From an uncultured Gammaproteobacteria bacterium (GTDB taxonomy: Bacteria > Pseudomonadota > Gammaproteobacteria > DRJJ01): a stretch of 64,000 nucleotides of DNA. Under the pieces are notes generated by a model. The model was not told where the DNA came from and made no database searches. It saw only the letters and a program-made list of their open reading frames with translations. A program made the translations under genes and the position numbers. The stretch covers positions 62,001 to 126,000 of the forward strand of contig CAMYJU010000005.1 in assembly GCA_947258795.1 (NCBI GenBank). The letters run 5' to 3'. Of this stretch, positions 1 through 64,000 are shown in pieces; the first letter of the stretch is position 1, and each line of letters begins with the position of its first letter.

Positions 1-973
1 GCGCCTGATGGATGGCATGAAACAGAAAATCATGTACCAGCCGCCCATCACGGAAACGCACCTCGGTCTTGGCCGGGTGGGCATTCACATCGACCAGTGT
101 TGGCGGCAGCTCCAGGTAAAGCACAAACGCCGGCTGGCGGCCGTGATACATCACGTCGGTATAGGCCTGTCGAACCGCATGCGCGACCAGTTTGTCACGC
201 ACCATGCGCCGGTTCACAAAGAAATACTGCATGTCAGCCTGGCTGCGTGAAAATGCAGGGCTTGCAATCCAGCCCCACAGGCGAAAGTCTGCATGACTGA
301 CATCGATACTGATGGCGTGCTCGCGAAACTCATTACCCAGCACCTCGGTGACACGCTGTAACTGTTCTGCTGTATCCCGCGCCGGTTTATAGATGCGCCG
401 GGAACGCTTGTTGTGGCTGAAACGAAATTCCACCTCAAAGCGACTCAGTACCAGTTTCTGTACCAGCTTGTCGATATGTCCAAACTCGGTACTATCCGTA
501 CGCAGGAATTTGCGCCGGGCCGGTGTGTTGTAGAACAGGTCGCGTATCTCGATACTGGTCCCGACCGGATGGGCAGCCGGTACGACCTCCTCGCTGTCCG
601 GGTTGATAGACCAGGCCTGGTCCGCACCGATCTCACAAGACACCAGACTCAGGCGGGAAACTGAGCGGATACTGGGCAGGGCCTCGCCACGAAAGCCCAG
701 GCTGGACACTGACTCCAGATCTTCCAATGAACGGATTTTACTGGTCGCATGGCGCAGCAATGACATTGGCAGTTCTTCGCGCGTCATCCCCTGACCGTTA
801 TCACGTATCCGAATCAGTCGCTTGCCGCCTTGTTCAATATCGATTTCAATACGCGTCGCCCCTGCGTCAAGACAGTTTTCCAGCAGTTCCTTGACCACCG
901 ATGCCGGACGTTCGACCACCTCTCCGGCAGCGATCTGGTCGACAAGTTGGTCAGGCAGGGTCTGGATTCTCAT
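1..973 (-). CDS. mutL: DNA mismatch repair protein MutL (3' end outside window)
   Basis: MutL is the ATPase that links MutS mismatch recognition to strand incision. The visible 324 residues are the N-terminal GHKL ATPase and transducer part. It starts [20 protein letters not shown] and shows the ATP-binding motifs ENCLDAGA (the usual Ser is Cys), DNGQGM and [10 protein letters not shown], then [10 protein letters not shown]. The C-terminal dimerisation part lies beyond position 1. The ATG at 973 fits the family start best; an in-frame ATG at 982 would add MPV. amiB ends 98 bases upstream on the same strand, the usual amiB-mutL order in Gammaproteobacteria. Confidence 0.95.
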
Positions 974-1071
974 AACTGGCATTGTAACAAATGCCTGTCG
1001 TGGCGCGTATGACAAAAACACACCATTCGGAATGCAGCGGCAGCGCTGCTTTAGGGGCTTATTTAAACAAT

Positions 1072-2367
1072 CTAACTATCACTGCTCACCGGGATACGCA
1101 ATACCTGCCCCACCTTCAGGCGATCGGACTTGAGACTGTTATAACGTTTCAGAATCATCAGGCTGACCTGATAACGCTGGGCGATATCGGACAGGGTATC
1201 GCCACGCGCGATGGTATGACGTCTGCCGGCCAGCCGTGTCCCGGGTACAATATTCCTGGAGAAATATTGCTTGATGCCTTTATAGATTGCCCTGGCTACC
1301 TTTTGCTGATGACGCGCACTGCGCAGATTGCGCTCCTCTTTCGGGTTCGAGATAAACGCGGTCTCGACCAGGATAGACGGAATATCCGGAGATTTCAGCA
1401 CCACAAAGCCGGCCTGTTGTGGCCGGGGCTTATGCACCTTGCCCACCTTGCGTAATTCACGCAGCACGTAGCGCGACAATTCCACGCTGGCCTCGATGGT
1501 ACCGTTCATCGACAGGTCGAGCAGTACTGCGGCAAGCAAACCATCCTTGTCGTCCAGGCTCACACCCCCAATATGATCAGCGGCGTTTTCCCGCTCCGCC
1601 AGCCAGCGGGCGGCCTCGTTACTGGCCCCGCGATGGGACAGGGCGTATACCGATGAGCCGTGCGCACGCTTGTCCCTGAACGCATCGGCATGAATGGAGA
1701 TAAACATATCGGCATGGGCACGCCTGGCCAGTTCGGTGCGCTTGCGCAGGCTGATATAGTAATCGCCCTTACGGATCATCACCGCGCGCATACCATAGGT
1801 ATTGTTCACCAGTTTTTCCAGTTTCTTCGCGATCGCAAACACGGCGTCTTTTTCACGCGTACCCTTATTGCCTATTGCGCCCGGGTCTTCACCACCGTGC
1901 CCGGCATCAATTGCTATGACCAGGTCACGCTGCCCCTTGCGTTGCTGTTGTTTGGCCGTGATCACCGGCTTTTTGACCTTGTCGGCCTGATACAAATCCA
2001 GTACCAGACGGTGGCCATAGTTCTGGTTAGGCTTCAGCACAAAACTTTTCGGTTTTACACCGGAGGACAGGTCCAGCACCACGCGCAAATCTTTACGGTT
2101 GCGCACGGCACTGCGAATGCGCTTGACCAGCCCCTTGCTGTAGTCCGGACCAGTGAGCTGTTTGGGCATACGAGTGTTGCGCAGGTCTATGACGATGCGA
2201 TGCGGATTTTTAAGGGTAAACAGGCTGTGCTGTACCGAGCCATCAGTATCGAAAACGACACGGGTATGATCTGGCGCGGCCCAGAGACGCGCCTGTTTGA
2301 CAGTCACTGTGTCAGCAAAAACCGGCTGGGCCAGCAGCATTATTATCAGACTGGCAAGATAGCGCAT
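1072..2367 (-). CDS. amiB: N-acetylmuramoyl-L-alanine amidase, AMIN-amidase_3-LysM (AmiB type)
   Basis: Periplasmic zinc amidase that cleaves the peptide stem from septal peptidoglycan during daughter-cell separation. The 431 residues run as signal peptide (about 1-18, cut after FA), AMIN domain (about 20-130), amidase_3 domain (about 150-365) with [19 protein letters not shown] and the catalytic VETAFISNP segment, and a C-terminal LysM (about 383-428). A LysM with an N-terminal AMIN is the AmiB arrangement. The gene lies between tsaE and mutL, the conserved cluster order, and is probably co-transcribed with mutL. Activation by an EnvC/NlpD-type LytM factor is family knowledge; none is in the window. 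Confidence 0.93.
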
Positions 2368-2631
2368 GCCGCGTCCCTCTTTATTTGTGCTTACTCACTA
2401 ATGTATAGTGGAACAGGGTAAAAAATCAAGAATTTTTTTAATAATCTGATAGATAGAAAACAAAGCTTAAATTTTTATCAAGTTCGGGCAAGCACGCCCA
2501 AAACAGCCTATCCGTATTATGCAATTGTTTTTAAAGGGTTTTTGTTTAATCCGGCGGCGTTACCAACTGTATAATTATTAGTCAGTTTCGCTATTTTGCT
2601 GCCAAACAGCTCGATAGTCGCCAATAATGGC

Positions 2632-3087
2632 TCAAGATAGTGCTGTTTCGGGCAACATTTGCTCCCCTTGTTCACTATCAGCTTGGAAATTGACGTTTCT
2701 GCCGTGCGCAAGGTGACTGATCGAAACCACCAGGTCGGCTGCAGGCAGCCAGCCCTGACCACGCTCAGGCCACTCTACCAGCAGGATGGCCTGTTCCGCC
2801 TGGATATCCCGTATACCCAGATATTCCAGCTCTTCTGCGTCAGCCAAACGATACAGATCGAGGTGATAGACCCGGCCGATACGGGTATCATAAGGCTCGA
2901 CCAGAGTATAGGTCGGGCTGCGCACCGCGCCCGGATAGCCCAGTGATTTCAGGAAGCCTCTGACCAGCGTAGTCTTGCCCGCGCCCAGATCGCCAAGCAG
3001 GTAGACCACCACCGGGGCCGCGCAATTTACAGCCAGCCCGGCACCCAGCTGCTCCATCGCTGCCTCATTCGCGACCGTCAGCTCCAT
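2632..3087 (-). CDS. tsaE: tRNA threonylcarbamoyladenosine biosynthesis ATPase TsaE
   Basis: Small ATPase that cycles the TsaB-TsaD complex in t6A37 tRNA modification. The 151 residues contain the Walker A loop GDLGAGKTTLVRG near residue 35, then SPTYTLVEPY and HLDLYRL, all typical of the YjeE/TsaE family, and an EW pair near residue 110. Its ATG at 3087 overlaps the 3' end of nnr by 10 bases, so the two are probably translationally coupled. The last 25 residues are poorly conserved. A 264-base spacer with no convincing gene separates it from amiB. Confidence 0.94.
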   Translation of the reverse strand: MELTVANEAAMEQLGAGLAVNCAAPVVVYLLGDLGAGKTTLVRGFLKSLGYPGAVRSPTYTLVEPYDTRIGRVYHLDLYRLADAEELEYLGIRDIQAEQAILLVEWPERGQGWLPAADLVVSISHLAHGRNVNFQADSEQGEQMLPETALS

Positions 3088-4616
3088 GATCCCTCCCGCT
3101 CATCCGGTTCCCACTTGCAGTCGTTCATCAACAAGCGGATGTATGGCAGCAGGTCACTGGCGAGCATGCCGCGCTCACCTTCATAGGCCGCCGCGAAGTC
3201 GGCTGCGCGGCCATGCAGCCATACGCCCAGCCTGCCGGCCTGCGCCAGGCCCAGCCCCTGGGCAATCAAGGCCGCAATAATCCCGCCGAGTACATCACCC
3301 ATGCCGCCGCTGGCCATACCGGGGTTCCCACTGGTGCATACCGTAACCTGGTTATCCTGATCCTGCACCAGGCTGCCGCTACCCTTTAGCACCACCACGG
3401 CATTATAGTCTGTGGCAATATGACGGGCAGCAGCAAAACGATCGCGCTGGATACTGGCCTTATCGACATTCAGCAGCCTGGCCGCCTCACCGGGATGAGG
3501 TGTCAGTAGCAACTGGTCACGTGTCAGCTTTTCGCTGGCCAACAGCTTCAATGCGTCGGCATCGACCACGATCGGTAACTGGCTATCCAGGACTCTCGCA
3601 AACAGGGTCCTGGCCCAGTCCGACCGCCCCAGGCCCGGACCCAGCAGCACCACGCTGGCACGCTCAAGCAGGCGCCCAAGCCCGGTCGCCTGGCTTACCC
3701 CGTGACACATCAACTCCGGCTGATGACTAATCATATGCGTGGCATGATCCGGGTGGGTTGCGACCGATACCAGCCCGGCACCGGTACGGGCCGCAGCCGT
3801 TGCTGCCAATAATGCGGCACCCGGCATGCCCGGTGCACCGCCGACCACCAGCACGTGACCAAAACAGCCTTTGTGATCCATCGCCGTCCTTGGCGGCAAC
3901 ATCATCTGGCAGGCGTTGTCACGATCCAGCCGGGTTGCTGCCGGCTGCACCGCCTTGTAAACCCCGTCGGGTACCTGCAGACGATCAAACCGGATACGGC
4001 CACAATACGCCCGGCCGGCACCGGTGAACATGCCCTGCTTCAGGCCGATAAAGCTGACCGTCAGCTCAGCCTGTATACAGCTTCCCATCACCGCACCGGT
4101 ATCGGCATTCAGACCGGACGGGATATCGACGGATAACACCGGCAGTGCATGCCGGTTTGCCAGGTCGATCAGCTGCCGCCAGTCACCACTCACGTCGCGC
4201 TGCAAACCGGTACCCAGCAAGGCATCCACCAGCAAGCCACTGCGATCCAGCTCGGCCACAAACTGCTCGGCATCCTGCCAGTAGGTCTCATTACCACCAG
4301 CGGCCAGCCAATCCTGCCTGGCCAGATCCGCATCCCCCTGTATCTGTGCCGTACTACCCATTTGTAACAGGGTGACTTCCAGGCCTGCCTGCTTCGCGAG
4401 TAACGCAACCACATAGCCATCGCCACCGTTATTACCAGTGCCACAGACAATGGTAATATGACCGACGTCGGCCCAGTGTTCCCTGATTACATCGAATACT
4501 GCCTGCCCGGCATAACGCATCAGTGTATAGCCGGGGATCGAAAACGACTCGATCGCGGTCTGGTCGAGCAGGCGAACCTGGTCGGTACGATATAATTCAT
4601 ACGGTAAGTGGGTCAT
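3078..4616 (-). CDS. nnr: Bifunctional NAD(P)H-hydrate epimerase / ADP-dependent NAD(P)H-hydrate dehydratase
   Basis: Repairs hydrated NADH and NADPH: the N-terminal domain epimerises the R and S hydrates and the C-terminal domain dehydrates the S form with ADP. The 512 residues show the YjeF_N part (about 1-225; GTGNNGGDGYV near 60, VDIPSGLNADTG near 160) and the carbohydrate-kinase-like part (about 235-500; LLTPHPGEAARLL and GNPGMASGGMGDVLGG). It is fused as in E. coli YjeF, heads the cluster with tsaE, and is divergent from queG with only 47 bases between the two starts. That spacer must carry both promoters. Confidence 0.95.
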   Translation of the reverse strand: MTHLPYELYRTDQVRLLDQTAIESFSIPGYTLMRYAGQAVFDVIREHWADVGHITIVCGTGNNGGDGYVVALLAKQAGLEVTLLQMGSTAQIQGDADLARQDWLAAGGNETYWQDAEQFVAELDRSGLLVDALLGTGLQRDVSGDWRQLIDLANRHALPVLSVDIPSGLNADTGAVMGSCIQAELTVSFIGLKQGMFTGAGRAYCGRIRFDRLQVPDGVYKAVQPAATRLDRDNACQMMLPPRTAMDHKGCFGHVLVVGGAPGMPGAALLAATAAARTGAGLVSVATHPDHATHMISHQPELMCHGVSQATGLGRLLERASVVLLGPGLGRSDWARTLFARVLDSQLPIVVDADALKLLASEKLTRDQLLLTPHPGEAARLLNVDKASIQRDRFAAARHIATDYNAVVVLKGSGSLVQDQDNQVTVCTSGNPGMASGGMGDVLGGIIAALIAQGLGLAQAGRLGVWLHGRAADFAAAYEGERGMLASDLLPYIRLLMNDCKWEPDEREGSWS

Positions 4617-4663
4617 AATAGTTCCTGGTCCATAGGTTCAAAGTGTAAACCCATCGATGCATC

Positions 4664-5773
4664 ATGTCAGGAAATCAGACCACAATATCCAATGCAGCCG
4701 CTCATGACTGGACGACACTGGCGTTGCAGATCAGAAATTGGGCCGGAGAACTGGGATTCCAGCAACTGGGAATTACCGACACCGATCTGGCTGAGCATGA
4801 GACGCATTTGCTGAACTGGTTGAATGCGGAGCGCCATGGCGAGATGGCCTATATGAAAGACCGCGGGCTGCTGCGTTCGCGCCCGGACGAACTGCTACCC
4901 GGTACACTGCGCGTAATCTCGGTGCGCATGGACTACCTGCCGGAAACACAACATCAGGCCAGTTCCGTGCTGGACGACCCTGCCAGCGCCTACCTGTCTC
5001 GTTATGCGCTCGGGCGCGACTACCACAAACTGATGCGCAAACGCCTGCAACAACTGGTCACGCGCATACAGAATAAACTGTCTGCCGGTGCTGGCGCGAA
5101 TGGCGATCACGGCAACTACCGGGTGTTTGTCGACAGCGCCCCGGTGCTCGAGAAGGCGTTGGCCGAAAAGGCTGGTATGGGCTGGATCGGCAAACATTCC
5201 AACCTGATTAACGACAAGGCCGGTTCATGGTTCTTCCTCGGCGAGATCTATACCAATTTGCCCTTGCCGGTCGACCGGCCAGCGGATAACCATTGTGGCA
5301 CCTGCGACCAGTGCATTGTCGCCTGCCCGACCGATGCGATCATCGCCCCGTACCAGGTCGATGCTCGGCGCTGCATATCGTATTTGACCATCGAACTGCG
5401 CGGCCCGATCCCGGTCGAGTTCCGAACACTGATCGGTAACCGCATCTATGGCTGTGATGACTGTCAGCTGGTATGCCCGTGGAATCGCTTTGCCCACCTG
5501 ACCGCAGAGGACGATTTTTTACCGCGCCACGGCCTGAATCATATAGACCTGCTGCAACTGTTTAGCTGGGATGAACAGGAATTCCTGCAGCGCCTGGAAG
5601 GCTCGGCCATCCGGCGCATCGGTTACGACTGCTGGCTGCGTAACATCGCCGTGGCACTGGGTAACTGTGATCGTCATCCGGACATCATCACCGCATTAAA
5701 GCAGAAACGCCCTGCAGTCTCCGGCATGGTTGCGGAACATATCGACTGGGCCTTGCGGCGGCAGGAAGCTTAG
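4664..5773 (+). CDS. queG: Epoxyqueuosine reductase QueG
   Basis: Cobalamin- and iron-sulfur-dependent enzyme for the last step of queuosine synthesis, reducing epoxyqueuosine in tRNA. The 369 residues include the DUF1730 N-terminal region, VDSAPVLEKALAEKAGMGWIG, and two 4Fe-4S motifs: CGTCDQCIVACPTDAI near residue 210 and CDDCQLVCPWNRF near 265. The C-terminal part resembles a HEAT-like repeat. It is divergent from nnr, a common arrangement. The start MSGNQTT is the first ATG in frame; no strong Shine-Dalgarno is visible. Confidence 0.95.
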   Translation: MSGNQTTISNAAAHDWTTLALQIRNWAGELGFQQLGITDTDLAEHETHLLNWLNAERHGEMAYMKDRGLLRSRPDELLPGTLRVISVRMDYLPETQHQASSVLDDPASAYLSRYALGRDYHKLMRKRLQQLVTRIQNKLSAGAGANGDHGNYRVFVDSAPVLEKALAEKAGMGWIGKHSNLINDKAGSWFFLGEIYTNLPLPVDRPADNHCGTCDQCIVACPTDAIIAPYQVDARRCISYLTIELRGPIPVEFRTLIGNRIYGCDDCQLVCPWNRFAHLTAEDDFLPRHGLNHIDLLQLFSWDEQEFLQRLEGSAIRRIGYDCWLRNIAVALGNCDRHPDIITALKQKRPAVSGMVAEHIDWALRRQEA

Positions 5774-5898
5774 CAGGCATTAAACACAAACTACCGGCCT
5801 TGAGAAATTTACCACGCCGCAAAAACCGCGGCCCGCAATTGCCCTGATCCGAAAGGATTCTATAGTGCTAGTGAACTACTTCCGTACAACTGGAGAGA

Positions 5899-5923
5899 GT
5901 GCAATGCACTTCGCTTATTGCAC
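5899..5923. other. Short inverted repeat between queG and pgi
   Basis: Arms GTGCAAT and ATTGCAC with an 11-base loop lie in the 179-base gap between the convergent queG and pgi genes. There is no T-tract on either side, so this is at best a weak or factor-assisted transcript end. Confidence 0.3.
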
Positions 5924-5952
5924 CCTACGTACTGCCTTCCAGAATAGATGAT

Positions 5953-7602
5953 CTAACTTTTGTGCCGCCGTTTCAGGTATTCGTTAATCAGCGCATTGGT
6001 TGAGCTGTCATGCGTGCTGACCGGTTTACCACTTTGCAGTTCATCCTGTATCGCCAGCGCCAGTTTCTTGCCCAGCTCGACACCCCACTGGTCAAAGGAA
6101 TTGACGTTCCAGATGATACCCTGCACGAACACCTTGTGTTCATACAACGCAATCAGTACGCCCAGTGAGTACGGATTCAGTTCATCCATCAGAATGGTAT
6201 TGGTCGGGTGATTGCCGGCAAATCGTTTATGCGGTAATAGCGCAGCGACCGCATCCGCATCCAGCCCCTGCTGCTCGAGTTCAGCGACTATGGCACTGTC
6301 CTCCCTGCCAAACGCGAGCGCCTCGGTCTGCGCCAGGCAATTGGAGATCAGTTGCTCGTGCTGGTGTTCCAGTTCATGCTGACTGTGCGCGGACATGATA
6401 AAGTCCGCAGGAATCAGGCGCGTACCCTGATGGATCAGCTGGTAGAAGGCATGCTGGCCGTTGGTACCGGCCTGACCCCAGATGATCGGTCCGGTCGATC
6501 CGTCAACCGGCCTGCCATCACGGCATACCGACTTGCCGTTGCTCTCCATATCCAGTTGCTGCAAATAGGCCGGCAGGATACGCAGGTACTGGTCGTAAGG
6601 CATGACTGCGTGACTGTGCGCGTCGAAAAAACCGATATACCAGATACCCAGCATGGCCATAATCACCGGCAGGTTGGTCTCCAGCGGTGCACTACGGAAA
6701 TGCTCGTCCATGCAACGCGCGCCGGCAAGCATCTGTTCGAAGTTATCCATCCCAACCGATAACGCAATTGGCAACCCGATCGCCGACCACAGTGAGTAGC
6801 GGCCGCCTACCCAGTCCCAGAACTCAAACATATTTTCGGGCAGGATACCGAATTCGGACACGGCATCGGCATTGGTCGACAGCGCCACAAAATGTCTGGC
6901 CACGGCACGCTCGTCTGCGACCTGTTTCAGTAACCAGTCCCTGGCCAGTTGTGCATTGGTCATGGTTTCCTGCGTGGTGAAGGTTTTCGATGCAACAATA
7001 AACAGCGTGGTCTCGGGCGACAGCGGCGCCAGGGTCTCGATCATATGCGATGGATCGATGTTGGACACAAAGTGACAGCGCAGCTGCCGGGACGCGAACG
7101 GGATCAGGGCCTCGGTCGCCAGGCGTGGCCCCAGATCGGACCCGCCGATACCGATATTGACCACATCGGTAATGCGCTTGCCGGTATAGCCGGTCCACTC
7201 GCCGGAGCGCACGGCATCGGTAAAACGACGCATCTGCGCCAGCACCCTGGCCACCGCCGGCATCACGTCTTCACCGCTGACAGTCACCGGTCGGTCCGGA
7301 TGCGCACGTAACGCGGTATGCAGGACGGCCCGGTGCTCGGTCAGGTTGATAGGCTCCCCGGCAAACATCCGCTCACGCCAGGCCTCCACATCCCGCTCTC
7401 GGGCCAGGTCCAGTAACAGGTTCAGGGTTTCTTGCGTAACACGGTTTTTCGAATAGTCCAGCAGCAGCCCGCAGGCCTCGGCAGAAAAACGCTGGTAACG
7501 TTGCGTGTCTTGCCTGAACAGTTCTGACAGATGTTCTTGACTGGTATCCCGAGCATGCCGGGCAAGTGCCTGCCATGATTGCAGACCGGTAAGATCAACC
7601 AT
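5953..7602 (-). CDS. pgi: Glucose-6-phosphate isomerase
   Basis: Interconverts glucose 6-phosphate and fructose 6-phosphate in the cytoplasm. The 549 residues match the usual length of bacterial Pgi. Recognisable blocks are [16 protein letters not shown] near residue 150, [11 protein letters not shown] near 205, the [13 protein letters not shown] signature near 265, and the C-terminal [13 protein letters not shown]. The gene is convergent with queG and divergent from ppc. Nothing looks truncated. Confidence 0.97.
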
Positions 7603-7865
7603 GTTTTAATAATCCTTGTGAACGGTGTTGTCCAGAATCTGGCTCGTCATCCTGCGCGACGCTTGTGGGATGATGGATCAGATTCTAGTATGCCACAACA
7701 ACAAGATCCGTCATCCACTTTCGACGCTACCCGGCAGGCCCACCACTGGTATTCCGGAGGTCATGTCACGGACCAGGGTATCGTGCTCGCGGCAATAACG
7801 GCGAGCAGCAGCCATGGTTACAAGTCATTGTCTTCATTGCATTTAAATCCGGTTTTCTGGCGATT

Positions 7866-7895
7866 TTCACAATCCGGACAGAATTCCAGTATAAT
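7866..7895 (+). promoter_or_regulatory. Sigma70-type promoter of ppc
   Basis: A -35 TTCACA (7866-7871) and a perfect -10 TATAAT (7890-7895) are 18 bases apart. Transcription would start near 7902, just past the upstream in-frame ATG at 7899, which argues against that ATG being the ppc start. Confidence 0.6.
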
Positions 7896-7955
7896 TGCAT
7901 GTTTTTGGTCAAGGCACAGGCGCCGCAAAACCTGTCTGTGCAGGTGGAGATGCCC

Positions 7956-10787
7956 GTGGCGGAAGTAAATAGCAACAAACTTCAATTTACCCAACCAGGC
8001 GACAAACTACTACGCTCGCGCGTCAGGCTGTTTGGCAATCTGCTTGGCAACGTGCTGCGCAAGCATGCCGGCGAACATATCCTGGACGCCGTTGAAGCAC
8101 TGCGCAAGGGCTATATCCGCTTGCGCGAGGTCGACAATCCGCGGCTGCGCAAGAAACTGGCGACGCTGATCGATGATCTGGATCCGGACACCCTGACCAG
8201 CGTGTTACGCGCGTTCACCATCTATTTCAGCCTGGTCTCGATTGCCGAGGAGGCGTTCAACCACCAGCAACGCCGGCGCCTGGTACGTAACGGCGGGCCA
8301 TTGTGGACCGGTTCGTTCAAGGAAACCCTGAACTCGTTCATGCTGGAGGGTGTGGACGCAGAACAGTTGCAACAGGAACTCAAGCAGCTGAAATACATCC
8401 CGGTGTTCACCGCACATCCAACCGAGGCCAAGCGACGCACCATCATGACCGCGCTACGCCGGATTTTCGTAACCAGCGAACGCCTGCAGGACAGCCGCAT
8501 CGGCAGGGAAGAGCGACGTGAGATCACCCAGGAGCTGGAAAGCCAGATCCAGGCGCTGTGGAAAACCGATGAGGTGCGTATCCAGCGCCCCAAGGTCCGG
8601 GACGAAATCAAGAACGGCCTGTATTACTTCCGTGAATCCCTGTTCCCGGCCGTGCCCAGGGTCTATCGCTACATGGAAAAGGCGATCAGGCACGCCTATG
8701 GTGAAACCGCGGATGGTCAACCGATGGTCGAGGTACCGGGTTTCCTGCGTTTTGGTTCCTGGATCGGTGGCGACCGTGATGGCAACCCGTTCGTCAAACC
8801 GCAAACTACAGAACTGGCCGTGCGCCTGCATACCAGTGAAGTACTGAAGGAATACCGGAAACGGGTGGACGAGCTGAGCCGTGAGCTGACCCACTCCAGC
8901 CAGATGATACAGCCTTCCAGTGCGTTTAGCGAAAGCCTGGAACAGGATCAGGCCGTGGTCTCCGGTTGTTTCAAGGATCGCCCGGAACGCTTTATCCAGG
9001 AACCCTATCGCCGCAAGTTGTACGGCATGAGTTACCGCCTGCAGCAGAACATCGATGTCGCACAGACACGTATCAACGGTGAGCACATCTATACACCACC
9101 GTCGGCCTATCCGTCAGAAAAGGAATTCATGGATGACCTGCTGCTGATCAGGGATTCACTGTGCAGCCATGGTGATGCCAATATCGCCTACAGTTCACTG
9201 CAGGACCTGATCCGCCTGGTACAGACCTTTGGCTTCTTCCTGGTCAACCTGGACATCCGCCAGGAATCCACCGTGCATACCAATGCCGTGGCCGAGCTGA
9301 TGGCACTGAACAATAGTCAGGCAGACTACCATGCACTGGACGAGGGCCAGCGCATGGCGCTGTTGTCCGAACAGCTGACCCGGGGGCCGGCTGACAATAT
9401 CGACACCAGCAGCCTGACTGACATGACCCAGGAGACCCTGGCCGTGTTCAGGACCATGGCTAACATGCGTGACGAGATCAGTCCGAACGTGTTCGGAGAA
9501 TACGTGATCTCGATGACCCACCAGGCCAGCCATATCATGGAAGTGCTGTACCTGGCCAGCCATGCCGGTCTGGTCAGCCGACAGGAAGGTAACTGGCAGT
9601 GCCATATCCGGGTCTCGCCACTGTTCGAGACTATCGAGGACCTGTCCCATATCGAGTCGGTACTGGACCAGTTGCTCAGCAACCAGACCTATGCCGCGAT
9701 CCTGAAGGCGTCCGGCAACAACCAGGAAGTCATGCTCGGCTACTCGGACTCCTGCAAGGACGGCGGTATCCTGGCCAGCACCTGGAGCCTGTACGAGGCG
9801 CAGAAAAAAATCATCGCCCTGACCGATAAATACCAGGTCGATTGCCGGCTGTTCCACGGCCGCGGCGGTACCATCGGCCGTGGTGGTGGCCCGACCCACG
9901 ATGCCATCATGGCGCAACCGCCGGGCACCGTGCAGGGGCAGATCAAGTTCACCGAACAGGGCGAGGTACTGTCCTCCAAATACAGTAATGCTGAAACTGC
10001 GCTATATGAACTGACCATGGGTGTCACCGGACTGATGAAGGCCAGCCGGCCTGCGACCAGCAGCACCAAGGATCGCATGGATTACCTCGGTATCCTCGAT
10101 GAAGTGGTCACGGAAGGTGAAGGCGTCTACCGTCAACTGACCGATGAAACTCCGGCGTTCCTGGATTATTTCTACGAGGCCACACCGGTCAGCGAAATTG
10201 CGCTGATGAATATCGGCTCACGCCCGTCGCACCGTAAGAAAGGCGACCGCGCCAAGACTTCGGTACGTGCGATTCCGTGGGTATTTGGCTGGGCGCAGTC
10301 GCGTCATACCATGCCGGCCTGGTACGGTATCGGCAGTGCACTGGAGAAGTGGCGTCAGAACGACCCGGTACGCCTGGCCACCCTGCAGCACATGTACGAG
10401 GAGTTTCCGTTTTTCCATTCCCTGCTCAGCAATACCCAGATGGCGTTGTTCAAGGGGGAGATGGATATCGCCCATGAGTATGCCAGCCTGGTACGTGATG
10501 AACGGACGCGCGAGACGATATACAACAACATCCGTGATGAGTATCAACGCACAGTCACGCAAATCCTGAACATCACCAACCAGCAAGGGCTGCTGGAAGA
10601 CATACCCCCGCTGGCCCTGTCACTGACGCGCCGCAACCCCTACCTGGATCCGCTGAACTATATCCAGGTAACCCTGTTGAAACGTTATCGCGCCGATGAA
10701 GAGGCCGGCAATACCGAGTCAGTCTGGCTTAACCCGTTGCTTCGATCGATCAATGCGATATCCGCCGGGATGCGCAACACCGGTTAA
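7956..10787 (+). CDS. ppc: Phosphoenolpyruvate carboxylase
   Basis: Fixes bicarbonate on PEP to give oxaloacetate, the anaplerotic step. Conserved blocks in order: FTAHPTEAKRRT (catalytic His), GSWIGGDRDGNPFV, GYSDSCKDGGILAS, the FHGRGGTIGRGGGP loop, IPWVFGWAQSRH, and the terminal RNTG that closes nearly all PEPCs. The reading frame opens at ATG 7899, but the promoter sits there. GTG 7956 has a GGTGGAG ribosome site at good spacing, while ATG 7950 abuts that site; either gives about 943-945 residues, longer than the 883 of E. coli but common in this class. It is divergent from pgi and monocistronic. Confidence 0.94.
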   Translation: MAEVNSNKLQFTQPGDKLLRSRVRLFGNLLGNVLRKHAGEHILDAVEALRKGYIRLREVDNPRLRKKLATLIDDLDPDTLTSVLRAFTIYFSLVSIAEEAFNHQQRRRLVRNGGPLWTGSFKETLNSFMLEGVDAEQLQQELKQLKYIPVFTAHPTEAKRRTIMTALRRIFVTSERLQDSRIGREERREITQELESQIQALWKTDEVRIQRPKVRDEIKNGLYYFRESLFPAVPRVYRYMEKAIRHAYGETADGQPMVEVPGFLRFGSWIGGDRDGNPFVKPQTTELAVRLHTSEVLKEYRKRVDELSRELTHSSQMIQPSSAFSESLEQDQAVVSGCFKDRPERFIQEPYRRKLYGMSYRLQQNIDVAQTRINGEHIYTPPSAYPSEKEFMDDLLLIRDSLCSHGDANIAYSSLQDLIRLVQTFGFFLVNLDIRQESTVHTNAVAELMALNNSQADYHALDEGQRMALLSEQLTRGPADNIDTSSLTDMTQETLAVFRTMANMRDEISPNVFGEYVISMTHQASHIMEVLYLASHAGLVSRQEGNWQCHIRVSPLFETIEDLSHIESVLDQLLSNQTYAAILKASGNNQEVMLGYSDSCKDGGILASTWSLYEAQKKIIALTDKYQVDCRLFHGRGGTIGRGGGPTHDAIMAQPPGTVQGQIKFTEQGEVLSSKYSNAETALYELTMGVTGLMKASRPATSSTKDRMDYLGILDEVVTEGEGVYRQLTDETPAFLDYFYEATPVSEIALMNIGSRPSHRKKGDRAKTSVRAIPWVFGWAQSRHTMPAWYGIGSALEKWRQNDPVRLATLQHMYEEFPFFHSLLSNTQMALFKGEMDIAHEYASLVRDERTRETIYNNIRDEYQRTVTQILNITNQQGLLEDIPPLALSLTRRNPYLDPLNYIQVTLLKRYRADEEAGNTESVWLNPLLRSINAISAGMRNTG

Positions 10788-10805
10788 CAGGACAAAAGCG
10801 ATCCT

Positions 10806-10830
10806 GCGGGGTGATACAGCATCTCCCCGC
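10806..10830. terminator. Possible stem-loop between convergent ppc and ybaK-like gene
   Basis: Arms GCGGGG and CCCCGC with a 13-base loop sit 19 bases after the ppc stop. There is no clear T-run, so a factor-independent terminator is not certain. Confidence 0.35.
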
Positions 10831-10867
10831 CAGGTTTGACTACCCCGGTAACTGTCTTGCGATCCAG

Positions 10868-11338
10868 TCAGACCCGATGACTGATATCACCGTGTATCGC
10901 ACCGGTCATCAAGGCATTGAACTGGCCACCGGTCAGATGTAGCAGTGCCTCGTGATCACCACCTTCCAGATAAATATCCGGCTGCTCGGACAGATCATCC
11001 GAGATAATGGTGGTCATGCCATAGGCCTGACCAACGGGTGGAATTGCACCGGTTGCACAGTCATCCAATCTGCCGCTGAAGTCCGATTCCATGGCCAGCC
11101 CCAGCCTGCGATTCAAGGCCGAGCGCACCTTACCCATGTCGACACGATGTGTGGCCGGAACCACGGCCATCACGTAGCCGAGATCGTCCTCCAGGACCAC
11201 ACATTTCACCATGCGGTCGGCGGGTATGTTTGCCTTATGCACGGTTTGCATCGTGGTGGATGTCTTGGGATGGGTAAAAACCTCGTAGGCAATATGCCGT
11301 GACGCCAGGTAGTCTTCCAGAGATTCTGCAATAGCCAT
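10868..11338 (-). CDS. YbaK/ProX-type aminoacyl-tRNA deacylase
   Basis: A 156-residue single-domain protein of the YbaK/prolyl-tRNA editing fold, which hydrolyses mischarged aminoacyl-tRNAs in trans. Visible family features are KCVVLEDDLGYVMAVVPATH around residues 55-75 (with the conserved Lys) and the glycine-rich AIPPVGQAYGM near 105. A longer frame opens at 11416, but the ATG at 11338 (MAIAESLEDYL) is preceded by AGGGAGAG at correct spacing. Which amino acid it edits cannot be told from sequence. It is convergent with ppc and is last in the minus-strand pan block, 296 bases beyond panD. Confidence 0.8.
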   Translation of the reverse strand: MAIAESLEDYLASRHIAYEVFTHPKTSTTMQTVHKANIPADRMVKCVVLEDDLGYVMAVVPATHRVDMGKVRSALNRRLGLAMESDFSGRLDDCATGAIPPVGQAYGMTTIISDDLSEQPDIYLEGGDHEALLHLTGGQFNALMTGAIHGDISHRV

Positions 11339-11634
11339 AACTGCTCTCCCTGATTCAAATCGATTGATCAATCCGGGTTTGCCACACGATGGGCCATTAA
11401 ACAGGCGCCTAGCCATAATCTGCAGCCCAGGTGCAACCCGTTAACCCCCTGCCTGAACACAGCGCTTAACATTGTCTGATCAGGGGTCCTGATATAAATA
11501 AAGCAGGACTTGAACCACAATTCAATTGCACTTGAAACAGGGTTATTAAACCATTTATATAATATGGGAATGGGCCGCTGAACCGGTACTGGATACGAAG
11601 AGATAAAACAGGGAAGCGAGGCAGTCTGAGCGGT

Positions 11635-12015
11635 CTATGCAACCTGTACCGGTATCGCATTGCGGGTGTTCATCACCCGGTTTTGTCCATCGACATAAAC
11701 CAGGGTCGGCTTGAAACTGGCCAGCTCGTTTTCATCCAGGATCGCGTAGGCACAAATAATGACCCGGTGACCGGGGTCGGCCTTGTGTGCGGCCGCACCA
11801 TTCACTGAGATGATGCCGCTGTGGTCCTGTGCGCGTATCGCATAGGTGGTAAAGCGCTCACCATTATCCACGTTATACATATGGATTTGTTCATACTCGC
11901 GGATACCGGCGGTATCCAGCAAATGACCATCAATCGCGCAGGACCCTTCGTATTCCAGCTCGGAATGGGTGACATGCACCTTGTGCAGCTTGGCCATTAA
12001 TACTGTACGTTGCAT
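11635..12015 (-). CDS. panD: Aspartate 1-decarboxylase
   Basis: Pyruvoyl enzyme that makes beta-alanine for pantothenate. The 126-residue product starts [15 protein letters not shown], aligning with the family start; the ATG at 12036 adds seven unconserved residues. EGSCAID carries the Gly-Ser self-cleavage site that forms the pyruvoyl group, and [14 protein letters not shown] and [10 protein letters not shown] are typical. It lies 36 bases after panC, so panB, panC and panD form one pantothenate unit. Maturation may need PanZ in some gammaproteobacteria; none is seen here. Confidence 0.95.
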
Positions 12016-12051
12016 ACCTGATCTTCCAGATTTCAATATGTTATTATTATA

Positions 12052-12912
12052 TCAGGCGTGCTGGTCTACGGTCACGTTTATGTTGTCAATCAGGCGCGTT
12101 TTGCCCAGATACGCTGCGCATAAAATGACCAGATCATGGTCTCTGTCAGTTGCCGGTTCAAGATCCTGTTTTCGGCAGATTGCTACATAATCAGTACGAA
12201 AACCTGCCTGTTCGAGCAAATTAGCCCCTTCTTTTTCCAGTGCACGGAAATTCGGCGGTTCGTTGCTACAGTCCGAGGCAAGCTGCTGCAGCGTCTGGTA
12301 CAAGGCCGGGGCCTGCTCACGCTCGGCCTGGTCCAGATAACCGTTACGCGAACTCATTGCCAGGCCATCGGCCTCCCTGACCGTCGGCACGCCGGCTATC
12401 TTGACCGGGATATCCAGGTCCGCGACCAGCCGCTGGATAATCATCAACTGCTGGTAGTCTTTCTCGCCAAATACCGCAATATCCGGCTGTGCCTGGTTAA
12501 GCAGTTTACAGACCACGGTGGCAACCCCGTCGAAATGACCAGGGCGCGACTGGCCACAGTAACGCCCGGACAGACCAGGCACACTGACCCGAGTCATCTG
12601 CCCGGCGTCACGCGGGTACATCACATCAACCGTGGGCAGGTAGAGCAAATCGGCCTGGCGACTTACCAGCTGGCGGGCATCTTCTTCCCCGGTCCTGGGA
12701 TATCGGTCAAAGTCCTCCCCCTGACCAAACTGTAACGGGTTCACAAAGATACTGACCATGACCCGGTCAGCACGGGTATGGGCAAAATCGACCAGCCTCA
12801 GGTGCCCTTCGTGCAGATTGCCCATAGTCGGCACCAGCGCGACACTCTGACCCGCCTGTTTCCAGGTGTGTACCGTATTACGTAAATCAACCAGAGACTC
12901 AACTGTTTGCAT
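12052..12912 (-). CDS. panC: Pantothenate synthetase (pantoate-beta-alanine ligase)
   Basis: Joins pantoate and beta-alanine with ATP. Blocks seen are ALVPTMGNLHEGHLRLV (nucleotide-binding HIGH-like), FVNPLQFGQGEDFDRYPRT, PGHFDGVATVVCKLLN, FGEKDYQQL and AMSSRNGYL. The usual length is about 283 residues and this gives 286 from ATG 12912. A TTG at 12927 would overlap the panB stop and is less likely. The gap to the panB stop is only 11 bases, so the two are probably translated from one mRNA. Confidence 0.95.
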   Translation of the reverse strand: MQTVESLVDLRNTVHTWKQAGQSVALVPTMGNLHEGHLRLVDFAHTRADRVMVSIFVNPLQFGQGEDFDRYPRTGEEDARQLVSRQADLLYLPTVDVMYPRDAGQMTRVSVPGLSGRYCGQSRPGHFDGVATVVCKLLNQAQPDIAVFGEKDYQQLMIIQRLVADLDIPVKIAGVPTVREADGLAMSSRNGYLDQAEREQAPALYQTLQQLASDCSNEPPNFRALEKEGANLLEQAGFRTDYVAICRKQDLEPATDRDHDLVILCAAYLGKTRLIDNINVTVDQHA

Positions 12913-12923
12913 CAGCGTCCGTA

Positions 12924-13742
12924 TCAATCAAAACAGTGTTTGGCTTCAGGGAAACTACCCTCGCGTACAGCCTGTGCATAGGCCGAAATTGCAGCGGGGA
13001 TACTGCCGGCCTGTTCCATAAAATTTTTAGCAAAGCGCGGCACGGGTCCCGGTGTAATACCAAGCACGTCATGCAACACCAGTATCTGTGCATCACAGTA
13101 GGGCCCGGCACCTATCCCGATAACCGGCAGATCCACATTGCCCACAATTTCCTGTGCCAGCTTCACCGGTACACATTCCAGTAACAGGATATCGGCACCC
13201 GCCTTTTGCAGGATCTCGGCGTCATACAACATAGCCTCGGCCGAGTGTTTTTGCCTGCCCTGAACACGATAGCCTCCCATCTTGTGAATGGATTGGGGTT
13301 TCAGGCCGATATGTGCACAAACCGGTACACCATTACCGCTCAGGTGTTTGACGATATCATGCTGTGCATCGCCACCTTCGAGCTTGACCATTTGCGCACC
13401 ACCCTGCTGCATCAGGCGGGCCGCATTGGCCAGGGCCTGATCCGGCGTGCTGTAACTCAGAAAAGGCATGTCGGCAACCAGCATTGCCCGTGATAGTCCC
13501 CGTGCGGCAAGACGGCAATGATAAACCATGTCGTCCATGGTCACCGGTACCGTGGTATCGTGCCCCTGAACCACCATACCCAGCGAATCCCCGACCAGTA
13601 CCAGGTCGATTCCTGATTGATCCAGCAACCGGGCAAACGCAGCATCGTATGCTGTCAGACAGGTGAAACGCTGCTTTTTCTGCTTCATTTCACGCAGGCT
13701 GGTAATCGTGATACGTGTCGAGTGGTCTGATTGTGCAGACAT
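12924..13742 (-). CDS. panB: 3-methyl-2-oxobutanoate hydroxymethyltransferase
   Basis: Adds a hydroxymethyl group from methylene-THF to ketoisovalerate, the first committed pantothenate step. The 272 residues contain TAYDAAFARLLDQ, LVGDSLGMVVQG, KLEGGD, HIGLKPQSIHKMGGYRVQG, LLLECVPVKLA and the catalytic-region VIGIGAGPYCDAQ. It heads the pan genes and follows the deoxynucleoside kinase gene by 79 bases on the same strand. Its substrate is made by the ilv genes at 50-54 kb of this window. Confidence 0.96.
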   Translation of the reverse strand: MSAQSDHSTRITITSLREMKQKKQRFTCLTAYDAAFARLLDQSGIDLVLVGDSLGMVVQGHDTTVPVTMDDMVYHCRLAARGLSRAMLVADMPFLSYSTPDQALANAARLMQQGGAQMVKLEGGDAQHDIVKHLSGNGVPVCAHIGLKPQSIHKMGGYRVQGRQKHSAEAMLYDAEILQKAGADILLLECVPVKLAQEIVGNVDLPVIGIGAGPYCDAQILVLHDVLGITPGPVPRFAKNFMEQAGSIPAAISAYAQAVREGSFPEAKHCFD

Positions 13743-13821
13743 ACACCGCTGTCCCGTTAGTAACTACTAGTTTAGTGTAACGTAAAGCGACAGTTACTGC
13801 ATGAACCCCGGACCCGGGAAT

Positions 13822-14466
13822 TCATGTAATCATCGGCATCGGATTGAAGTACTGTCGGCCTTTGCGATGTGTGCGTATACGATCAAGCAGCATTTCATAA
13901 TCCTCATCACTATTGACCAGATCAATTTCTGCTGCATTCACAATCAACAACGGTGCCTGCTGGTAGTCATGGAAAAACCGTGCATAGCATTCCACCAGGT
14001 CCGACAGATAGCGGCTCTTTACCTGTTGCTCATGGGATATACCACGATGGCTGATACGCTGGCGTAATACATCAACCGGCGCCTGCAGATAAACCACCAG
14101 GTCCGGCAGCGGAGATTCAATGCCCAGCGTGGCCGCTACCTGGTCGTAAAGACCCATTTCATGCTGATCCAGGGTTAGTTCGGCAAACAGCCGGTCCTTG
14201 TCCATCAGAAAATCTGCTATACGCACCGAACTGAACATGTCACCCTGGTTCAGGTTGCCCATCTGTTGCGCTCGCTGGAACAGAAAAAACAGTTGTGTTG
14301 GCAATGCCGAGCTGCGCGGGTTTTCGTAAAACCGTTGCATAAACGGATTACTGCCCGCATCCTCGAGCAGCAGTTCGCCATTGAAGCTTTCTGCCAGACG
14401 ACGGGCCAGACTGGTTTTGCCCACCCCGATGGGACCTTCGATGACAATAAACTCTTGTTGTTCCAT
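13822..14466 (-). CDS. Deoxynucleoside kinase family protein
   Basis: A 214-residue P-loop kinase of the dGK/dCK/dAK type, predicted to phosphorylate deoxynucleosides for salvage. It has the Walker A IEGPIGVGKTSLARRL at residues 9-24, LEDAGSNPF at the substrate side, FLFQRAQQM, the DRLFAELTL segment and the LQAPVDVLRQRISHRG lid. In many gammaproteobacteria this gene lies between folK and panB, as here, so it may contribute to the folate-pantothenate operon, but its substrate is unproven. Confidence 0.85.
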   Translation of the reverse strand: MEQQEFIVIEGPIGVGKTSLARRLAESFNGELLLEDAGSNPFMQRFYENPRSSALPTQLFFLFQRAQQMGNLNQGDMFSSVRIADFLMDKDRLFAELTLDQHEMGLYDQVAATLGIESPLPDLVVYLQAPVDVLRQRISHRGISHEQQVKSRYLSDLVECYARFFHDYQQAPLLIVNAAEIDLVNSDEDYEMLLDRIRTHRKGRQYFNPMPMIT

Positions 14467-14584
14467 TACATACTGATTCTATTTATTATTTCCGGACACT
14501 GTCAGCGTCGCCCGGGTTGCCTTTGGCATCTATTGTGTCGTGTTGGAGTTCATTGTGCGTGATTCAGGCATTGCACTGCAAGCC

Positions 14585-15106
14585 TTAGCTCCCACTCAGC
14601 ACCTCGCAACTGGAAGCCGCCCCGCTCTGCTGCAGCGTCGTAATCAGCTCATGCAGGGACAGCAGCCGGTCACCCGATGGTATCAGCAGTTCCGGCTCTA
14701 CATCCTGTAACGGATACAGTACAAAAGCCCGCTGTCGCAGGCCCGGATGTGGCACAGCCAGTTCCGAAGTGCTGATCTGTTCATCTCCGTACAAAAGGAT
14801 ATCCAGGTCCAGCGTACGCGGCCCCCAAACCTGGCCGTTGCGCCTGCGTCCCTGGGACTGCTCTATCGCCTGTAACGCATGTAACAGTCCAAGCGCATCA
14901 AGCGACGTGGACATCTTCACCACTGCATTGAGATAGTCCGGTTGATCCTGTGGCCCCAGCGGGGGACTGTGATAGATCCTGGACTGGCTGAGCACACGAC
15001 AGTGCTCCAGTTCAACCAGGGACTGTATCGCCCGCTCCAGTTGTTGCCGGGGATTTTCAAGATTACTGCCCAGCCCGATAAAACAGACCACTGCCGGGTC
15101 ACGCAT
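14585..15106 (-). CDS. folK: 2-amino-4-hydroxy-6-hydroxymethyldihydropteridine pyrophosphokinase
   Basis: Transfers pyrophosphate from ATP to hydroxymethyldihydropterin in folate synthesis. The 173 residues show FIGLGSNLENPRQQLERAI at the start, the RIYHSPPLGPQDQPDYLNAV loop region, and the signature RRNGQVWGPRTLDLDILLYG near 90. Its start overlaps the pcnB stop by 8 bases, the same pcnB-folK coupling as in E. coli. Confidence 0.95.
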   Translation of the reverse strand: MRDPAVVCFIGLGSNLENPRQQLERAIQSLVELEHCRVLSQSRIYHSPPLGPQDQPDYLNAVVKMSTSLDALGLLHALQAIEQSQGRRRNGQVWGPRTLDLDILLYGDEQISTSELAVPHPGLRQRAFVLYPLQDVEPELLIPSGDRLLSLHELITTLQQSGAASSCEVLSGS

Positions 15107-16409
15107 GGTTTTTGCGGGTATCGCGCTTTTTTGCCGGATTACTCCGGCGCCGACGCTGACGGCCGGAACCCTGACTTGAATTCAGCATCTTGTCACGCTC
15201 GCTGTCATCGACCTCCTGGATGTGGGTCCACCAGTCAGCCAGTTCCTGCTCCTCCTCGCCGGCCTCGGCACGTAATAGCAGGAAATCATAGGCAGCCCTG
15301 AAACGCGGATGTGCCAGCAGGGATTTCGCCCGTCGACCATAACGATGCCTGAAGCGGCTCTGCAAGCCCCATATCTCGCGCATCGGCAGGCTGAATCGCC
15401 TGGGAATAGAGGTACATTCCGCCTGTTCGCTGATCACCGAGGCCACCGCACGTTGCATGGCCGGCGCGACATGCAGTTGCTCTTCCTTGATGATTTTTTC
15501 AGTACGCAGCCTGACCGGGTCCCATAACAGCGCGGCATACAGAAAGGCCGGTGTTACCGGTTTATCATCGGCGATACGCGCATCAGTATTACTCAGCGCC
15601 CGTGCAATCAGAATATGGGGAAAATCATGTTCTTCATGCGACAGGGCCTCGTCGGTCATCGGAAACAGGTAGCGAAACAGGTCATAGTGACGCAGCAACT
15701 CGAAGGTCTGCAGGCCGATACCGGACATCAACAGCTTCATGACCTCATCAAACAGTCGAGCTGGTGCGACTTGCTTTAACAAATGCCCCAGTTCAAACAG
15801 TGCCTCGTCTGCCTGCTCATGGATACGAAAACCGAGCTTGGCGGCGAACCGCACTGCCCTGATCATGCGCACCGGGTCTTCCCGATAACGTTGCTCCGGT
15901 TCACCAATCAGGCGAATAATCCCGTTACGCAAATCATCCATGCCATTGGTATAGTCGATCACCGAAAAATCCGCGATATTGTAGTACAAGGCATTGATCG
16001 TAAAATCACGACGCCAGGCATCCTCTTCCAGTGTGCCGTATACGTTGTCCCTGAGCACCCTGCCTTCGTCATTCAGGCTGTGATCATCTGATTCACCACC
16101 ATCACCGCTGCCACGAAAGGTTGCGGTCTCGATGATCTCGCGGCCAAAGCGAATATGGGCCAGACGGAAGCGTCTGCCGATCAAACGACAGTTACGAAAC
16201 AGTTCATGGATCTGCTCGGGGGTGGCATCGGTGGCCACATCAAAATCCTTGGGTTCCCGGCCAAGCAGCAGGTCCCTCACACCGCCACCGACCAGCAGCC
16301 CCTGGAACCCGGCATTTTTCAGACGGTACATTACCTTGAGGGCATTCTCACTGATCTGCGCCCGGGAAATCGAATGATCGGGACGCGCTATGATGGTCGC
16401 TTCGGAAAT
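15099..16409 (-). CDS. pcnB: Poly(A) polymerase I, probable AUU start
   Basis: Adds poly(A) tails that mark RNA for decay. It has the nucleotidyltransferase core GGGVRDLLLGREPKDFDV (catalytic DFD), the RRDFTINALYYN block, RNA-binding domains, and a basic C-terminal tail rich in RRRRS. The first ATG (16331) begins in the middle of the conserved N-terminus. In-frame upstream codons still encode RPDHSISRAQISENALKV, which is family sequence, and there is no ATG, GTG or TTG before the TAA at about 16425. ATT at 16409 is preceded by CGGAG with a 9-base spacer. E. coli pcnB is known to start at AUU, so the same rare start is inferred here (436 residues). Confidence 0.85.
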   Translation of the reverse strand: MSEATIIARPDHSISRAQISENALKVMYRLKNAGFQGLLVGGGVRDLLLGREPKDFDVATDATPEQIHELFRNCRLIGRRFRLAHIRFGREIIETATFRGSGDGGESDDHSLNDEGRVLRDNVYGTLEEDAWRRDFTINALYYNIADFSVIDYTNGMDDLRNGIIRLIGEPEQRYREDPVRMIRAVRFAAKLGFRIHEQADEALFELGHLLKQVAPARLFDEVMKLLMSGIGLQTFELLRHYDLFRYLFPMTDEALSHEEHDFPHILIARALSNTDARIADDKPVTPAFLYAALLWDPVRLRTEKIIKEEQLHVAPAMQRAVASVISEQAECTSIPRRFSLPMREIWGLQSRFRHRYGRRAKSLLAHPRFRAAYDFLLLRAEAGEEEQELADWWTHIQEVDDSERDKMLNSSQGSGRQRRRRSNPAKKRDTRKNHA

Positions 16410-16495
16410 GAGAACAAACTCCGTTGATTAATGGGCCGTTTGTGATCAGCCACTGGACCGGAGGCTATAGTGTAACACCTATCAGGGCGTTGTAC

Positions 16496-16509
16496 GGCAG
16501 TATACTGCC
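16496..16509. other. Perfect palindrome GGCAGTATACTGCC upstream of pcnB
   Basis: A 14-base perfect palindrome lies 87 bases before the proposed pcnB start, between the last DUF2173 gene and pcnB. It could be a protein-binding site. No matching site was noticed elsewhere in the window. Confidence 0.3.
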
Positions 16510-16551
16510 AGGTTTTACCCGGTGAAACAGACCACCCAAAAAAAAGCGTAG

Positions 16552-16884
16552 CTAGCGGTGCGCCAGCCTGTCCAGCTCCTGCATGACCTCGGAGACCGAA
16601 GCCCCCTGATTCTCAATCAGGCAGACCAGGTTCGCGATACTCAACACCGACTTTTCCTGGCCGTGAACGATCCAGCCCCTGGGTGGCGTCCAGCCCGGCA
16701 TCTGGGTAAACATGGACAACTGGTCGGTATTCCCCTGAACCATCCGTTTGTAGTCGTGTGCAAATTTGGACAGACGTATCATTTCGTCTTCCGGCATCAG
16801 GCCATAGCCTTCGACGAACTCCCCATCATCACGAAACTGGCAGACTGCCAATACACCATCAAGTGCCAATAACCGCTTGATCAT
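16552..16884 (-). CDS. DUF2173 / roadblock-like protein (third of three)
   Basis: A 110-residue soluble protein with the layout of DUF2173, small alpha/beta domains related to roadblock/LC7 proteins. It reads LLALDGVLAVCQFRDDGEFVEGYG at the start, a central helix with FAHDYKRM, then PPRGWIVHGQEKSVLSIANLVCLIE, the family's GW...V...SV pattern. It overlaps the preceding paralogue by 4 bases (ATGA), so the pair is translationally coupled. Function is unknown; roadblock proteins usually dimerise and act with small GTPases, none of which is encoded nearby. Confidence 0.75.
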   Translation of the reverse strand: MIKRLLALDGVLAVCQFRDDGEFVEGYGLMPEDEMIRLSKFAHDYKRMVQGNTDQLSMFTQMPGWTPPRGWIVHGQEKSVLSIANLVCLIENQGASVSEVMQELDRLAHR

Positions 16885-17231
16885 GCCATGGCCTGCCCTG
16901 ACACCGCCTGGTAGGCCGACTCATAGTCCACTTCGTCATTGCGTACGACTACGCCATACTGCGCATGGGTTACTACAGACCAGTTAAATCCGATCAGCGA
17001 AAACCCCTCTACCGGGTAAAACCCGCTATTGCCGGTAACACTTTCCCAGCCCCTTGCCTGCATGGTCGCGATACAGGTATTTGCCGCACACATATGACAA
17101 AGCAGATCCAGCATGTTTTCATCCAGCGGCCCCTGATCAACGACCCGACTGTCAATTAGCTTGCCACCATCACCATACTGGAATGCCGCTATCGCACCGT
17201 CCAGATTCATCAGTTTATCCAGATCAGCCAT
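16881..17231 (-). CDS. DUF2173 / roadblock-like protein (second of three)
   Basis: A 116-residue paralogue of its neighbours: LDKLMNLDGAIAAFQYGDGGKLIDSR, then MLDLLCHMCAANTCIATMQARGWE and EGFSLIGFNWSVVTHAQYGVVV. The CAANT helix and the buried aromatic strand are typical of DUF2173. It is clearly diverged from the other two, so the triplication is old. Function is not known. Confidence 0.75.
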   Translation of the reverse strand: MADLDKLMNLDGAIAAFQYGDGGKLIDSRVVDQGPLDENMLDLLCHMCAANTCIATMQARGWESVTGNSGFYPVEGFSLIGFNWSVVTHAQYGVVVRNDEVDYESAYQAVSGQAMA

Positions 17232-17267
17232 GGATACTTCCTCACCTTAATTATCAATACGCTTGCC

Positions 17268-17621
17268 TTAAACCATATCACTGATATCGTCATGAAGACG
17301 CGTGGTCATGAACTGCATGATGTCATTGAATGGTGCTTCGGCACTTAAAAAACAGAATACATTGGCAACCACACAGACGCTGAACTTCGGCCCTTTAACT
17401 GCCCAGCCCCGGCTCGGTGATATACCGCAGTCCGGGTAGATAGAACCGAGCATATCTGACTGCATGCGAATTCCCATGGTTGTTGAACGACACATAATCG
17501 ATGCCATACGCGCCTGTTCCGGCTCCAGGTCTCCCTTGTAGCTGAAACGGTCGCCACGATAGGCATATTCGCCTGCCGCGATGACACCCGGCATACTGAC
17601 TAGTTCTGATACAATCGACAC
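17268..17621 (-). CDS. DUF2173 / roadblock-like protein (first of three)
   Basis: The 117-residue first member of the tandem set and the closest to the family pattern: LVSMPGVIAAGEYAYRGDRFSYKG, MASIMCRSTTMGIRMQS, then SRGWAVKGPKFSVCVVANVFCFLSAE. It is separated from the second gene by 36 bases and faces the divergent RDD gene over a 132-base spacer that should hold the promoter of this run. A role in signalling or a sulfur-oxidation-linked process is only a guess from the taxa that carry this family. Confidence 0.75.
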   Translation of the reverse strand: MSIVSELVSMPGVIAAGEYAYRGDRFSYKGDLEPEQARMASIMCRSTTMGIRMQSDMLGSIYPDCGISPSRGWAVKGPKFSVCVVANVFCFLSAEAPFNDIMQFMTTRLHDDISDMV

Positions 17622-17753
17622 AGTTGACTCTCACATGTACTGGTTATATGTTCTTCATGAACTTAAATTGTTGTTCCATGAAACCAGATTTACCACAAAC
17701 CTGCCACCGTTGCCACCTTATAACAATAATCAGACGCTGATACAGGATATTAA

Positions 17754-18161
17754 ATGACCGATATACCGACCAATCCGGCCAGCCTGTGGCGTCGCCTCGG
17801 CGCACTGCTATATGACAGTCTGTTGCTGTTCGCAGTGCTTTTTTTTGCTGCGGCATTGGTGATGCTGTTGACCCGTGGTCATTTCAATCCCGCCAGCCTG
17901 CCTTTCCAGTTGTATCTGCTGCTGATCAGCTTCTGGTTTTTCGGCTGGTTCTGGACTCATGGCGGACAGACACTGGGCATGCGCGCATGGAAAATCAGGG
18001 TCATGCAGTATTCCGGTGCAGGCATCAGCTGGAACCAGGCCCTGCAAAGATTCTGTGTCGCGGTACTGCTGGGTGGTGTGGGCATGTTCTGGTGCCTGTT
18101 CACCAAAGACAAACAGGCCCTGTACGACAAACTGGCGAAAACCTATGTAGAACGTATCTAG
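17754..18161 (+). CDS. RDD family membrane protein
   Basis: A 135-residue inner-membrane protein. It opens with the RDD-type segment LWRRLGALLYDSLLLFAVLFF, has three hydrophobic spans (about 18-40, 55-70, 98-115), and carries HGGQTLGMRAWKIRV, the second family motif, between spans two and three. RDD proteins are poorly characterised; some have been linked to ion transport. It is divergent from the DUF2173 run and convergent with lptG. Confidence 0.85.
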   Translation: MTDIPTNPASLWRRLGALLYDSLLLFAVLFFAAALVMLLTRGHFNPASLPFQLYLLLISFWFFGWFWTHGGQTLGMRAWKIRVMQYSGAGISWNQALQRFCVAVLLGGVGMFWCLFTKDKQALYDKLAKTYVERI

Positions 18162-18235
18162 GATACCTCTAATCAGGTCTCTCACGGTTGCACCAGTGAG
18201 CAACCCAGTCCTCGCCAGACTTAATCAGTGGTCCC

Positions 18236-19297
18236 TTAGATTTTTCTACGCAGAGCCAGTATTGCTCCGACTGCAAACAACAGTGTCGGGATCACCGCAC
18301 TTAACAGCGGTGGCAGGTCATAGGCCAAACCGGCCCGACTGAAGGTCTTGTTGAGCAGGTAAAAAGTCAGTCCCAGAATAATCCCGACAAAAATTCGCTT
18401 GCCGGTGCCGGAACTGCGCAACGGCCCGAACACAAATGGTAACGCAACCAGCAACATGACCAGGGTCGTAAATGGCGTGATCAGCTTGAGCCAGTATGCC
18501 TGCCTGTACTGTTCGCTATCCTGTCCATTGGCTTCCAGATAACCGATGTATTCATCCAGCGACCACACTGACAAACGCTCCGGATTGACTGACAACACAT
18601 CCAGCACATCCGGATCGAACAGTTCACCCCAGACCATCTCGGCTTTCTGTTCGCGCCGTATACCGGTCTCTGAAATATGATTGATGGTGACCTTATAGAA
18701 ATGCCAGCTCCCTGACAGATACCTTGCCTCGTCGGCGCGTGTCAGTTGCTGCAAATCCCTGGCCTCACCAAAACGGAATATCTCCACCTGCTTCAAACGC
18801 TTGCCGGCCAGTATCTCCTGCACCCGCACCACCTGGTTTTTATATCTCACCCACAGGGCGTCATCACCCTGGGTATTCAGATGTACATGCCGGGCAGTGG
18901 TACGCAACTCCTGTGCATATTGTTCACTGGGTGGCGCAACAAACTCTCCGATCACAAACGCAAACACCATCAGCGCCAGCCCACCCTTCAGTACCGACAG
19001 ACTGATACGAAGATGTGACAGGCCCGACACACTGAGTACTATCAGTTCACTATGCGCGGCCAGCCCGCCCAGGGATATCAGGCTGCCGATCAGGACCGCG
19101 GTTGGGAACAATTCGTAAAGCTGTGTAGGCAGGGTAAACAGAACATAAAGACCGGCCTTGGCCGAGGTATACATACCGGTCAGGTTGCCCAGCTCGTTCA
19201 TATACTCGAAAAACCCGGACAGACCGGCCAGTACCAGCAAGGTGGCAAAACTGCCCTTGATCACAAACCTGGAAATATAGCGGTCAATAATAGTCAT
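18236..19297 (-). CDS. lptG: LPS export permease LptG
   Basis: Permease subunit of the LptB2FG transporter that extracts lipopolysaccharide from the inner membrane. The 353 residues have N-terminal spans with IDRYISRFVI and LPTQLYELFPTAVLIGSL, a periplasmic beta-jellyroll (about 130-260) and three C-terminal spans. The VLIGSLISLGGLAAHSELIV pattern fits LptG better than LptF. The ATG at 19297 has GGAAAG upstream; the frame opens earlier at 19357. The partner gene lptF normally sits between lptG and the divergent pepA but is not there: only 138 bases separate lptG from pepA. Confidence 0.9.
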   Translation of the reverse strand: MTIIDRYISRFVIKGSFATLLVLAGLSGFFEYMNELGNLTGMYTSAKAGLYVLFTLPTQLYELFPTAVLIGSLISLGGLAAHSELIVLSVSGLSHLRISLSVLKGGLALMVFAFVIGEFVAPPSEQYAQELRTTARHVHLNTQGDDALWVRYKNQVVRVQEILAGKRLKQVEIFRFGEARDLQQLTRADEARYLSGSWHFYKVTINHISETGIRREQKAEMVWGELFDPDVLDVLSVNPERLSVWSLDEYIGYLEANGQDSEQYRQAYWLKLITPFTTLVMLLVALPFVFGPLRSSGTGKRIFVGIILGLTFYLLNKTFSRAGLAYDLPPLLSAVIPTLLFAVGAILALRRKI

Positions 19298-19435
19298 ACT
19301 TGCTTTCCGGGATAACGGCACCCCTAAGCTACCACAGAAGCTCCCAGGATGCTGCAAGCTTGCATATTTTCAGCCTTTTCCGTTAAAGTGCCAGATTAAT
19401 GCAACCGCCAGTACAGAACCGAGGGCCAGTTCAAT

Positions 19436-20926
19436 ATGGAATATCGCGTGAAAAGCGGGCATCCGCTCAAGCAACGTAGTGGTAGCATGGTCATAGGCGT
19501 TTACGAGTCGCTCAAACTCGGACAGGCAGCGAAACTGGTCGATCAGGCCACGGACGGGCAAATTACCTCGCTACTGAAAAACGGTGATATCGAAGGCAAA
19601 CCCGGGCAAACCATAATGCTCTACAATCTGCCGGGCGTGGCATGTGATCGAGTTTTACTGGTTGGCTGCGGCAAGGAGAAAAAGCTCGATGCAGCAGGTT
19701 TCAGCAAGGTCTTCAGTGGCGCGATAAAAACACTGGAAGAAGGCGGTACAACCAATGCGATCCTGTACCTGTCAGATCTGACGGTCAAGGGCTGGAATGC
19801 CAGACAAAAAACCAGTCAGGCGGTGGCAGCCTGTGAATCGGCGTGCTACCGTTTTGATCAACTCAAAAGCGGGGTAACCGGACCGCGACGTCCTATAAAA
19901 CGCATCACCCTGAATGTTGACAACGCCAGTCTGGCCGCAGCCGAGACCGGCATGCTGCAGGGACAGGCCATTGCCAATGGCATGAGCATGACCCGCGATC
20001 TGGCCAACCTGCCCGGTAATATCTGTACCCCCGGCTACCTGGCCCGGCAGGCCCGCACACTGGGCCGCAAGCATGCCAGTCTGAGCGTTAAAATCCTGGA
20101 AGAGTCGGATATGAAAAAACTGGGCATGGGCGCGCTGTTGTCCGTGTCGCGTGGCAGCCGCCAGCCGGCCAAGCTGATCACCATGGAATACCGGGGAACC
20201 AAAAAATCTGTCCAACCGGTGGTTCTGGTTGGTAAGGGCCTGACCTTCGATGCCGGCGGCATTTCCCTGAAACCGGCCGAAGCCATGGACGAAATGAAAT
20301 ATGACATGTGCGGCGGCGCAACAGTAATCGGTGTAATGCGCGCGGTTGCCGAGATTGGTCTGCCGATCAATGTAGTTGGCGTGGTACCCAGTTCAGAGAA
20401 CCTGCCGGACGGTGATGCCAACAAGCCAGGAGATATTGTCACCAGCATGTCCGGCCAGACCATAGAGGTCCTGAACACCGATGCCGAAGGTCGCTTGATA
20501 CTGTGCGACGCATTGACCTATGTCGAACGCTACAAACCGGATGTGGTGATAGACCTGGCCACCCTGACCGGCGCGTGCATCGTTGCACTAGGGCACCAGA
20601 CCCAGGCGGTACTGGGTAACCATGATCCGCTGATTCATAACCTGATCAAGGCCGGCGAACAGACCGGTGACCGTGCCTGGCAACTGCCATTGTGGGAGGA
20701 GTACCAACAACAACTGGACAGTAACTTTGCCGACATGGCCAATATCGGTGGCCGTACCGCCGGTACCATCACCGCGGCTTGTTTCCTGGCCCGATATACC
20801 GAAGATTACAAATGGGCACATATGGATATCGCTGGAACCGCATGGGTCAGCGGTAAACAGAAAGGCGCGACCGGTCGGCCCGTTCCGCTGCTGATGCAAT
20901 ACCTGATAAACAGGGCCAGCAAGTGA
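19436..20926 (+). CDS. pepA: Leucyl aminopeptidase (M17, PepA)
   Basis: Cytosolic zinc/manganese aminopeptidase; in E. coli PepA also binds DNA at cer and carAB. The 496 residues have the usual size. The C-terminal catalytic half shows LVGKGLTFDAGGISLKP (metal and catalytic Lys), MCGGATVIGVM, the signature NTDAEGRLIL near 345 (catalytic Arg) and DLATLTGACIVALG. The start MEYRV is supported by length. It is followed by holC with a 4-base overlap, forming the conserved pepA-holC-valS run. Confidence 0.95.
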   Translation: MEYRVKSGHPLKQRSGSMVIGVYESLKLGQAAKLVDQATDGQITSLLKNGDIEGKPGQTIMLYNLPGVACDRVLLVGCGKEKKLDAAGFSKVFSGAIKTLEEGGTTNAILYLSDLTVKGWNARQKTSQAVAACESACYRFDQLKSGVTGPRRPIKRITLNVDNASLAAAETGMLQGQAIANGMSMTRDLANLPGNICTPGYLARQARTLGRKHASLSVKILEESDMKKLGMGALLSVSRGSRQPAKLITMEYRGTKKSVQPVVLVGKGLTFDAGGISLKPAEAMDEMKYDMCGGATVIGVMRAVAEIGLPINVVGVVPSSENLPDGDANKPGDIVTSMSGQTIEVLNTDAEGRLILCDALTYVERYKPDVVIDLATLTGACIVALGHQTQAVLGNHDPLIHNLIKAGEQTGDRAWQLPLWEEYQQQLDSNFADMANIGGRTAGTITAACFLARYTEDYKWAHMDIAGTAWVSGKQKGATGRPVPLLMQYLINRASK

Positions 20927-21366
20927 CGCGTGTAGATTTTTATATCTTGCCAGACCAGGCCGAGCAGAACCGCATGGTGCTGGCCTGCCGTCTGGCTGAA
21001 AAGGCATTCAGGCAGGGACACCAGATCTATATACATACTTCGTCTGAGCAGGTCAGCGAACAGTTGGATGAGTTGATGTGGACCTTCCGTCAAAACAGTT
21101 TTGTACCACACCAGTTGGCAACGGCAGCCGATCAGGCGCCGGTCACCATCGGTCACCAGGAACAGGCCCCGGATGAACAGGCCGATGTGCTATTAAACAT
21201 GTCCGCTGAGGTGCCGCTGTTTTTCAGCCGCTTCAAACGTGTTGCCGAACTGGTCAACCAGGCCGAAGACACACGTCAGCAGGGCAGGATCCGTTACAAG
21301 TTCTATCGTGACCGGGGCTACCCGATGCACACACACAATCTGCAATCCGACACAGGAAGAAAATGA
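20923..21366 (+). CDS. holC: DNA polymerase III subunit chi
   Basis: Chi links the clamp loader to single-strand binding protein. The 147 residues begin TRVDFYILPDQAEQNRMVLACRLAEKA and include LDELMWTFRQNSFVPH and VLLNMSAEVP, all typical of HolC. It uses a GTG start that overlaps the pepA stop (GTGA). The C-terminal tail with RQQGRIRYKFYRDRGYP is also a family feature. Confidence 0.93.
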   Translation: MTRVDFYILPDQAEQNRMVLACRLAEKAFRQGHQIYIHTSSEQVSEQLDELMWTFRQNSFVPHQLATAADQAPVTIGHQEQAPDEQADVLLNMSAEVPLFFSRFKRVAELVNQAEDTRQQGRIRYKFYRDRGYPMHTHNLQSDTGRK

Positions 21367-21722
21367 GCAGCGACGACCAACACCCCGATGAACCCTCCAT
21401 TCCGGTACTGGAGGAAGTCATCGTACCCGGCAACCCTGAGGCCGCGGAGGCAGTCGAGTCAAACGCCAAACTTAGAGCAGCCCTGTCGACCCTGGACAAC
21501 ATCGATGCCGACGTACTGGGCCCGCTACTCAAACAGATCGCAAGCGAAATCCAGGAAGACTTCAAACATGAGATCCTGGATGAAATCATCCCGGCAATCA
21601 GCGCGGCGGTGCATGAACAGGTCAGCAGCAACGAGGTCGCGATCCAGCAGAAAATGGTGTTCCTACTACAGGAACGGCTGCCTGAGATGATACTGGCCTT
21701 AAATGGTGATAAAAAAAGCTGA
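21363..21722 (+). CDS. Small acidic protein between holC and valS
   Basis: A 119-residue acidic protein without membrane segments, overlapping holC by 4 bases (ATGA). It starts with a short motif PSIPVLEEVIVPG, then an alpha-helical region (about 40-110) rich in Glu and Ile. The start resembles DUF2486, a family I recall as lying near holC in beta-proteobacteria, but I cannot confirm that. Its position implies co-translation with chi. No function is claimed. Confidence 0.7.
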   Translation: MSSDDQHPDEPSIPVLEEVIVPGNPEAAEAVESNAKLRAALSTLDNIDADVLGPLLKQIASEIQEDFKHEILDEIIPAISAAVHEQVSSNEVAIQQKMVFLLQERLPEMILALNGDKKS

Positions 21723-21783
21723 TTTCCCCGTAAAATCCCTGCCCGGCACCGTTTCCGGCATCTGCACACCCGTCGTTTCCGGG

Positions 21784-21789
21784 TATAAT
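21784..21789 (+). promoter_or_regulatory. -10 element TATAAT ahead of valS
   Basis: A perfect TATAAT in GGGTATAATAG lies 35 bases before the valS ATG. The -35 region is weak. It would give valS its own transcript in addition to readthrough from pepA-holC. Confidence 0.4.
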
Positions 21790-21823
21790 AGACCCTTTGC
21801 CAGACGAGACAGACAAATCGACA

Positions 21824-24640
21824 ATGGAAAAGATTTACGACCCGCAGACCATAGAACAACGCTGGTATGAAACCTGGGAGTCTAGCGGCTATTTCACACC
21901 GCAAACCGGCGGTAAACCTTACTGCATCATGATCCCGCCGCCGAATGTGACCGGCAGCCTGCATATGGGACACGCGTTCCAGGACACGATCATGGATGCC
22001 CTGATCCGATACCATCGCATGCAGGGTGACAACACCCTGTGGCAGGTCGGCACCGATCATGCCGGCATCGCAACCCAAATGGTAGTGGAGCGGCAGCTCG
22101 AGGGCGAAGGCAAGACCCGCCACGACCTGGGCCGTGAACAGTTCATCGATCGCATCTGGCGATGGAAAAACGAATCCGGTGGCACCATCACCCGGCAACT
22201 GCGCCGTATGGGCGCCTCGCTGGACTGGCAGCGTGAACGTTTCACCATGGACGAGGGCATGTCCAATGCGGTCAGTGAAGTGTTTGTGCGCCTGCATGAA
22301 GAAGGCCTGATCTACCGAGGCAAACGCCTGGTCAACTGGGATACCGTGTTGCACACGGCCGTGTCCGATCTCGAAGTTATCTCCGCCGAGGAGAACGGTC
22401 ACATGTGGCATATGCGCTACCCGCTCAGCAATGGCACCGGCAACCTGATCGTCGCCACCACCCGGCCCGAGACCATGCTCGGCGATGCGGCGGTGGCGAT
22501 ACATCCGGGGGATGAACGCTACAAGCACCTGCTTGGTGAATATGTCGAACTGCCTTTGTCCGGCCGGCGTATTCCGATTATCGCTGATGACTATGTCGAT
22601 CCGGAATTCGGTACCGGCTGTGTCAAGATCACCCCGGCGCATGACTTCAATGACTACGGTGTGTGGCAAAACCACCGCGACCAGACCGCGATACAGGAAC
22701 TGCCGCACGGCGGCCTGATCAACATCTTCACAGCAGACGCGGCGATACGCGCCAACCTGGACGAGGAAGGCGAACTGATCCCGTCAAAATACATCGGCCT
22801 GGACCGTTATGACGCACGCAAGCAGATCGTCAAGGACCTGCAGGAACAGGGCCTGCTCGAAAAGATCGAGGACCACAAGCTGATGGTGCCGCGTGGCGAT
22901 CGTTCATCCACCGTGATCGAACCCTACCTGACCGACCAGTGGTATGTAAAAGTCGGTCCGTTGGCCAAACCGGCAATCGAGGCGGTCGAGTCCGGCAAGG
23001 TCCGCTTTGTGCCTGACAACTGGAAGAACACCTATTTTGAATGGATGCGCAATATCGAAGACTGGTGCATCTCGCGCCAGATCTGGTGGGGGCACCGTAT
23101 CCCGGCCTGGTATGACGATCAGGGCAATGTCTACGTCGGTCGTTCGGAGGCCGAGGTGCGTGAACAGCATGGCCTGGGCAATGACCAGTCATTACGCCAG
23201 GATGAAGACGTGCTCGATACCTGGTTCTCGTCGGCCTTATGGCCGTTCTCGACCCTGGGCTGGCCGCAGCAGACCGAAGCACTCAAGACCTGGTATCCGG
23301 GCAATGTGCTGGTTACCGGCTTTGATATCATTTTCTTCTGGGTTGCGCGCATGATCATGATGGGTATCAAGTTCATGGATGATGTCCCGTTCCATGAAGT
23401 CTATATCCACGGACTGGTACGTGATAACGAAGGCCAGAAGATGTCCAAGTCCAAGGGCAATGTACTGGACCCGATCGATGTGATCGATGGCATATCACTG
23501 GATGATCTGCTCGACAAACGCACCAGTGGTCTGATGCAACCCAAGATGGCGCAGCGTATCGAAAAAGTGACGCGCAAGAACTTCCCGGACGGCATCGATG
23601 CCTTCGGCACCGACGCCCTGCGCTTTACCTTTGCCGCGCTGGCCACCACCGGGCGTGATATTACCCTTACCAACGAGCGCATCGAGGGCTATCGCAACTT
23701 CTGTAACAAGTTATGGAATGCATCGCGCTATGTGTTGATGAATACCGAAGGACATGATTGCGGCCAAAGCGGTGGCGACATCGAGCTCAATACCGCCGAC
23801 CGCTGGATCATCTCACGCCTGCAACACGCGGAAAAGGCCGTCACGCAGGCGTATGAACAGTACCGTTTCGATCTGGCCGCACAGGCCTGTTATGAATTTA
23901 TCTGGAATGAATACTGTGACTGGTACCTGGAGCTGTCCAAATCAGTCCTATATAACGACGACAGCAACGAGGCGCAATTGCGTGGCACACGTTGCACCCT
24001 GGTACGGGTACTGGAAACCGTATTACGCCTGATACATCCTCTGATTCCGTTCATCACCGAAGAGATCTGGCAACGCGTTGCACCATTGGCCGGCAAACAG
24101 GGCGATACCATCATGCTGCAACCCTACCCGGTTGCGAATGAAGATCGTATCGATACCGGGGCTGAGGCCGATATGGACTGGCTGATGCAGTTTGTACTCG
24201 GCATACGTCGCATCCGTAGTGGCATGGACATCAAACCGAGCAAACTGTTACCGGTCATAATGCAAAATGCGAGTCATACTGACCATGAAAAACTGTCAGC
24301 CTACCAGCAGATGTTGACCAGCCTTGCCAAAATCGAGTCGATATCGACATTGGATGCCAACGAGCAGGCGCCTGAGTCGGCAACCGCACTGGTTGGCGAG
24401 ATGAAGCTATTGATTCCGATGGCCGGCCTGATCGATAAGGATGCCGAACTGAAACGCCTGGACAAGGAAATCGGAAAAAAGGAGTCCGAGCATGCCAATG
24501 GTACCGCCAAGCTTGAAAACGAGAATTTCGTTTCACGGGCGCCGGAACAGGTAGTCAACAAGCAGCGCCAACACGTCGCGGAACTGGCGCTGTCACTGGA
24601 AAAACTGAAGGAACAACGCGACAAGATAGCGGCCATCTAA
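21824..24640 (+). CDS. valS: Valyl-tRNA synthetase
   Basis: Charges tRNA-Val, with an editing domain against threonine. The 938 residues carry [15 protein letters not shown] (HIGH) near 43, the CP1 editing region with [10 protein letters not shown] near 220, [23 protein letters not shown] near 545, the anticodon domain, and a C-terminal coiled coil (about 875-938) typical of ValRS. ATG 21824 ([14 protein letters not shown]) matches the family start; the frame opens at a TTG at 21797. No strong ribosome site precedes the ATG. Confidence 0.97.
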
Positions 24641-24700
24641 TCAGAATGGGTCCATTCCGGGCCCGATCTGGTACAGGAGGGAGCCAGTAGTTTAATCTGC

Positions 24701-24913
24701 TCAAACACCCGCCAGGTTCAGCACCAGCTTCACCACACCGACCAGCACCAGAATAAATAACACGGTAAATATCAAACCAACAATAATATAGTGGCTCGCT
24801 TTACCTTTGGTGAAATCGCGCTCACGGTTCTTGCTGCTTTGCACACCAAACATGCTAGCAGACACACTCTTGATGACCTGTATCAGGCCAACGTTCTCTT
24901 TTTCTTCTGACAT
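24701..24913 (-). CDS. DUF2970 membrane protein
   Basis: A 70-residue protein with one C-terminal membrane span (about 43-66). It contains VIKSVSASMFGVQSSKNRE followed by RDFTKGK, the block that defines DUF2970 in beta- and gammaproteobacteria. Function is unknown. It is convergent with valS. Confidence 0.85.
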   Translation of the reverse strand: MSEEKENVGLIQVIKSVSASMFGVQSSKNRERDFTKGKASHYIIVGLIFTVLFILVLVGVVKLVLNLAGV

Positions 24914-25051
24914 CGACTAACTACCCATAATCCTGACATGGGCTAGTATATCACTGCCGAACCGGCCCGGCCGAGCCACAAGGTAAATTTTAAACCTATT
25001 AACTATCCTGACCCGGTGGAAGACACGGCCAGATCGGGAGACATCACCTGC

Positions 25052-26806
25052 TCACGCGACATACAGGCCTTCATCCGTATAGAGGTGGCTTTCTATATAG
25101 CGCTGTCGTTTTTTCTCCTTGATTGCGTCGACATGCACCAGAATCAGCGCATCGACACAATTGGAAAAACCAGGATCGATATTAAACCCCAGAAATTCAC
25201 ATCCACCCGGGCGGCACAGCTCGACATATTGCTTGTATAGCACAGGCACCCTGACGCCAAAGTCGGACAGCTTTTTCTTGAGTAGCACATAGGCGTCCTT
25301 GTATGCAGATTCATCCGACACACCGGAATAGGAAATAAAGTCCTCATCATATCTGAACCGGAACGGCAGTCTCGGCGTCGCCAGTTTCTTTTCACTGCCA
25401 AACAGGCAGTCATAAAAACCCGCTATCATTTCCTGTGATTGCAGTGGATACGAGGTGCTGAGTGAAACCGCGCCGTACAAATAACGTATCTCTGGGTGCT
25501 GCTGCAGATAGGCGCCGATACCATACCACAGGTAATCAAGACTGCGTTTACCCTGATAGCGCGGCTGGATAAAACTGCGACCCAGCTCTATTGCATGCTC
25601 CAGATAGGGATACAACTCCTTGTGAAAATAGAAAAGACTGTTGGTATAAAGACCACTTTTCTCGTGTTCCTTCAGAATCCGCGCCGTTTCACCAATTCGA
25701 TAAGAGCCGATAATTTCCAGCTCCACTTCATCCCACAGTATCAGGTGACGGTAATAACGGTCAAAGCGGTCGATATCCATCGCGTTGCCGGTTCCTTCAC
25801 GCACCTGGCGGAATGACAATTCTCGCAAACGCCCTATCTCACGCATCACACTGGAGTTGGGTACATAGTCGAACAGATAGATATGTTTCCCGTCCTGGGT
25901 TTTTCCGATCAACTGCGATGCATTCAGCTCCTTGCGGATCAACTTGGTCTTGGCCTGATGTATCACGTTTTCGACTGGCTTGAACAGCTTCTTGTTTTTC
26001 TTTTTGCCTATCAGATAGACTTGCTTGCGCATACGGTTCGCAATAACACGTTTAGACAAGTCCATCTCAGAGATCGAACGCCAGGGTATGGGTTTGCCAA
26101 CACGGAATCTCAGTTCCTTGTCCTGTTTGTTAAACATCTCGTTGGCCAGCATCATGGTTCCCAATGGTTTGTAGATACTGGACAAGCTATAGAACAGTGT
26201 AGAGTTCTTTGCTCCGATATGTACCGGAACTATCGGTGAACCAGTCTTTTTGGCCAGATGAAGAAATCCGGTTTTCCATTTTCCGTCCCGTATTCCACTA
26301 GGCCGGATACGCGAGACCTCGCCTGTCGGGAACATGATAACCGCCTGATCCGCCTCCAGCGCACGGGTGATCTCCCGCATACTCTTGCGATGATTGGCAT
26401 TTCTGGAAAGATTATCGATTGACAGAAACAGATTACACAGCGGGTCGATATGGCCGAGTAGCGAAGTCGCCACGATCCTGACATCACTTCTGACTTCCGA
26501 AACCAGCTTCAACAGTGCCAGACCATCCAGTGAACCAATGGGATGGTTGGCTACGATAATCACGCGGCCCTGGTCAGGAATATTGGCACGATCCTTACTG
26601 GAAACCTGGAATGTAAAATTAAAATGGTCCAGTACCGCATCATTGAACTCGAAATCTTCAAGATGCTTGTTGGTTTCGATGAAATGGTTGATCTCATCCT
26701 GGTGAACCAGCTTTTTCAGAATTGATGAAGCAGTCTTCAGAAAAGTCTTGTTCTTACCGCGCTTGTCATCAATGTATCCACTAAGTAATGCGTCAATATC
26801 AATCAT
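25052..26806 (-). CDS. Two-domain acyltransferase, OlsF-like (PlsC-type + hemolysin-type GNAT)
   Basis: The 584 residues join two acyltransferase domains. Residues about 60-270 are a PlsC/LPLAT domain with NHPIGSLDG (His88, Asp94) and FPTGEVSR. Residues about 300-490 are an acetyltransferase_5 (OlsB/hemolysin) domain with REIGRLRELSFRQVREGTG and the Asp-rich DRFDRYYRHLILWD. That order and length match OlsF, which makes ornithine lipids by N-acylation (C-terminal half) and O-acylation (N-terminal half). Glycine- or other aminolipid synthesis is equally possible. It is monocistronic and ends close to an unrelated convergent region. Confidence 0.75.
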   Translation of the reverse strand: MIDIDALLSGYIDDKRGKNKTFLKTASSILKKLVHQDEINHFIETNKHLEDFEFNDAVLDHFNFTFQVSSKDRANIPDQGRVIIVANHPIGSLDGLALLKLVSEVRSDVRIVATSLLGHIDPLCNLFLSIDNLSRNANHRKSMREITRALEADQAVIMFPTGEVSRIRPSGIRDGKWKTGFLHLAKKTGSPIVPVHIGAKNSTLFYSLSSIYKPLGTMMLANEMFNKQDKELRFRVGKPIPWRSISEMDLSKRVIANRMRKQVYLIGKKKNKKLFKPVENVIHQAKTKLIRKELNASQLIGKTQDGKHIYLFDYVPNSSVMREIGRLRELSFRQVREGTGNAMDIDRFDRYYRHLILWDEVELEIIGSYRIGETARILKEHEKSGLYTNSLFYFHKELYPYLEHAIELGRSFIQPRYQGKRSLDYLWYGIGAYLQQHPEIRYLYGAVSLSTSYPLQSQEMIAGFYDCLFGSEKKLATPRLPFRFRYDEDFISYSGVSDESAYKDAYVLLKKKLSDFGVRVPVLYKQYVELCRPGGCEFLGFNIDPGFSNCVDALILVHVDAIKEKKRQRYIESHLYTDEGLYVA

Positions 26807-26971
26807 GTGCAGTCTCTATCCAAAGCGGCCATCAGGTTCCACGATAGAGAGAAAGTATGACAATAATATTACGCATACTAATGGTATTCTGGATCAGGGA
26901 TCAGTAGCAGGGTATATACCCTCGTAAAAACACAGACATCAATCTGCCAGGCGAGCAATAGGGACAAGAAT

Positions 26972-27331
26972 TCAATCTTTGAACTCGGGTATTTTAATAC
27001 CTTTTATATAATTCTCTGCCCAGACGGCCATAGACATGATTACCGGCAACAAGCCTTCCCCTGCCTCGGTCAGGTAATACTCATAGCGGGGCGGATTGTC
27101 CTGATACAGATGCTTTTCCAGCAGGCCTTTGTTTACAAGGGTCTTCAACCGGTCCGCCAATATATTGGTTGGAATTCCCTCCCCCGCTTGCTGAAAATCC
27201 TTGTTGCGGTGCCTGCCAAACAGACGGATGTCCCTGATCACCAGTAATGACCACTTGTCGCCAATCACATCCAGTGTGGTCGCGATAGGACAGGAGGATC
27301 GTTTCGATACTGAACGACTGATTTTCTTCAT
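26972..27331 (-). CDS. HxlR-type winged-helix transcription regulator
   Basis: A 119-residue MarR-like HxlR regulator: CPIATTLDVIGDKWSLLVIRDI at the start, FQQAGEGIPTNILADRLKTLV as recognition region, then the DNPPRYEYYLTEAGEGL wing. A cysteine just before the first helix is the position that senses thiol stress in some relatives (YodB, HypR). It is divergent from a membrane protein gene, and the spacer holds two copies of a 17-base inverted repeat, which is the likely operator. ATG 27331 is taken as start; the frame opens nine bases earlier at TTG. Confidence 0.9.
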   Translation of the reverse strand: MKKISRSVSKRSSCPIATTLDVIGDKWSLLVIRDIRLFGRHRNKDFQQAGEGIPTNILADRLKTLVNKGLLEKHLYQDNPPRYEYYLTEAGEGLLPVIMSMAVWAENYIKGIKIPEFKD

Positions 27332-27352
27332 AATCAACAAGCTAGCATAGTG

Positions 27353-27401
27353 ACTTGCTTTTTACAAGTTACTAGCCTATAGTCACTTGCATATTACAAG
27401 T
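27353..27401. promoter_or_regulatory. Double operator and promoter between HxlR gene and membrane protein gene
   Basis: Two 17-base inverted repeats share arms ACTTG and CAAGT: 27353-27369 and 27385-27401. Their centres are 32 bases apart, three helical turns. A plus-strand promoter TTGCTT (27355-27360), 17-base spacer, TATAGT (27378-27383) overlaps the first and precedes the second. Binding should block RNA polymerase. That the HxlR protein is the ligand is inferred from position. Confidence 0.7.
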
Positions 27402-27419
27402 TACATGGAGGATGTCAGC

Positions 27420-27965
27420 ATGCCTGTTGATCTGATATTACCAATAAGCATAAGCTTCTCACTCCTGGCCTGGTCGCTGATCATGTATTGGTATATTCAC
27501 CCAGTGGCTAAGGAATATCCTTTAGAGCGGGCGCTTATCCCGTTTCTGCTATTGCACAGTTTCCGTTATGTCGGCCTGATGTTTCTGGTACCCGGTGTAA
27601 CCACCGAGGTCCTGGACAGCCGATTCTCGCAGCCCGCAGCCTATGGCGACCTGATCGCGGCGATATTGGCCTTTATCGCGATAGCGGCCATCCAGCTGAG
27701 GGCGCGCTGGTCCATCGCATCGGTATGGCTATTCAATATCTGGGGGCTGGCTGATTTACTGAATGCGGTTGCCCGCGGCATCATGTTTACACCGGATGGT
27801 CATCTCGGTGCTACTTACTGGATCCCGGCGATTATTGTGCCATTGTTGCTAGTTACACATGGTTATATATTTATACTACTAATACGGGATTTCAGGAAAT
27901 CGTACAACTCACCGTTCAGATTTACGCAAACAGCCAAGTTTAAAGGAACCAGTGAAGAAGATTAA
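27420..27965 (+). CDS. Conserved hypothetical membrane protein under HxlR control
   Basis: A 181-residue protein with about five hydrophobic spans (roughly 5-25, 38-60, 70-95, 100-120, 135-160) and a basic, soluble C-terminal tail. The start ATG at 27420 has GGAGG eight bases upstream; a TTG at 27387 also opens the frame but lies inside the operator. I do not recognise the family. HxlR targets are often detoxification or efflux genes, but this protein shows no catalytic motif. Confidence 0.7.
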   Translation: MPVDLILPISISFSLLAWSLIMYWYIHPVAKEYPLERALIPFLLLHSFRYVGLMFLVPGVTTEVLDSRFSQPAAYGDLIAAILAFIAIAAIQLRARWSIASVWLFNIWGLADLLNAVARGIMFTPDGHLGATYWIPAIIVPLLLVTHGYIFILLIRDFRKSYNSPFRFTQTAKFKGTSEED

Positions 27966-28071
27966 GCCGGAAGAAAATCGCTGGTCATTTTACTAAACAT
28001 TAGTGGTTCCCATTTGTATACTCAGGATCCTGAAACACGGACCCTGAGTATCTCGCGTTTATTAGGAACAC

Positions 28072-28479
28072 CTACAATTCTGATTTAATTAGTTTGCACT
28101 CATTAACGCCCTGTTTACCTTCTTCTTCACTGACTTCAGTAAGCTGTGAACGTGCTGTCCACATTCCCATTTTTACTTCTTGCCATACATAGTGATTGTG
28201 ACCGGCCTTGGCATTAATCTTGATACGGGCCGTATTCTCCGTCAATGAAGTTATTTCATGTTCTCCTGGTTCAACCGACCAGTAAAAATAGGTCTTCGGT
28301 CCTGTTTTACCGGCAACCCGGCCGTCAAGTGCGGCAGGCATTGTAATTGCCCCTCCATAGGACTCGTTTCTGTACAAATAGATATGAGCCTTACTGGAGT
28401 CAATAATAAATTGTTTTGCGCGACTATCAGCCTCAGGTGAAGCCATTGGTACTAGAGATATATGGCGTATACATAACAA
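28072..28479 (-). pseudogene. DUF2846 domain lacking its export signal, probable 5'-truncated gene
   Basis: The frame encodes most of a DUF2846 domain: VPMASPEADSRAKQF, AHIYLYRNESYGG, YFYWSVEPGEHEI and WQEVKMGMWTARSQL. Family members are normally lipoproteins with a signal peptide and lipobox cysteine. Here only a few unrelated codons precede the domain, starting at a TTG (28479) that abuts the terminator of the cytochrome gene; the first in-frame ATG is at 28446. Upstream codons reach a stop without any signal peptide. It is either a decayed remnant or a cytoplasmic variant without an obvious promoter. Confidence 0.6.
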
Positions 28480-28481
28480 AA

Positions 28482-28514
28482 CGGCGGCATACCCCTGTCA
28501 GGGGTATGCCGCCG
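28482..28514 (-). terminator. Strong rho-independent terminator of the multihaem cytochrome gene
   Basis: A 33-base perfect palindrome with 16-base arms (CGGCGGCATACCCCTG and its complement) around one central T, followed on the minus strand by GTTTTGTT. It lies 31 bases after the stop of the giant cytochrome gene. Confidence 0.85.
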
Positions 28515-28544
28515 GTCTGTCAACTTCTCCTATCTGGTTTGGTA

Positions 28545-31500
28545 CTACCGATCGAATCGGCTGCTTGCATAAGGCACTGAGGCGCGAGAACCAAGATACC
28601 TTTCAATAGCCTCAATATCACTGGTGGTCAGTGAATCCAGGTAGGACATATCGGTCTTGGCTTTGATTGCCCTGATGAGGTCACGAGCCAATTCACCGCG
28701 TACATCCACACCACTGATGCCGCCACTACCGTCTTCACCGTGGCAGCTGGCGCAGTTGGATGTATACAGTGCTTTCGGTTTGGCTTTACCGATAACCTCT
28801 ACCGGCCTGCTAGTCAGGAAGTCCTCGATGACCTGTACCTCCGTTGCAGACATCGTCGCAGGACTGAGCAACGATGGCCCTGCGATAGCTTGGCTTGCAG
28901 CCTGAGGTTTCGCTGCAGGAACTGCTGGTTTGACCTGAATGGCCTGAGCCAGCTCAGCTGATATGCTGCTACCACTATTCGCTACAGGCTGTACGGTCGT
29001 GATGCCGATATGGCCTTTTCTATCGCGCCAGTTCAGCTCTTCATCGCCCTCACCACCGCCACCTCCGCCGCTGCTATCCAGGAAGCTGGCGATCGCCGCG
29101 ATATCCTTGGATGACAGGAACGACAGGTACTGCATTTCCGCTTCACTCTCTATCGCTTCGGAGATACTGCTGGCTGAATCGCCACGCACATCCTCACCAC
29201 TGGTACCACCGCTACCGTCGGCACCGTGACAGGAACCGCAATGGGTCGCATACAGTCCATCCGGCGTGGTCGGTGTCGGCGCCGTAGCCAGGTAGTCCGC
29301 GATCGCCTGGATATCAGAAGCGGTCAGGAAGCTCAGGTAGCCCATGGACGGTTCATTCACTATACCGCTATTAATGCGGGTCACGTCCGCACCGACCTTG
29401 GAGCTGTTGGTTCCCGGGCCATGACAGCCGGCACAGTTGTTGGTGTACAGGGTCGCACCATCAGCCGGTCCAGTGGGTGGCTGGGTCGGCGCCAGAGAGA
29501 CCAGGTAATCTGCCATTGCCTGGATATCGGACGCCGGCAGCGAGGCCAGGCTGTTCATCGAAGGTACATTCTGTATACCGTTATTGATACGGGTTACATC
29601 TGCACCTGCCTTGGAGGTGTTGGAACCAAAGCCATGACAGCTACCACAGTGCGTATCATACAACTGCTGCCCGTTCGTACCACCTGGTGGTGGCGGCGGT
29701 GGCGGCGGTGCCAGGGACACCAGGTAATCCGCGATCGCCTGGATATCGGACGCCGGCAGTGAACTGAGGAAGTTCATTGATGGTGCATTCACGATACCGT
29801 TGTTGATACGGGTCACGTCCGCACCCGCCTTGGTGCTGGCTGCACCAAAGCCATGACAGCTGCCGCAGTTGCTGTCATACAACTGCTGTCCGTTACTACC
29901 ACCTGGAGGTGGAGGTGGCGGCGTTGTATCCCCATCCAGGAAGTCTGAAATCAGCTGGATTTCCGTAGAGGTCAGGAAGCTCAGGTACTGCATTTCAGAC
30001 TCATCCTGAATTGCTTCACTGATATCACTGGCTGAATCGCCACGCACATCCTCACCACTGCTGCCGCCACTACCATCAACACCGTGACAGGCTGCACAGT
30101 AGGCCGCGTACAGTCCTGATGGTGTGGTCGGTGGTGCCAGTGTGGCCAGGTAATCCGCAATCGACTGGATATCAGACGCTGGCAAGGTACTCAGGAAACT
30201 CATGGAAGGATCATTCGTGATCCCGTTGTTAATACGGGTCACGTCTGCCCCTGCCTTGGAGCTGTTTGCACCAAAGCCATGACAGCCTCCACAGTTGTTG
30301 TCATACAACTGCTGGCCGGTACTACCACCAGGCGGTGGTGGTGGAGCCAGTGACACCAGGTAATCCGCGATTGCCTGGATATCGGATGCCGGCATTGAAC
30401 TCAGGAAGTTCATCGAAGGCACGTTCACAATACTATTATTGATACGGGTGACATCCGCACCTGCCTTGGTACTGGCCGCACCAAAGCCATGACAGCTACC
30501 GCAGTTATTGTCATACAGCGTCTGGCCGTTTCCTCCACCTGGTGGTGGTGGCGGTGGTGTGGTATCCCCGTCCAGGAAGTCCGATATCAGCTGGATTTCC
30601 TGAGAGGTCAAGAAGCTCAGGTACTGCATTTCAGACTCATCCTGAATTGCTTCACTGATATCACTGGCTGAATCACCGCGCACATCTTCACCACTGGTGC
30701 CACCACTACCGTCCGCACCGTGACAGGAGCCGCAGTAGGTAGCATACAGACCGGAGCCTGAAGTCGGCGGCGCCAGCGAGGTCAGGTAATCAGCGATCGA
30801 CTGGATATCGGCCGCCGGCAATGAACTGAGGAAGTTCATCGACGGTTCATTTGCTATCCCGTTATTGATACGGGTGAGATCCGCACCGGCCTTGGTACTG
30901 TTCGCACCGAAGCCATGGCAGCTTCCACAATTGGTATCATACAACTGCTCGCCGGTACTGCCACCTGGCGGCGGTGGCGGCGGTGCAAGAGACACCAGGT
31001 AGTCTGCAATGGCCTGAAGATCGGCTGCCGGCAGTGAACTCAGGAAGTTCATCGACGGTACGTTCACAATCCCGGCATTGATCCGGGCCAGGTCTGCACC
31101 GGCCTTGGTACTGTTGGCACCGAAGCCATGACAGCTGCCGCAGTTGGCATCATACAACTGCTCACCGGTACTGCCACCTGGTGGCGGTGGCGGCGGGGCC
31201 AGAGACACCAGGTAATCCGCAATCGACTGGACATCGGCCGCCGGCAGTGAACTCAGGAAGTTCATCGACGGTTCATTTGCTATCCCGTTATTGATACGAG
31301 TGACATCTGCACCGGCCTTGGTACTGTTGGCACCGAAGCCATGACAGCCTCCGCAGTTGGCGTCATACAACTGCTCCCCGGTACTACCCCCCGGTGGTGG
31401 CGGTGGCACCAGCGATATCAGGTAATCCGCGATTGCCTGTACCTCTGCAGCACTGAGGAAGCTCAATGAGTTCATGGACGGTTCATTCACGATACCATTA

Positions 31501-32825
31501 TTAATGCGAGTTACACCCGCACCCACCTTGGTACTGTTGGCACCGAAGCCATGACAGTTGCCACAATTGGCATCATACAGAGCCTGTCCATCGAGTGGAC
31601 CTGTATCGATCACCGTGACCGTTGCCACATCCGTAGCCTGCAGTCCGTCATTATCGGTTACGGTCAGGGTTACGATATAGGTACCCGCAGAAGAATAGCT
31701 ATGGAGCGGATTCAGGCCGGTACCGGTGGTACCGTCACCGAAATCCCAACTATAACTGACGATGTTACAGTCGGGGTCGGATGATCCGGATCCATCAAAC
31801 TGGACATTGGATCCAACCGTACCGTTATACAGTCTTCCGGTACCGCCACCTGCATGTGCGGTCGGTATATCCACCCCGCTACTGGCGATGGTCGCAGAGG
31901 TACTGGCTGTACCGGTCAGGCCAACACCGTCGGTCACCGTCAGGTCTACATTATAGGTACCGCAACGACTGTATGCGTGCGTCGGGCTGGCAAAGCCGGT
32001 CGCTGAAGCGCCGTCACCGAAATCCCAGCTATAGCTTAACGCGGTACCTTCCGGGTCACTGGATCCGGTACCATCAAACTGTACCGGGGCATTGACGACA
32101 CCGGTTACCGGCGCACCGGCGTTCGCAACCGGTGGGCTGTTGGGTGTCTGCAACACGGTAACGAACGTGGTATCCGTAGCGATATTACCGCTATCGTCAG
32201 TGATCGTGAGCGTCACCAGGATGGTTGCCTGGAAGTTCAGGTTATAGGTAAACAGCGGATTGGCTTCGGTACTGGTGCCATAACCGCTGCCGAAATCCCA
32301 GAAGTAGGCAACAATAGTACCATCCGGATCAGTTGAACCGGCACTACTGAACTGGATCGGAACGCCTGTTGAACCGACATAGGGTCCGTTGATATTGACT
32401 ATCGGCGGTGCACCGCTTCCGACGCATCCCGGGTTATTCGGGTCAACAAAGTTGGCCAGTCCGGCTGGTGGATTCTGGGCACTGACCAGATTGCCACAAC
32501 TGAAACTTGGCATAAACAGTTGCGCAGCTTCCGCATCATTGCTCGTACCATCGCCATCGGAATCAAATGTCCCGATAGCCGAGATACTGTAATTGTTGTT
32601 GCGGAAGTCTACACCGTACTGCGTTAGTAGACCACCGCCATTGAAATTGACATGACAGAGACCGCAATTGGATATTCGCGTCCCGGCCGTTCCGTAGTTG
32701 GTATCGAAATCGTTTTGGTAACTACTGAATGCGAGGGCTTCGGTGCTTGCCAGACTCACTACCAACAACAGTAGTGTATTGAGAAGACCTGACCCCGCTA
32801 ACAGCCTTTGTTTCAGACTTTTCAT
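28545..32825 (-). CDS. Giant exported polycytochrome: 3 PKD domains + 14 CxxCH haem sites
   Basis: The 1426-residue exported protein has a signal peptide (about 1-32, ALA|F), an N-terminal CGLCH (54-58) with a Ca-binding-like DSDGDG (88-93), three PKD domains (about 141-226, 231-314, 321-407, each with a WDFG core), then thirteen monohaem c domains from C421 to C1358. Two types occur: A with CHGFGANSTKAGAD and SMNFLS, and B with CHGADGSGGTSGEDVRGDS and EMQYLS; the order is A A A A B A A B A A A B B. The conserved Met suggests His/Met ligation. PPPPPGG linkers join domains. There is no membrane anchor or sorting signal. It is probably periplasmic or extracellular and electron-carrying; its partners are unknown. 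Confidence 0.9.
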   Translation of the reverse strand: MKSLKQRLLAGSGLLNTLLLLVVSLASTEALAFSSYQNDFDTNYGTAGTRISNCGLCHVNFNGGGLLTQYGVDFRNNNYSISAIGTFDSDGDGTSNDAEAAQLFMPSFSCGNLVSAQNPPAGLANFVDPNNPGCVGSGAPPIVNINGPYVGSTGVPIQFSSAGSTDPDGTIVAYFWDFGSGYGTSTEANPLFTYNLNFQATILVTLTITDDSGNIATDTTFVTVLQTPNSPPVANAGAPVTGVVNAPVQFDGTGSSDPEGTALSYSWDFGDGASATGFASPTHAYSRCGTYNVDLTVTDGVGLTGTASTSATIASSGVDIPTAHAGGGTGRLYNGTVGSNVQFDGSGSSDPDCNIVSYSWDFGDGTTGTGLNPLHSYSSAGTYIVTLTVTDNDGLQATDVATVTVIDTGPLDGQALYDANCGNCHGFGANSTKVGAGVTRINNGIVNEPSMNSLSFLSAAEVQAIADYLISLVPPPPPGGSTGEQLYDANCGGCHGFGANSTKAGADVTRINNGIANEPSMNFLSSLPAADVQSIADYLVSLAPPPPPPGGSTGEQLYDANCGSCHGFGANSTKAGADLARINAGIVNVPSMNFLSSLPAADLQAIADYLVSLAPPPPPPGGSTGEQLYDTNCGSCHGFGANSTKAGADLTRINNGIANEPSMNFLSSLPAADIQSIADYLTSLAPPTSGSGLYATYCGSCHGADGSGGTSGEDVRGDSASDISEAIQDESEMQYLSFLTSQEIQLISDFLDGDTTPPPPPPGGGNGQTLYDNNCGSCHGFGAASTKAGADVTRINNSIVNVPSMNFLSSMPASDIQAIADYLVSLAPPPPPGGSTGQQLYDNNCGGCHGFGANSSKAGADVTRINNGITNDPSMSFLSTLPASDIQSIADYLATLAPPTTPSGLYAAYCAACHGVDGSGGSSGEDVRGDSASDISEAIQDESEMQYLSFLTSTEIQLISDFLDGDTTPPPPPPGGSNGQQLYDSNCGSCHGFGAASTKAGADVTRINNGIVNAPSMNFLSSLPASDIQAIADYLVSLAPPPPPPPPGGTNGQQLYDTHCGSCHGFGSNTSKAGADVTRINNGIQNVPSMNSLASLPASDIQAMADYLVSLAPTQPPTGPADGATLYTNNCAGCHGPGTNSSKVGADVTRINSGIVNEPSMGYLSFLTASDIQAIADYLATAPTPTTPDGLYATHCGSCHGADGSGGTSGEDVRGDSASSISEAIESEAEMQYLSFLSSKDIAAIASFLDSSGGGGGGEGDEELNWRDRKGHIGITTVQPVANSGSSISAELAQAIQVKPAVPAAKPQAASQAIAGPSLLSPATMSATEVQVIEDFLTSRPVEVIGKAKPKALYTSNCASCHGEDGSGGISGVDVRGELARDLIRAIKAKTDMSYLDSLTTSDIEAIERYLGSRASVPYASSRFDR

Positions 32826-33409
32826 AGCGCATTCCCCTATATTTTATTTTATAAATTATTATCTTCGACATATTAATCTTATTATACGTCTGTGCTAGGG
32901 AAATGCTGTTGCCCTAACTGCACCGCACAGGCATCCTATTCTGTGTCTCTTCATCAGGATATTGCTCCTGTACTCCCTGTTATGCAATCACCTTATTATC
33001 GAAATTTTGTTAAATGGTGATGCATTGGCTCCTTAAATAATATATGTAACATATATCACACATGTTTGATAGCGTAATTGATACATATCAACGTCATATT
33101 ACTTTTCCCGAATATTTTAATGATGTCCGTAAAAACACTGATACAATGGAGTTGTATGTTCTGATTGATCAAATCCGGGGCCTCCTACAATCAACCCGTT
33201 TTTATGATTATTTATCAATAATTTATTATTATAAGTTGATTGGATTGGATCAAATGAAGGAGGATGAATTCATCTTGCAAAATAGGTGTTTTCCGGTATA
33301 TGCATTTCAAGATTGCCGCTGAGATAAGCATGCAATAAATTTCAGTCGAATCCATCAACCAGCGATACCCATGCCTGGCCTACATACGCTTGCACCACTC
33401 ATAGCATGA
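32826..33409. other. AT-rich spacer upstream of the cytochrome gene
   Basis: These 584 bases hold the cytochrome promoter region on the minus strand and the downstream side of the cyclase gene. One plus-strand frame (33062-33322, 86 codons) lacks a ribosome site and recognisable motifs and is probably not a gene. No repeat or RNA was recognised. Confidence 0.4.
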
Positions 33410-34738
33410 TCAGAAGCACACGCAGTTTTTCCCCTCGGCCTTGGCCTCATAAAGCCTTTGGTCCGCGCGCTTGAATAACGAGTCCGTATCATCTTTTTCA
33501 TTCAGTCCGGCCACCCCCAGACTAACTGTGACTTGACCGATTTCCCTAAATCTATTCGACTCCACATCGGCACGGATTTTTTCTGCCAAGTGCTGGACAC
33601 CTTCCAGCTCAGTATTGGCACAAATTACGACAAACTCCTCGCCGCCATACCTGACCAGACGGTCATTCTTGCGGATGATACACCTGATCAGATGCACCAG
33701 TTCAACCAACACCCTGTCTCCTGTCTGGTGCCCATAGCTATCATTGATCTGTTTGAAGTCATCTATATCCAGAACGATAATACCAAGCGGCACGGAAGAT
33801 TGCTGGGCACTGACCAGTAAATTGGACAACAATTCCTCGAACTTGCGCCGATTCATTGCATTGGTAAGCGGGTCTGTTTCTGACAACCTGACTTTTTCGC
33901 TGATAACACTCTGTGCCTGCTTGACAATAATATTTGACATTATGTTATCAAGCACCAAGGTCAGTTTATAGATTTCCAGTATATTGATAATCAGTGACAA
34001 CACTTCATAGTAGGCCTCCCTTTTTAGATAAAAAAATATGTTTTCGGTATTCGCAACAAGTCGAAACCTTATCTGCTCTATCTCATCAAAATTGACAGGC
34101 TGCTCGATATCGCCGAGATGATCTTTTATATAAGAGTAAACCGTGTTCTCGCCCATACGCTGGCGCTCAACCAGATTATTTTGCGCCTGGTAGTCCTTTT
34201 GCTCTATGGCTGTAAGCAAATCCATCATCCACTTGTAGTGCTCGATCAAAAAATCCCGTTCCGCACCAAACGTGGCATTCTTTGTCATTGTTATGATTTT
34301 CTGCAAATCATTCTTTTCTTTCCTGATATAGACATCCATATAGCCTTTGGCCATGGCGTCAGAAACAAAGTCAAACAGATCCTCGTTTAGCAGGATCAGA
34401 CGAATATCCCCGATTTTCTCCGCGATTATATCATTAATAATATTTCGCAGGATGGTGGTACCGCTTAAGAACACCTCATAGGGAATGTCATGTTGGTAAT
34501 GAACTACACCAACCTGGTAGTAACGCCTCAGCAAATCCTTCCTGGACTCATGCAAAGTTTCGATAAGATTCTGTTTTTGCCTGAGCAGTAATTTTCTTAC
34601 CTGCTTGTCACTATTAAAGTATTTCGAAAATACCTTGTTAGACAATAATTCATCGTAGAAACGCCTGAATATTTCATCAGCATATTCAACAAGACATATC
34701 AGCTTTTTAAAATCGACCGGTAACAGCGAGTCTCTCAT
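33410..34738 (-). CDS. Globin-coupled diguanylate cyclase
   Basis: Makes cyclic di-GMP in response to a haem-bound gas. Residues 1-150 form a sensor-globin domain; QVGVVHYQHDIPYEVFLSG carries the predicted proximal His80. A helical middle part (about 160-280) resembles the DosC/YddV linker domain. The GGDEF domain has DPLTNAMNRRKFEELL, IVLDIDDFKQINDSYGHQ and an active GGEEF at 365-369. An RxxD inhibitory site (RKND, 356-359) lies five residues upstream, so product inhibition is expected. ATG 34738 has GAGGTG before it; an ATG at 34756 is also in frame. It is monocistronic, upstream of the cytochrome gene on the same strand. Confidence 0.85.
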   Translation of the reverse strand: MRDSLLPVDFKKLICLVEYADEIFRRFYDELLSNKVFSKYFNSDKQVRKLLLRQKQNLIETLHESRKDLLRRYYQVGVVHYQHDIPYEVFLSGTTILRNIINDIIAEKIGDIRLILLNEDLFDFVSDAMAKGYMDVYIRKEKNDLQKIITMTKNATFGAERDFLIEHYKWMMDLLTAIEQKDYQAQNNLVERQRMGENTVYSYIKDHLGDIEQPVNFDEIEQIRFRLVANTENIFFYLKREAYYEVLSLIINILEIYKLTLVLDNIMSNIIVKQAQSVISEKVRLSETDPLTNAMNRRKFEELLSNLLVSAQQSSVPLGIIVLDIDDFKQINDSYGHQTGDRVLVELVHLIRCIIRKNDRLVRYGGEEFVVICANTELEGVQHLAEKIRADVESNRFREIGQVTVSLGVAGLNEKDDTDSLFKRADQRLYEAKAEGKNCVCF

Positions 34739-34999
34739 TTGCCACCTCTGCTTCAAGTAAACAAAATAATACTCACTCTCTCCACAGCCAGCCCTGCAAA
34801 AGACACATCCAAATAATTATTTTTTTAGTAAAAGATTTGCTGCATCGGCCGTCTGGTATCCCGGCATATCCTGACACTACCCGGCAGACCTTACTGCTTT
34901 TTATACATCAATTTCCAACCAGACTGCTAATTCAAGCCAGTGTTCAGCGCCTGGCACTTTAGTCTCAACTCTATCACTTATATTGTAGAATTGACTTAG

Positions 35000-35770
35000 T
35001 CATGACATCTGGGCTTCAAAACCCTTCCGCCACATCCTTAGCGCCAGTGGCCACAGGACCAGTTGTTTCTTACTGGTCTCACCCCACTGGGCAGACAACT
35101 CTTCCGTCATTTCTGTCACGGGGTCAAGCCCGTTCTGTTGCTCATATTTCTTTACCGCAGACCAGGTGTGCAGGTATCCAAGCAGTTGATCAAGGGACCA
35201 CTCTGTTCGCATCTGGAATACAGTACTCTCCAGCTCCTCGAATGGTAGACTGACCGATACATATCCGTCCTCAACCATCCTCCGTTCAGGCGGCCAGTAG
35301 TCTTCCAGTACCGATCTGTACAAGTGATTAACCAGTTTGTCTATTTCCGGATTTATATTCAACAAGCCATATGTCCAGGCGGCCACTATCCCCTGCCGCT
35401 TTAATACCCGTTCCACCTCTTTTGAAAACGCCTGTATGTCGAACCAGTGCAGCGCCTGTGCAACCGTAATCAGATCAACTGAACTATCCTCAATTGAGGT
35501 ATCTTCCGCCTTTTCCGTCTTGTAGATAATACCACTCTTTCTGCTTGCATTCTCGATCTGACTTTTACTGGCATCAGTCGCAATGACTTCTTTGTAGTAT
35601 TCCGATAAAGCCAGGGCCGACTGACCACTTCCGGTAGCACAGTCCCATGCCCGTTCATGTGATGGTGTAAACCCGGACAAATAGACAAAAAGCGCTTTGG
35701 GATAACCAGGTCTGAATATACTGTATGCGTCAGACCCGAATGAAAAATAGTCTTTAAATCCAGATTTCAA
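35000..35770 (-). CDS. Class I SAM-dependent methyltransferase
   Basis: A 256-residue Methyltransf_11-type enzyme. Motif I is WDCATGSGQSALAL near residue 43, motif II VIATDASKSQIENA near 63, then VDLITVAQALHWFD near 100, characteristic of the small-molecule or tRNA-methyltransferase-like YcgJ/Trm9 group. The substrate cannot be predicted. It stands alone on the minus strand, with no operon partner. Confidence 0.85.
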   Translation of the reverse strand: MKSGFKDYFSFGSDAYSIFRPGYPKALFVYLSGFTPSHERAWDCATGSGQSALALSEYYKEVIATDASKSQIENASRKSGIIYKTEKAEDTSIEDSSVDLITVAQALHWFDIQAFSKEVERVLKRQGIVAAWTYGLLNINPEIDKLVNHLYRSVLEDYWPPERRMVEDGYVSVSLPFEELESTVFQMRTEWSLDQLLGYLHTWSAVKKYEQQNGLDPVTEMTEELSAQWGETSKKQLVLWPLALRMWRKGFEAQMS

Positions 35771-36244
35771 TGCGCTCTTCTCCGGTATAATCTGACTCAG
35801 ACTTATATCTCGTCTTCAGGAATCACTTCCGTTTTATCCATAAATAACACTACACGTTTCTCAGTAAAAACGATCTGTTTTTGTTTCCTATAACCTAAGT
35901 CAAGTCAGGCATAACCATCTCCCTGGTATTTGAATTGTGTCAATTATTAGTGCAGGCATTTAAAAAATCAATCTACGTACATGTCACACAAATAATATGT
36001 ATGTAGCACCAAATAAGCAATATACTTCATATAAAAAGGGGCGATAAGTACCCTTTTTAGAATGGGCATATATGTCCATTTATTGTTGCTTTTATTTTTG
36101 GGTAAGCACAAAAAAGTGGCACTAACAGCTTCCATGAGAAAATTTATTACCATGCTAAATGCTATGGTAAGAGACAAGTGTGGATGGGCTTATTGAATGC
36201 TTTATTAGGGGTCCTGACATTAAAGTCGCTTGCTAGGAAATGCC
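35771..36244. other. AT-rich spacer at the distal end of the accessory region
   Basis: The 474 bases have a clearly lower GC content than the core genes. A possible 69-codon minus-strand frame at 35968-36177 has no motif and no ribosome site, and is not called. A stem-loop lies at 36033-36058. No attC was found between this spacer and the phosphatase gene. Confidence 0.4.
36033..36058. terminator. Bidirectional terminator-like stem-loop
   Basis: Arms AAAAAGGG and CCCTTTTT with a 10-base loop; each strand ends in a T-run. It lies about 190 bases beyond the stop of the histidine-phosphatase-like gene and may end minus-strand transcription from the cassette array. Confidence 0.5.
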
Positions 36245-36817
36245 TTACCTTTCTAGCCGTATCCTTCCAAGAACTTCAATTTCACCATCCTCAGCGAGCG
36301 TTCCGACCAAAAGTTCGCCAATGCTGATTAATTCCATGGTTAAAGCATCGATGTTTGGACGATGGTTTACAAAGACGATTGGTGATTTTCCTCGATGTTT
36401 AGTAAGTAGTTCACTCGCAACTGTTTGGAATTCATCCTGACCCTGACTATCTACTGCAGGTCTTTGACGCAAATTCGGATCGGTTAAAAATTTTCCAAAC
36501 GCAATTTGTGCAGTTTCTCTGCACCGACACATTGGCGAGCTGATTGCGATAGGTTTTATGCCACGCTTTTCGAATGCCTCGCCAACTCGCCTAGCTTGTG
36601 CCATACCTTTTGTGGTTAAAGTGCTTTCGCCAACACAATTACCAGATGAATCCCATGCGAGCATGTTGGCGCCATCGCGATTCCCAGTAGACTCAGCGTT
36701 TCGCATAAGTACGACCATATGTTGGTCTTGTTGCAGTTTTTTCCAAAGCGCTTCGTCTGCGACAACTGCCAATGGCAAGAAGAGAAGCGGGATTATCCAC
36801 GTAGCACGCATTTTCAT
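36245..36817 (-). CDS. Exported histidine-phosphatase-fold protein without the catalytic His
   Basis: A 190-residue protein with a signal peptide (about 1-20, AVVA|DEA) and a histidine phosphatase fold: VVLMRNAEST at 35-44, LTTKGMAQARRVGEAF, SPMCRCRETAQIAFG and VFVNHRPNI with His152. In active members the first motif is R-H-G/A; here codon 40 is AAC (Asn) instead of CAC (His), so the phosphohistidine nucleophile is missing. The second His and the Arg residues are kept. It may be a binding protein or an inactivated enzyme. It lies at the distal end of the cassette array and may be its last cassette. Confidence 0.75.
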   Translation of the reverse strand: MKMRATWIIPLLFLPLAVVADEALWKKLQQDQHMVVLMRNAESTGNRDGANMLAWDSSGNCVGESTLTTKGMAQARRVGEAFEKRGIKPIAISSPMCRCRETAQIAFGKFLTDPNLRQRPAVDSQGQDEFQTVASELLTKHRGKSPIVFVNHRPNIDALTMELISIGELLVGTLAEDGEIEVLGRIRLER

Positions 36818-36818
36818 T

Positions 36819-36882
36819 TTCTAATGCCTACATCAGCTGTTGCTGAAGGTGACGGTTTTTTGTGTGATAATGAGCGTTAGCA
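36819..36882 (-). other. Possible degenerate attC site
   Basis: On the minus strand TGCTAAC (36882-36876) and ATTAGAA (36825-36819) flank a 50-base segment whose outer parts are loosely complementary, and the next gene starts two bases after the second box. The core G is replaced, so this is a decayed or coincidental attC. Confidence 0.35.
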
Positions 36883-36938
36883 AATAACACATAAAAACGG
36901 CGCTTTCGAGCGTCCATAGATGATTTTTATATAGTTTA

Positions 36939-37328
36939 TCAAAATAGCTTTATTATTTCTTTGTTATGTAATAGATAAATTTTGATGAAGCCAAAGAGCG
37001 CGAAGGTAGGGTACCCGACAAATGATATGTCTTTCCCATTGAATTCAACCACTGTCCCTTCTAAAGCGCCCTGATAAAGATAATCAGCGAAGCCGATTAA
37101 GCCAAATACACCTATTAGATAGCCAAAGGCTAACAGTATATAACGAGAATATTTAAGGTGAAGTATCAAACTTAATGCTAAATATATAAATAACAACATT
37201 GCGCCCAAGTTAGTAAAAAGAGTTTCGTTGCTTCTATCATTGTCTATTGCGCCGTACACGAAATATGCGGTTAATATTCCTAGCACGCAATAAATTAAAG
37301 TGTAGATGTATAAAATATACTTTTTCAT
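36939..37328 (-). CDS. Cassette-borne hypothetical membrane protein
   Basis: A 129-residue protein with four hydrophobic spans (about 5-25, 40-60, 65-88, 105-122), of low-GC composition. The family is not recognised. Its ATG lies 15 bases after a complete attC (core GTTAGAT), the normal position of a cassette gene, and no promoter of its own is visible. A terminator-like hairpin with a T-run follows its stop near 36890-36920. Confidence 0.6.
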   Translation of the reverse strand: MKKYILYIYTLIYCVLGILTAYFVYGAIDNDRSNETLFTNLGAMLLFIYLALSLILHLKYSRYILLAFGYLIGVFGLIGFADYLYQGALEGTVVEFNGKDISFVGYPTFALFGFIKIYLLHNKEIIKLF

Positions 37329-37342
37329 ATATTTATACAGTA

Positions 37343-37432
37343 ATCTAACGCTTAAGGTCAGCTAACGGGCAACACAGAGCAGAGCGAAGCGACGCAGTGT
37401 GTTGACCGGTCAGATGCAGCGTATTGTTATGT
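37343..37432 (-). other. attC recombination site, overlapping a stop codon
   Basis: A 90-base site read on the minus strand: R'' ACATAAC (37432-37426) to R' GTTAGAT (37349-37343), with long imperfect complementary arms between. R' fits the GTTRRRY consensus exactly. The TAA stop of the upstream cassette ORF lies inside R''. Confidence 0.85.
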
Positions 37433-37801
37433 AATGGCTGGCACGCCATATAGGAATGCTCCTATTAAAAAGAAAACAGTAAGCCCGACAGATGCCTTAT
37501 GTCTTAATTTGTAAAATACAACTTGTTGCACTGCCCTAAATAGCCATAAGCATGATATTAACACTAGCAATGAATTACCTAGCTGTGTATTTAATAGCTC
37601 TTGAGTATGCACAAATGACACATAAGCAAAAATAAAAAATATAAATGTAATGCTTATATTTAAAACTTGCATTGTTGCTTTGTTAACATAGTTTAATGAG
37701 TCCAATGTTTCTGGCCATTTGAATATGCGCCAAAACAGCACATGAAAAATGATGAGTGCAACCGTGTAGGCTCCACCAGCGAAAATGAGTGTTTCATTCA
37801 T
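37427..37801 (-). CDS. Cassette-borne hypothetical membrane protein
   Basis: A 124-residue protein with four predicted spans (about 5-25, 48-68, 78-95, 104-122) and short loops. There is no recognised family. Its ATG is 13 bases after an attC core (GTTATGT) with AAAGAAG before it, and its stop codon is part of the next attC. This is the compact layout of an integron gene cassette. Confidence 0.65.
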   Translation of the reverse strand: MNETLIFAGGAYTVALIIFHVLFWRIFKWPETLDSLNYVNKATMQVLNISITFIFFIFAYVSFVHTQELLNTQLGNSLLVLISCLWLFRAVQQVVFYKLRHKASVGLTVFFLIGAFLYGVPAIT

Positions 37802-37813
37802 TCTTCTTTATTC

Positions 37814-37887
37814 ACATAACGTTGCAATGTGGGGATGGCAACCCAAAGCGAAGCGGCGGGTTGACCCTCTCGAATTTGTTGTTAGGC
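37814..37887 (-). other. attC recombination site
   Basis: A 74-base site on the minus strand: R'' GCCTAAC (37887-37881) to R' GTTATGT (37820-37814). The inner arms GGGTCAACCCGCC and GGGTTGCCATCCCC can fold into the imperfect hairpin expected of attC. It lies between two minus-strand cassette ORFs. Confidence 0.85.
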
Positions 37888-37905
37888 GAATTCACTATGC
37901 AATAA

Positions 37906-38340
37906 CTATTGTGCTTTTCGTTCTTCCATCAACAGTCTACCTAGCTTAGTCAGCATCAATCTTTCACTCAACTCTATAACATGACCCTCAGGAAGTGTCT
38001 TTATCAGACCAGCATTACGAATAGGACGAACCCACTCAAAGTCTTCACCCCCAGTTCTTAAATTTAGTCCTTCTTCTTTGACTGAGACTCCGCCTTTATT
38101 TTGGATCTTTTCTAATAGGCTCCATTGCTTCTCTGTAAGTTCTTCCTTGAATGTTTCAGATAGACTCTCTGTTAATTTTCGGGCACTTGTTTCGATCGTC
38201 ACGCCATGCATAGCAAATTTAACGTTTGACTTTTTGATTAATTCAAGCAGTGGTTCGCGAAATGAGACCAATCCAACCGTTATCAATAATGGCCAAATGA
38301 GCACCTCTATATATCGCACAATAATTTCAGCGGTTTGCAT
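37906..38340 (-). CDS. Cassette-borne hypothetical protein with one N-terminal membrane span
   Basis: A 144-residue protein with one hydrophobic segment (about 8-27) and a mostly soluble, charged remainder that may contain a winged-helix-like part (about 70-140: LTEKQWSLLEKIQNKGG, then VIELSERLMLTKLGRLLM). Its ATG is preceded by GGGGAG and lies 23 bases after the core GTTAGGC of the attC that an IS has split. Function is unknown. Confidence 0.65.
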   Translation of the reverse strand: MQTAEIIVRYIEVLIWPLLITVGLVSFREPLLELIKKSNVKFAMHGVTIETSARKLTESLSETFKEELTEKQWSLLEKIQNKGGVSVKEEGLNLRTGGEDFEWVRPIRNAGLIKTLPEGHVIELSERLMLTKLGRLLMEERKAQ

Positions 38341-38529
38341 CTATATCTCCCCAATGCTGTTCGCCTAACGAGGCTGTAGAAAAACCGACTTATCCAAACC
38401 CGTATTCCAGCCACCAATTATTAAATTTGAGATTCATCTACTTTGCCCGAATTGATGATGCTATTCAAGCATTCCATGTTCGTCATGTGGCCCATTGGCC
38501 GGTATTCTTAAGTTTCTCTATGTTATGTA

Positions 38530-39870
38530 TCAATCAATACAGTTGCCATTGCCCCTGGACCTTGCGTTTACCCCGCAAGCTGAATCGATTGAGACGTTTG
38601 TTCGTGCCAATGTTTCCAAACACCGGTTCGACGTCGTGCCAATGTTTCCAAACACCGGTTCGACGACCGACATTCGATGACTGTAGATAAGTTTACCTTT
38701 GTCCGTGTCGACACGTCGCTTCATCCAGTCGGTGTAGGTTGGGACACGCTGGCCTTTTTTGAGAATGAACGATACCTGTCTGCCATGCCCTTTCCGGTGA
38801 TCGGCGGATGCAGGGTTACGCATGCACCGCTGTTTGATATCACAGGCCCGGCATTTGGTTAAGCGACCTTCAAAAAAGACTTTGTCATGGCCATGCTTGT
38901 CCTTGCCTTCATGATGCAACCACATGGCGTGTCCCGCCGGAGCATAACCGGTATCAGCGGTGACAATGGGTTTATCCAGTTTGATACCAAGTCGTTTAAA
39001 ACGATCGCGGACGCTATTTAATACCGGTTGTAAGGCGTGGTGCTCCTGGCCTTCTCCGAAAGCCTGTGCGTCGATAATAATCTGATGTTTCATATCGACC
39101 GTGGCAATACCGTTGTATCCCTGTATCGTGCCTTTACTGGTGGCTATCTTGGCACTCTCTTTATCGGTAATGTTACTTTTGACTTCCTTTTTTATTCGGC
39201 CTTTGACCATCCGTGGGCTGTTTGACTTTAAAAACCGGTCTATCTTCTCGTGTGCCTTTGTGAGGGTTTCGATGGCCTGTTCTGCTCGCTGTCGGCGTTC
39301 TTCGTCACGTGATTCGTTTTTGTCTAATTTTTTATGCTCCGTAATATGATGGTGTATCTGGCGCTGTATCTTCTCACGCTTTTGTGTCAACTCTTTGTGG
39401 GTGCCAGACCATTCCTTCGATGCATTTGAGGGCATTTTACAGCCATCAATCGCAAAGAGTTCTTTGCCTAATAAACCCTGTTCGTCACAAATCAGTAAGA
39501 CTTGCTCAAACAAGGCTTCAATTTCATCGCTATAACCACTCACAAAATTAGCGATCGTCGTGAAATGTGGCACCGTATCACATGACAGGGCCTTGAACAG
39601 GATGTTGGTGTCGCAACTCCACTGGATTTCGCGGCTTGAGATGATGCCTTTTGAGTAGGCAAACAAAATAATCTTTAGCAGGATCGCCGGATCATAAGCT
39701 GGCCGTCCGGTATCTTCATTATTATACGTGGGATGGAAGATCGATAAATCCAGTTTGTGTTCTATTAAATAGTGGATCGCATGTTCAAACGTGCATGGTT
39801 GTAACTGATCGGCATAATTCACAACCACCATCCTGCTTTGGTTTGGATTATAGGGAATAAATTTCGGCAT
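38530..39870 (-). pseudogene. IS1182 family transposase with frameshifted C-terminus
   Basis: A DDE transposase with MPKFIPYNPNQSRMVVVNYA at the start, DUF772-type N-terminal region, IDGCKMPSNASKEWSGT, TADTGYAPAGHAM and MRNPASADHRKGHGR, then VEPVFGNIGT. A 32-base tandem duplication (38602-38633 and 38634-38665) shifts the frame after this point. Reading past it restores the expected NKRLNRFSLRGKRKVQGQWQ, but a TGA stands where Cys is normal before LIHNIEKLK. ATG 39870 has AGGAG upstream. The duplicated part lies after the catalytic core; activity is unlikely but not excluded. Confidence 0.8.
38602..38665. repeat. 32-base perfect tandem duplication inside the IS1182 transposase
   Basis: Two identical adjacent 32-base copies, starting tcgtgccaatgtttcc and ending ggttcgacg, at 38602-38633 and 38634-38665. 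Because 32 is not a multiple of three, the transposase frame is broken. Confidence 0.95.
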
Positions 39871-40036
39871 TGGCACAACTCCTTGTAGTGTGGAGTCATT
39901 TTAACAAAAACAGAAAGGCTTTTGATCTTTTTCTACAGCCTCAACGGTATGCATAAAGGGCCCGAGCGTAAGCGAGGTCCCAGCCCGCGTTTACCGCGGG
40001 CGATTTTGATGCAATGGTTATATTTTGACTCTACTC

Positions 40037-40303
40037 TCAATTTGAAACACCAAGAGCACTTGAAATATCTTTAGCGGCTTTAGCCAATCCCTCTCTGTCT
40101 AGAACAATATCGAAGGCCTGAGTAAGCACCTGCTCAATTGATTTCTCCACCTTGAATGGACCAGACAGAATGCCAATAGTCGAAATAATATCTATCGCTT
40201 CATAACGGTAACCGTCCAATGCGTCAATGGTGTTAGCCGCCTCACCCAATGGATTCCACGCTTCCAAAACACCCGCTACACGTTTTATCATTTCTTCTTG
40301 CAT
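40037..40303 (-). CDS. Cassette-borne small protein, DUF1871-like
   Basis: An 88-residue soluble, mostly helical protein. The opening VAGVLEAWNPLGEAANTIDA and DGYRYEAIDI recall DUF1871-type proteins, a loose resemblance. Its stop lies 14 bases from the R'' box of the split attC, so it is the cassette to which that site belongs. Function is unknown. Confidence 0.65.
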   Translation of the reverse strand: MQEEMIKRVAGVLEAWNPLGEAANTIDALDGYRYEAIDIISTIGILSGPFKVEKSIEQVLTQAFDIVLDREGLAKAAKDISSALGVSN

Positions 40304-40316
40304 TACTCTTTCCTAG

Positions 40317-40398
40317 AAATATCGTTTTGCATAAGGGGCTGGAGCTGCGTAGCAGCGGAAGTCCCAATGAGTGATTAGCGAATGACTTGATGTTATTT
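40317..40398 (-). other. attC site with a mutated core
   Basis: An 82-base site on the minus strand: R'' AAATAAC (40398-40392), a central hairpin CTGCTACGCAG, and GATATTT (40323-40317) where GTTATTT would be expected. One T-to-A change lies at the cleavage position, so recombination here should be impaired. Confidence 0.7.
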
Positions 40399-40408
40399 AT
40401 AGGCATTT

Positions 40409-40621
40409 TTAATCAATGAATTTATCTTTTTTCATTTGTTTTTCATCTAGATATTCTCGTTTAATTAGTGCTGCGAGAATTATTCCACCACCAATAAGAC
40501 CCATTGTAATTGTTATTTTCCAGTACAGTTTTGTAGAAATTATGTCTCCCCATATTTCTGCGACAGTTAATACTGACCATGAAATGACAATAAATATTGC
40601 TGTATATGATGCTATTTTCAT
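40409..40621 (-). CDS. Cassette-borne two-span membrane protein
   Basis: A 70-residue protein with two hydrophobic segments (about 5-24 and 33-52) and a charged tail with EKQMKKDK. Its ATG overlaps the stop of the preceding DUF4177 gene (ATGA), so both ORFs belong to one cassette and are coupled. The family is not recognised. Confidence 0.6.
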   Translation of the reverse strand: MKIASYTAIFIVISWSVLTVAEIWGDIISTKLYWKITITMGLIGGGIILAALIKREYLDEKQMKKDKFID

Positions 40622-40830
40622 TTTTCTTTTTCCATTATTACTACATAAGCTTCACGCTTAAAGAAAAGTAGCATTCGTCTAATATCTTTTTCCATTGTGG
40701 CTACTCGCCATCCTTCAGCAGCATTAGCATTAAGAAATGCTGTAAATTTCATTGGGTCTACTTTTGATCCGCCAAGAAAAAGTGAGCCAAGCATTCCTTC
40801 TTGATATATTACAACTTTATAATTGACCAT
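40618..40830 (-). CDS. DUF4177-like cassette protein
   Basis: A 70-residue protein starting MVNYKVVIYQEG, with LFLGGSKVDPMKFTAFLNAN, AAEGWRV and a terminal AYVVIMEKE strand, the compact alpha/beta layout of DUF4177. ATG 40830 has AGGAG seven bases upstream; the frame also opens at a TTG in the attC core (40863), which is not a likely start. Function of the family is unknown; it recurs in mobile cassettes. Confidence 0.75.
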   Translation of the reverse strand: MVNYKVVIYQEGMLGSLFLGGSKVDPMKFTAFLNANAAEGWRVATMEKDIRRMLLFFKREAYVVIMEKEK

Positions 40831-40854
40831 TATTGTCTCCTTATTTATTTTATG

Positions 40855-40947
40855 GCCTAACAACGTTTGAGTTAACTTGACCGCAAAAGTAGAGTGTAGT
40901 GAAACGAAACGGCGCTTTTGTGGGTCAAGTTGGACGATTTGTTATAC
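40855..40947 (-). other. attC recombination site, best preserved of the array
   Basis: A 93-base site read on the minus strand: R'' GTATAAC (40947-40941) to R' GTTAGGC (40861-40855). The inner arms CAACTTGACCCACAAAAG and CTTTTGCGGTCAAGTT pair almost fully, with one unpaired base, as expected for a folded attC bottom strand. Confidence 0.9.
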
Positions 40948-40967
40948 ATTTTTTAATTTACAGACCT

Positions 40968-41030
40968 CTAGCATTTCATTCCGACCATTTGCCACTCATG
41001 TTTAATATCAACGTCATTGTCTTTATTCAT
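40968..41030 (-). pseudogene. Short ORF or 3' stub of a cassette gene next to the IS110-type element
   Basis: A 20-residue frame, MNKDNDVDIKHEWQMVGMKC, ends 21 bases before R'' of the attC at 40855-40947, the normal position for a cassette gene stop. Upstream the frame stays open into the IS left end. It is either a very short ORF or, more likely, the end of a gene removed by the IS. Confidence 0.45.
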
Positions 41031-41162
41031 AAGTATGTATAGACATAATGACTCCCCGCTTGAAGGGAGCCGATCTCCGTCCTACGTGGATTAGCTGCAA
41101 AGCAACCAGTGCCATAAAATAATGAAGGTATGACCCATTCATTAACAGGATCGGAGATCGAC

Positions 41163-42281
41163 ATGAAAAAATCTAACACACTTTTTATCGGATTAGATGT
41201 GCACATGGAATCTATTGTAATTTCAATGGCTGATGACCACAATGGCGAAGTCCGTCGTTATGGCAAGACCGGTGGCTGTCTATCTGATTTTAATAAAATT
41301 TTACGTAAATTAGTCTCAACAGGTAAGAATCTGTTCTTCTGTTATGAGGCAGGTCCCTGTGGCTACGACCTGTATCGCTTTATTATTGCGCAAGGTCATC
41401 AATGCATCGTCGTGGCACCTTCACTTATCCCTAAAAAACCTGGAGATAAAGTAAAAACCGACAAGCGAGATGCAGACCAGCTTGCTCGTCTCTTACGCGC
41501 CGGTGAGCTGACACCTGTCTATGTGCCCAATGCTGAAGATGAGGCCATTCGTGACCTCAGTCGTGCCCGTGAAGATGCACTACTGGTACTCAAGTCTGCC
41601 CGACAACGTTTGAAATCCTTTTTACTGCGTCACAATATCCGATACTCAGGCACAGCCAACTGGTCCGAGACACACCTGCGTTGGCTGGCCGATGAGGTCC
41701 ATCTACCGTTTGCTGCACAAAAAATTGTTTTCCAAGAATATCTCAATACCGTCACCGAATCCAAACATCGTCTTGTCAGACTCGAACAGGTGATTATCGA
41801 TCATACCCAACAATGGCGACTGTACCCGGTGGTCGAGTCGCTTATGGCCTTAAGGGGTGTCAAGATGGTTGTCGCCGTTACGATCGTGGCAGAATTTGGT
41901 GATCTGACCCGTTTTGAAAACCCCAAACAGTTAATGAGCTTTCTTGGCCTGACGCCTTCTGAACACTCTTCCGGTGATCGACAAAAACGTGGACCTATTA
42001 CAAAAACCGGTAACCAGCATGCCAGACGCGTTTTAATTGAAGGGGCCTGGTCGTATCGCTTCCCGGCAAAAGTCAGTCGTCAAATGCAGAAGCGTCAGGA
42101 AAATCTTCCGCTCAATATTCGCGATATCGCCTGGAAGGCACAACTTCGTTTAACCCGTCGGTTTCAAACAATGGCCATGCGCGGAAAACCCAGTAATGTC
42201 ATTGTCGTTTCGATCGCACGTGAGCTGGCTGCATTTATGTGGGCCATTGCGCAGGAAGTGCCTATACAGACAGCTGATTAA
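41163..42281 (+). CDS. IS110 family transposase
   Basis: The 372-residue recombinase has the RuvC-like DEDD N-domain (FIGLDVHMESI, FCYEAGPCGYDLYRF, KTDKRDADQLARLLRAGEL) and the C-terminal transposase_20 part (LMALRGVKMVVAVTIVAEFG, FLGLTPSEHSSG, GNQHARRVLIEGAW with the Ser region). All four acidic positions appear present. ATG 41163 has GGAG upstream; the frame is open from 41130. It is intact, so this copy could be mobile. Confidence 0.93.
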   Translation: MKKSNTLFIGLDVHMESIVISMADDHNGEVRRYGKTGGCLSDFNKILRKLVSTGKNLFFCYEAGPCGYDLYRFIIAQGHQCIVVAPSLIPKKPGDKVKTDKRDADQLARLLRAGELTPVYVPNAEDEAIRDLSRAREDALLVLKSARQRLKSFLLRHNIRYSGTANWSETHLRWLADEVHLPFAAQKIVFQEYLNTVTESKHRLVRLEQVIIDHTQQWRLYPVVESLMALRGVKMVVAVTIVAEFGDLTRFENPKQLMSFLGLTPSEHSSGDRQKRGPITKTGNQHARRVLIEGAWSYRFPAKVSRQMQKRQENLPLNIRDIAWKAQLRLTRRFQTMAMRGKPSNVIVVSIARELAAFMWAIAQEVPIQTAD

Positions 42282-42592
42282 CAATCAGCTATATCTTTTA
42301 ACTTGCTCAAGGAGGTTCTTATAGGATAAAAAAACATAACCTTTTATGTCATTGCATGTGGGTACGCAGCCACGGCGAGAAGAATCCTCGTTACTGTTAA
42401 GAGACAGATGTAAATCTGATTCTCGCGCCAAGATCGAGGCAGCTTCGCGACGCACACAAGTAAGGTCGGTAACCAATCCACGCATATCAGCACGAGCAAC
42501 CGTCGTTTTTACTGGCTCCGTGCTCACATTCAATGACGTAAAAGCGATTTTAAACAAATTAATTTTTGGCCTAACTGCTTTTGCCTGTTGAC
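42282..42592 (+). ncRNA. Probable seek/bridge RNA region of the IS110-type element
   Basis: The right end between transposase and inverted repeat is 311 bases without a convincing gene; the 106-codon minus-strand frame here has no motif. IS1111-group elements encode the guide RNA that pairs with donor and target in this position. Two self-complementary patches around GATTCTCGCGCC and GGCGAGAAGAATC (42374-42430) suggest structure. The exact RNA ends are unknown. Confidence 0.45.
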
Positions 42593-42618
42593 AGCGGGGA
42601 GTCATATCAACAGTGTAT

Positions 42619-42636
42619 TAGACGAACGTTCGTCTA
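42619..42636. promoter_or_regulatory. Perfect palindrome TAGACGAACGTTCGTCTA, TetR-type operator
   Basis: An 18-base perfect palindrome with TAGAC...GTCTA ends, as in operators of TetR-family repressors such as NemR. It lies 11 bases beyond the IS110 element; no TetR gene remains in the window. Confidence 0.5.
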
Positions 42637-42994
42637 GTTCCTATTGACTATACCTTGAAAATAAACCTAGGTTAACAAGGTTATTCCTTTTCTTCACCTC
42701 TCATACACACTTACCCACACAGCATCTTCACAATAATTCCCCCATTCTTTTATACTATATATAATAATATCAATGAGATATAGATAGCTCGTCATTCACC
42801 CGTATTGTATATCCTCAATCATTCACTTTATAACCAGCTCGCAGCAACAGTCCGTATCCACCCAAACCCTGCCAAATGACTCAATATAATAAACGCAAAA
42901 TACGAACTCCAAAATACTTTTTCAAGGTTATTACAGTATCTTGATCATCATTTACACATTTCAAATAATCAAATTTCCATTATTTATACTGTGC

Positions 42995-43000
42995 TAGAAT
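42995..43000 (+). promoter_or_regulatory. Extended -10 TGCTAGAAT ahead of the cnoX-like gene
   Basis: TAGAAT preceded by TGC gives an extended -10; no good -35 is seen. Transcription would start about 25 bases before the ATG at 43031. Confidence 0.35.
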
Positions 43001-43030
43001 TGCCCGAACATTAATTTAGTATAGAAAGCA

Positions 43031-43918
43031 ATGGATACGAACACACCCAAAAACCCGGACTTTGTATTTGACGGCACGGCAGAGAATTTCCAGCAGCTGG
43101 TCATGAATAACTCCTACAAGGGCGTTGTTCTGGCCAATTACTGGACGCCGAAGGCCGGGCCATGTCTGAAGCTGTGGCAGACGCTGGAACCGTTGGTCAA
43201 GGAGTACCAGGGGCGGTTTCTGCTGGTCAATATCAACACCGATACCGAGAATACGCTTACAAGGGATAATGGAATTACCAGTGTGCCAACCGTCAAGATT
43301 TACAGCAAAGGCAAGGTGATTGACACCATACACGGAGCGGAATCCGAACACGCGATACGCACAGTGATCGACAGGCACCTGCCGCCATCGAAGTCCTCGC
43401 CACTGGCACAGGCGATCTCTGCCTATCAGGCCGGTCGCATAGACGATGCCCTGAACATCCTGAACGATGCAATTGTCAGAACGCCGGATGACCTGAACCT
43501 GTGCACGACTTTTCTTAAAATCCTGTTTCGGCAGAGGCGTTATACCGATATGGAGGATTACGTTAACCAGCGTGGTGAGGCCCTACGCGAACATGAGGAA
43601 ATCCGCACAATCCTGACCCATGCGAAGCTGATGCAGCTGGCCGAACAAGTAAAAGATATTGAGCAGCTCGATGCCGATATCGAACAGGAGCCTGACAATA
43701 TCGACTATCGCTTGCGACGCGCAGCACTGGCGACGCTACAGAATGAGTTTGAACTGGCGCTGGAAATGTTGCTAGATGCGCTGGGACTGGACCGGGATTA
43801 CCAGGATGCGTTAGCACGCAAGGCGATGATTGTGATTTTCTCGATACTTGGTGACGGGCACGCGTTGACCAAGACCTATCGCGACAAGATGCGGGCGGCT
43901 TTGGAGCGGCTTCCGTAA
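43031..43918 (+). CDS. CnoX-like thioredoxin/TPR protein
   Basis: A 295-residue protein of the YbbN/CnoX type: a thioredoxin domain (about 8-115) joined to TPR-like helices (about 125-290). The active site reads NYWTPKAGPCLKLW: the second Cys (C45) is present but the first is lost, so it cannot run the normal dithiol reaction. SVPTVKIY holds the cis-Pro. CnoX holds oxidised proteins for GroEL; this function is inferred from domain order. It is alone on the plus strand, convergent with prfC. Confidence 0.8.
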   Translation: MDTNTPKNPDFVFDGTAENFQQLVMNNSYKGVVLANYWTPKAGPCLKLWQTLEPLVKEYQGRFLLVNINTDTENTLTRDNGITSVPTVKIYSKGKVIDTIHGAESEHAIRTVIDRHLPPSKSSPLAQAISAYQAGRIDDALNILNDAIVRTPDDLNLCTTFLKILFRQRRYTDMEDYVNQRGEALREHEEIRTILTHAKLMQLAEQVKDIEQLDADIEQEPDNIDYRLRRAALATLQNEFELALEMLLDALGLDRDYQDALARKAMIVIFSILGDGHALTKTYRDKMRAALERLP

Positions 43919-43979
43919 GTTATATCCCAGAGCTGTAGTGTGCAAAGACGGGGTATTAATCTTTATCCCCTCACCCCAA

Positions 43980-44000
43980 CCCTCTCCCTGGGGGAGAGGG
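43980..44000. terminator. GC-rich stem-loop between convergent cnoX-like gene and prfC
   Basis: Arms CCCTCTCCC and GGGAGAGGG with a 3-base loop, within CCCTCACCCCAACCC..., a form of repetitive intergenic hairpin seen in many proteobacteria. Lying between two convergent genes, it may stop transcription from both sides. Confidence 0.55.
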
Positions 44001-44025
44001 AGTAACTGCACAGCAAAAATTTTAT

Positions 44026-45618
44026 CTAGTCCGTCAGCCCCAGGCCATGCTCGCGGGTGGCGTGGAACTTGATCTCCGGCCAGCGTTCCATGGTCAGGTC
44101 GAGATTAACCTGGCTGGTGGCGATGTAGGACAGGCTGCCGCCACTGTCGATAGCCAGGTTTTCGGCCTGCTTGCGCTTGAACTCTTCCAGCTTGCTGTCG
44201 TCCTGGCAACTGACCCAGCGCGCGGTTTTGACGTTTACATTTTCAAAACTGCATTCGACGTTGTATTCCTGCTTGAGCCGGAACGCGACCACATCAAACT
44301 GCAGCACACCGACCGCGCCGACGATCAGGTCGTTGTTGCGCAACGGCTTGAACAACTGCGAGGCGCCCTCTTCACATAACTGCTCCAGGCCTTTCTGCAG
44401 TGCTTTGGTCCGTAACGGGTCACGCAGTACTACGCGGCGGAACAGTTCCGGTGCAAAATTCGGGATGCCGGTAAACTGCAGCTCTTCACCCAGCGTAAAG
44501 GTATCACCGATCTGTATCGTGCCGTGATTATGCAGGCCGATAATATCGCCTGCCCAGGCCTCGCCGACCTGTTCGCGGTCCTTGGCCATGAAGGTGATCG
44601 CATTGCTGATCTTTACGTCGCGCCCGATACGCACATGGCGCATTTTCATGCCATTACTGAATGAGCCGGAACAGATACGCATAAATGCAATACGGTCTCG
44701 ATGTTGCGGATCCATATTGGCCTGTATCTTGAACACAAAGCCGCTGAAGTTTTCCTCTTCCGGGGTAACCTCGCGCGTCCGGGTGGCACGCGATTGCGGT
44801 GCCGGTGCATGCTCGACAAAAGTATCCAGCAGTTCGGAGATACCGAAATTATTGATCGCCGAACCAAAGAACACCGGGGTCAGGTCTCCGGCCAGGTATG
44901 CATCGGCATCAAATTCGTAACTGGCACCGCGCACCAGTTCGATTTCTTCACGCAGCTCAGCCGCGACATCACCGAGCACTTCATCCAGGCGCGGATTGTC
45001 GAGACCTTCGATCACCTCGCCTTCCTGTACCTTGCCGCCATGGGTCGGGCTGTACAGGTGCACGCTGTCGTTATAAAGATGAAACACGCCCTTGAAGCGC
45101 TTGCCCATGCCGATCGGCCAGGTCACCGGCGCGCACTGTATCTTCAGGATATCCTCGACTTCATCGAGCAACTCGAGCGGATCGCGACCCTCACGGTCCA
45201 GCTTGTTGATAAAGGTCATGATCGGCGTGGTACGCAGACGGCAGACGTCCATCAGCTTGATCGTACGCGCCTCGACACCCTTGGCGCAGTCGATCACCAT
45301 CAATGCCGAGTCGACCGCGGTCAGGGTACGGTAGGTGTCTTCGGAAAAATCCTCGTGACCCGGTGTGTCGAGCAGGTTGACGATGCGTTCCTTGTACGGA
45401 AACTGCATCACCGACGAGGTGACCGAGATACCGCGCTCCTTTTCCATCTCCATCCAGTCGGAGGTGGCATGGCGATCGGACTTGCGTCCCTTGACTGTAC
45501 CGGCCTGCTGGATCGCCTGCCCGTACAGAAGCAGCTTTTCGGTCAGCGTGGTTTTACCGGCATCGGGATGCGAAATGATCGCGAAGGTACGGCGTTTATG
45601 GATTTCGTCGGTGTTCAT
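44026..45618 (-). CDS. prfC: Peptide chain release factor 3
   Basis: GTPase that removes RF1/RF2 from the ribosome after termination. The 530 residues match RF3: G1 [17 protein letters not shown] near 15, [14 protein letters not shown] (G3), [10 protein letters not shown] (G4), and the RF3-specific GHLDVVAFRL-type [20 protein letters not shown]. It is last in the minus-strand run udg-rimI-prfC, 105 bases after rimI. Confidence 0.96.
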
Positions 45619-45722
45619 CGGTTATCTGGTTCTGTTAATGGCGCGGTATTATAACGCAAGCGCTCGGTGCGCGGGGCTTTTTGCCGTCATGACATGCCCT
45701 GCTGGTGAATATGACTGGGATG

Positions 45723-46184
45723 CTACAAGGCCCGGGCCAGTATCAGTGCATCTTCACGGCCATCACCGTCCGGATAGTAGTTGCTGCGATGACCGACACT
45801 GTTAAAACCGGCACTGGTATACAGATGCACGGCCGCGGTATTGGAGGGCCTGACCTCGAGTAACAACATTTCGGAATGCATACGCCGCGCGGTCTCGACC
45901 AGCCGCTTCAGTAGCATACGACCAAGCCCGCGGCCCTGCATGTCCGGGTCGATACACAGGTTCAGCAAATGGGATTCGCCGACACCCTTGGACATGACCG
46001 CGTAGCCGCTGATGATGCCATCCAGTTCCAGGATCTGGCAGTAATAGCCAACCCGTAGACAATCCTGAAAGATACCGTTCGACCAGGGATAGGGATAGGC
46101 CCTTTCCTCGATCGACATGACCTGATCCAGGTCCGATTCGGTCATCGCGCGGATGGTGACGAGATTACTTAAAACTGCACTCAT
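45723..46184 (-). CDS. rimI: Ribosomal-protein-alanine N-acetyltransferase RimI
   Basis: GNAT enzyme that acetylates the N-terminus of ribosomal protein S18. The 153 residues show the acetyl-CoA loop GRGLGRMLLKRLVE near 85, LNLCIDPDMQ before it, and the terminal motif LEVRPSNTAAVHLYTSAGF. The start ATG at 46184 overlaps the udg stop (ATGA), so translation is coupled; a frame from 46226 is not needed. Confidence 0.92.
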   Translation of the reverse strand: MSAVLSNLVTIRAMTESDLDQVMSIEERAYPYPWSNGIFQDCLRVGYYCQILELDGIISGYAVMSKGVGESHLLNLCIDPDMQGRGLGRMLLKRLVETARRMHSEMLLLEVRPSNTAAVHLYTSAGFNSVGHRSNYYPDGDGREDALILARAL

Positions 46185-46951
46185 ACTACACTCAGAAAAC
46201 TTCTCACTTTTTTCAGGTCCTGCCACGCCCTGGCCTTGTCTTTCGGTGTACGCAACAGGTAGGCAGGATGATAACTTATCATCAGCGGGATATCCGTATC
46301 TGCGTAACAGTACTGTTTTCCGCGCAAACGCGCCAGGCTGTCCTTTGTGTGCAACAGGTTCTGGGCCGCGACTCGGCCAAGCACCAGGATCAGGTCCGGC
46401 TCGATCAGCTCGATCTGTCGACGCAAAAAGTGTGCGCAGGCCTGGATTTCACCGGGGTTCGGATCGCGGTTGTTCGGTGGCCGGCATTTCAGCACATTGG
46501 CGATATACACCTGTTCACGTTTCAAGCCGATCGCGAACAGCAATTCGCTCAGTAGTAGCCCAGCCGCCCCGACAAACGGCAGCCCCTGGCGGTCCTCCTC
46601 GGCACCCGGCGCCTCGCCGATAATCATCAGGCGCGCCTGCTCATCACCACTGCCGAATACCGTGTTGGTACGGCTGCGTGCGAGCTCACAGGCCTGACAT
46701 TCCACCACCTGTGCCTGCAGGTCAGTCAGCTTATCCACTAGCGGTCTAACCGGTATATCGGCCGGAATACCAGTAGGTTCAGTCGCTTCGACAGCCGGCT
46801 GCGGAATCTGTGACGCAGGCGGCTCGGCCAGGGTATGCCAGTCCGGTGGTGCGTCCGACTGATCGCTAGCGGCGCGGTCGGGTTCCGGCCTGATTTTCCA
46901 GACCGGAATCTCCATCGCGTCCAGCGCCATTTTTTGCCGACGGCTGAGCAC
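46181..46951 (-). CDS. udg: Uracil-DNA glycosylase, family 4 (Fe-S)
   Basis: Removes uracil from DNA. The 256-residue product has a 90-residue low-complexity N-terminal stretch, then the catalytic domain: CQACELARSRTNTVFG, IGEAPGAEEDRQGLPFVG, LKCRPPNNRDP, CAHFLRRQ and SYHPAYLLR. Four cysteines fit an Fe4S4 cluster as in family 4. GTG 46951 has AAGGA upstream and gives VLSRRQKMALDAM; a frame from 46996 would overlap leuA by 29 bases. It follows leuA and is coupled to rimI. Confidence 0.88.
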   Translation of the reverse strand: MLSRRQKMALDAMEIPVWKIRPEPDRAASDQSDAPPDWHTLAEPPASQIPQPAVEATEPTGIPADIPVRPLVDKLTDLQAQVVECQACELARSRTNTVFGSGDEQARLMIIGEAPGAEEDRQGLPFVGAAGLLLSELLFAIGLKREQVYIANVLKCRPPNNRDPNPGEIQACAHFLRRQIELIEPDLILVLGRVAAQNLLHTKDSLARLRGKQYCYADTDIPLMISYHPAYLLRTPKDKARAWQDLKKVRSFLSVV

Positions 46952-46967
46952 TAGCGCAGGTCCTTCA

Positions 46968-48518
46968 TTACACGTCGGCCGCCTGCGGATGCTCACGATC
47001 CACCGGGTACAGCATGCGGTTCAGCGCGTTGATGTAGGCCTTCAGCGAAGCCAGTACGATGTCGGTATCCGAGCCCTGGCCATTGACGATACGTCCGCCC
47101 TTCTCCAGGCGTACGGTCACCTCACCCTGCGAGTCGGTGCCGCTGGTGATATTGTTGACCGAATACAGTTGCAAATCGGTACCGCTGTCGATGATCTTGT
47201 CGACGGCCTGGTAGGTCGCATCGACCACACCACCGCCGGTAGCAGTGGCCTGTTTTTCCTCACCATTTACGCTGAGCACGACATCGGCCTGCGGCGTCTC
47301 GCCGGTTTCACTGCACACCTTTAACGACACCAGCTTGATGCGTTCGTTCTCGGCCTCGACGCTGGATTCGGTCAGCAACGCCTGTAAATCCTCGTCAAAG
47401 ATCTCGTGTTTCTTGTCGGCCAGCTCCTTGAAGCGCGCAAACGCGTTGTTAAGTTCCTCTTCCGCTGAGAACTCGACGCCCAGCTCCTCCAGCCGGGAGC
47501 GGAACGCGTTCCGGCCGGAGTGTTTGCCCAGTACCATACGGTTGGCGGTCCAGCCAACATCCTGGGCGCGCATGATCTCGTAGGTCTCTCGACTTTTGAG
47601 TACACCGTCCTGATGAATACCGGACTCGTGCGCAAATGCGTTCAGGCCGACGATGGCCTTGTTCGGTTGTACCGGGAAGCCAGTTATATTCGACACCAGT
47701 CGAGAGCAGGTCACAATCTGGGTGGTATCCAGGCGGGTGTCGCAGGTGAACACGTCGCGGCGGGTGCGCACACCCATGACCACTTCCTCCAGTGCGGCGT
47801 TACCGGCACGCTCGCCCAGACCATTGATGGTGCATTCCACCTGGCGTGCTCCATTGACCACGGCGGCGAGGGAATTGGCCACGGCCAGACCCAGGTCATT
47901 GTGACAATGCACCGAAAACACGGCCTGGTCCGAATTCGGGATGCGTTCGCGCAAATCATGGATCAGGCGGCCAAACTGTTCCGGGATATTGTAGCCAACG
48001 GTATCCGGGATGTTGATGGTGGTGGCACCGGCCTCGATCACCGCCTCGATCACCCGGCAAAGAAAATCCGGTTCTGAACGACCGGCATCCTCAGGTGAGA
48101 ATTCGACGTTATCGGTATACTGGCGCGCACGCTTGACCGCATGCACGGCCTGTTCCAGCACCTGGTCAGGCGTCATGCGCAGTTTCATCTCCATGTGGAT
48201 CGGTGAGGTGGCAATGAAGGTATGGATGCGCGCTGAGTTGGCTTCTTTCAGCGCTTCGCCGGCGCGGTCGATGTCCTTATCCAGTGCCCGGGCCAGGCCA
48301 CATACCGTACTATCCTTGATAATACGCGCAACGGCCTGTACGGATTCGAAATCTCCCGGGCTGGCAATCGGGAAACCGGCCTCGATCACATTAACGCGCA
48401 TACGCTCCAGCGCCTTGGCAATACGGACTTTCTCGTCACGGGTCATCGAGGCGCCGGGGCTTTGCTCACCATCTCGCAAAGTGGTATCAAATATAATCAA
48501 ATGGTCGCTGTTACTCAT
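46968..48518 (-). CDS. leuA: 2-isopropylmalate synthase
   Basis: First committed step of leucine synthesis. The 516 residues show [15 protein letters not shown] (DRE-TIM barrel), [47 protein letters not shown] and the C-terminal LeuA dimer regulatory domain (about 390-510) for leucine feedback. A leader peptide, promoter and possible RNA pairing lie upstream. The ribosome site before ATG 48518 is weak and lies in a segment that can pair with the leader's Leu codons. Confidence 0.96.
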
Positions 48519-48622
48519 ACTGTTCTGCTCTCTGTCACTGTGTCTGTCGAGGCATTGCCCCGCTCTGTCGGTTTTTGTTACGTGTATTAGACCCTCGCCA
48601 GGGTATGCTATCGTAGTCTGCC

Positions 48623-48739
48623 TTACGGCAGCAGTCGCAGAGACAGTAGTAGTCGATCATTCAGGCGGGCAGCACAAACAGGCACAGACAGGGGTTTCTG
48701 TGCCGGCAAGATAATCATGTTTATGCTGTTCTGGTTCAT
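48623..48739 (-). CDS. Leu-rich leader peptide of leuA (LeuL-like)
   Basis: A 38-residue ORF, too short for usual gene calls, starts 22 bases after the predicted transcription start of leuA and ends [10 protein letters not shown]. The codon series CTA CTA CTG TCT CTG CGA CTG CTG gives six Leu codons in eight, directly before CCG TAA. That is the design of a leucine attenuator. No ribosome site is obvious. No terminator with a T-run follows; instead CTGTCTCTG in the Leu run can pair with CAGAGAGCAG just upstream of the leuA start. The mechanism (transcriptional or translational) is open. Confidence 0.65.
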
Positions 48740-48766
48740 ATCGTTTGACTTGAATTACTGGCTTTT

Positions 48767-48795
48767 AATATAGCCTGAATTCAGGTACTTGCCAA
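48767..48795 (-). promoter_or_regulatory. Sigma70-type promoter for leuA leader
   Basis: Minus strand: -35 TTGGCA (48795-48790), 17-base spacer, -10 TATATT (48772-48767). The predicted start, near 48760, lies about 20 bases before the leader ATG. It lets leuA be controlled apart from the upstream ilv-psd-pssA genes. Confidence 0.65.
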
Positions 48796-48863
48796 GCTGT
48801 AATTACCGCTGCGGCTGTGGAATATCACCACTGGCGATCCCGGGCAGGCTGACACCGCCCAGG

Positions 48864-49664
48864 CTAGTCTCCGGACGCGGCCGGTTCACGACGGCGCTTC
48901 AGCCTGATTTTCCTGATCACCCACTGTATCGGTCCGGACAGGGCATAGCCGGCAAACACCACGAAAAACACCTTGGGTGGGTCGATAGCCACCAGCACGA
49001 AGATCAGCACCACTACACTGATACCGAGAAACGGAATGCGTTCGCGGTCCGACTGACCCAGGCTCTTGAAGCTGGTGTAGAGCACCGGCAACACCATCAG
49101 CACACCGGCTACGATGGTCAATAAAAAGGAAGGTAACCACAACAGGTTTGCATTCCCCTGGATATTCATATCATCAAACACCCACACGAACGAGACCATC
49201 AGGGTTGCGGCCGATGGACTGGCCAGACCCAGGAAATAACGCTTGTCGATCTTGCCAGTCATGACATTGAAGCGCGCCAGGCGCATGGCCGCCATCGCGG
49301 TATAGAAGAAGGCTGCCAGCCAGCCAAACCGGGCCCATTGCCAACCCAGCTCCACCATGCTGGCCAGAGACCATTGGTACATGATCAGCGCCGGCGCCAG
49401 ACCGAAAGACAACAGGTCGGCCAGGCTGTCGTACTGGGCGCCAAATTCACTCTGGGTATTGGTCAGGCGGGCGACGCGGCCGTCGACGCCATCCAGGAAC
49501 ATCGCAATAATCACCGCGATCGCGGCTGCGGTGAAACGGCCATTCATGGCCAGGATAATCGCGAAGAACCCGGCAAACAATCCGGCCGTGGTAAACAGAT
49601 TGGGCAACAAATAAACCGCCTTGCGCGGTTTTTGCCTGGCTTGACTTTCGCTGGTCTGGTTCAT
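48864..49664 (-). CDS. pssA: CDP-diacylglycerol-serine O-phosphatidyltransferase
   Basis: Makes phosphatidylserine from CDP-diacylglycerol and serine in the inner membrane. The 266 residues have the CDP-alcohol transferase signature DGVDGRVARLTNTQSEFG followed by the YDSLADLLSFG aspartates, and about six to eight membrane spans. A type II (B. subtilis-like) PssA rather than the E. coli phospholipase-D type. It follows psd by 19 bases, so the two consecutive steps to phosphatidylethanolamine are co-transcribed. Confidence 0.93.
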   Translation of the reverse strand: MNQTSESQARQKPRKAVYLLPNLFTTAGLFAGFFAIILAMNGRFTAAAIAVIIAMFLDGVDGRVARLTNTQSEFGAQYDSLADLLSFGLAPALIMYQWSLASMVELGWQWARFGWLAAFFYTAMAAMRLARFNVMTGKIDKRYFLGLASPSAATLMVSFVWVFDDMNIQGNANLLWLPSFLLTIVAGVLMVLPVLYTSFKSLGQSDRERIPFLGISVVVLIFVLVAIDPPKVFFVVFAGYALSGPIQWVIRKIRLKRRREPAASGD

Positions 49665-49682
49665 TTTATGCGCCACTTGGAC

Positions 49683-50360
49683 TCAGGTAGCCATGGCTTC
49701 GCGATTCAGGCTACGTTTGCTTTCCTTACTCAGTATAGCAATGATATCACTGCCACACTTGAGCCGGTCGCCCGGTTTGCACTTCAGACGCGTATCAATA
49801 GGCAGAAACACATGGACCATTGAGCCGAAGCGGTAGTAACCGCAACGACGCCCCTGGCCGACGCGTTCACCGGAAAGGATGTAGCAGTGCAGTGGTTTCC
49901 ACTTTACATCCTTCTGCAACATCATCACCACGTCATCACCTTCGTCCGTCTTGATCCAGGTACTGGCATACATCATGTTCGGCTTTATCCCGCCCTTGCT
50001 ACCAGGACCGTCGTAGTACAGCATCTTCTGCTGCATCTTGCCTTCGATAGGACTGCGTATCGCGTAGGTACCAAGATAGTTCATGCGCATGCTGATGCGT
50101 ATCGCGGTACGGTCGACATAGGGATCATTGTCTTCTGCTATCGAGGTAACGATACCATCGACGGGACTGATTATCGCCAGCGGGATGGACGGTATCTCGC
50201 GATCGGGGTCACGGTAAACAAACACCACCAGAATAATCAGCAACCATACAGGGATGGCCGCATAGATATTAAACGCGATCAGCAGTGCTATTGACAGCGC
50301 AACCAGCAACAGAACGACCCGGTGTCCCTCCCGGGATATTCTCATGTCTTTAATATTCAT
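49683..50360 (-). CDS. psd: Phosphatidylserine decarboxylase, short (PSD-A) type
   Basis: Decarboxylates phosphatidylserine to phosphatidylethanolamine. The 225 residues have an N-terminal membrane hairpin (about 14-45), PDREIPSIP, ISPVDGIVTSI, MRMNYLGTYAIRSP, and the processing site GSMVHVFLP, where cleavage before Ser forms the pyruvoyl group. ATG 50360 (MNIKDMRISREG) is preferred to the TTG at 50387. It is in the order ilvC-psd-pssA-leuA. Confidence 0.92.
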   Translation of the reverse strand: MNIKDMRISREGHRVVLLLVALSIALLIAFNIYAAIPVWLLIILVVFVYRDPDREIPSIPLAIISPVDGIVTSIAEDNDPYVDRTAIRISMRMNYLGTYAIRSPIEGKMQQKMLYYDGPGSKGGIKPNMMYASTWIKTDEGDDVVMMLQKDVKWKPLHCYILSGERVGQGRRCGYYRFGSMVHVFLPIDTRLKCKPGDRLKCGSDIIAILSKESKRSLNREAMAT

Positions 50361-50470
50361 CTGACCGGGCTTAGCCGCACCCAACAACCCTGATGTTCCG
50401 GTTTGCCGGAATCATGACTGAACCCTCTCCTTTGCACCTCGCCCTGATAACACGGCGACGAAATAGTCGA

Positions 50471-51493
<1,023 letters not shown>

Positions 51494-51563
51494 TTACCCT
51501 GATAGTTAAAACAAAAAAATCCATACAACAGGCACGCACCAACATGGCGTACCACACAATTCG

Positions 51564-52055
51564 TTAAAGACTGAGTGAGACTTCCCCGCGGGTTATCCCG
51601 ATTACACCGGAGCGTACCACTTCAATTATCGGAACCGGTATCGCGCTGACAAACGCATCGATCTTGTCAGCCGAACCGGTCAGTTCCACGGTATAAATAT
51701 TGTCGGTCACATCGATGATATTGCCGCGGAAGATATCGGACAGCCGCTTCATCTCCTCGCGATCCTTGCCATCGCCGACACTGACCTTGACCATCATCAT
51801 TTCGCGCTCGATGTGCGCACCGTCAGTCATGTCCTGCAGCTTGACCACATCGACCAGCTTGTGCAGCTGCTTGGTGATCTGCTCGATGATTTCTTCCGTG
51901 CCCCGGGTTACCAGTGTCATACGCGACAGTGACGGGTCATCCGTCGGTGCGACAGTCAGGGACTCGATGTTATAGCCGCGCGCGGTAAACAGACCCGCCA
52001 CGCGTGACAGGGCCCCTGCCTCGTTTTCCATCAAGATAGAAATAATATGTCGCAT
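51564..52055 (-). CDS. ilvN: Acetolactate synthase small (regulatory) subunit
   Basis: Regulatory subunit that confers valine feedback. The 163 residues, the size of IlvH, have an N-terminal ACT domain (ISILMENEAGALSRVAGLFTARGYN, IESLTVAPT) and the conserved C-terminal domain with FRGNIIDVTDN. Two bases separate it from the large-subunit stop, so the subunits are co-translated. Confidence 0.95.
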   Translation of the reverse strand: MRHIISILMENEAGALSRVAGLFTARGYNIESLTVAPTDDPSLSRMTLVTRGTEEIIEQITKQLHKLVDVVKLQDMTDGAHIEREMMMVKVSVGDGKDREEMKRLSDIFRGNIIDVTDNIYTVELTGSADKIDAFVSAIPVPIIEVVRSGVIGITRGEVSLSL

Positions 52056-52057
52056 GC

Positions 52058-53752
52058 TTACACCAGTATCATTTCGTTCTGGCCTGCGCCAGCCGGGATC
52101 ATCGGATAGACATTCTCTTCCGGATCGGTCACAAAATCCAGGAACACGGCCCGGTCCTTCTGTTTCATGGCCTCAAGCAGCGCACCCTCGATATCGGCCG
52201 GGTCCTTGACCTGTATGCCGATATGTCCATAGCTTTCGGCCAGCTTGACAAAGTCCGGCAGGGATTCCATGTAGGACATCGCATAGCGGCCGTCATAAAA
52301 GAACTCCTGCCACTGGCGCACCATGCCCAGGTAACCGTTGTTCAGACTAACGACCTTGATCGGTAATCCATACTGACGAATGGTGGACAGTTCCTGAATA
52401 CACATCTGGATACTGCCTTCACCGGTGATACAGGCAACCGTCGCATCCGGATGGGCAAGCTGCACACCCATTGCCGCCGGCAGACCAAAGCCCATCGTGC
52501 CCAGACCACCGGAGTTGATCCAGCGGCGTGGCTGATCGAACTTGTAGTACTGCGCGGCCCACATCTGGTGCTGACCGACGTCGGAGGTAATAAACGCGTC
52601 ACCGCCGGTAACCTCGTACAGCGACTGGATCACCGCCTGCGGCTTGATCAGCTTGCTGCTGGTATCGAATTTCAGACAATCCAGCGCACGCCATTCCTCG
52701 ATCTGTTTCCACCACTCGGCCAGCGCCTCCTCGTCCGGACTGCGCTTGTCGGCCTTCAACAGCTTGATCATCTCTTTCAGAACATGTCCGACCGAACCGA
52801 CGATGGGTACATCGACCTTGACGTTTTTCGAGATCGAGGCCGGGTCCACATCGATATGGATAATCTTTGCAGTCGGACAGAACTTTTCAACATTGCCGGT
52901 CACGCGGTCGTCGAAGCGGGCACCGATCGCAATCAGCACATCACAGTTATGCATGCCCAGGTTGGCTTCATAGGTACCATGCATCCCGAGCATGCCCAGG
53001 AACTGCCTGTCGGTGGCCGGATAGGCGCCCAGGCCCATCAGGGTCTGGGTAATCGGGAAGTTCAGCTGGCGGGTAAATCCTGTCAGCTCGGCCGCGGCGT
53101 TGTCCAGCACCACACCGCCACCACTGTAAATCATTGGCCGTTTCGCAGTCATCAGCATATCGATCGCGCGCTTGACCTGTCCGGTATGACCTTTAGTCAC
53201 CGGATTATAGGAACGCATGCTAACTTTGCGCGGGTAGTGATATTCCGTCTTCAGTGCGGTCACATCCTTAGGAATATCGACCACCACCGGGCCGGGACGA
53301 CCGGTAGTGGCGATATAAAAGGCCTTTTTCATCGTATCCGCCAGGTCGTTAACATCCTTGACCAGGAAGTTATGTTTCACGCAGGGGCGCGTGATGCCGA
53401 CCGAATCGACCTCCTGGAAGGCATCGTTACCGATCAGGCTGGTCGGCACCTGCCCGGTGATCACAACCATCGGGATGGAGTCCATGTAGGCGGTGGCGAT
53501 ACCGGTCACCGCATTGGTAGCCCCCGGACCGGAAGTGACCAGCACTACACCGGGCTTGCCGGTCGAACGGGCATAGCCGTCCGCCGCATGCGTGGCCGCC
53601 TGTTCATGACGAACCATAATGTGCTTGACCTGTTCCTGGCGATACAGGGCGTCATAAATGTGTAATACCGCCCCGCCCGGGTAGCCGAATATATACTCGA
53701 CACCTTCATCTTTCAGACACTGGACAAAAATGTCAGCACCGGTTAATTCCAC
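52058..53752 (-). CDS. ilvB: Acetolactate synthase large subunit
   Basis: ThDP-dependent catalytic subunit. It begins [20 protein letters not shown] (GTG start at 53752, GGAG seven bases upstream; the longer frame to 53857 is unconserved). Key blocks are [34 protein letters not shown] with the catalytic Glu, [20 protein letters not shown], and the ThDP-binding [10 protein letters not shown]...[12 protein letters not shown]. The 564 residues are the size of IlvI. It heads a run ilvB-ilvN-ilvC-psd-pssA. Confidence 0.96.
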
Positions 53753-53864
53753 TGCTTTACTCCAAACGTTCTGTTCCACGCACTCTGTACCGCGCCGATC
53801 ACCGTAAAAACCAGCGAAATATCCGCTTGCGCTCCGGCCTGAGGCTTCAAAATGCAAACATTAG

Positions 53865-53893
53865 AAAATACTGTTATTCATGTCCAAGGTCAA
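53865..53893 (-). promoter_or_regulatory. Sigma70-type promoter of the ilv operon
   Basis: Minus strand: -35 TTGACC (53893-53888), 17-base spacer, -10 TATTTT (53870-53865). It leaves a leader of about 105 bases before the GTG start. The leader has no Ile/Val/Leu-rich peptide, so attenuation of the leuA kind is not seen here. Confidence 0.55.
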
Positions 53894-54099
53894 GAGATTT
53901 CAATGAATTTTTGAATACCGCGGCGGTCTACACTGTTAAAGGGGGTAATCACCCCGATACAATGTGTACAGTGCCACGATTCTGACAATACCGGGCCCGA
54001 TACCGGCTCAATCCGGCGACTGTTGGACTATAATGACAGTCAGTGCCAGAATAAGACAGATTACACCTACTATTACATCAACCTATTTGGATTAGATTC

Positions 54100-54606
54100 A
54101 TGTCACGGGAAATTTTCATGCTTAAAAAGGGCCTGCCTGTACTGGCCTTGATTGTCACATTGATGTCCGGTTTAACCTTCACATCCGCTATCGCTGGCGA
54201 AGATCAGTACATGTATCGCTACCTGGATGATAACGGGGTCATTACCTACTCACAGACCCCACCCGCGGACGGCCGTGAATCCACCAAGGTACTCAAGGCA
54301 TCCATACCCAAGTATGAACGCACTGAATTCGGCGACAAGAAGGACTGGAAAGAACAGGAAGAGTCCATGCAGCGACGACTGCAGGCCGAGAAGGACAAGG
54401 AAGCACAGATCGCCGAAGAAAAGCGCATCAAGGAACACAACAAGCAGGTTTGCGAGCAAATGCGCAAAAACCTCGCGGTGTTGCAGACCCGTACCCAGGT
54501 CAGACGCATGGTCGACGGTAAACGCGTGATGATGACCGACAAGGAACGCCAGGCCATGATCAACGAGATCAACAAAACCCTGAACTCAACCTGCAAAGAA
54601 CTGTAG
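54100..54606 (+). CDS. Exported DUF4124 protein with coiled coil
   Basis: A 168-residue protein with a signal peptide (about 8-32, AIAG), a DUF4124 domain (about 36-75: MYRYLDDNGVITYSQTPP), a charged coiled coil (about 85-125) with KEQEESMQRRLQAEKDKEAQ, and a C-terminal helix. DUF4124 proteins are periplasmic and of unknown function. The tautomerase gene starts immediately after its stop. Start at 54100 or the second ATG at 54118 (MLKKGLPVL) are both possible. Confidence 0.8.
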   Translation: MSREIFMLKKGLPVLALIVTLMSGLTFTSAIAGEDQYMYRYLDDNGVITYSQTPPADGRESTKVLKASIPKYERTEFGDKKDWKEQEESMQRRLQAEKDKEAQIAEEKRIKEHNKQVCEQMRKNLAVLQTRTQVRRMVDGKRVMMTDKERQAMINEINKTLNSTCKEL

Positions 54607-54607
54607 C

Positions 54608-54952
54608 TTGCCTTACCTGCAGATACAGACCAACCGGGAACTGGCGACGGACCGGCAGCGCGAACTGCTGACCGAGGCCTCGCGTTGTGTTGCGGAGCAA
54701 CTGGGCAAACCGGAATCCTATGTGATGGTCAGCATGCAGGATGCGCGGCCTATGCTGTTTGCCGGCAGTGATGCCCCGCTGGCCTACCTGGAACTGAAAA
54801 GCCTCGGTCTGCCGGAAAATAAAACAGCGGAATTTTCAAAGGCGTTGTGCGAGCTGATGCAGGCAAAACTCGGTATCGAGCCGAACCGGGTGTATATCGA
54901 GTTTGCCGGTCCCGAGCGTCACATGTGGGGCTGGAACGAGGCCACGTTCTAG
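54608..54952 (+). CDS. MIF-like phenylpyruvate tautomerase
   Basis: A 114-residue member of the tautomerase/MIF superfamily. The start is TTG, giving M-P-Y-L; Pro in second position becomes the catalytic N-terminal Pro after Met removal. LGKPESYVMVSMQDARPMLFAG and NRVYIEFAGPERHMWGWNEATF are typical MIF segments, including the final aromatic pair. It follows the DUF4124 gene by one base, so it is co-translated. Bacterial role unknown. Confidence 0.88.
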   Translation: MPYLQIQTNRELATDRQRELLTEASRCVAEQLGKPESYVMVSMQDARPMLFAGSDAPLAYLELKSLGLPENKTAEFSKALCELMQAKLGIEPNRVYIEFAGPERHMWGWNEATF

Positions 54953-54968
54953 CGCCCGAAACCCGGCG

Positions 54969-55757
54969 CTATTTGTGATTCATCACCCGGTGCAGAAATG
55001 CACGCACCACCTTCCAGGACGCACGCGCGGCCTCACTGTCGTAACGTTTGCCGGACGGATTCGCAAACGCGTGTTTGGCATCGTACATGTGCATCTCAAA
55101 GGGCTTGCCGGCCTTGTTCATGGCCTGCTGGAAGTCGCTGACCACAGCCGGCGTAATCCAGCCATCCTGTTTCGCATACAGCCCCAGCACAGGCCCTTGC
55201 AGGGTCTTCAGGCGCTCCACGTCCAGAACTGGCTTGCCATAATAGATAATCGTTGCCGCGATATCCTGCGGCGCCTGCAAGCTTGCCTGTAGTGACTGGC
55301 CACCGCCAAAACACCAGCCGATCGTCGCCAGGCGCCGTCCGGGGCGCTTGAGCCACCCGATGGCGGCCTTGAGTTTACGATTGGCGACGGCCTGGTCCAC
55401 CGCCTTCATCAGCTTGCCGGCCTGGTCCGGGTCGCGGGTGATCTTGCCGTCATACAGGTCGATCGCCACCGCGCGGTAGCCCATCGCCGCAAAACGGTCT
55501 GCCCAACTGCGGATGTGGTCGTTCAGCCCCCACCACTCATGAATCAGCAGGATGCCGTTACTGGCCTGTTCCGGGCCGGTCACATAGACCTTGAACGACT
55601 GCGAACCCTGCCCCAACATCTGGTCACGGCCCTTGAAATTACTCGGCACCTTGTTGTTGAACTCATGGTCTGCCGGATCCGGCATATGCCTGGCATAAGC
55701 ACCTGGTATTGCTACAAAAAAAGCCATCAGATATACAATTACATGCAATGTGCGCAT
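54969..55757 (-). CDS. Exported dienelactone hydrolase family protein
   Basis: An alpha/beta hydrolase of 262 residues with a signal peptide (about 1-22, AYA|R). The catalytic triad looks complete: Cys nucleophile in GWCFGGGQSL near 155, Asp in YAKQDGWI near 205, and His in AKHAFANPSG near 235. LIHEWWGLNDHIRSWADRFA is a family block. Family members cleave dienelactone or related esters; the substrate is not predictable. It is convergent with the tautomerase gene. Confidence 0.88.
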   Translation of the reverse strand: MRTLHVIVYLMAFFVAIPGAYARHMPDPADHEFNNKVPSNFKGRDQMLGQGSQSFKVYVTGPEQASNGILLIHEWWGLNDHIRSWADRFAAMGYRAVAIDLYDGKITRDPDQAGKLMKAVDQAVANRKLKAAIGWLKRPGRRLATIGWCFGGGQSLQASLQAPQDIAATIIYYGKPVLDVERLKTLQGPVLGLYAKQDGWITPAVVSDFQQAMNKAGKPFEMHMYDAKHAFANPSGKRYDSEAARASWKVVRAFLHRVMNHK

Positions 55758-55846
55758 TTCTATGCTCCTTATTGACTATCCTTGTTACAATCAGCCCACA
55801 ACAGGACTGTAGCTGAAATATAGCACGTCAATCAGGGAAACTCTAA

Positions 55847-56092
55847 ATGAAGGCATTGATATTATTAATTATTTTACTGGTCGCCGGTGCCGCCGCGCTG
55901 TACCTGTACAAACCGGGTATGATCGACCGCCTGCTCGGCACCAGTATGCAGACCGAACGCGTCTATAAATGGACGGATGACAAGGGGGTCGTACACATTA
56001 CCGATCAACCTCCGGCCGAAGGAATACCATATGAGACTCAGGATTACCTGCCGGCCACCAATGTGATCCCGGCCCTGAAAAAGGAAGATTGA
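55847..56092 (+). CDS. Small membrane-anchored DUF4124 protein
   Basis: An 81-residue protein with one N-terminal span (about 3-23) and a DUF4124 core VYKWTDDKGVVHITDQPPAEG. It is the second DUF4124 gene within 1.3 kb, on the same strand. Function is unknown. Confidence 0.8.
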   Translation: MKALILLIILLVAGAAALYLYKPGMIDRLLGTSMQTERVYKWTDDKGVVHITDQPPAEGIPYETQDYLPATNVIPALKKED

Positions 56093-56206
56093 TAACGCCA
56101 GCATTGGATCAATCGCCAAAAGCATGTAACAATTCAGCCTGTTACGACCTAATGCCCCCGGCGGGCCGTGGACGTCCCTGTTTCTGACTATGAGCCATAA
56201 AAAAAC

Positions 56207-57919
56207 ATGCGTGTATCACAATTTCCCCTGTTCACCCTGAAAGAAACCCCGTCCGATGCCGAAATTATAAGTCATCAGTTGATGATGCGCAGTGGCATGA
56301 TACGCAAGCTGGCGGCCGGAATTTACACCTGGTTGCCGTTGGGACTCAGGGTGTTACGCAAGGTGGAAACTATCGTTCGTGAAGAAATGGACCGCGCAGG
56401 TGCGCTGGAGCTGCTGATGCCCGGTGTGCAGCCGGCCGAGTTATGGCAGGAATCCGGTCGCTGGGAACAGTATGGCCCGGAGCTGTTACGCCTGCACGAC
56501 CGGCACCAGCGAGATTTTTGCCTCGGACCGACCCATGAAGAGGTCATCACTGACCTGGCCCGCAACGAGATTAAAAGCTACAAGCAGTTGCCGGTGAACT
56601 TCTACCAGATACAAAACAAGTTCCGTGACGAGATCAGGCCGCGTTTCGGCATCATGCGCGGCCGCGAATTCCTGATGAAGGACGCCTATTCCTTCCACCT
56701 GGACCCGGCCTCGCTACAAGACACCTATGAGATCATGTTCAAGGCCTATAGCAGGATCTTCACCCGTGTCGGGGTCGATTTCCGCCCGGTCGAGGCCGAT
56801 ACCGGCAGCATCGGTGGCAGCACCTCGCACGAATTCCATGTACTGGCAGAATCCGGCGAAGACGCGATTGCGTTCTCAGACCAGGGCGATTATGCGGCCA
56901 ATGTTGAACTCGCGCCCGCACTGCCGCCGACCGGTGAGCGTGCGCAGGCTACGCAGGAACTGACCCGCGTCGCCACCCCGGACCAGCACAGCATCGACGA
57001 GGTCTGTCAGCTGTTCGGTGTGAGCGCCGATCTGACCGTCAAGACCCTGATAGTGGTCGGCAATGATGACACACTGGTCGCGCTGGTAGTGCGCGGTGAC
57101 CACAGCCTGAACACGGTCAAGGCGGAAAAGCTGGCGCAGATCGCCAGCCCGCTGCGCTTTGCCAGCGACGAAGAGATTCGCGCGCAGCTGCCCTGCGGAC
57201 CGGGTTCACTCGGACCGGTCGGGCTGGACATCCCGGCGATTGTCGATCACGGGGCCGCGCTACTGGCCGATTTTGTCTGTGGCGCAAACCAGGACGGCTA
57301 TCACTATAGCGGCTGTAACTGGGGACGCGACCTGGCGGAGCCACAGACCGCCGACCTGCGCAATGTCGAGCAAGGTGACCCAAGCCCGGACGGTAGCGGT
57401 GAACTGCGGATCCGCCGCGGCATCGAGGTCGGCCACATCTTCCAGCTCGGCCAGAAATACAGTGATGCGCTGCATGCCGAGGTGCTGGATGAAAATGGCA
57501 AAACCATCTCCATGAGCATGGGTTGTTACGGTATCGGCGTCTCGCGAGTGGTGGCAGCGGCCATCGAACAGCATCATGACGACAACGGCATCATCTGGCC
57601 GGACAGTATTGCCCCGTTCCAGATTGCGCTGTTACCATTGAATATGAAAAAATCAGAGCGCGTACGGCAGGCCGCCGAGTCGCTGTACCAGTCGCTGACC
57701 GAAGCCGGTTACGAGGTGCTACTGGACGATCGCGCGGTACGTCCCGGTGTGATGTTTGCTGACATGGAACTGATAGGCATCCCGCACCGGATCGTGATCG
57801 GCGACCGCAGTCTGGATCAGGACGAGGTGGAATACAAGGGACGCCGCGATGCGGATAGCACCCAGGTCAAACTGGATCAGCTGTCAGGATTTATGAACGG
57901 AAAACTGGGTAAGTTATGA
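56207..57919 (+). CDS. proS: Prolyl-tRNA synthetase (bacterial, with editing domain)
   Basis: Charges tRNA-Pro. The 570 residues are the long bacterial form with the INS editing domain (about 230-390) inserted between class II motifs 2 and 3. [19 protein letters not shown], the motif-2 region [16 protein letters not shown] then [21 protein letters not shown], the [19 protein letters not shown] motif 3 and [18 protein letters not shown] are seen. It overlaps the lytic transglycosylase gene by 4 bases (ATGA). Confidence 0.97.
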
Positions 57920-58503
57920 CCGCAATTAGACGTGCCAGCCTGTTACTGATACTGACCTTGCTGGTCACGCCGGTGTTCGGCACCAGTAAGAGCAGTCAAC
58001 AGCCCAGTCCGGACCCGGGTCTGCGCAAGGCCCTGATCAAGGCCGTCAATGACAGCAGCAGTTTCAAGAATCGCTTTGACGCCGAAGTGTGGCTGACCGA
58101 CATGTCCCATCGCATGCGCAAACGTATGCCGGATGTCGACCGGCGTCTGGAACTGTTACGTACCGTACACCTGGAGGCCACGCGCGCCAGACTGCATCCG
58201 GAACTGGTGCTGGCCGTAATCGATATCGAAAGCAACTTCGACCGTTACGCAATTTCCTATGTCGGCGCACGCGGCCTGATGCAGATTATGCCGTTCTGGT
58301 TGGACGAGATTGGCCGGCCTGGTGACGACCTGTTTGATGTGAAAACCAATCTGCGCTTCGGCTGTACCATTCTTCGTTACTACCTGGACATGGAATCCAA
58401 CAATATCCGCCGCGCGCTGGCCCGTTACAATGGTAGTGTCGGCAAGCGCAAGTATCCGGACAAGATATTCAAGGTGCTTTCCAGCCGCTGGTACAAGATG
58501 TAA
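57916..58503 (+). CDS. Lytic transglycosylase (SLT family)
   Basis: A 195-residue exported muramidase-like enzyme with a signal peptide (about 1-23, VFG|T). The SLT domain (about 85-190) has the catalytic Glu in [12 protein letters not shown], followed by [13 protein letters not shown] and [14 protein letters not shown], then [10 protein letters not shown]. It is coupled to proS by overlap, a pairing found in other gammaproteobacteria. Its stop is adjacent to the msrQ stop on the other strand. Confidence 0.9.
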
Positions 58504-59142
58504 TCAGCCGGCCTTTTCGCTGATCGCTGCCATATCCGCCCTCGCATTCCCACCCTTCTTTTTTTGCTGTCCCGACTGCCCGTTGAATTTGATTTTTCTG
58601 ATCACCAGCAGCACCAGCAAGATCGTTGCATAGATCAGCGGTTCGAGTAGATCGGCCTTGATTAGCCAAATATAGTGCACCACACCCAGTATGCCGATCA
58701 GGTAGACCAGCCTGTGCAGTTTTTTCCAGTTGGGCCCAAGGCGACGCATCATGCCCTTGGTTGAAGTCACGGCCAGGGGCACCAGTAGCACCAGCGCAGT
58801 GAAGCCGACGGTGATGTAGGGCCGCTTGAGGATGTCCTCGACAACGAACGCCAGGTCCATGCCAAGATCAAGCAGGAAGTACACACTGAAATGCAGGCTG
58901 GCATAGAAGAACGCGAACAGACCGAGCATGCGCCTGAAGCGTAACACCACCGTCCAGCCACTCAGCTTGCGCAGTGGTGTCACCGCCAGCACGACCAGCA
59001 AAAAGCGCAGTGCCCAGCTACCGGTTTGATGCAACAGTTCCTCGACCGGATTACTGCCGAGCTGACTGGTGTAGACCAGCCATAACAGCCAGGCAAACGG
59101 CAGCAGACACACGGTAAAAACGACTGGCTTGGCAAAACGCAT
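58504..59142 (-). CDS. msrQ: Haem-binding membrane subunit MsrQ
   Basis: Inner-membrane b-type haem protein that passes electrons from the quinone pool or flavins to MsrP. The 212 residues have six spans and conserved histidines in ASLHFSVYF near 85 and KLHRLVYL, HYIWL further on, the ferric-reductase-like pattern. It overlaps msrP by one base, the usual msrPQ operon, though the msrP gene precedes it. Confidence 0.93.
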   Translation of the reverse strand: MRFAKPVVFTVCLLPFAWLLWLVYTSQLGSNPVEELLHQTGSWALRFLLVVLAVTPLRKLSGWTVVLRFRRMLGLFAFFYASLHFSVYFLLDLGMDLAFVVEDILKRPYITVGFTALVLLVPLAVTSTKGMMRRLGPNWKKLHRLVYLIGILGVVHYIWLIKADLLEPLIYATILLVLLVIRKIKFNGQSGQQKKKGGNARADMAAISEKAG

Positions 59143-60104
59143 CAGAAATGTTTTCTCAGGTTCATGCCTGCGTACAGGTGCGCAACCTCATCTCCATAGC
59201 CGTTATACATCAGTGTCTTTTGTTTTGATGAAAACAGGGATCCCTGACCAATGCGACGTTCACGCGCCTGACTCCAGCGCGGATGATCCACCGTCGGATT
59301 CACATTGGCATAAAAGCCGTATTCACGCGGTGCCATCACCGCCCAGGTATTGCGCGGCTGCTTGTCGGTAAAGCGTATCCTGACGATCGACTTGATGTTT
59401 TTAAAGCCGTACTTCCATGGCACCATCAGCCGCAGCGGTGCGCCGTTCTGGTTGGGTAGCACGCGACCGTACAGACCGACCACCATCATCGACAGCGGAT
59501 GCATGGCCTCGTCGATACGCAGGCCCTCTACATAAGGCCAGTCCAGTACACTGCGACGCTGACCAGGCATCTGTGCCTTGTCGTGCAGGGTGGTGAACTC
59601 AACATATTTTGCATTCGAGTTCGGTTCAAAGCGTTTGAGCATCTCCGCCAGCGAAAAACCGACCCACGGCACGACCATGGACCATGCCTCGACACAGCGA
59701 AAACGGTAAATACGCTCTTCCAGCGGATTCCATTTCATGATGTCTTCCATCTGGTAGACGCCCGGTTTATTGACCTCGCCGTCCACGGTTACCGACCAGG
59801 GGCCGGGGCGCAGTGTGTGCGCCCGCTTTGCCGGGTCATGCTTGCCGGTACCAAACTCGTAAAAATTGTTATAGGTAGTAATCTCTTCCCAGGAATTCGG
59901 GTCTTCCAGTTGATACTTGTCATTGCGGCTCACACCGGGCAGTTTCCCGGTCAACGGACTGCCCTTCTTCGCCTCCGCGACAGCTGGCAATAACGCGGCC
60001 CCGGTCAGGGCCAGGCCGGCCTGGATAAACTGACGCCGGCGCTTGTATAGCGGGTAATCGGTTACCTGCGCTTCACGCAGCGACTGGTATTTCTTGATCA
60101 GCAT
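59142..60104 (-). CDS. msrP: Periplasmic methionine sulfoxide reductase, molybdenum subunit
   Basis: Reduces methionine sulfoxide in periplasmic proteins damaged by oxidants. The 320 residues start with a twin-arginine signal ([10 protein letters not shown], 21-30, to AVAEA near 46), so it is exported folded. The molybdopterin domain has [13 protein letters not shown] with the Mo-ligand Cys, [16 protein letters not shown], and [16 protein letters not shown]. It is followed by msrQ. Confidence 0.94.
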
Positions 60105-60251
60105 ATTTTGCCCCTGTACATATACACAACACTAATCATAGACCAGTTCGGGCCCAAAGAGTTCACAAAAGTAAAATAAATTACTATTTGCTTTCAATAG
60201 CTTAAGTGAAAAATGTTATGGAATCGTGATGACTGCGTGGCCGGCGAGACT

Positions 60252-63200
60252 TCAGTCCAGCCATACCCGAGCGTTACTGAACATGCGCATCCACGGCCCA
60301 TCCTCGCCCCAACCATCCGGGTGCCAGGAATATTGTACGCTGCGGAACACCCGTTCCGGATGCGGCATCATGACGGTAAAGCGGCCATCCAGATTGCACA
60401 GGCCGGTAATACCGTCCGGTGATCCGTTCGGGTTATGTGGATAGGTTTCGGTCGCGTTACCCTGGTAATCGACATAACGCATCGCAATCGTGGATGAATT
60501 GCGTGCCTGCTCGAGCAGATCGCTGTTCGCGAACTCCGCACGACCCTCGCCATGGGCAACCACGATCGGTAGACGCGAACCACTCATGCCCTGCAGGAAC
60601 AGCGAAGGTGTTTGCAGGATCTCGACCTGGCTGTAGCGCGCTTCGAACTGGTCCGAGCGATTACGTACAAAGTGTGGCCAGTGATCAGTACCGGGGATAA
60701 TTTCGCGCAGATTGGACATCATCTGGCAACCGTTACAGACACCCAGTGCAAAGCTGTCTTCGCGGGCGAAGAACTCGCTGAATACGTCGCGGGTCTGTTG
60801 ATTAAACAGGATCGACTTGGCCCAGCCTTCTCCAGCGCCCAGCACATCGCCATAGGAAAAACCACCGCAGGCGACCAGGCCCTGGAAATCGCGGAGGTTC
60901 ACCCGGCCACTGTGGATGTCACTCATATGCACATCGACGCTGTCGAATCCGGCACGGTCAAAGGCCGCCGCCATCTCGACCTGGCCATTCACGCCCTGCT
61001 CGCGCAGGATCGCCATACGCGGGCGCACCCCACTGGCAATATACGGCGCCGACACCCTGTCGTCCGGATCGAAACTGAGCTCGACAGAGAGTCCGCTCGA
61101 CGCGCTGTCGGCAATCGTATCAAACTCCTGTCGTGCACATTCAGGATTATCACGCAGGGTCTGCATATGCAATGTGGTTTCGGACCAGGCCTGTTGCAGT
61201 GCAACCCTGGACTCACTGATCAGCGCCTTGCCCGGATGGCCACCGTAGACAAACTCGATCGTGTCGGTGTCATTCAGTGTGCCAATCACATGACTGTAGT
61301 GGCCCAGACCACTATCATGTAACAGTTTCAGCACTTCATCGGTGTCGGTGTGTCGAACCTGTAATACCGCACCCAGTTCTTCACAGAACAGCGACGCCAA
61401 AGGTTCATCACCCAGGTCATCGAGACGTACACTGACACCACAATGACCGGCAAAGGCCATCTCGCACACGCTCGCAAACAGCCCGCCGTCGGAACGGTCA
61501 TGATAGGCCAGCAACAGTCTGCGCCGGTTCAGCTCCTGCACGCTATCGAAAAAGTGTCGCATGGCCAACGGATCATCCAGGTCAGCAGGATGATGGCCCA
61601 TATTCTTGTAGACCTGCGCCAGTGCCGAGCCACCCAGGCGATTATGGCCCTTGCCCAGATCGACCAGGATCAGGTCGGTATCACCACAGTCGGTGCGCAG
61701 TTGCGGTGTCAGGGTATGACGGATGTCCTGCACCGCCGTGAATGCACTGATAATCAGTGACAACGGCGCGGTGACCGATTTTTCCTCGCCCTGCTCCTGC
61801 CACACGGTCTTCATGGACATGGAGTCCTTGCCAACCGGTATATTGATACCCAGTGCCGGACACAGTTCCATACCCACTGCCCGAACAGCGTCATACAGCC
61901 CGGCATCCTCGCCGGGGTGACCGGCCGGCACCATCCAGTTCGCTGATAACGCAATGTCGGTCAGCCTGTCGATCTGTGCCGCGGCCAGATTGGTCAGCGC
62001 CTCACCGATGGCCAGGCGCACCGAGGCCTGATGATGTACCAGCGCGACCGGCGTGCGTTCGCCGATGGCCATGGCCTCTCCGGTATAGCCGTTGTAATCG
62101 GTGGCGGTGACGGCGACATCGGCCACCGGCACCTGCCATGGACCGACCATCTGGTCTCGCGTAACCATGCCGGTGACACTACGATCACCGATGGTGATCA
62201 GAAAAGTCTTGTTGGCGACGGTAGGCAGGCGCAGGACACGAAACGCCGCCTCGGTCGGATCGATGCCCGCGGTATCAAATTCCGGCTTGGTAAACGGGTG
62301 ATGATTGACCTTACGTAACATGCGCGGCGGTTTGCCAAGCAGGACCTCCAATGGCATGTCGATCGGTGTGTTATCGAAACAGGCATCACCGAGTTGTAAC
62401 TGGCGATCTTCGGTAGCTTCTCCGATAACCGCGTAAGGACAACGCTCGCGTTCACAGATTGCCTCGAAGCGCGGCATGTCCTGTTGGGAGATCGCGATCA
62501 CATAACGTTCCTGTGCCTCGTTACACCAGATCTCCAGCGGTGACATGCCCGGCTCGTCATTCGGAATGGTACGCAATTCAAAACGCGCGCCACGGCCACT
62601 GTCATTGACCAGTTCCGGCATCGCGTTGGACAGTCCACCGGCACCAACATCGTGTATTGCGATAATCGGATTCTGATCACCCTGGCGCCAGCAGGCATCG
62701 ATCACTTCCTGGCAACGGCGCTCCATCTCCGGGTTACCGCGTTGTACCGACGCGAAGTCCAGGTCCTCGTGACTGTCTCCACTGGCCATGGACGAGGCCG
62801 CACCACCACCCAGGCCGATCAGCATGGCCGGTCCACCAAGCACCACCAGTTGCGCACCCGGCGGGATGCTGTCCTTGTGTATGTGTTCCGTGCGGATATT
62901 GCCCAGGCCACCGGCGAGCATGATCGGTTTATGGTAGCCGCGTACTTCCATACCGGTTGGCCCCGGTACGGTTTCCTCATAGGTTCGGAAGTAACCGCAG
63001 ATATTCGGACGCCCGAACTCGTTGTTGAATGCCGCGGCCCCGATCGGGCCTTCGAGCATGATATCCAGCGCCGACGCGATGCGTTCCGGTTTGCCATGGT
63101 CGGCCTCCCAGGGTTGTGGCGCATCCGGCAGTTTCAGGTTGGACACTGAAAAACCGCACAGGCCGGCCTTGGGCTTGGAACCGCGACCAGTGGCACCCTC

Positions 63201-64000
63201 GTCACGGATCTCGCCCCCGGAGCCGGTCGCCGCCCCCGGATACGGGGAGATCGCTGTAGGATGATTATGCGTCTCCACCTTCATCAGGATTTCCACGGCT
63301 TCTTTTGAAGTTCTGTAGCAATGATCACCCGGATCAGGCATGAACCGAGTTGCCAGAGACCCGCGCATCACTGACGCGTTGTCTTCGTATGCAGACAGGA
63401 TGCCGTTCGGATTTTTTTCGTGGGTATTGCGGATCATTTTAAACAACGACAGCTCGCGTTCCTGTCCGTCGATAATCCAGTCGGCATTGAAAATCTTGTG
63501 ACGGCAATGTTCGGAATTAGCCTGGGCGAACATCATCAGCTCGATATCATTCGGGTTACGCCCCATCGCAGTAAAATTGTCGACCAGGTAATCGATTTCA
63601 TCCTCTGCCAATGCCAGGCCATACTCACGATTGGCATGCACCAGTGCGTCACGTCCGCCACCGAGCACATCCACCGTGCGCATCGGCGCCGGCTCGGCCT
63701 GACTGAACAGGGCCTCGGCCTCATCATTGTTGAATAACACGACCTCGGTCATGCGGTCGTGCAACAGTGGTAGAATGGCAAGTAACTGCTGATCGGTCAG
63801 CGTTGCATCACCCACATCCAGCCAGTAACTGATACCCCGCTCCAGACGTATGATGCTGTCCAACCCGCAATGATGCGCAATATCGGTCGCCTTGCTCGAC
63901 CAGGGTGAAATCGTGCCCGGGCGGGGAACGACCAGCAGCAGCTGACCTTGCGGCTCGCCGACCGGTAATGCCGGCCCGTAACTGAGCAGGCGTTCCAGCA
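60252..64000 (-). CDS. purL: Phosphoribosylformylglycinamidine synthase (5' end outside window)
   Basis: Large single-chain PurL, fourth step of purine synthesis. At least 1249 residues are visible, and the frame stays open past 63863 to the window end, with [19 protein letters not shown] still encoded; so the ATG at 63863 is internal. The FGAM synthase domains show [19 protein letters not shown] and [10 protein letters not shown], and the C-terminal glutaminase domain shows [25 protein letters not shown] (Cys nucleophile) and PHPERVFR. A 147-base spacer separates it from msrP. Confidence 0.97.

Follow-up and report, generated by a model that had tools for sequence, protein, structure and literature searches.

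Extracellular electron transfer is usually ascribed to tightly stacked haem wires. The OmcS, OmcE and OmcZ nanowires hold densely packed bis-His haems, and MtrC and OmcA, which Shewanella exports by type II secretion (GspD), share a compact decahaem fold (TIGR03507). Closest to the protein analysed here is PgcA of G. sulfurreducens (GSU1761; 8QJ6, 8QJG, 8QK0), an extracellular, Fe(III) oxide-reducing lipoprotein with three haems, whose domains are joined by (PT)x linkers and whose domain III is bis-His and mineral-reducing. Nash et al. (PMC11520253) found its monohaem domains to be independent, with His/Met ligation in domains I and II (DI/DII) and a reach of 18 nm, and they report PgcA paralogues carrying 3–14 haems. 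A further class of conduits is represented by PCC3 and PCC4 of Fe(II) oxidisers (PMC5566968), in which a barrel-like protein occurs together with multihaem cytochromes of very large size and with cytochrome-b-like proteins of the inner membrane.

Here, we compare with these systems a polycytochrome gene found in the window, a 64,000-nucleotide stretch of DNA from an uncultured gammaproteobacterium. Its product is probably a secreted electron carrier of the PgcA type, with tethered haems, that acts outside the cell and serves an outer-membrane conduit.

Layout of the polycytochrome and its kinship with PgcA

The reading frame (28545..32825, minus strand) starts with ATG, is complete and stays open over 4.3 kb. 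It contains 14 CxxCH motifs, compared with a mean of 0.008 and a maximum of 1 in 2000 residue-shuffled versions, and a Pfam search placed Cytochrome_CBB3 (PF13442) in 13 stretches (1.9e-95) and PKD_4 (PF18911) in three (5e-58). Frame, Pfam and shuffling together confirm the original prediction of 1426 residues, 14 CxxCH sites, three PKD domains and 13 monohaem domains. The HMM and structure search that it suggested returned both PKD and Cytochrome_CBB3 matches, with PgcA domains as the closest structures. From N- to C-terminus, the features are as follows:

32730..32825, minus strand: predicted Sec signal peptide, residues 1–32 (...ASTEALA-FSS), from sequence
32415..32729, minus strand: N-terminal haem domain, residues 33–137, with CGLCH at 54 and a DSDGDGTSND loop
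32151..32411, minus strand: PKD domain 1, residues ~139–225 (Pfam PKD_4; boundaries approximate)
31881..32141, minus strand: PKD domain 2, residues ~229–315 (Pfam PKD_4; boundaries approximate)
31602..31871, minus strand: PKD domain 3, residues 319–408 (best PKD_4 stretch 334–405)
29076..31595, minus strand: 12 monohaem mini-c domains, residues 411–1250, in the order AAAAB AAB AAAB (Pfam, alignment)
28788..29069, minus strand: haem-less Ala/Pro-rich spacer of ~100 residues, residues 1253–1346, from sequence
28593..28787, minus strand: last mini-c domain, of type B and more divergent than the others, residues 1347–1411, from sequence

The mature chain has a computed pI of 4.1 and an apoprotein mass of ~141 kDa. 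Apart from the signal peptide it has no membrane anchor, and inspection of the signal-peptide end (...TEALA-FSS) revealed no lipobox Cys. Ahead of the array, where an EF-hand-like loop had been predicted, the N-terminal haem domain contains a DxDxDG-type, Ca-binding-like loop of this kind (DSDGDGTSND). This domain weakly resembles Temptin_C (17.6 bits, under the cut-off) and is kept both in the closest relative, G126, and in the host's own PKD paralogue; an AF2 model of the domain alone was too poor (pLDDT 38) and was left aside.

The full series of 13 mini-c domains reads AAAAB AAB AAAB, then the haem-less spacer, then a final B. The two domain types that had been predicted are thus present, but they do not strictly alternate. 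Each domain of ~60 residues holds one haem, at a spacing of 65–77 residues within the array, and all 13 have a Met at an aligned position ~25–35 residues past CxxCH (PSM or EM), which, by homology to PgcA, is the probable distal haem ligand. Linkers within the array measure 8–20 residues. Those joining A to A or B to A contain 5–8 prolines and GG (PPPPP(P)GG in type between most A domains), with the exception of the linker between domains ten and eleven, SLAPTQPPTGPADG. The A–B linkers are only ~8 residues long (e.g. SLAPPTSG), which may mean that each A–B pair works as a unit. The spacer ends in MSATEVQVIEDFLTS, which is similar to the helix that closes a mini-c domain and possibly marks a decayed copy.

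Among PDB sequences, the best matches to the array are PgcA domains I and II (8QJ6, 1.9e-10; 8QJG, 2.7e-9), and a single A domain again matched PgcA best (1.4e-10). A fold search with an A-B-A model retrieved PgcA DI/DII as its convincing hits, at a probability of 0.99–1.00, with 37–43% identity and a TM-score over the target of 0.59–0.68, at weak Foldseek E-values (0.08–0.3; multi-domain query, modest model with pLDDT 68). In a FastTree domain tree, which is built on a short alignment and is indicative only in its groupings, the A copies group with PgcA DI/DII and the A domains of G126 and a second relative, G238, and the B copies sit with mini-c domains of other relatives.

The window protein and PgcA have in common homologous ~60-residue monohaem domains, a Met in those of the DI/DII type, proline-rich linkers and a repetitive string in which the haems form no packed chain. 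Peculiar to the window protein are its Pro/Gly linkers, three PKD domains, extra N-terminal haem domain and 13 mini-c domains, which include a second class (B). All of these mini-c domains have a Met, and a bis-His domain III of the PgcA type is absent. That both this domain and the lipobox are missing, although PgcA has them, weighs against a secreted carrier of the PgcA type.

His/Met-type mini-c domains, proline linkers and PgcA homology all support the proposal of a beads-on-a-string carrier unlike the compact OmcS and MtrC. With one haem per ~60 residues and Met ligands expected, the chain differs from the OmcS/OmcE/OmcZ nanowires, and family searches gave no match to families of that type; a score of 31.9 bits against TIGR03507 (cut-off 209.3) places it outside the OmcA/MtrC family as well. 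The mini-c domains do share the broad Cytochrome_CBB3 family with CcoP, subunit III of cbb3 oxidases. The CcoP model (TIGR00782) is indeed matched at 186 versus 179.95 bits, yet this score is summed over ten repeat stretches, oxidase genes are not adjacent and a membrane anchor is missing too; a CcoP name assigned automatically would be mistaken.

The statement that no characterised protein has this layout holds for the combination of PKD and mini-c domains only, because the string principle is characterised in PgcA. A described family with the same layout had been named as grounds for rejecting it: PgcA provides a description of the string, and the literature searched yielded neither a PKD-fronted form of it nor a report joining PKD domains with mini-c strings. 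The number of haems is not new either, given the 3–14-haem PgcA paralogues (PMC11520253). The novelty lies in the PKD domains that head the string and in the genomic context of the gene.

Age and integrity of the repeat array

From their high identity, the repeats had been taken as products of recent internal duplication. The comparison of copies does not support this: at the DNA level, A copies are 67–89% identical to each other, and their synonymous divergence (NG86 dS), where calculable, amounts to 0.4–2.2. The dN/dS between copies is 0.06–0.31 in class A and 0.10–0.32 in class B. The longest exact repeat in the array is 63 nt, with none of 70 nt or more. Judged by these sequence comparisons, the array is best read as long established and maintained by purifying selection rather than freshly expanded; some copies have been homogenised, for example copies 6 and 9, which lie one AAB block apart and are 92% identical in amino acids.

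The same figures bear on whether assembly error or gene decay has left an inflated repeat number in a protein that is never made. In favour of such an account, the array is repetitive, and the spacer without haem may represent a domain that has decayed. Wide synonymous divergence and the lack of any exact repeat of 70 nt, however, make collapse or expansion of short reads unlikely, including the false repeat number that the original prediction had named as a possible refutation. Moreover, copies that are far apart at synonymous sites nevertheless have low dN/dS and keep every Cys, His and Met, in a 4.3 kb frame without interruption. We therefore regard an artefact or a decaying gene as highly improbable.

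Relatives encoded beside mtrAB

In an even sample of the class, at least 12 of 369 genomes, the host counted, contain a match to the array at 1e-8, a lower bound that includes proteins other than PKD proteins. A phylum-wide sample, in which, as in the class sample, at most two candidates per genome were scored, gave no further array match at 1e-12, and a plasmid search for the polycytochrome gave none. The sole match in a contig scan with the whole protein, from Naasia (31%), is weak and probably unrelated. In the sister species (short contig in an 81% complete genome), only 196 bp of the 12.8-kb locus match in DNA, just 3' of valS. The closest relative, G126, is 53% identical over the N-terminal half and follows the same plan, with a homologous N-terminal haem domain, three PKD domains and three A domains on PPPPPP linkers, followed by six CxxCH motifs in three pairs.

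In four gammaproteobacterial families, represented by G178, G238, G101 and G300, the protein consists of a choice-of-anchor-V-like haem domain (assigned by NCBIfam in G178 and by eye in the other three), one or two PKD domains and a string of five, three, six and five mini-c domains, respectively. The repeat count in relatives that the original prediction had suggested thus gives 3–6 mini-c domains where the gene is linked to mtrAB. In each of the four, the PKD–mini-c gene lies within ~6 kb of genes for a small monohaem protein, decahaem MtrA (TIGR03508, 286–305 bits; cut-off 192) and MtrB (TIGR03509, 367–444 bits; cut-off 240). At two of these loci the genes are co-directional and at two divergent. 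A dihaem cytochrome also adjoins the PKD–mini-c gene, and MtrC was not found in the same cluster at any of the four.

A survey of mtrB across the sample yielded 30 places in 27 of the 369 genomes. An OmcA/MtrC protein stands beside six of these, at loci of other class members (TIGR03507, 470–508 bits), and a PKD–mini-c protein beside four. At the remaining places neither is seen; among these are Mto/Dms-like loci and loci truncated at a contig end. The genome G101 combines both kinds, with a single locus of each.

We consider chance an implausible explanation for adjacency to mtrAB in four families. This adjacency suggests that in these relatives the PKD–mini-c protein stands in for MtrC at the MtrAB conduit, sharing with MtrC and OmcA the position next to mtrAB and a probable cell-surface role, but not their compact decahaem fold. 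Clusters of this kind would have escaped Baker et al. (PMC8805035), who required MtrC homologues and dropped hits with extra domains. Four families make a modest sample, and shorter PKD–mini-c proteins in G284, G037 and a second G178 locus (G178:C31) are encoded away from mtrAB; those of G037 and G284 end in GlyGly-CTERM-like tails.

Host conduit candidates and proposed mode of action

Host cytochromes were surveyed via family searches and chosen stretches. The polycytochrome gene is solitary, since neither a cytochrome gene nor a porin gene accompanies it within 25–37 kb; searches of the host with PF11854 and TIGR03509 found no MtrB, and the best match to the MtrA model scores 35.5 bits against a cut-off of 192.2. 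The solitary gene and the absence of MtrB weigh against a secreted carrier. At ~163–186 kb, host contig C7 encodes cytochromes with 18, 11, 8, 7, 6, 4 and 3 haems, two cytochrome b subunits and three NHL proteins, along with a 717-residue protein that is beta-barrel-like by sequence and has no family match. Nearly all genes of this cluster, the barrel-like protein included, have orthologues in G126 (34–81% identity), where the polycytochrome gene lies at the end of the orthologous cluster, ~3.5 kb from a 24-haem gene. This adjacency makes the C7 cluster the best clue to the host conduit, which is probably formed by its barrel, NHL, multihaem and cytochrome b proteins. In gene content, the C7 and G126 clusters are comparable to PCC3 and PCC4 (PMC5566968), with NHL proteins in addition; the polycytochrome that goes with them is a mini-c string and not a dense multihaem chain.

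We propose that the chain is exported by Sec, acquires its haems in the periplasm and probably reaches the exterior via the type II secretion system encoded in the genome, which includes GspD (595 bits). Its N-terminal haem/PKD part would anchor it at the cell surface or in the matrix, near an outer-membrane porin–cytochrome conduit, with the PKD domains presumably binding the surface or a partner. Behind this haem domain and the three-PKD stalk, 13 His/Met c-type domains, alike within two classes and carried on stiff-but-flexible Pro/Gly linkers, would exchange electrons as equals by transient collisions (tethered diffusion) instead of through a stacked haem wire. Through such collisions, one strongly acidic protein could take up or pass on as many as 14 electrons across tens of nm, in a process that may be mineral reduction, iron oxidation or cell-to-cell exchange. 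Its reach would be a few tens of nm, with an estimated upper bound of ~60–70 nm (13 domains x ~2.5 nm plus extended linkers).

A Sec signal alone also fits the periplasm, which weighs against a secreted carrier. With this plain signal and no surface-sorting signal, the protein could be a periplasmic reservoir or periplasm-spanning shuttle with room for as many as 14 electrons, connecting the cytochrome b modules of the inner membrane with the outer membrane, its PKD domains serving as spacers or as binders of peptidoglycan or partners; PgcA variants, according to a review (PMC12307469), may stay in the periplasm without PpcA-E. Two inner-membrane cytochrome b/multihaem modules on contig C7 would suit this role. 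On the other hand, the mtrAB-linked relatives hold the place of MtrC at conduits that an unrelated decahaem MtrA already fills, some relatives (G037, G284) bear GlyGly-CTERM-like surface anchors, and PKD domains typically belong to proteins that are exported, so that we consider a periplasmic location unlikely.

PKD domains also occur in secreted carbohydrate-active proteins, and one PKD domain weakly resembles the C-terminal domain of cellulose-binding Sde0182 (28 bits). Both points would suit an adhesin, or a redox partner in polysaccharide breakdown outside the cell, with PKD domains that bind carbohydrate and a string that feeds electrons to oxidative enzymes. Among the genes next to this one and next to its relatives, however, we recognised none of a carbohydrate-active or LPMO-like kind, and the relatives' neighbours are electron-conduit genes; we hold such a role to be very unlikely and prefer a carrier at an outer-membrane conduit. 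To a broader scenario we give equal weight for and against: a class of Gammaproteobacteria would have swapped the rigid MtrC for PKD-fronted PgcA-like strings that receive conduit electrons, the window protein being an enlarged 14-haem form at a non-Mtr conduit of barrel, NHL and multihaem proteins.

Model-based annotation is liable to mislabel the PKD–mini-c class as CcoP. The class offers a natural length series (2–13 mini-c domains) for relating reach and rate to domain number, and its link to mtrAB in relatives, the unexpected part, yields a specific, testable claim. Tethered haems have been demonstrated in a single Geobacter protein, and a wide occurrence has been proposed; PKD–mini-c strings at the place of MtrC in four families would give them a genomic footing in another class, and some bacteria may use a floppy chain, not a rigid wire, to move electrons outside the cell.

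Domain make-up of the polycytochrome and its relatives

Against the NCBIfam model for cbb3 oxidase subunit III (CcoP; TIGR00782), the polycytochrome (window 28545-32825) scores 186 bits, passing the curated cut-off of 179.95 because the scores of its repeats are summed; automatic annotation could therefore call it a cbb3 oxidase subunit. Within the chain lies a spacer without a haem site; its end resembles a mini-c domain's final helix, and the spacer may be a decayed mini-c copy.

Window 28788-29069, (-): haem-less spacer
L050 8244-10718, (+): relative in genome G126
L057 7362-9248 (host contig C20), (-): PKD paralogue

Where further mini-c domains would stand, the G126 relative carries three paired-CxxCH repeats (HTDSENGFLHKTGKDYPYSNGCTSCHG...CFSCH), and similar repeats are present in L044 of genome G284. 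The host paralogue combines an N-terminal CxxCH domain of the polycytochrome's kind with five PKD domains and a terminal poly-Asp tail; mini-c domains are absent from it.

Adjacent genes

Window 33410-34756, (-): Protoglobin-GGDEF gene (Protoglobin match, 33.1 bits)
L048 10417-10785; L049 9085-9456; L051 8164-8838; L052 8320-8973: small monohaem protein genes

The product of the Protoglobin-GGDEF gene, located about 585 bp upstream of the polycytochrome gene on the same strand, is a globin-coupled diguanylate cyclase, possibly acting as an oxygen sensor. At all four mtrAB loci, a small monohaem protein gene adjoins the PKD-mini-c gene. Its product, lipoprotein-like in G178, G238 and G101 and with a cadherin-like stretch at two of the four loci, is probably a further component there.

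A multihaem cluster in the host

Host contig C7, about 163-186 kb (L062, L063): a large cluster of multihaem, NHL, barrel-like and cytochrome b genes

The products of this cluster, which G126 keeps almost entire, include 18-haem, 11-haem and other multihaem proteins. It looks like an outer-membrane electron conduit, either undescribed or PCC3/PCC4-like.

What the first reader, a model, noticed from the sequence alone, without database searches (positions are those of the whole stretch)
38363..40023. IS1182-type element inserted exactly into the recombination core of an attC
The IS ends (perfect 15-base repeats) abut GCCTAAC on one side and AACGG on the other. Removing the IS and one AAC rebuilds a complete attC with a perfect GTTAGGC core. 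The cut is inside the very bases the integrase would use. attC-targeting is documented for IS1111-attC elements; for an IS1182-type element it may be chance or a preference for folded or palindromic DNA.
Basis: seen in the sequence. Interest (0 to 1): 0.7.

Follow-up and report, generated by a model that had tools for sequence, protein, structure and literature searches.

The report
Jumping gene homing to integron attC
This IS1182-family jumping gene belongs to a whole clade that, across many marine bacteria, lands almost always at one exact point, and in one orientation, in the attC sites that integrons use to shuffle gene cassettes; it is a third, apparently undescribed, kind of attC parasite beside IS1111-attC elements and group IIC introns.

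Summary
Confirmed and extended. The element (38370/38371-39942, 15-bp perfect terminal repeats) is an IS1182-family IS sitting in the R' core of an attC. Removing it and one target copy (AAC, more likely AACG) rebuilds the site. It is not chance. In 80 related ISs from GTDB genomes the flanks read ...CGTT-IS-GTTA/G..., in the same orientation. Of 96 distinct insertions, 77 have a covariance-model attC ending exactly at the junction, 2 are tandem IS-CGTT-IS, and some of the rest are attCs the model misses. About 11 lie at CGTT cores without a detectable attC, three of them inside ordinary genes. So CGTT(A/G) is near-obligatory and attC strongly preferred. The elements form one fully supported clade; other IS1182 members (20-31% identity) lie elsewhere with 4-bp repeats such as CTAG. 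Four new loci outside the first sets obeyed the rule. No paper in the searched library describes attC targeting by IS1182. The window copy is itself decayed (deletion of about 200 bp, 32-bp duplication). Best reading: a DDE transposase with its own attC specificity, inserting with a short CGTT duplication and leaving the upstream attC nearly intact. Recognition of folded attC is inferred, not shown.

The parts
38363..38369 (-). R' core of the split attC (GTTAGGC on - strand), now beyond the 3' end of the IS
   Evidence: 3' flanks of relatives begin with GTT
38367..38370 (-). one copy of the target repeat (AACG on +, CGTT on -); 3-bp reading is 38367-38369
38370..39942 (-). IS1182-family insertion sequence (1573 bp; 1572 bp from 38371 if the repeat is 4 bp)
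38370..38384 (.). terminal inverted repeat (3' end of the IS in transposase sense) GAGGCTGTAGAAAAA
39928..39942 (.). terminal inverted repeat (5' end of the IS in transposase sense) TTTTTCTACAGCCTC
38530..39876 (-). transposase open frame, decayed: about 200 nt missing in the middle and a shifted C terminus relative to 79%-identical full-length relatives
38602..38665 (.). perfect 32-bp tandem duplication over the conserved VVEPVFGNIGT region, frame-shifting
39943..39946 (-). second copy of the target repeat (AACG on +)
39943..40023 (-). rest of the attC: L', variable stem, L'', R'' (ATATAAC at 40017-40023 on - strand); with GTTGAGG of the IS end it still scores as an attC
40037..40303 (-). 88-aa cassette ORF whose attC was hit (no Pfam match)
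37906..38340 (-). 144-aa ORF of the next cassette, directly downstream of the IS (no Pfam match)
37343..37432 (-). neighbouring unoccupied attC of the same array
   Evidence: 22.4 bits, E 0.035

Best explanation
The element belongs to a distinct clade of IS1182-family DDE insertion sequences (call it IS1182-attC) whose own transposase inserts at the R' core of integron attC sites, at C|GTT(A/G), in one fixed orientation (transposase reading the same way as the cassette genes), with a short repeat of the target (GTT at least, probably CGTT). Shown by sequence comparison: the exact site, the orientation, the clade, the repeat, the strong attC preference, occasional use of bare CGTT cores, and re-use of the same core next to a resident copy (IS-CGTT-IS). 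Inferred: the transposase reads the attC hairpin (cruciform or single strand) together with the CGTT core; insertion leaves R'', L'', L' and a GTT(GAGG) core, so the upstream cassette's attC may still work, while the IS becomes the 5' part of the following cassette. The window copy is a dead relic of such an event.
For: 80 relatives fetched by transposase alone: flanks are CGTT|IS|GTT in all whose two ends were found, except the 3' side of L083. Over all loci 97 5' flanks end in GTT, every one with C before it, and 100 3' flanks start with GTT; only two ends matching 14/15 or better, both in L083, break the rule. attC covariance model (covariation score 0.37 against 0.07-0.10 when slid) ends exactly at the junction in 65/96 insertions, plus 12 more on exhaustive scan; no hit at the 3' junction and none at E up to 1 in outgroup controls. 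All 231 attC hits in 80 loci lie on the transposase-sense strand. Tree: the CGTT/attC elements are one side of one branch, support 100, against 20 other IS1182 members. Those others show 4-bp repeats CTAG, GGCC, GGTC, AGTA, TGCC at the same place relative to the ends. Tandem IS-CGTT-IS in L133 and L069. Out-of-sample: 4/4 new loci obey the rule. The window's genome holds three copies, all at attC.
Against: About 11 of 96 insertions show no attC (L023 in a YnfA gene, L052 in an oxidoreductase gene, L078 in a lipocalin gene, and L015, L017, L018, L030, L110, L130, L131, L134), so attC is preferred, not required. L015 may have lost its attC to another IS. The attC model was built from occupied sites pre-selected by a folding score, although it also finds 170 unoccupied attCs. 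No transposition assay; the folded-DNA step is not tested. No naturally empty version of the window's own site was found.
Confidence: 0.86

Rival explanations
1. Pure core recognition: the transposase recognises only double-stranded CGTT(A/G) (perhaps GCGTTA) and attC is hit because every attC carries it; insertions elsewhere are removed by selection.
For: CGTT is near-invariant at the junction, also in non-attC sites. 165/170 unoccupied attCs carry the same C before GTT.
Against: About 10,500 CGTT(A/G) sites per genome of this size by the window's frequency, far more than attCs. Even inside arrays, where cassette DNA is mostly dispensable, attC cores are 42% of available CGTT(A/G) sites, against at least 77/94 observed (p about 4e-15).
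Confidence: 0.12
2. Integrase-mediated capture: the IS was carried in as a gene cassette by IntI, since the inserted unit is bounded by G^TT on both sides.
For: The insertion point lies one base from the IntI cut (established for attC G^TT cores); IS plus one GTT is exactly what IntI would excise.
Against: No attC at the 3' end of any IS (0 model hits); copies exist in ordinary genes; the 4-bp repeat pattern is shared with other IS1182 elements; the group encodes its own DDE transposase with conserved ends.
Confidence: 0.03
3. Chance insertion of an untargeted IS1182 element in this one attC.
For: None beyond the single case.
Against: Same site and orientation in at least 77 of 96 relatives' insertions, and in all three copies of the window's genome.
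Confidence: 0.005

Closest known systems
IS1111-attC group (IS110 family: ISKpn4, ISPst6; [quoted passage not shown]
   Same: Insertion sequences that target one fixed place in attC sites of gene cassettes
   Different: DEDD transposase guided by a seekRNA from a noncoding region (PMC11187229). Here a DDE IS1182 transposase fills nearly the whole element, with perfect terminal repeats and a short target repeat
IS1272 / TnSha1 (IS1182 family; PMC5678879, PMC4923244)
   Same: Same transposase family; targets are stem-loops
   Different: IS1272 removes part or all of the hairpin and makes no target repeat; here the attC is kept and a short CGTT repeat is made. IS1272 targets share no sequence; here the CGTT core is near-invariant
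Group IIC-attC introns (PMC9229058, PMC7923331)
   Same: Mobile elements that insert at attC in a fixed orientation
   Different: Retroelements (ribozyme plus reverse transcriptase), usually opposite to the cassette genes (PMC9229058); here a DNA transposon in the same direction as the cassettes
ISAjo2-type IS1202-family elements at pdif/dif sites (PMC10132070)
   Same: DDE insertion sequences that home, in one orientation, to a tyrosine-recombinase site and leave a short repeat
   Different: Insert 5 bp outside the XerC site of dif with a 5-bp repeat; here inside the attC core and in a different IS family

Membership tests
IS1182 family | Transposase matches NF033551 above cut-off | tested here: met
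   L163 (nearest full-length relative) 274.5 bits against cut-off 270; decayed window copy 183.7
IS1182 family | DDE catalytic residues in DUF772 plus DDE_Tnp_1_6 architecture | tested here: met
   D142 and D306 invariant, E473 over 90% in 30 relatives (their assignment as the catalytic triad is my reading); Pfam domains
IS1182 family | Terminal inverted repeats | tested here: met
   15/15 perfect in window; 14-15/15 in most relatives
IS1182 family | Short flanking target repeat at the same place as in other members | tested here: met
   CGTT here; CTAG, GGCC, GGTC, AGTA, TGCC in others
IS1272-type hairpin replacement | Target stem-loop deleted, no target repeat | tested here: not met
   attC arms retained, CGTT/GTT on both sides
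IS1111-attC group | DEDD (IS110-type) transposase | tested here: not met
IS1111-attC group | Targets attC at a fixed position and orientation | tested here: met
   (works like it, is not a member)
Integron gene cassette | Own attC at the 3' end of the mobile unit | tested here: not met
   0 attC model hits at the 3' junction
attC site (target) | R''/R' and L''/L' pairing with covariation, core GTT | tested here: met
   for 27 relatives; window site weakly (16.1 bits)

The most novel reading that the evidence does not exclude
The transposase of this clade recognises the folded attC (the structure that the integron integrase also reads), so that a classical DDE transposase has evolved to home on a DNA hairpin plus a 4-base core, leaves the attC usable, and turns each hit cassette into a larger IS-bearing cassette that IntI can still move.
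Probability: 0.4. Interest if true: 0.8.

Novelty: new variant of a known kind. Interest (0 to 1): 0.64.

Why it matters
attC sites were known to be parasitised by two kinds of elements, IS1111-attC and group IIC introns. A third, from the classical DDE world and in a family already known for hitting hairpins, gives an independent case of convergence on the same site, makes structure-guided DDE targeting directly testable with well-understood attC mutants, and offers a safe-haven explanation for how ISs live in cassette arrays. It is widespread in marine Gammaproteobacteria (Marinobacter, Halomonas, Billgrantia, Rheinheimera, Arsukibacterium, Microbulbifer).

Tried and rejected
Chance insertion: rejected. 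IntI capture as a cassette: rejected (no 3' attC). Two kinds of home-made attC score (duplex energy, helix length / constrained fold) were too weak and were replaced by a covariance model. A naturally empty copy of the window's own site was sought in 56 relatives without success; only a homologous unoccupied attC in G044 was found. Shared IS-plus-cassette units in different contexts, which would show IntI moving the composite, were not found. Excision footprints CGTTGTTA / CGTTCGTTA in attC cores: one case only. AlphaFold of the transposase was too poor to use (pLDDT 67, pTM 0.37) and no solved relative was found by sequence. The PLSDB plasmid search gave almost only distant IS1182 members; viral contigs gave one member. 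A link to known ISfinder names could not be tested (ISfinder not held).

Full report
What is there. The window's element reads, on the + strand, GCCTAAC | GAGGCTGTAGAAAAA ... TTTTTCTACAGCCTC | AACGG. The transposase frame (38530-39876, -) carries DUF772 and DDE_Tnp_1_6 and is the IS1182 type by NCBIfam. The cassettes on both sides run on the - strand, as does the transposase. Read on that strand the target is R'' ATATAAC - L'' - stem - L' - C GTTAGGC, an ordinary attC, interrupted between GTT and L', with GTT (or CGTT) present on both sides.

The copy is dead. Against its nearest full-length relatives (79% identity over the first 342 residues) about 200 nt are missing in the middle, and a perfect 32-bp tandem duplication at 38602-38665 shifts the frame around the conserved VVEPVFGNIGT motif. 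The genome has two more, partial or diverged, copies on contigs C39 and C3; each also starts immediately after the GTT of an attC. An integron integrase lies on C39, 0.6 kb from that copy. The window's own array has none on its contig by that search and is therefore a cluster of attCs without a neighbouring integrase.

Is it chance? Eighty relatives were fetched by their transposase only, without regard to site. Printing their flanks showed ...CGTT | IS | GTT... in every locus whose two ends could be found, except the 3' side of L083. Over all loci fetched up to then, 97 distinct 5' flanks end in GTT, all 97 preceded by C, and 100 3' flanks begin with GTT; only two ends matching the terminal repeat at 14/15 or better, both in L083, break the rule. 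A covariance model of attC, built from 27 reconstructed targets (covariation score 0.37 against 0.07-0.10 for slid controls), places an attC ending exactly at the IS in 65 of 96 distinct insertions, and in 12 more when searched exhaustively. It finds 0 attCs at the 3' junctions and none at E up to 1 in the outgroup control loci. Two insertions are tandem, IS-CGTT-IS. Some of the remaining 17 look like attCs to the eye (for example L012, L082, which have the same long attC type as L010). About 11 have no detectable attC. Three of these interrupt genes whose joined frame matches YnfA/UPF0060, Pyr_redox_2 and a lipocalin domain, so the element can use a bare CGTT core. The caveat that the model was trained on occupied sites is softened by its finding 170 unoccupied attCs in the same arrays, 165 of which also carry CGTT.

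Core or structure? CGTT(A/G) alone cannot explain the choice: such sites number about 10,500 per genome of this size, and even within the arrays attC cores are only 42% of them, against at least 77 of 94 insertions (p about 4e-15; a rough test, since the 94 are not all in arrays). So attC context adds specificity.

The target repeat. The base before GTT is C in 97/97 5' flanks and the last base of the element is C in 84/85, even in the nine elements whose first base is C and cannot pair with it. Other IS1182 members from the same scan have 4-bp repeats at exactly this place: CTAG in most of one large subgroup, and GGCC, GGTC, AGTA, TGCC in others. A 4-bp CGTT repeat is therefore the better reading, 3-bp GTT the minimal one.

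Phylogeny. In a maximum-likelihood tree of 54 transposases the CGTT/attC elements (down to about 35% identity to L163) are one side of a single branch with support 100, long (2.2 changes per column); all 20 other IS1182 members lie on the other side. One origin of the trait is the simplest account. Four loci found later (one viral contig, three genomes) all obeyed the rule.

Known or new? Library searches joining IS1182 with attC or integron returned nothing relevant. Published attC invaders are IS1111-attC elements and group IIC introns (PMC11187229, PMC9229058, PMC7923331). ISAjo2-type elements at dif sites (PMC10132070) are a close functional parallel. Subscription papers, preprints and ISfinder were not searchable, so an earlier mention cannot be excluded. 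I rate it a new variant of a known kind.

How it most likely works. Shown: site, orientation, clade, repeat, preference, secondary sites, re-use of an occupied core. Inferred: the transposase itself reads attC, probably folded, cuts 4 bp apart around CGTT, and joins its ends there; the upstream attC keeps R'', L'', L' and a GTTGAGG core and may still recombine, the IS becoming part of the next cassette. No evidence of such composite movement was found.

Noticed in passing
L133 (G241) and L069 (Marinobacter xestospongiae): Tandem copies IS-CGTT-IS: a second element used the same core next to a resident one, so the RRRY half of R' is not needed.
   Followed up: partly
L137-L139, L144, L146, L147, L151, L155, L156, L095: A large other IS1182 subgroup is flanked on both sides by CTAG, apparently a fixed 4-bp target.
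   Followed up: partly
L094 (ISPpu20, plasmid pWW53) and L151: ISPpu20 sits in the loop of a terminator-like hairpin (CCCGCC-TTAAT-GGCGGG) with the loop repeated; L151's element sits in the middle of a long palindrome.
   Followed up: no
G000:C39:5465-6441 (L161): The genome's integron integrase gene is split into two frames, so it is broken or misassembled; an IS copy of this clade lies in its array.
   Followed up: no
window 41130-42281: An IS110-family element lies next to the attC at 40853-40950; only decayed pieces of it occur elsewhere in the genome.
   Followed up: partly
window 40853-40866 (- strand ACGTTGTTAGGC): The core of this unoccupied attC carries an extra GTT, as an imprecise IS excision would leave; single case, may be natural variation.
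   Followed up: partly
L023 (Arsukibacterium ikkense), L052 (Halomonas MAG), L078 (Salinibius halmophilus): Copies of the same IS clade inside ordinary genes at CGTTA, useful as natural controls for core-only targeting.
   Followed up: partly
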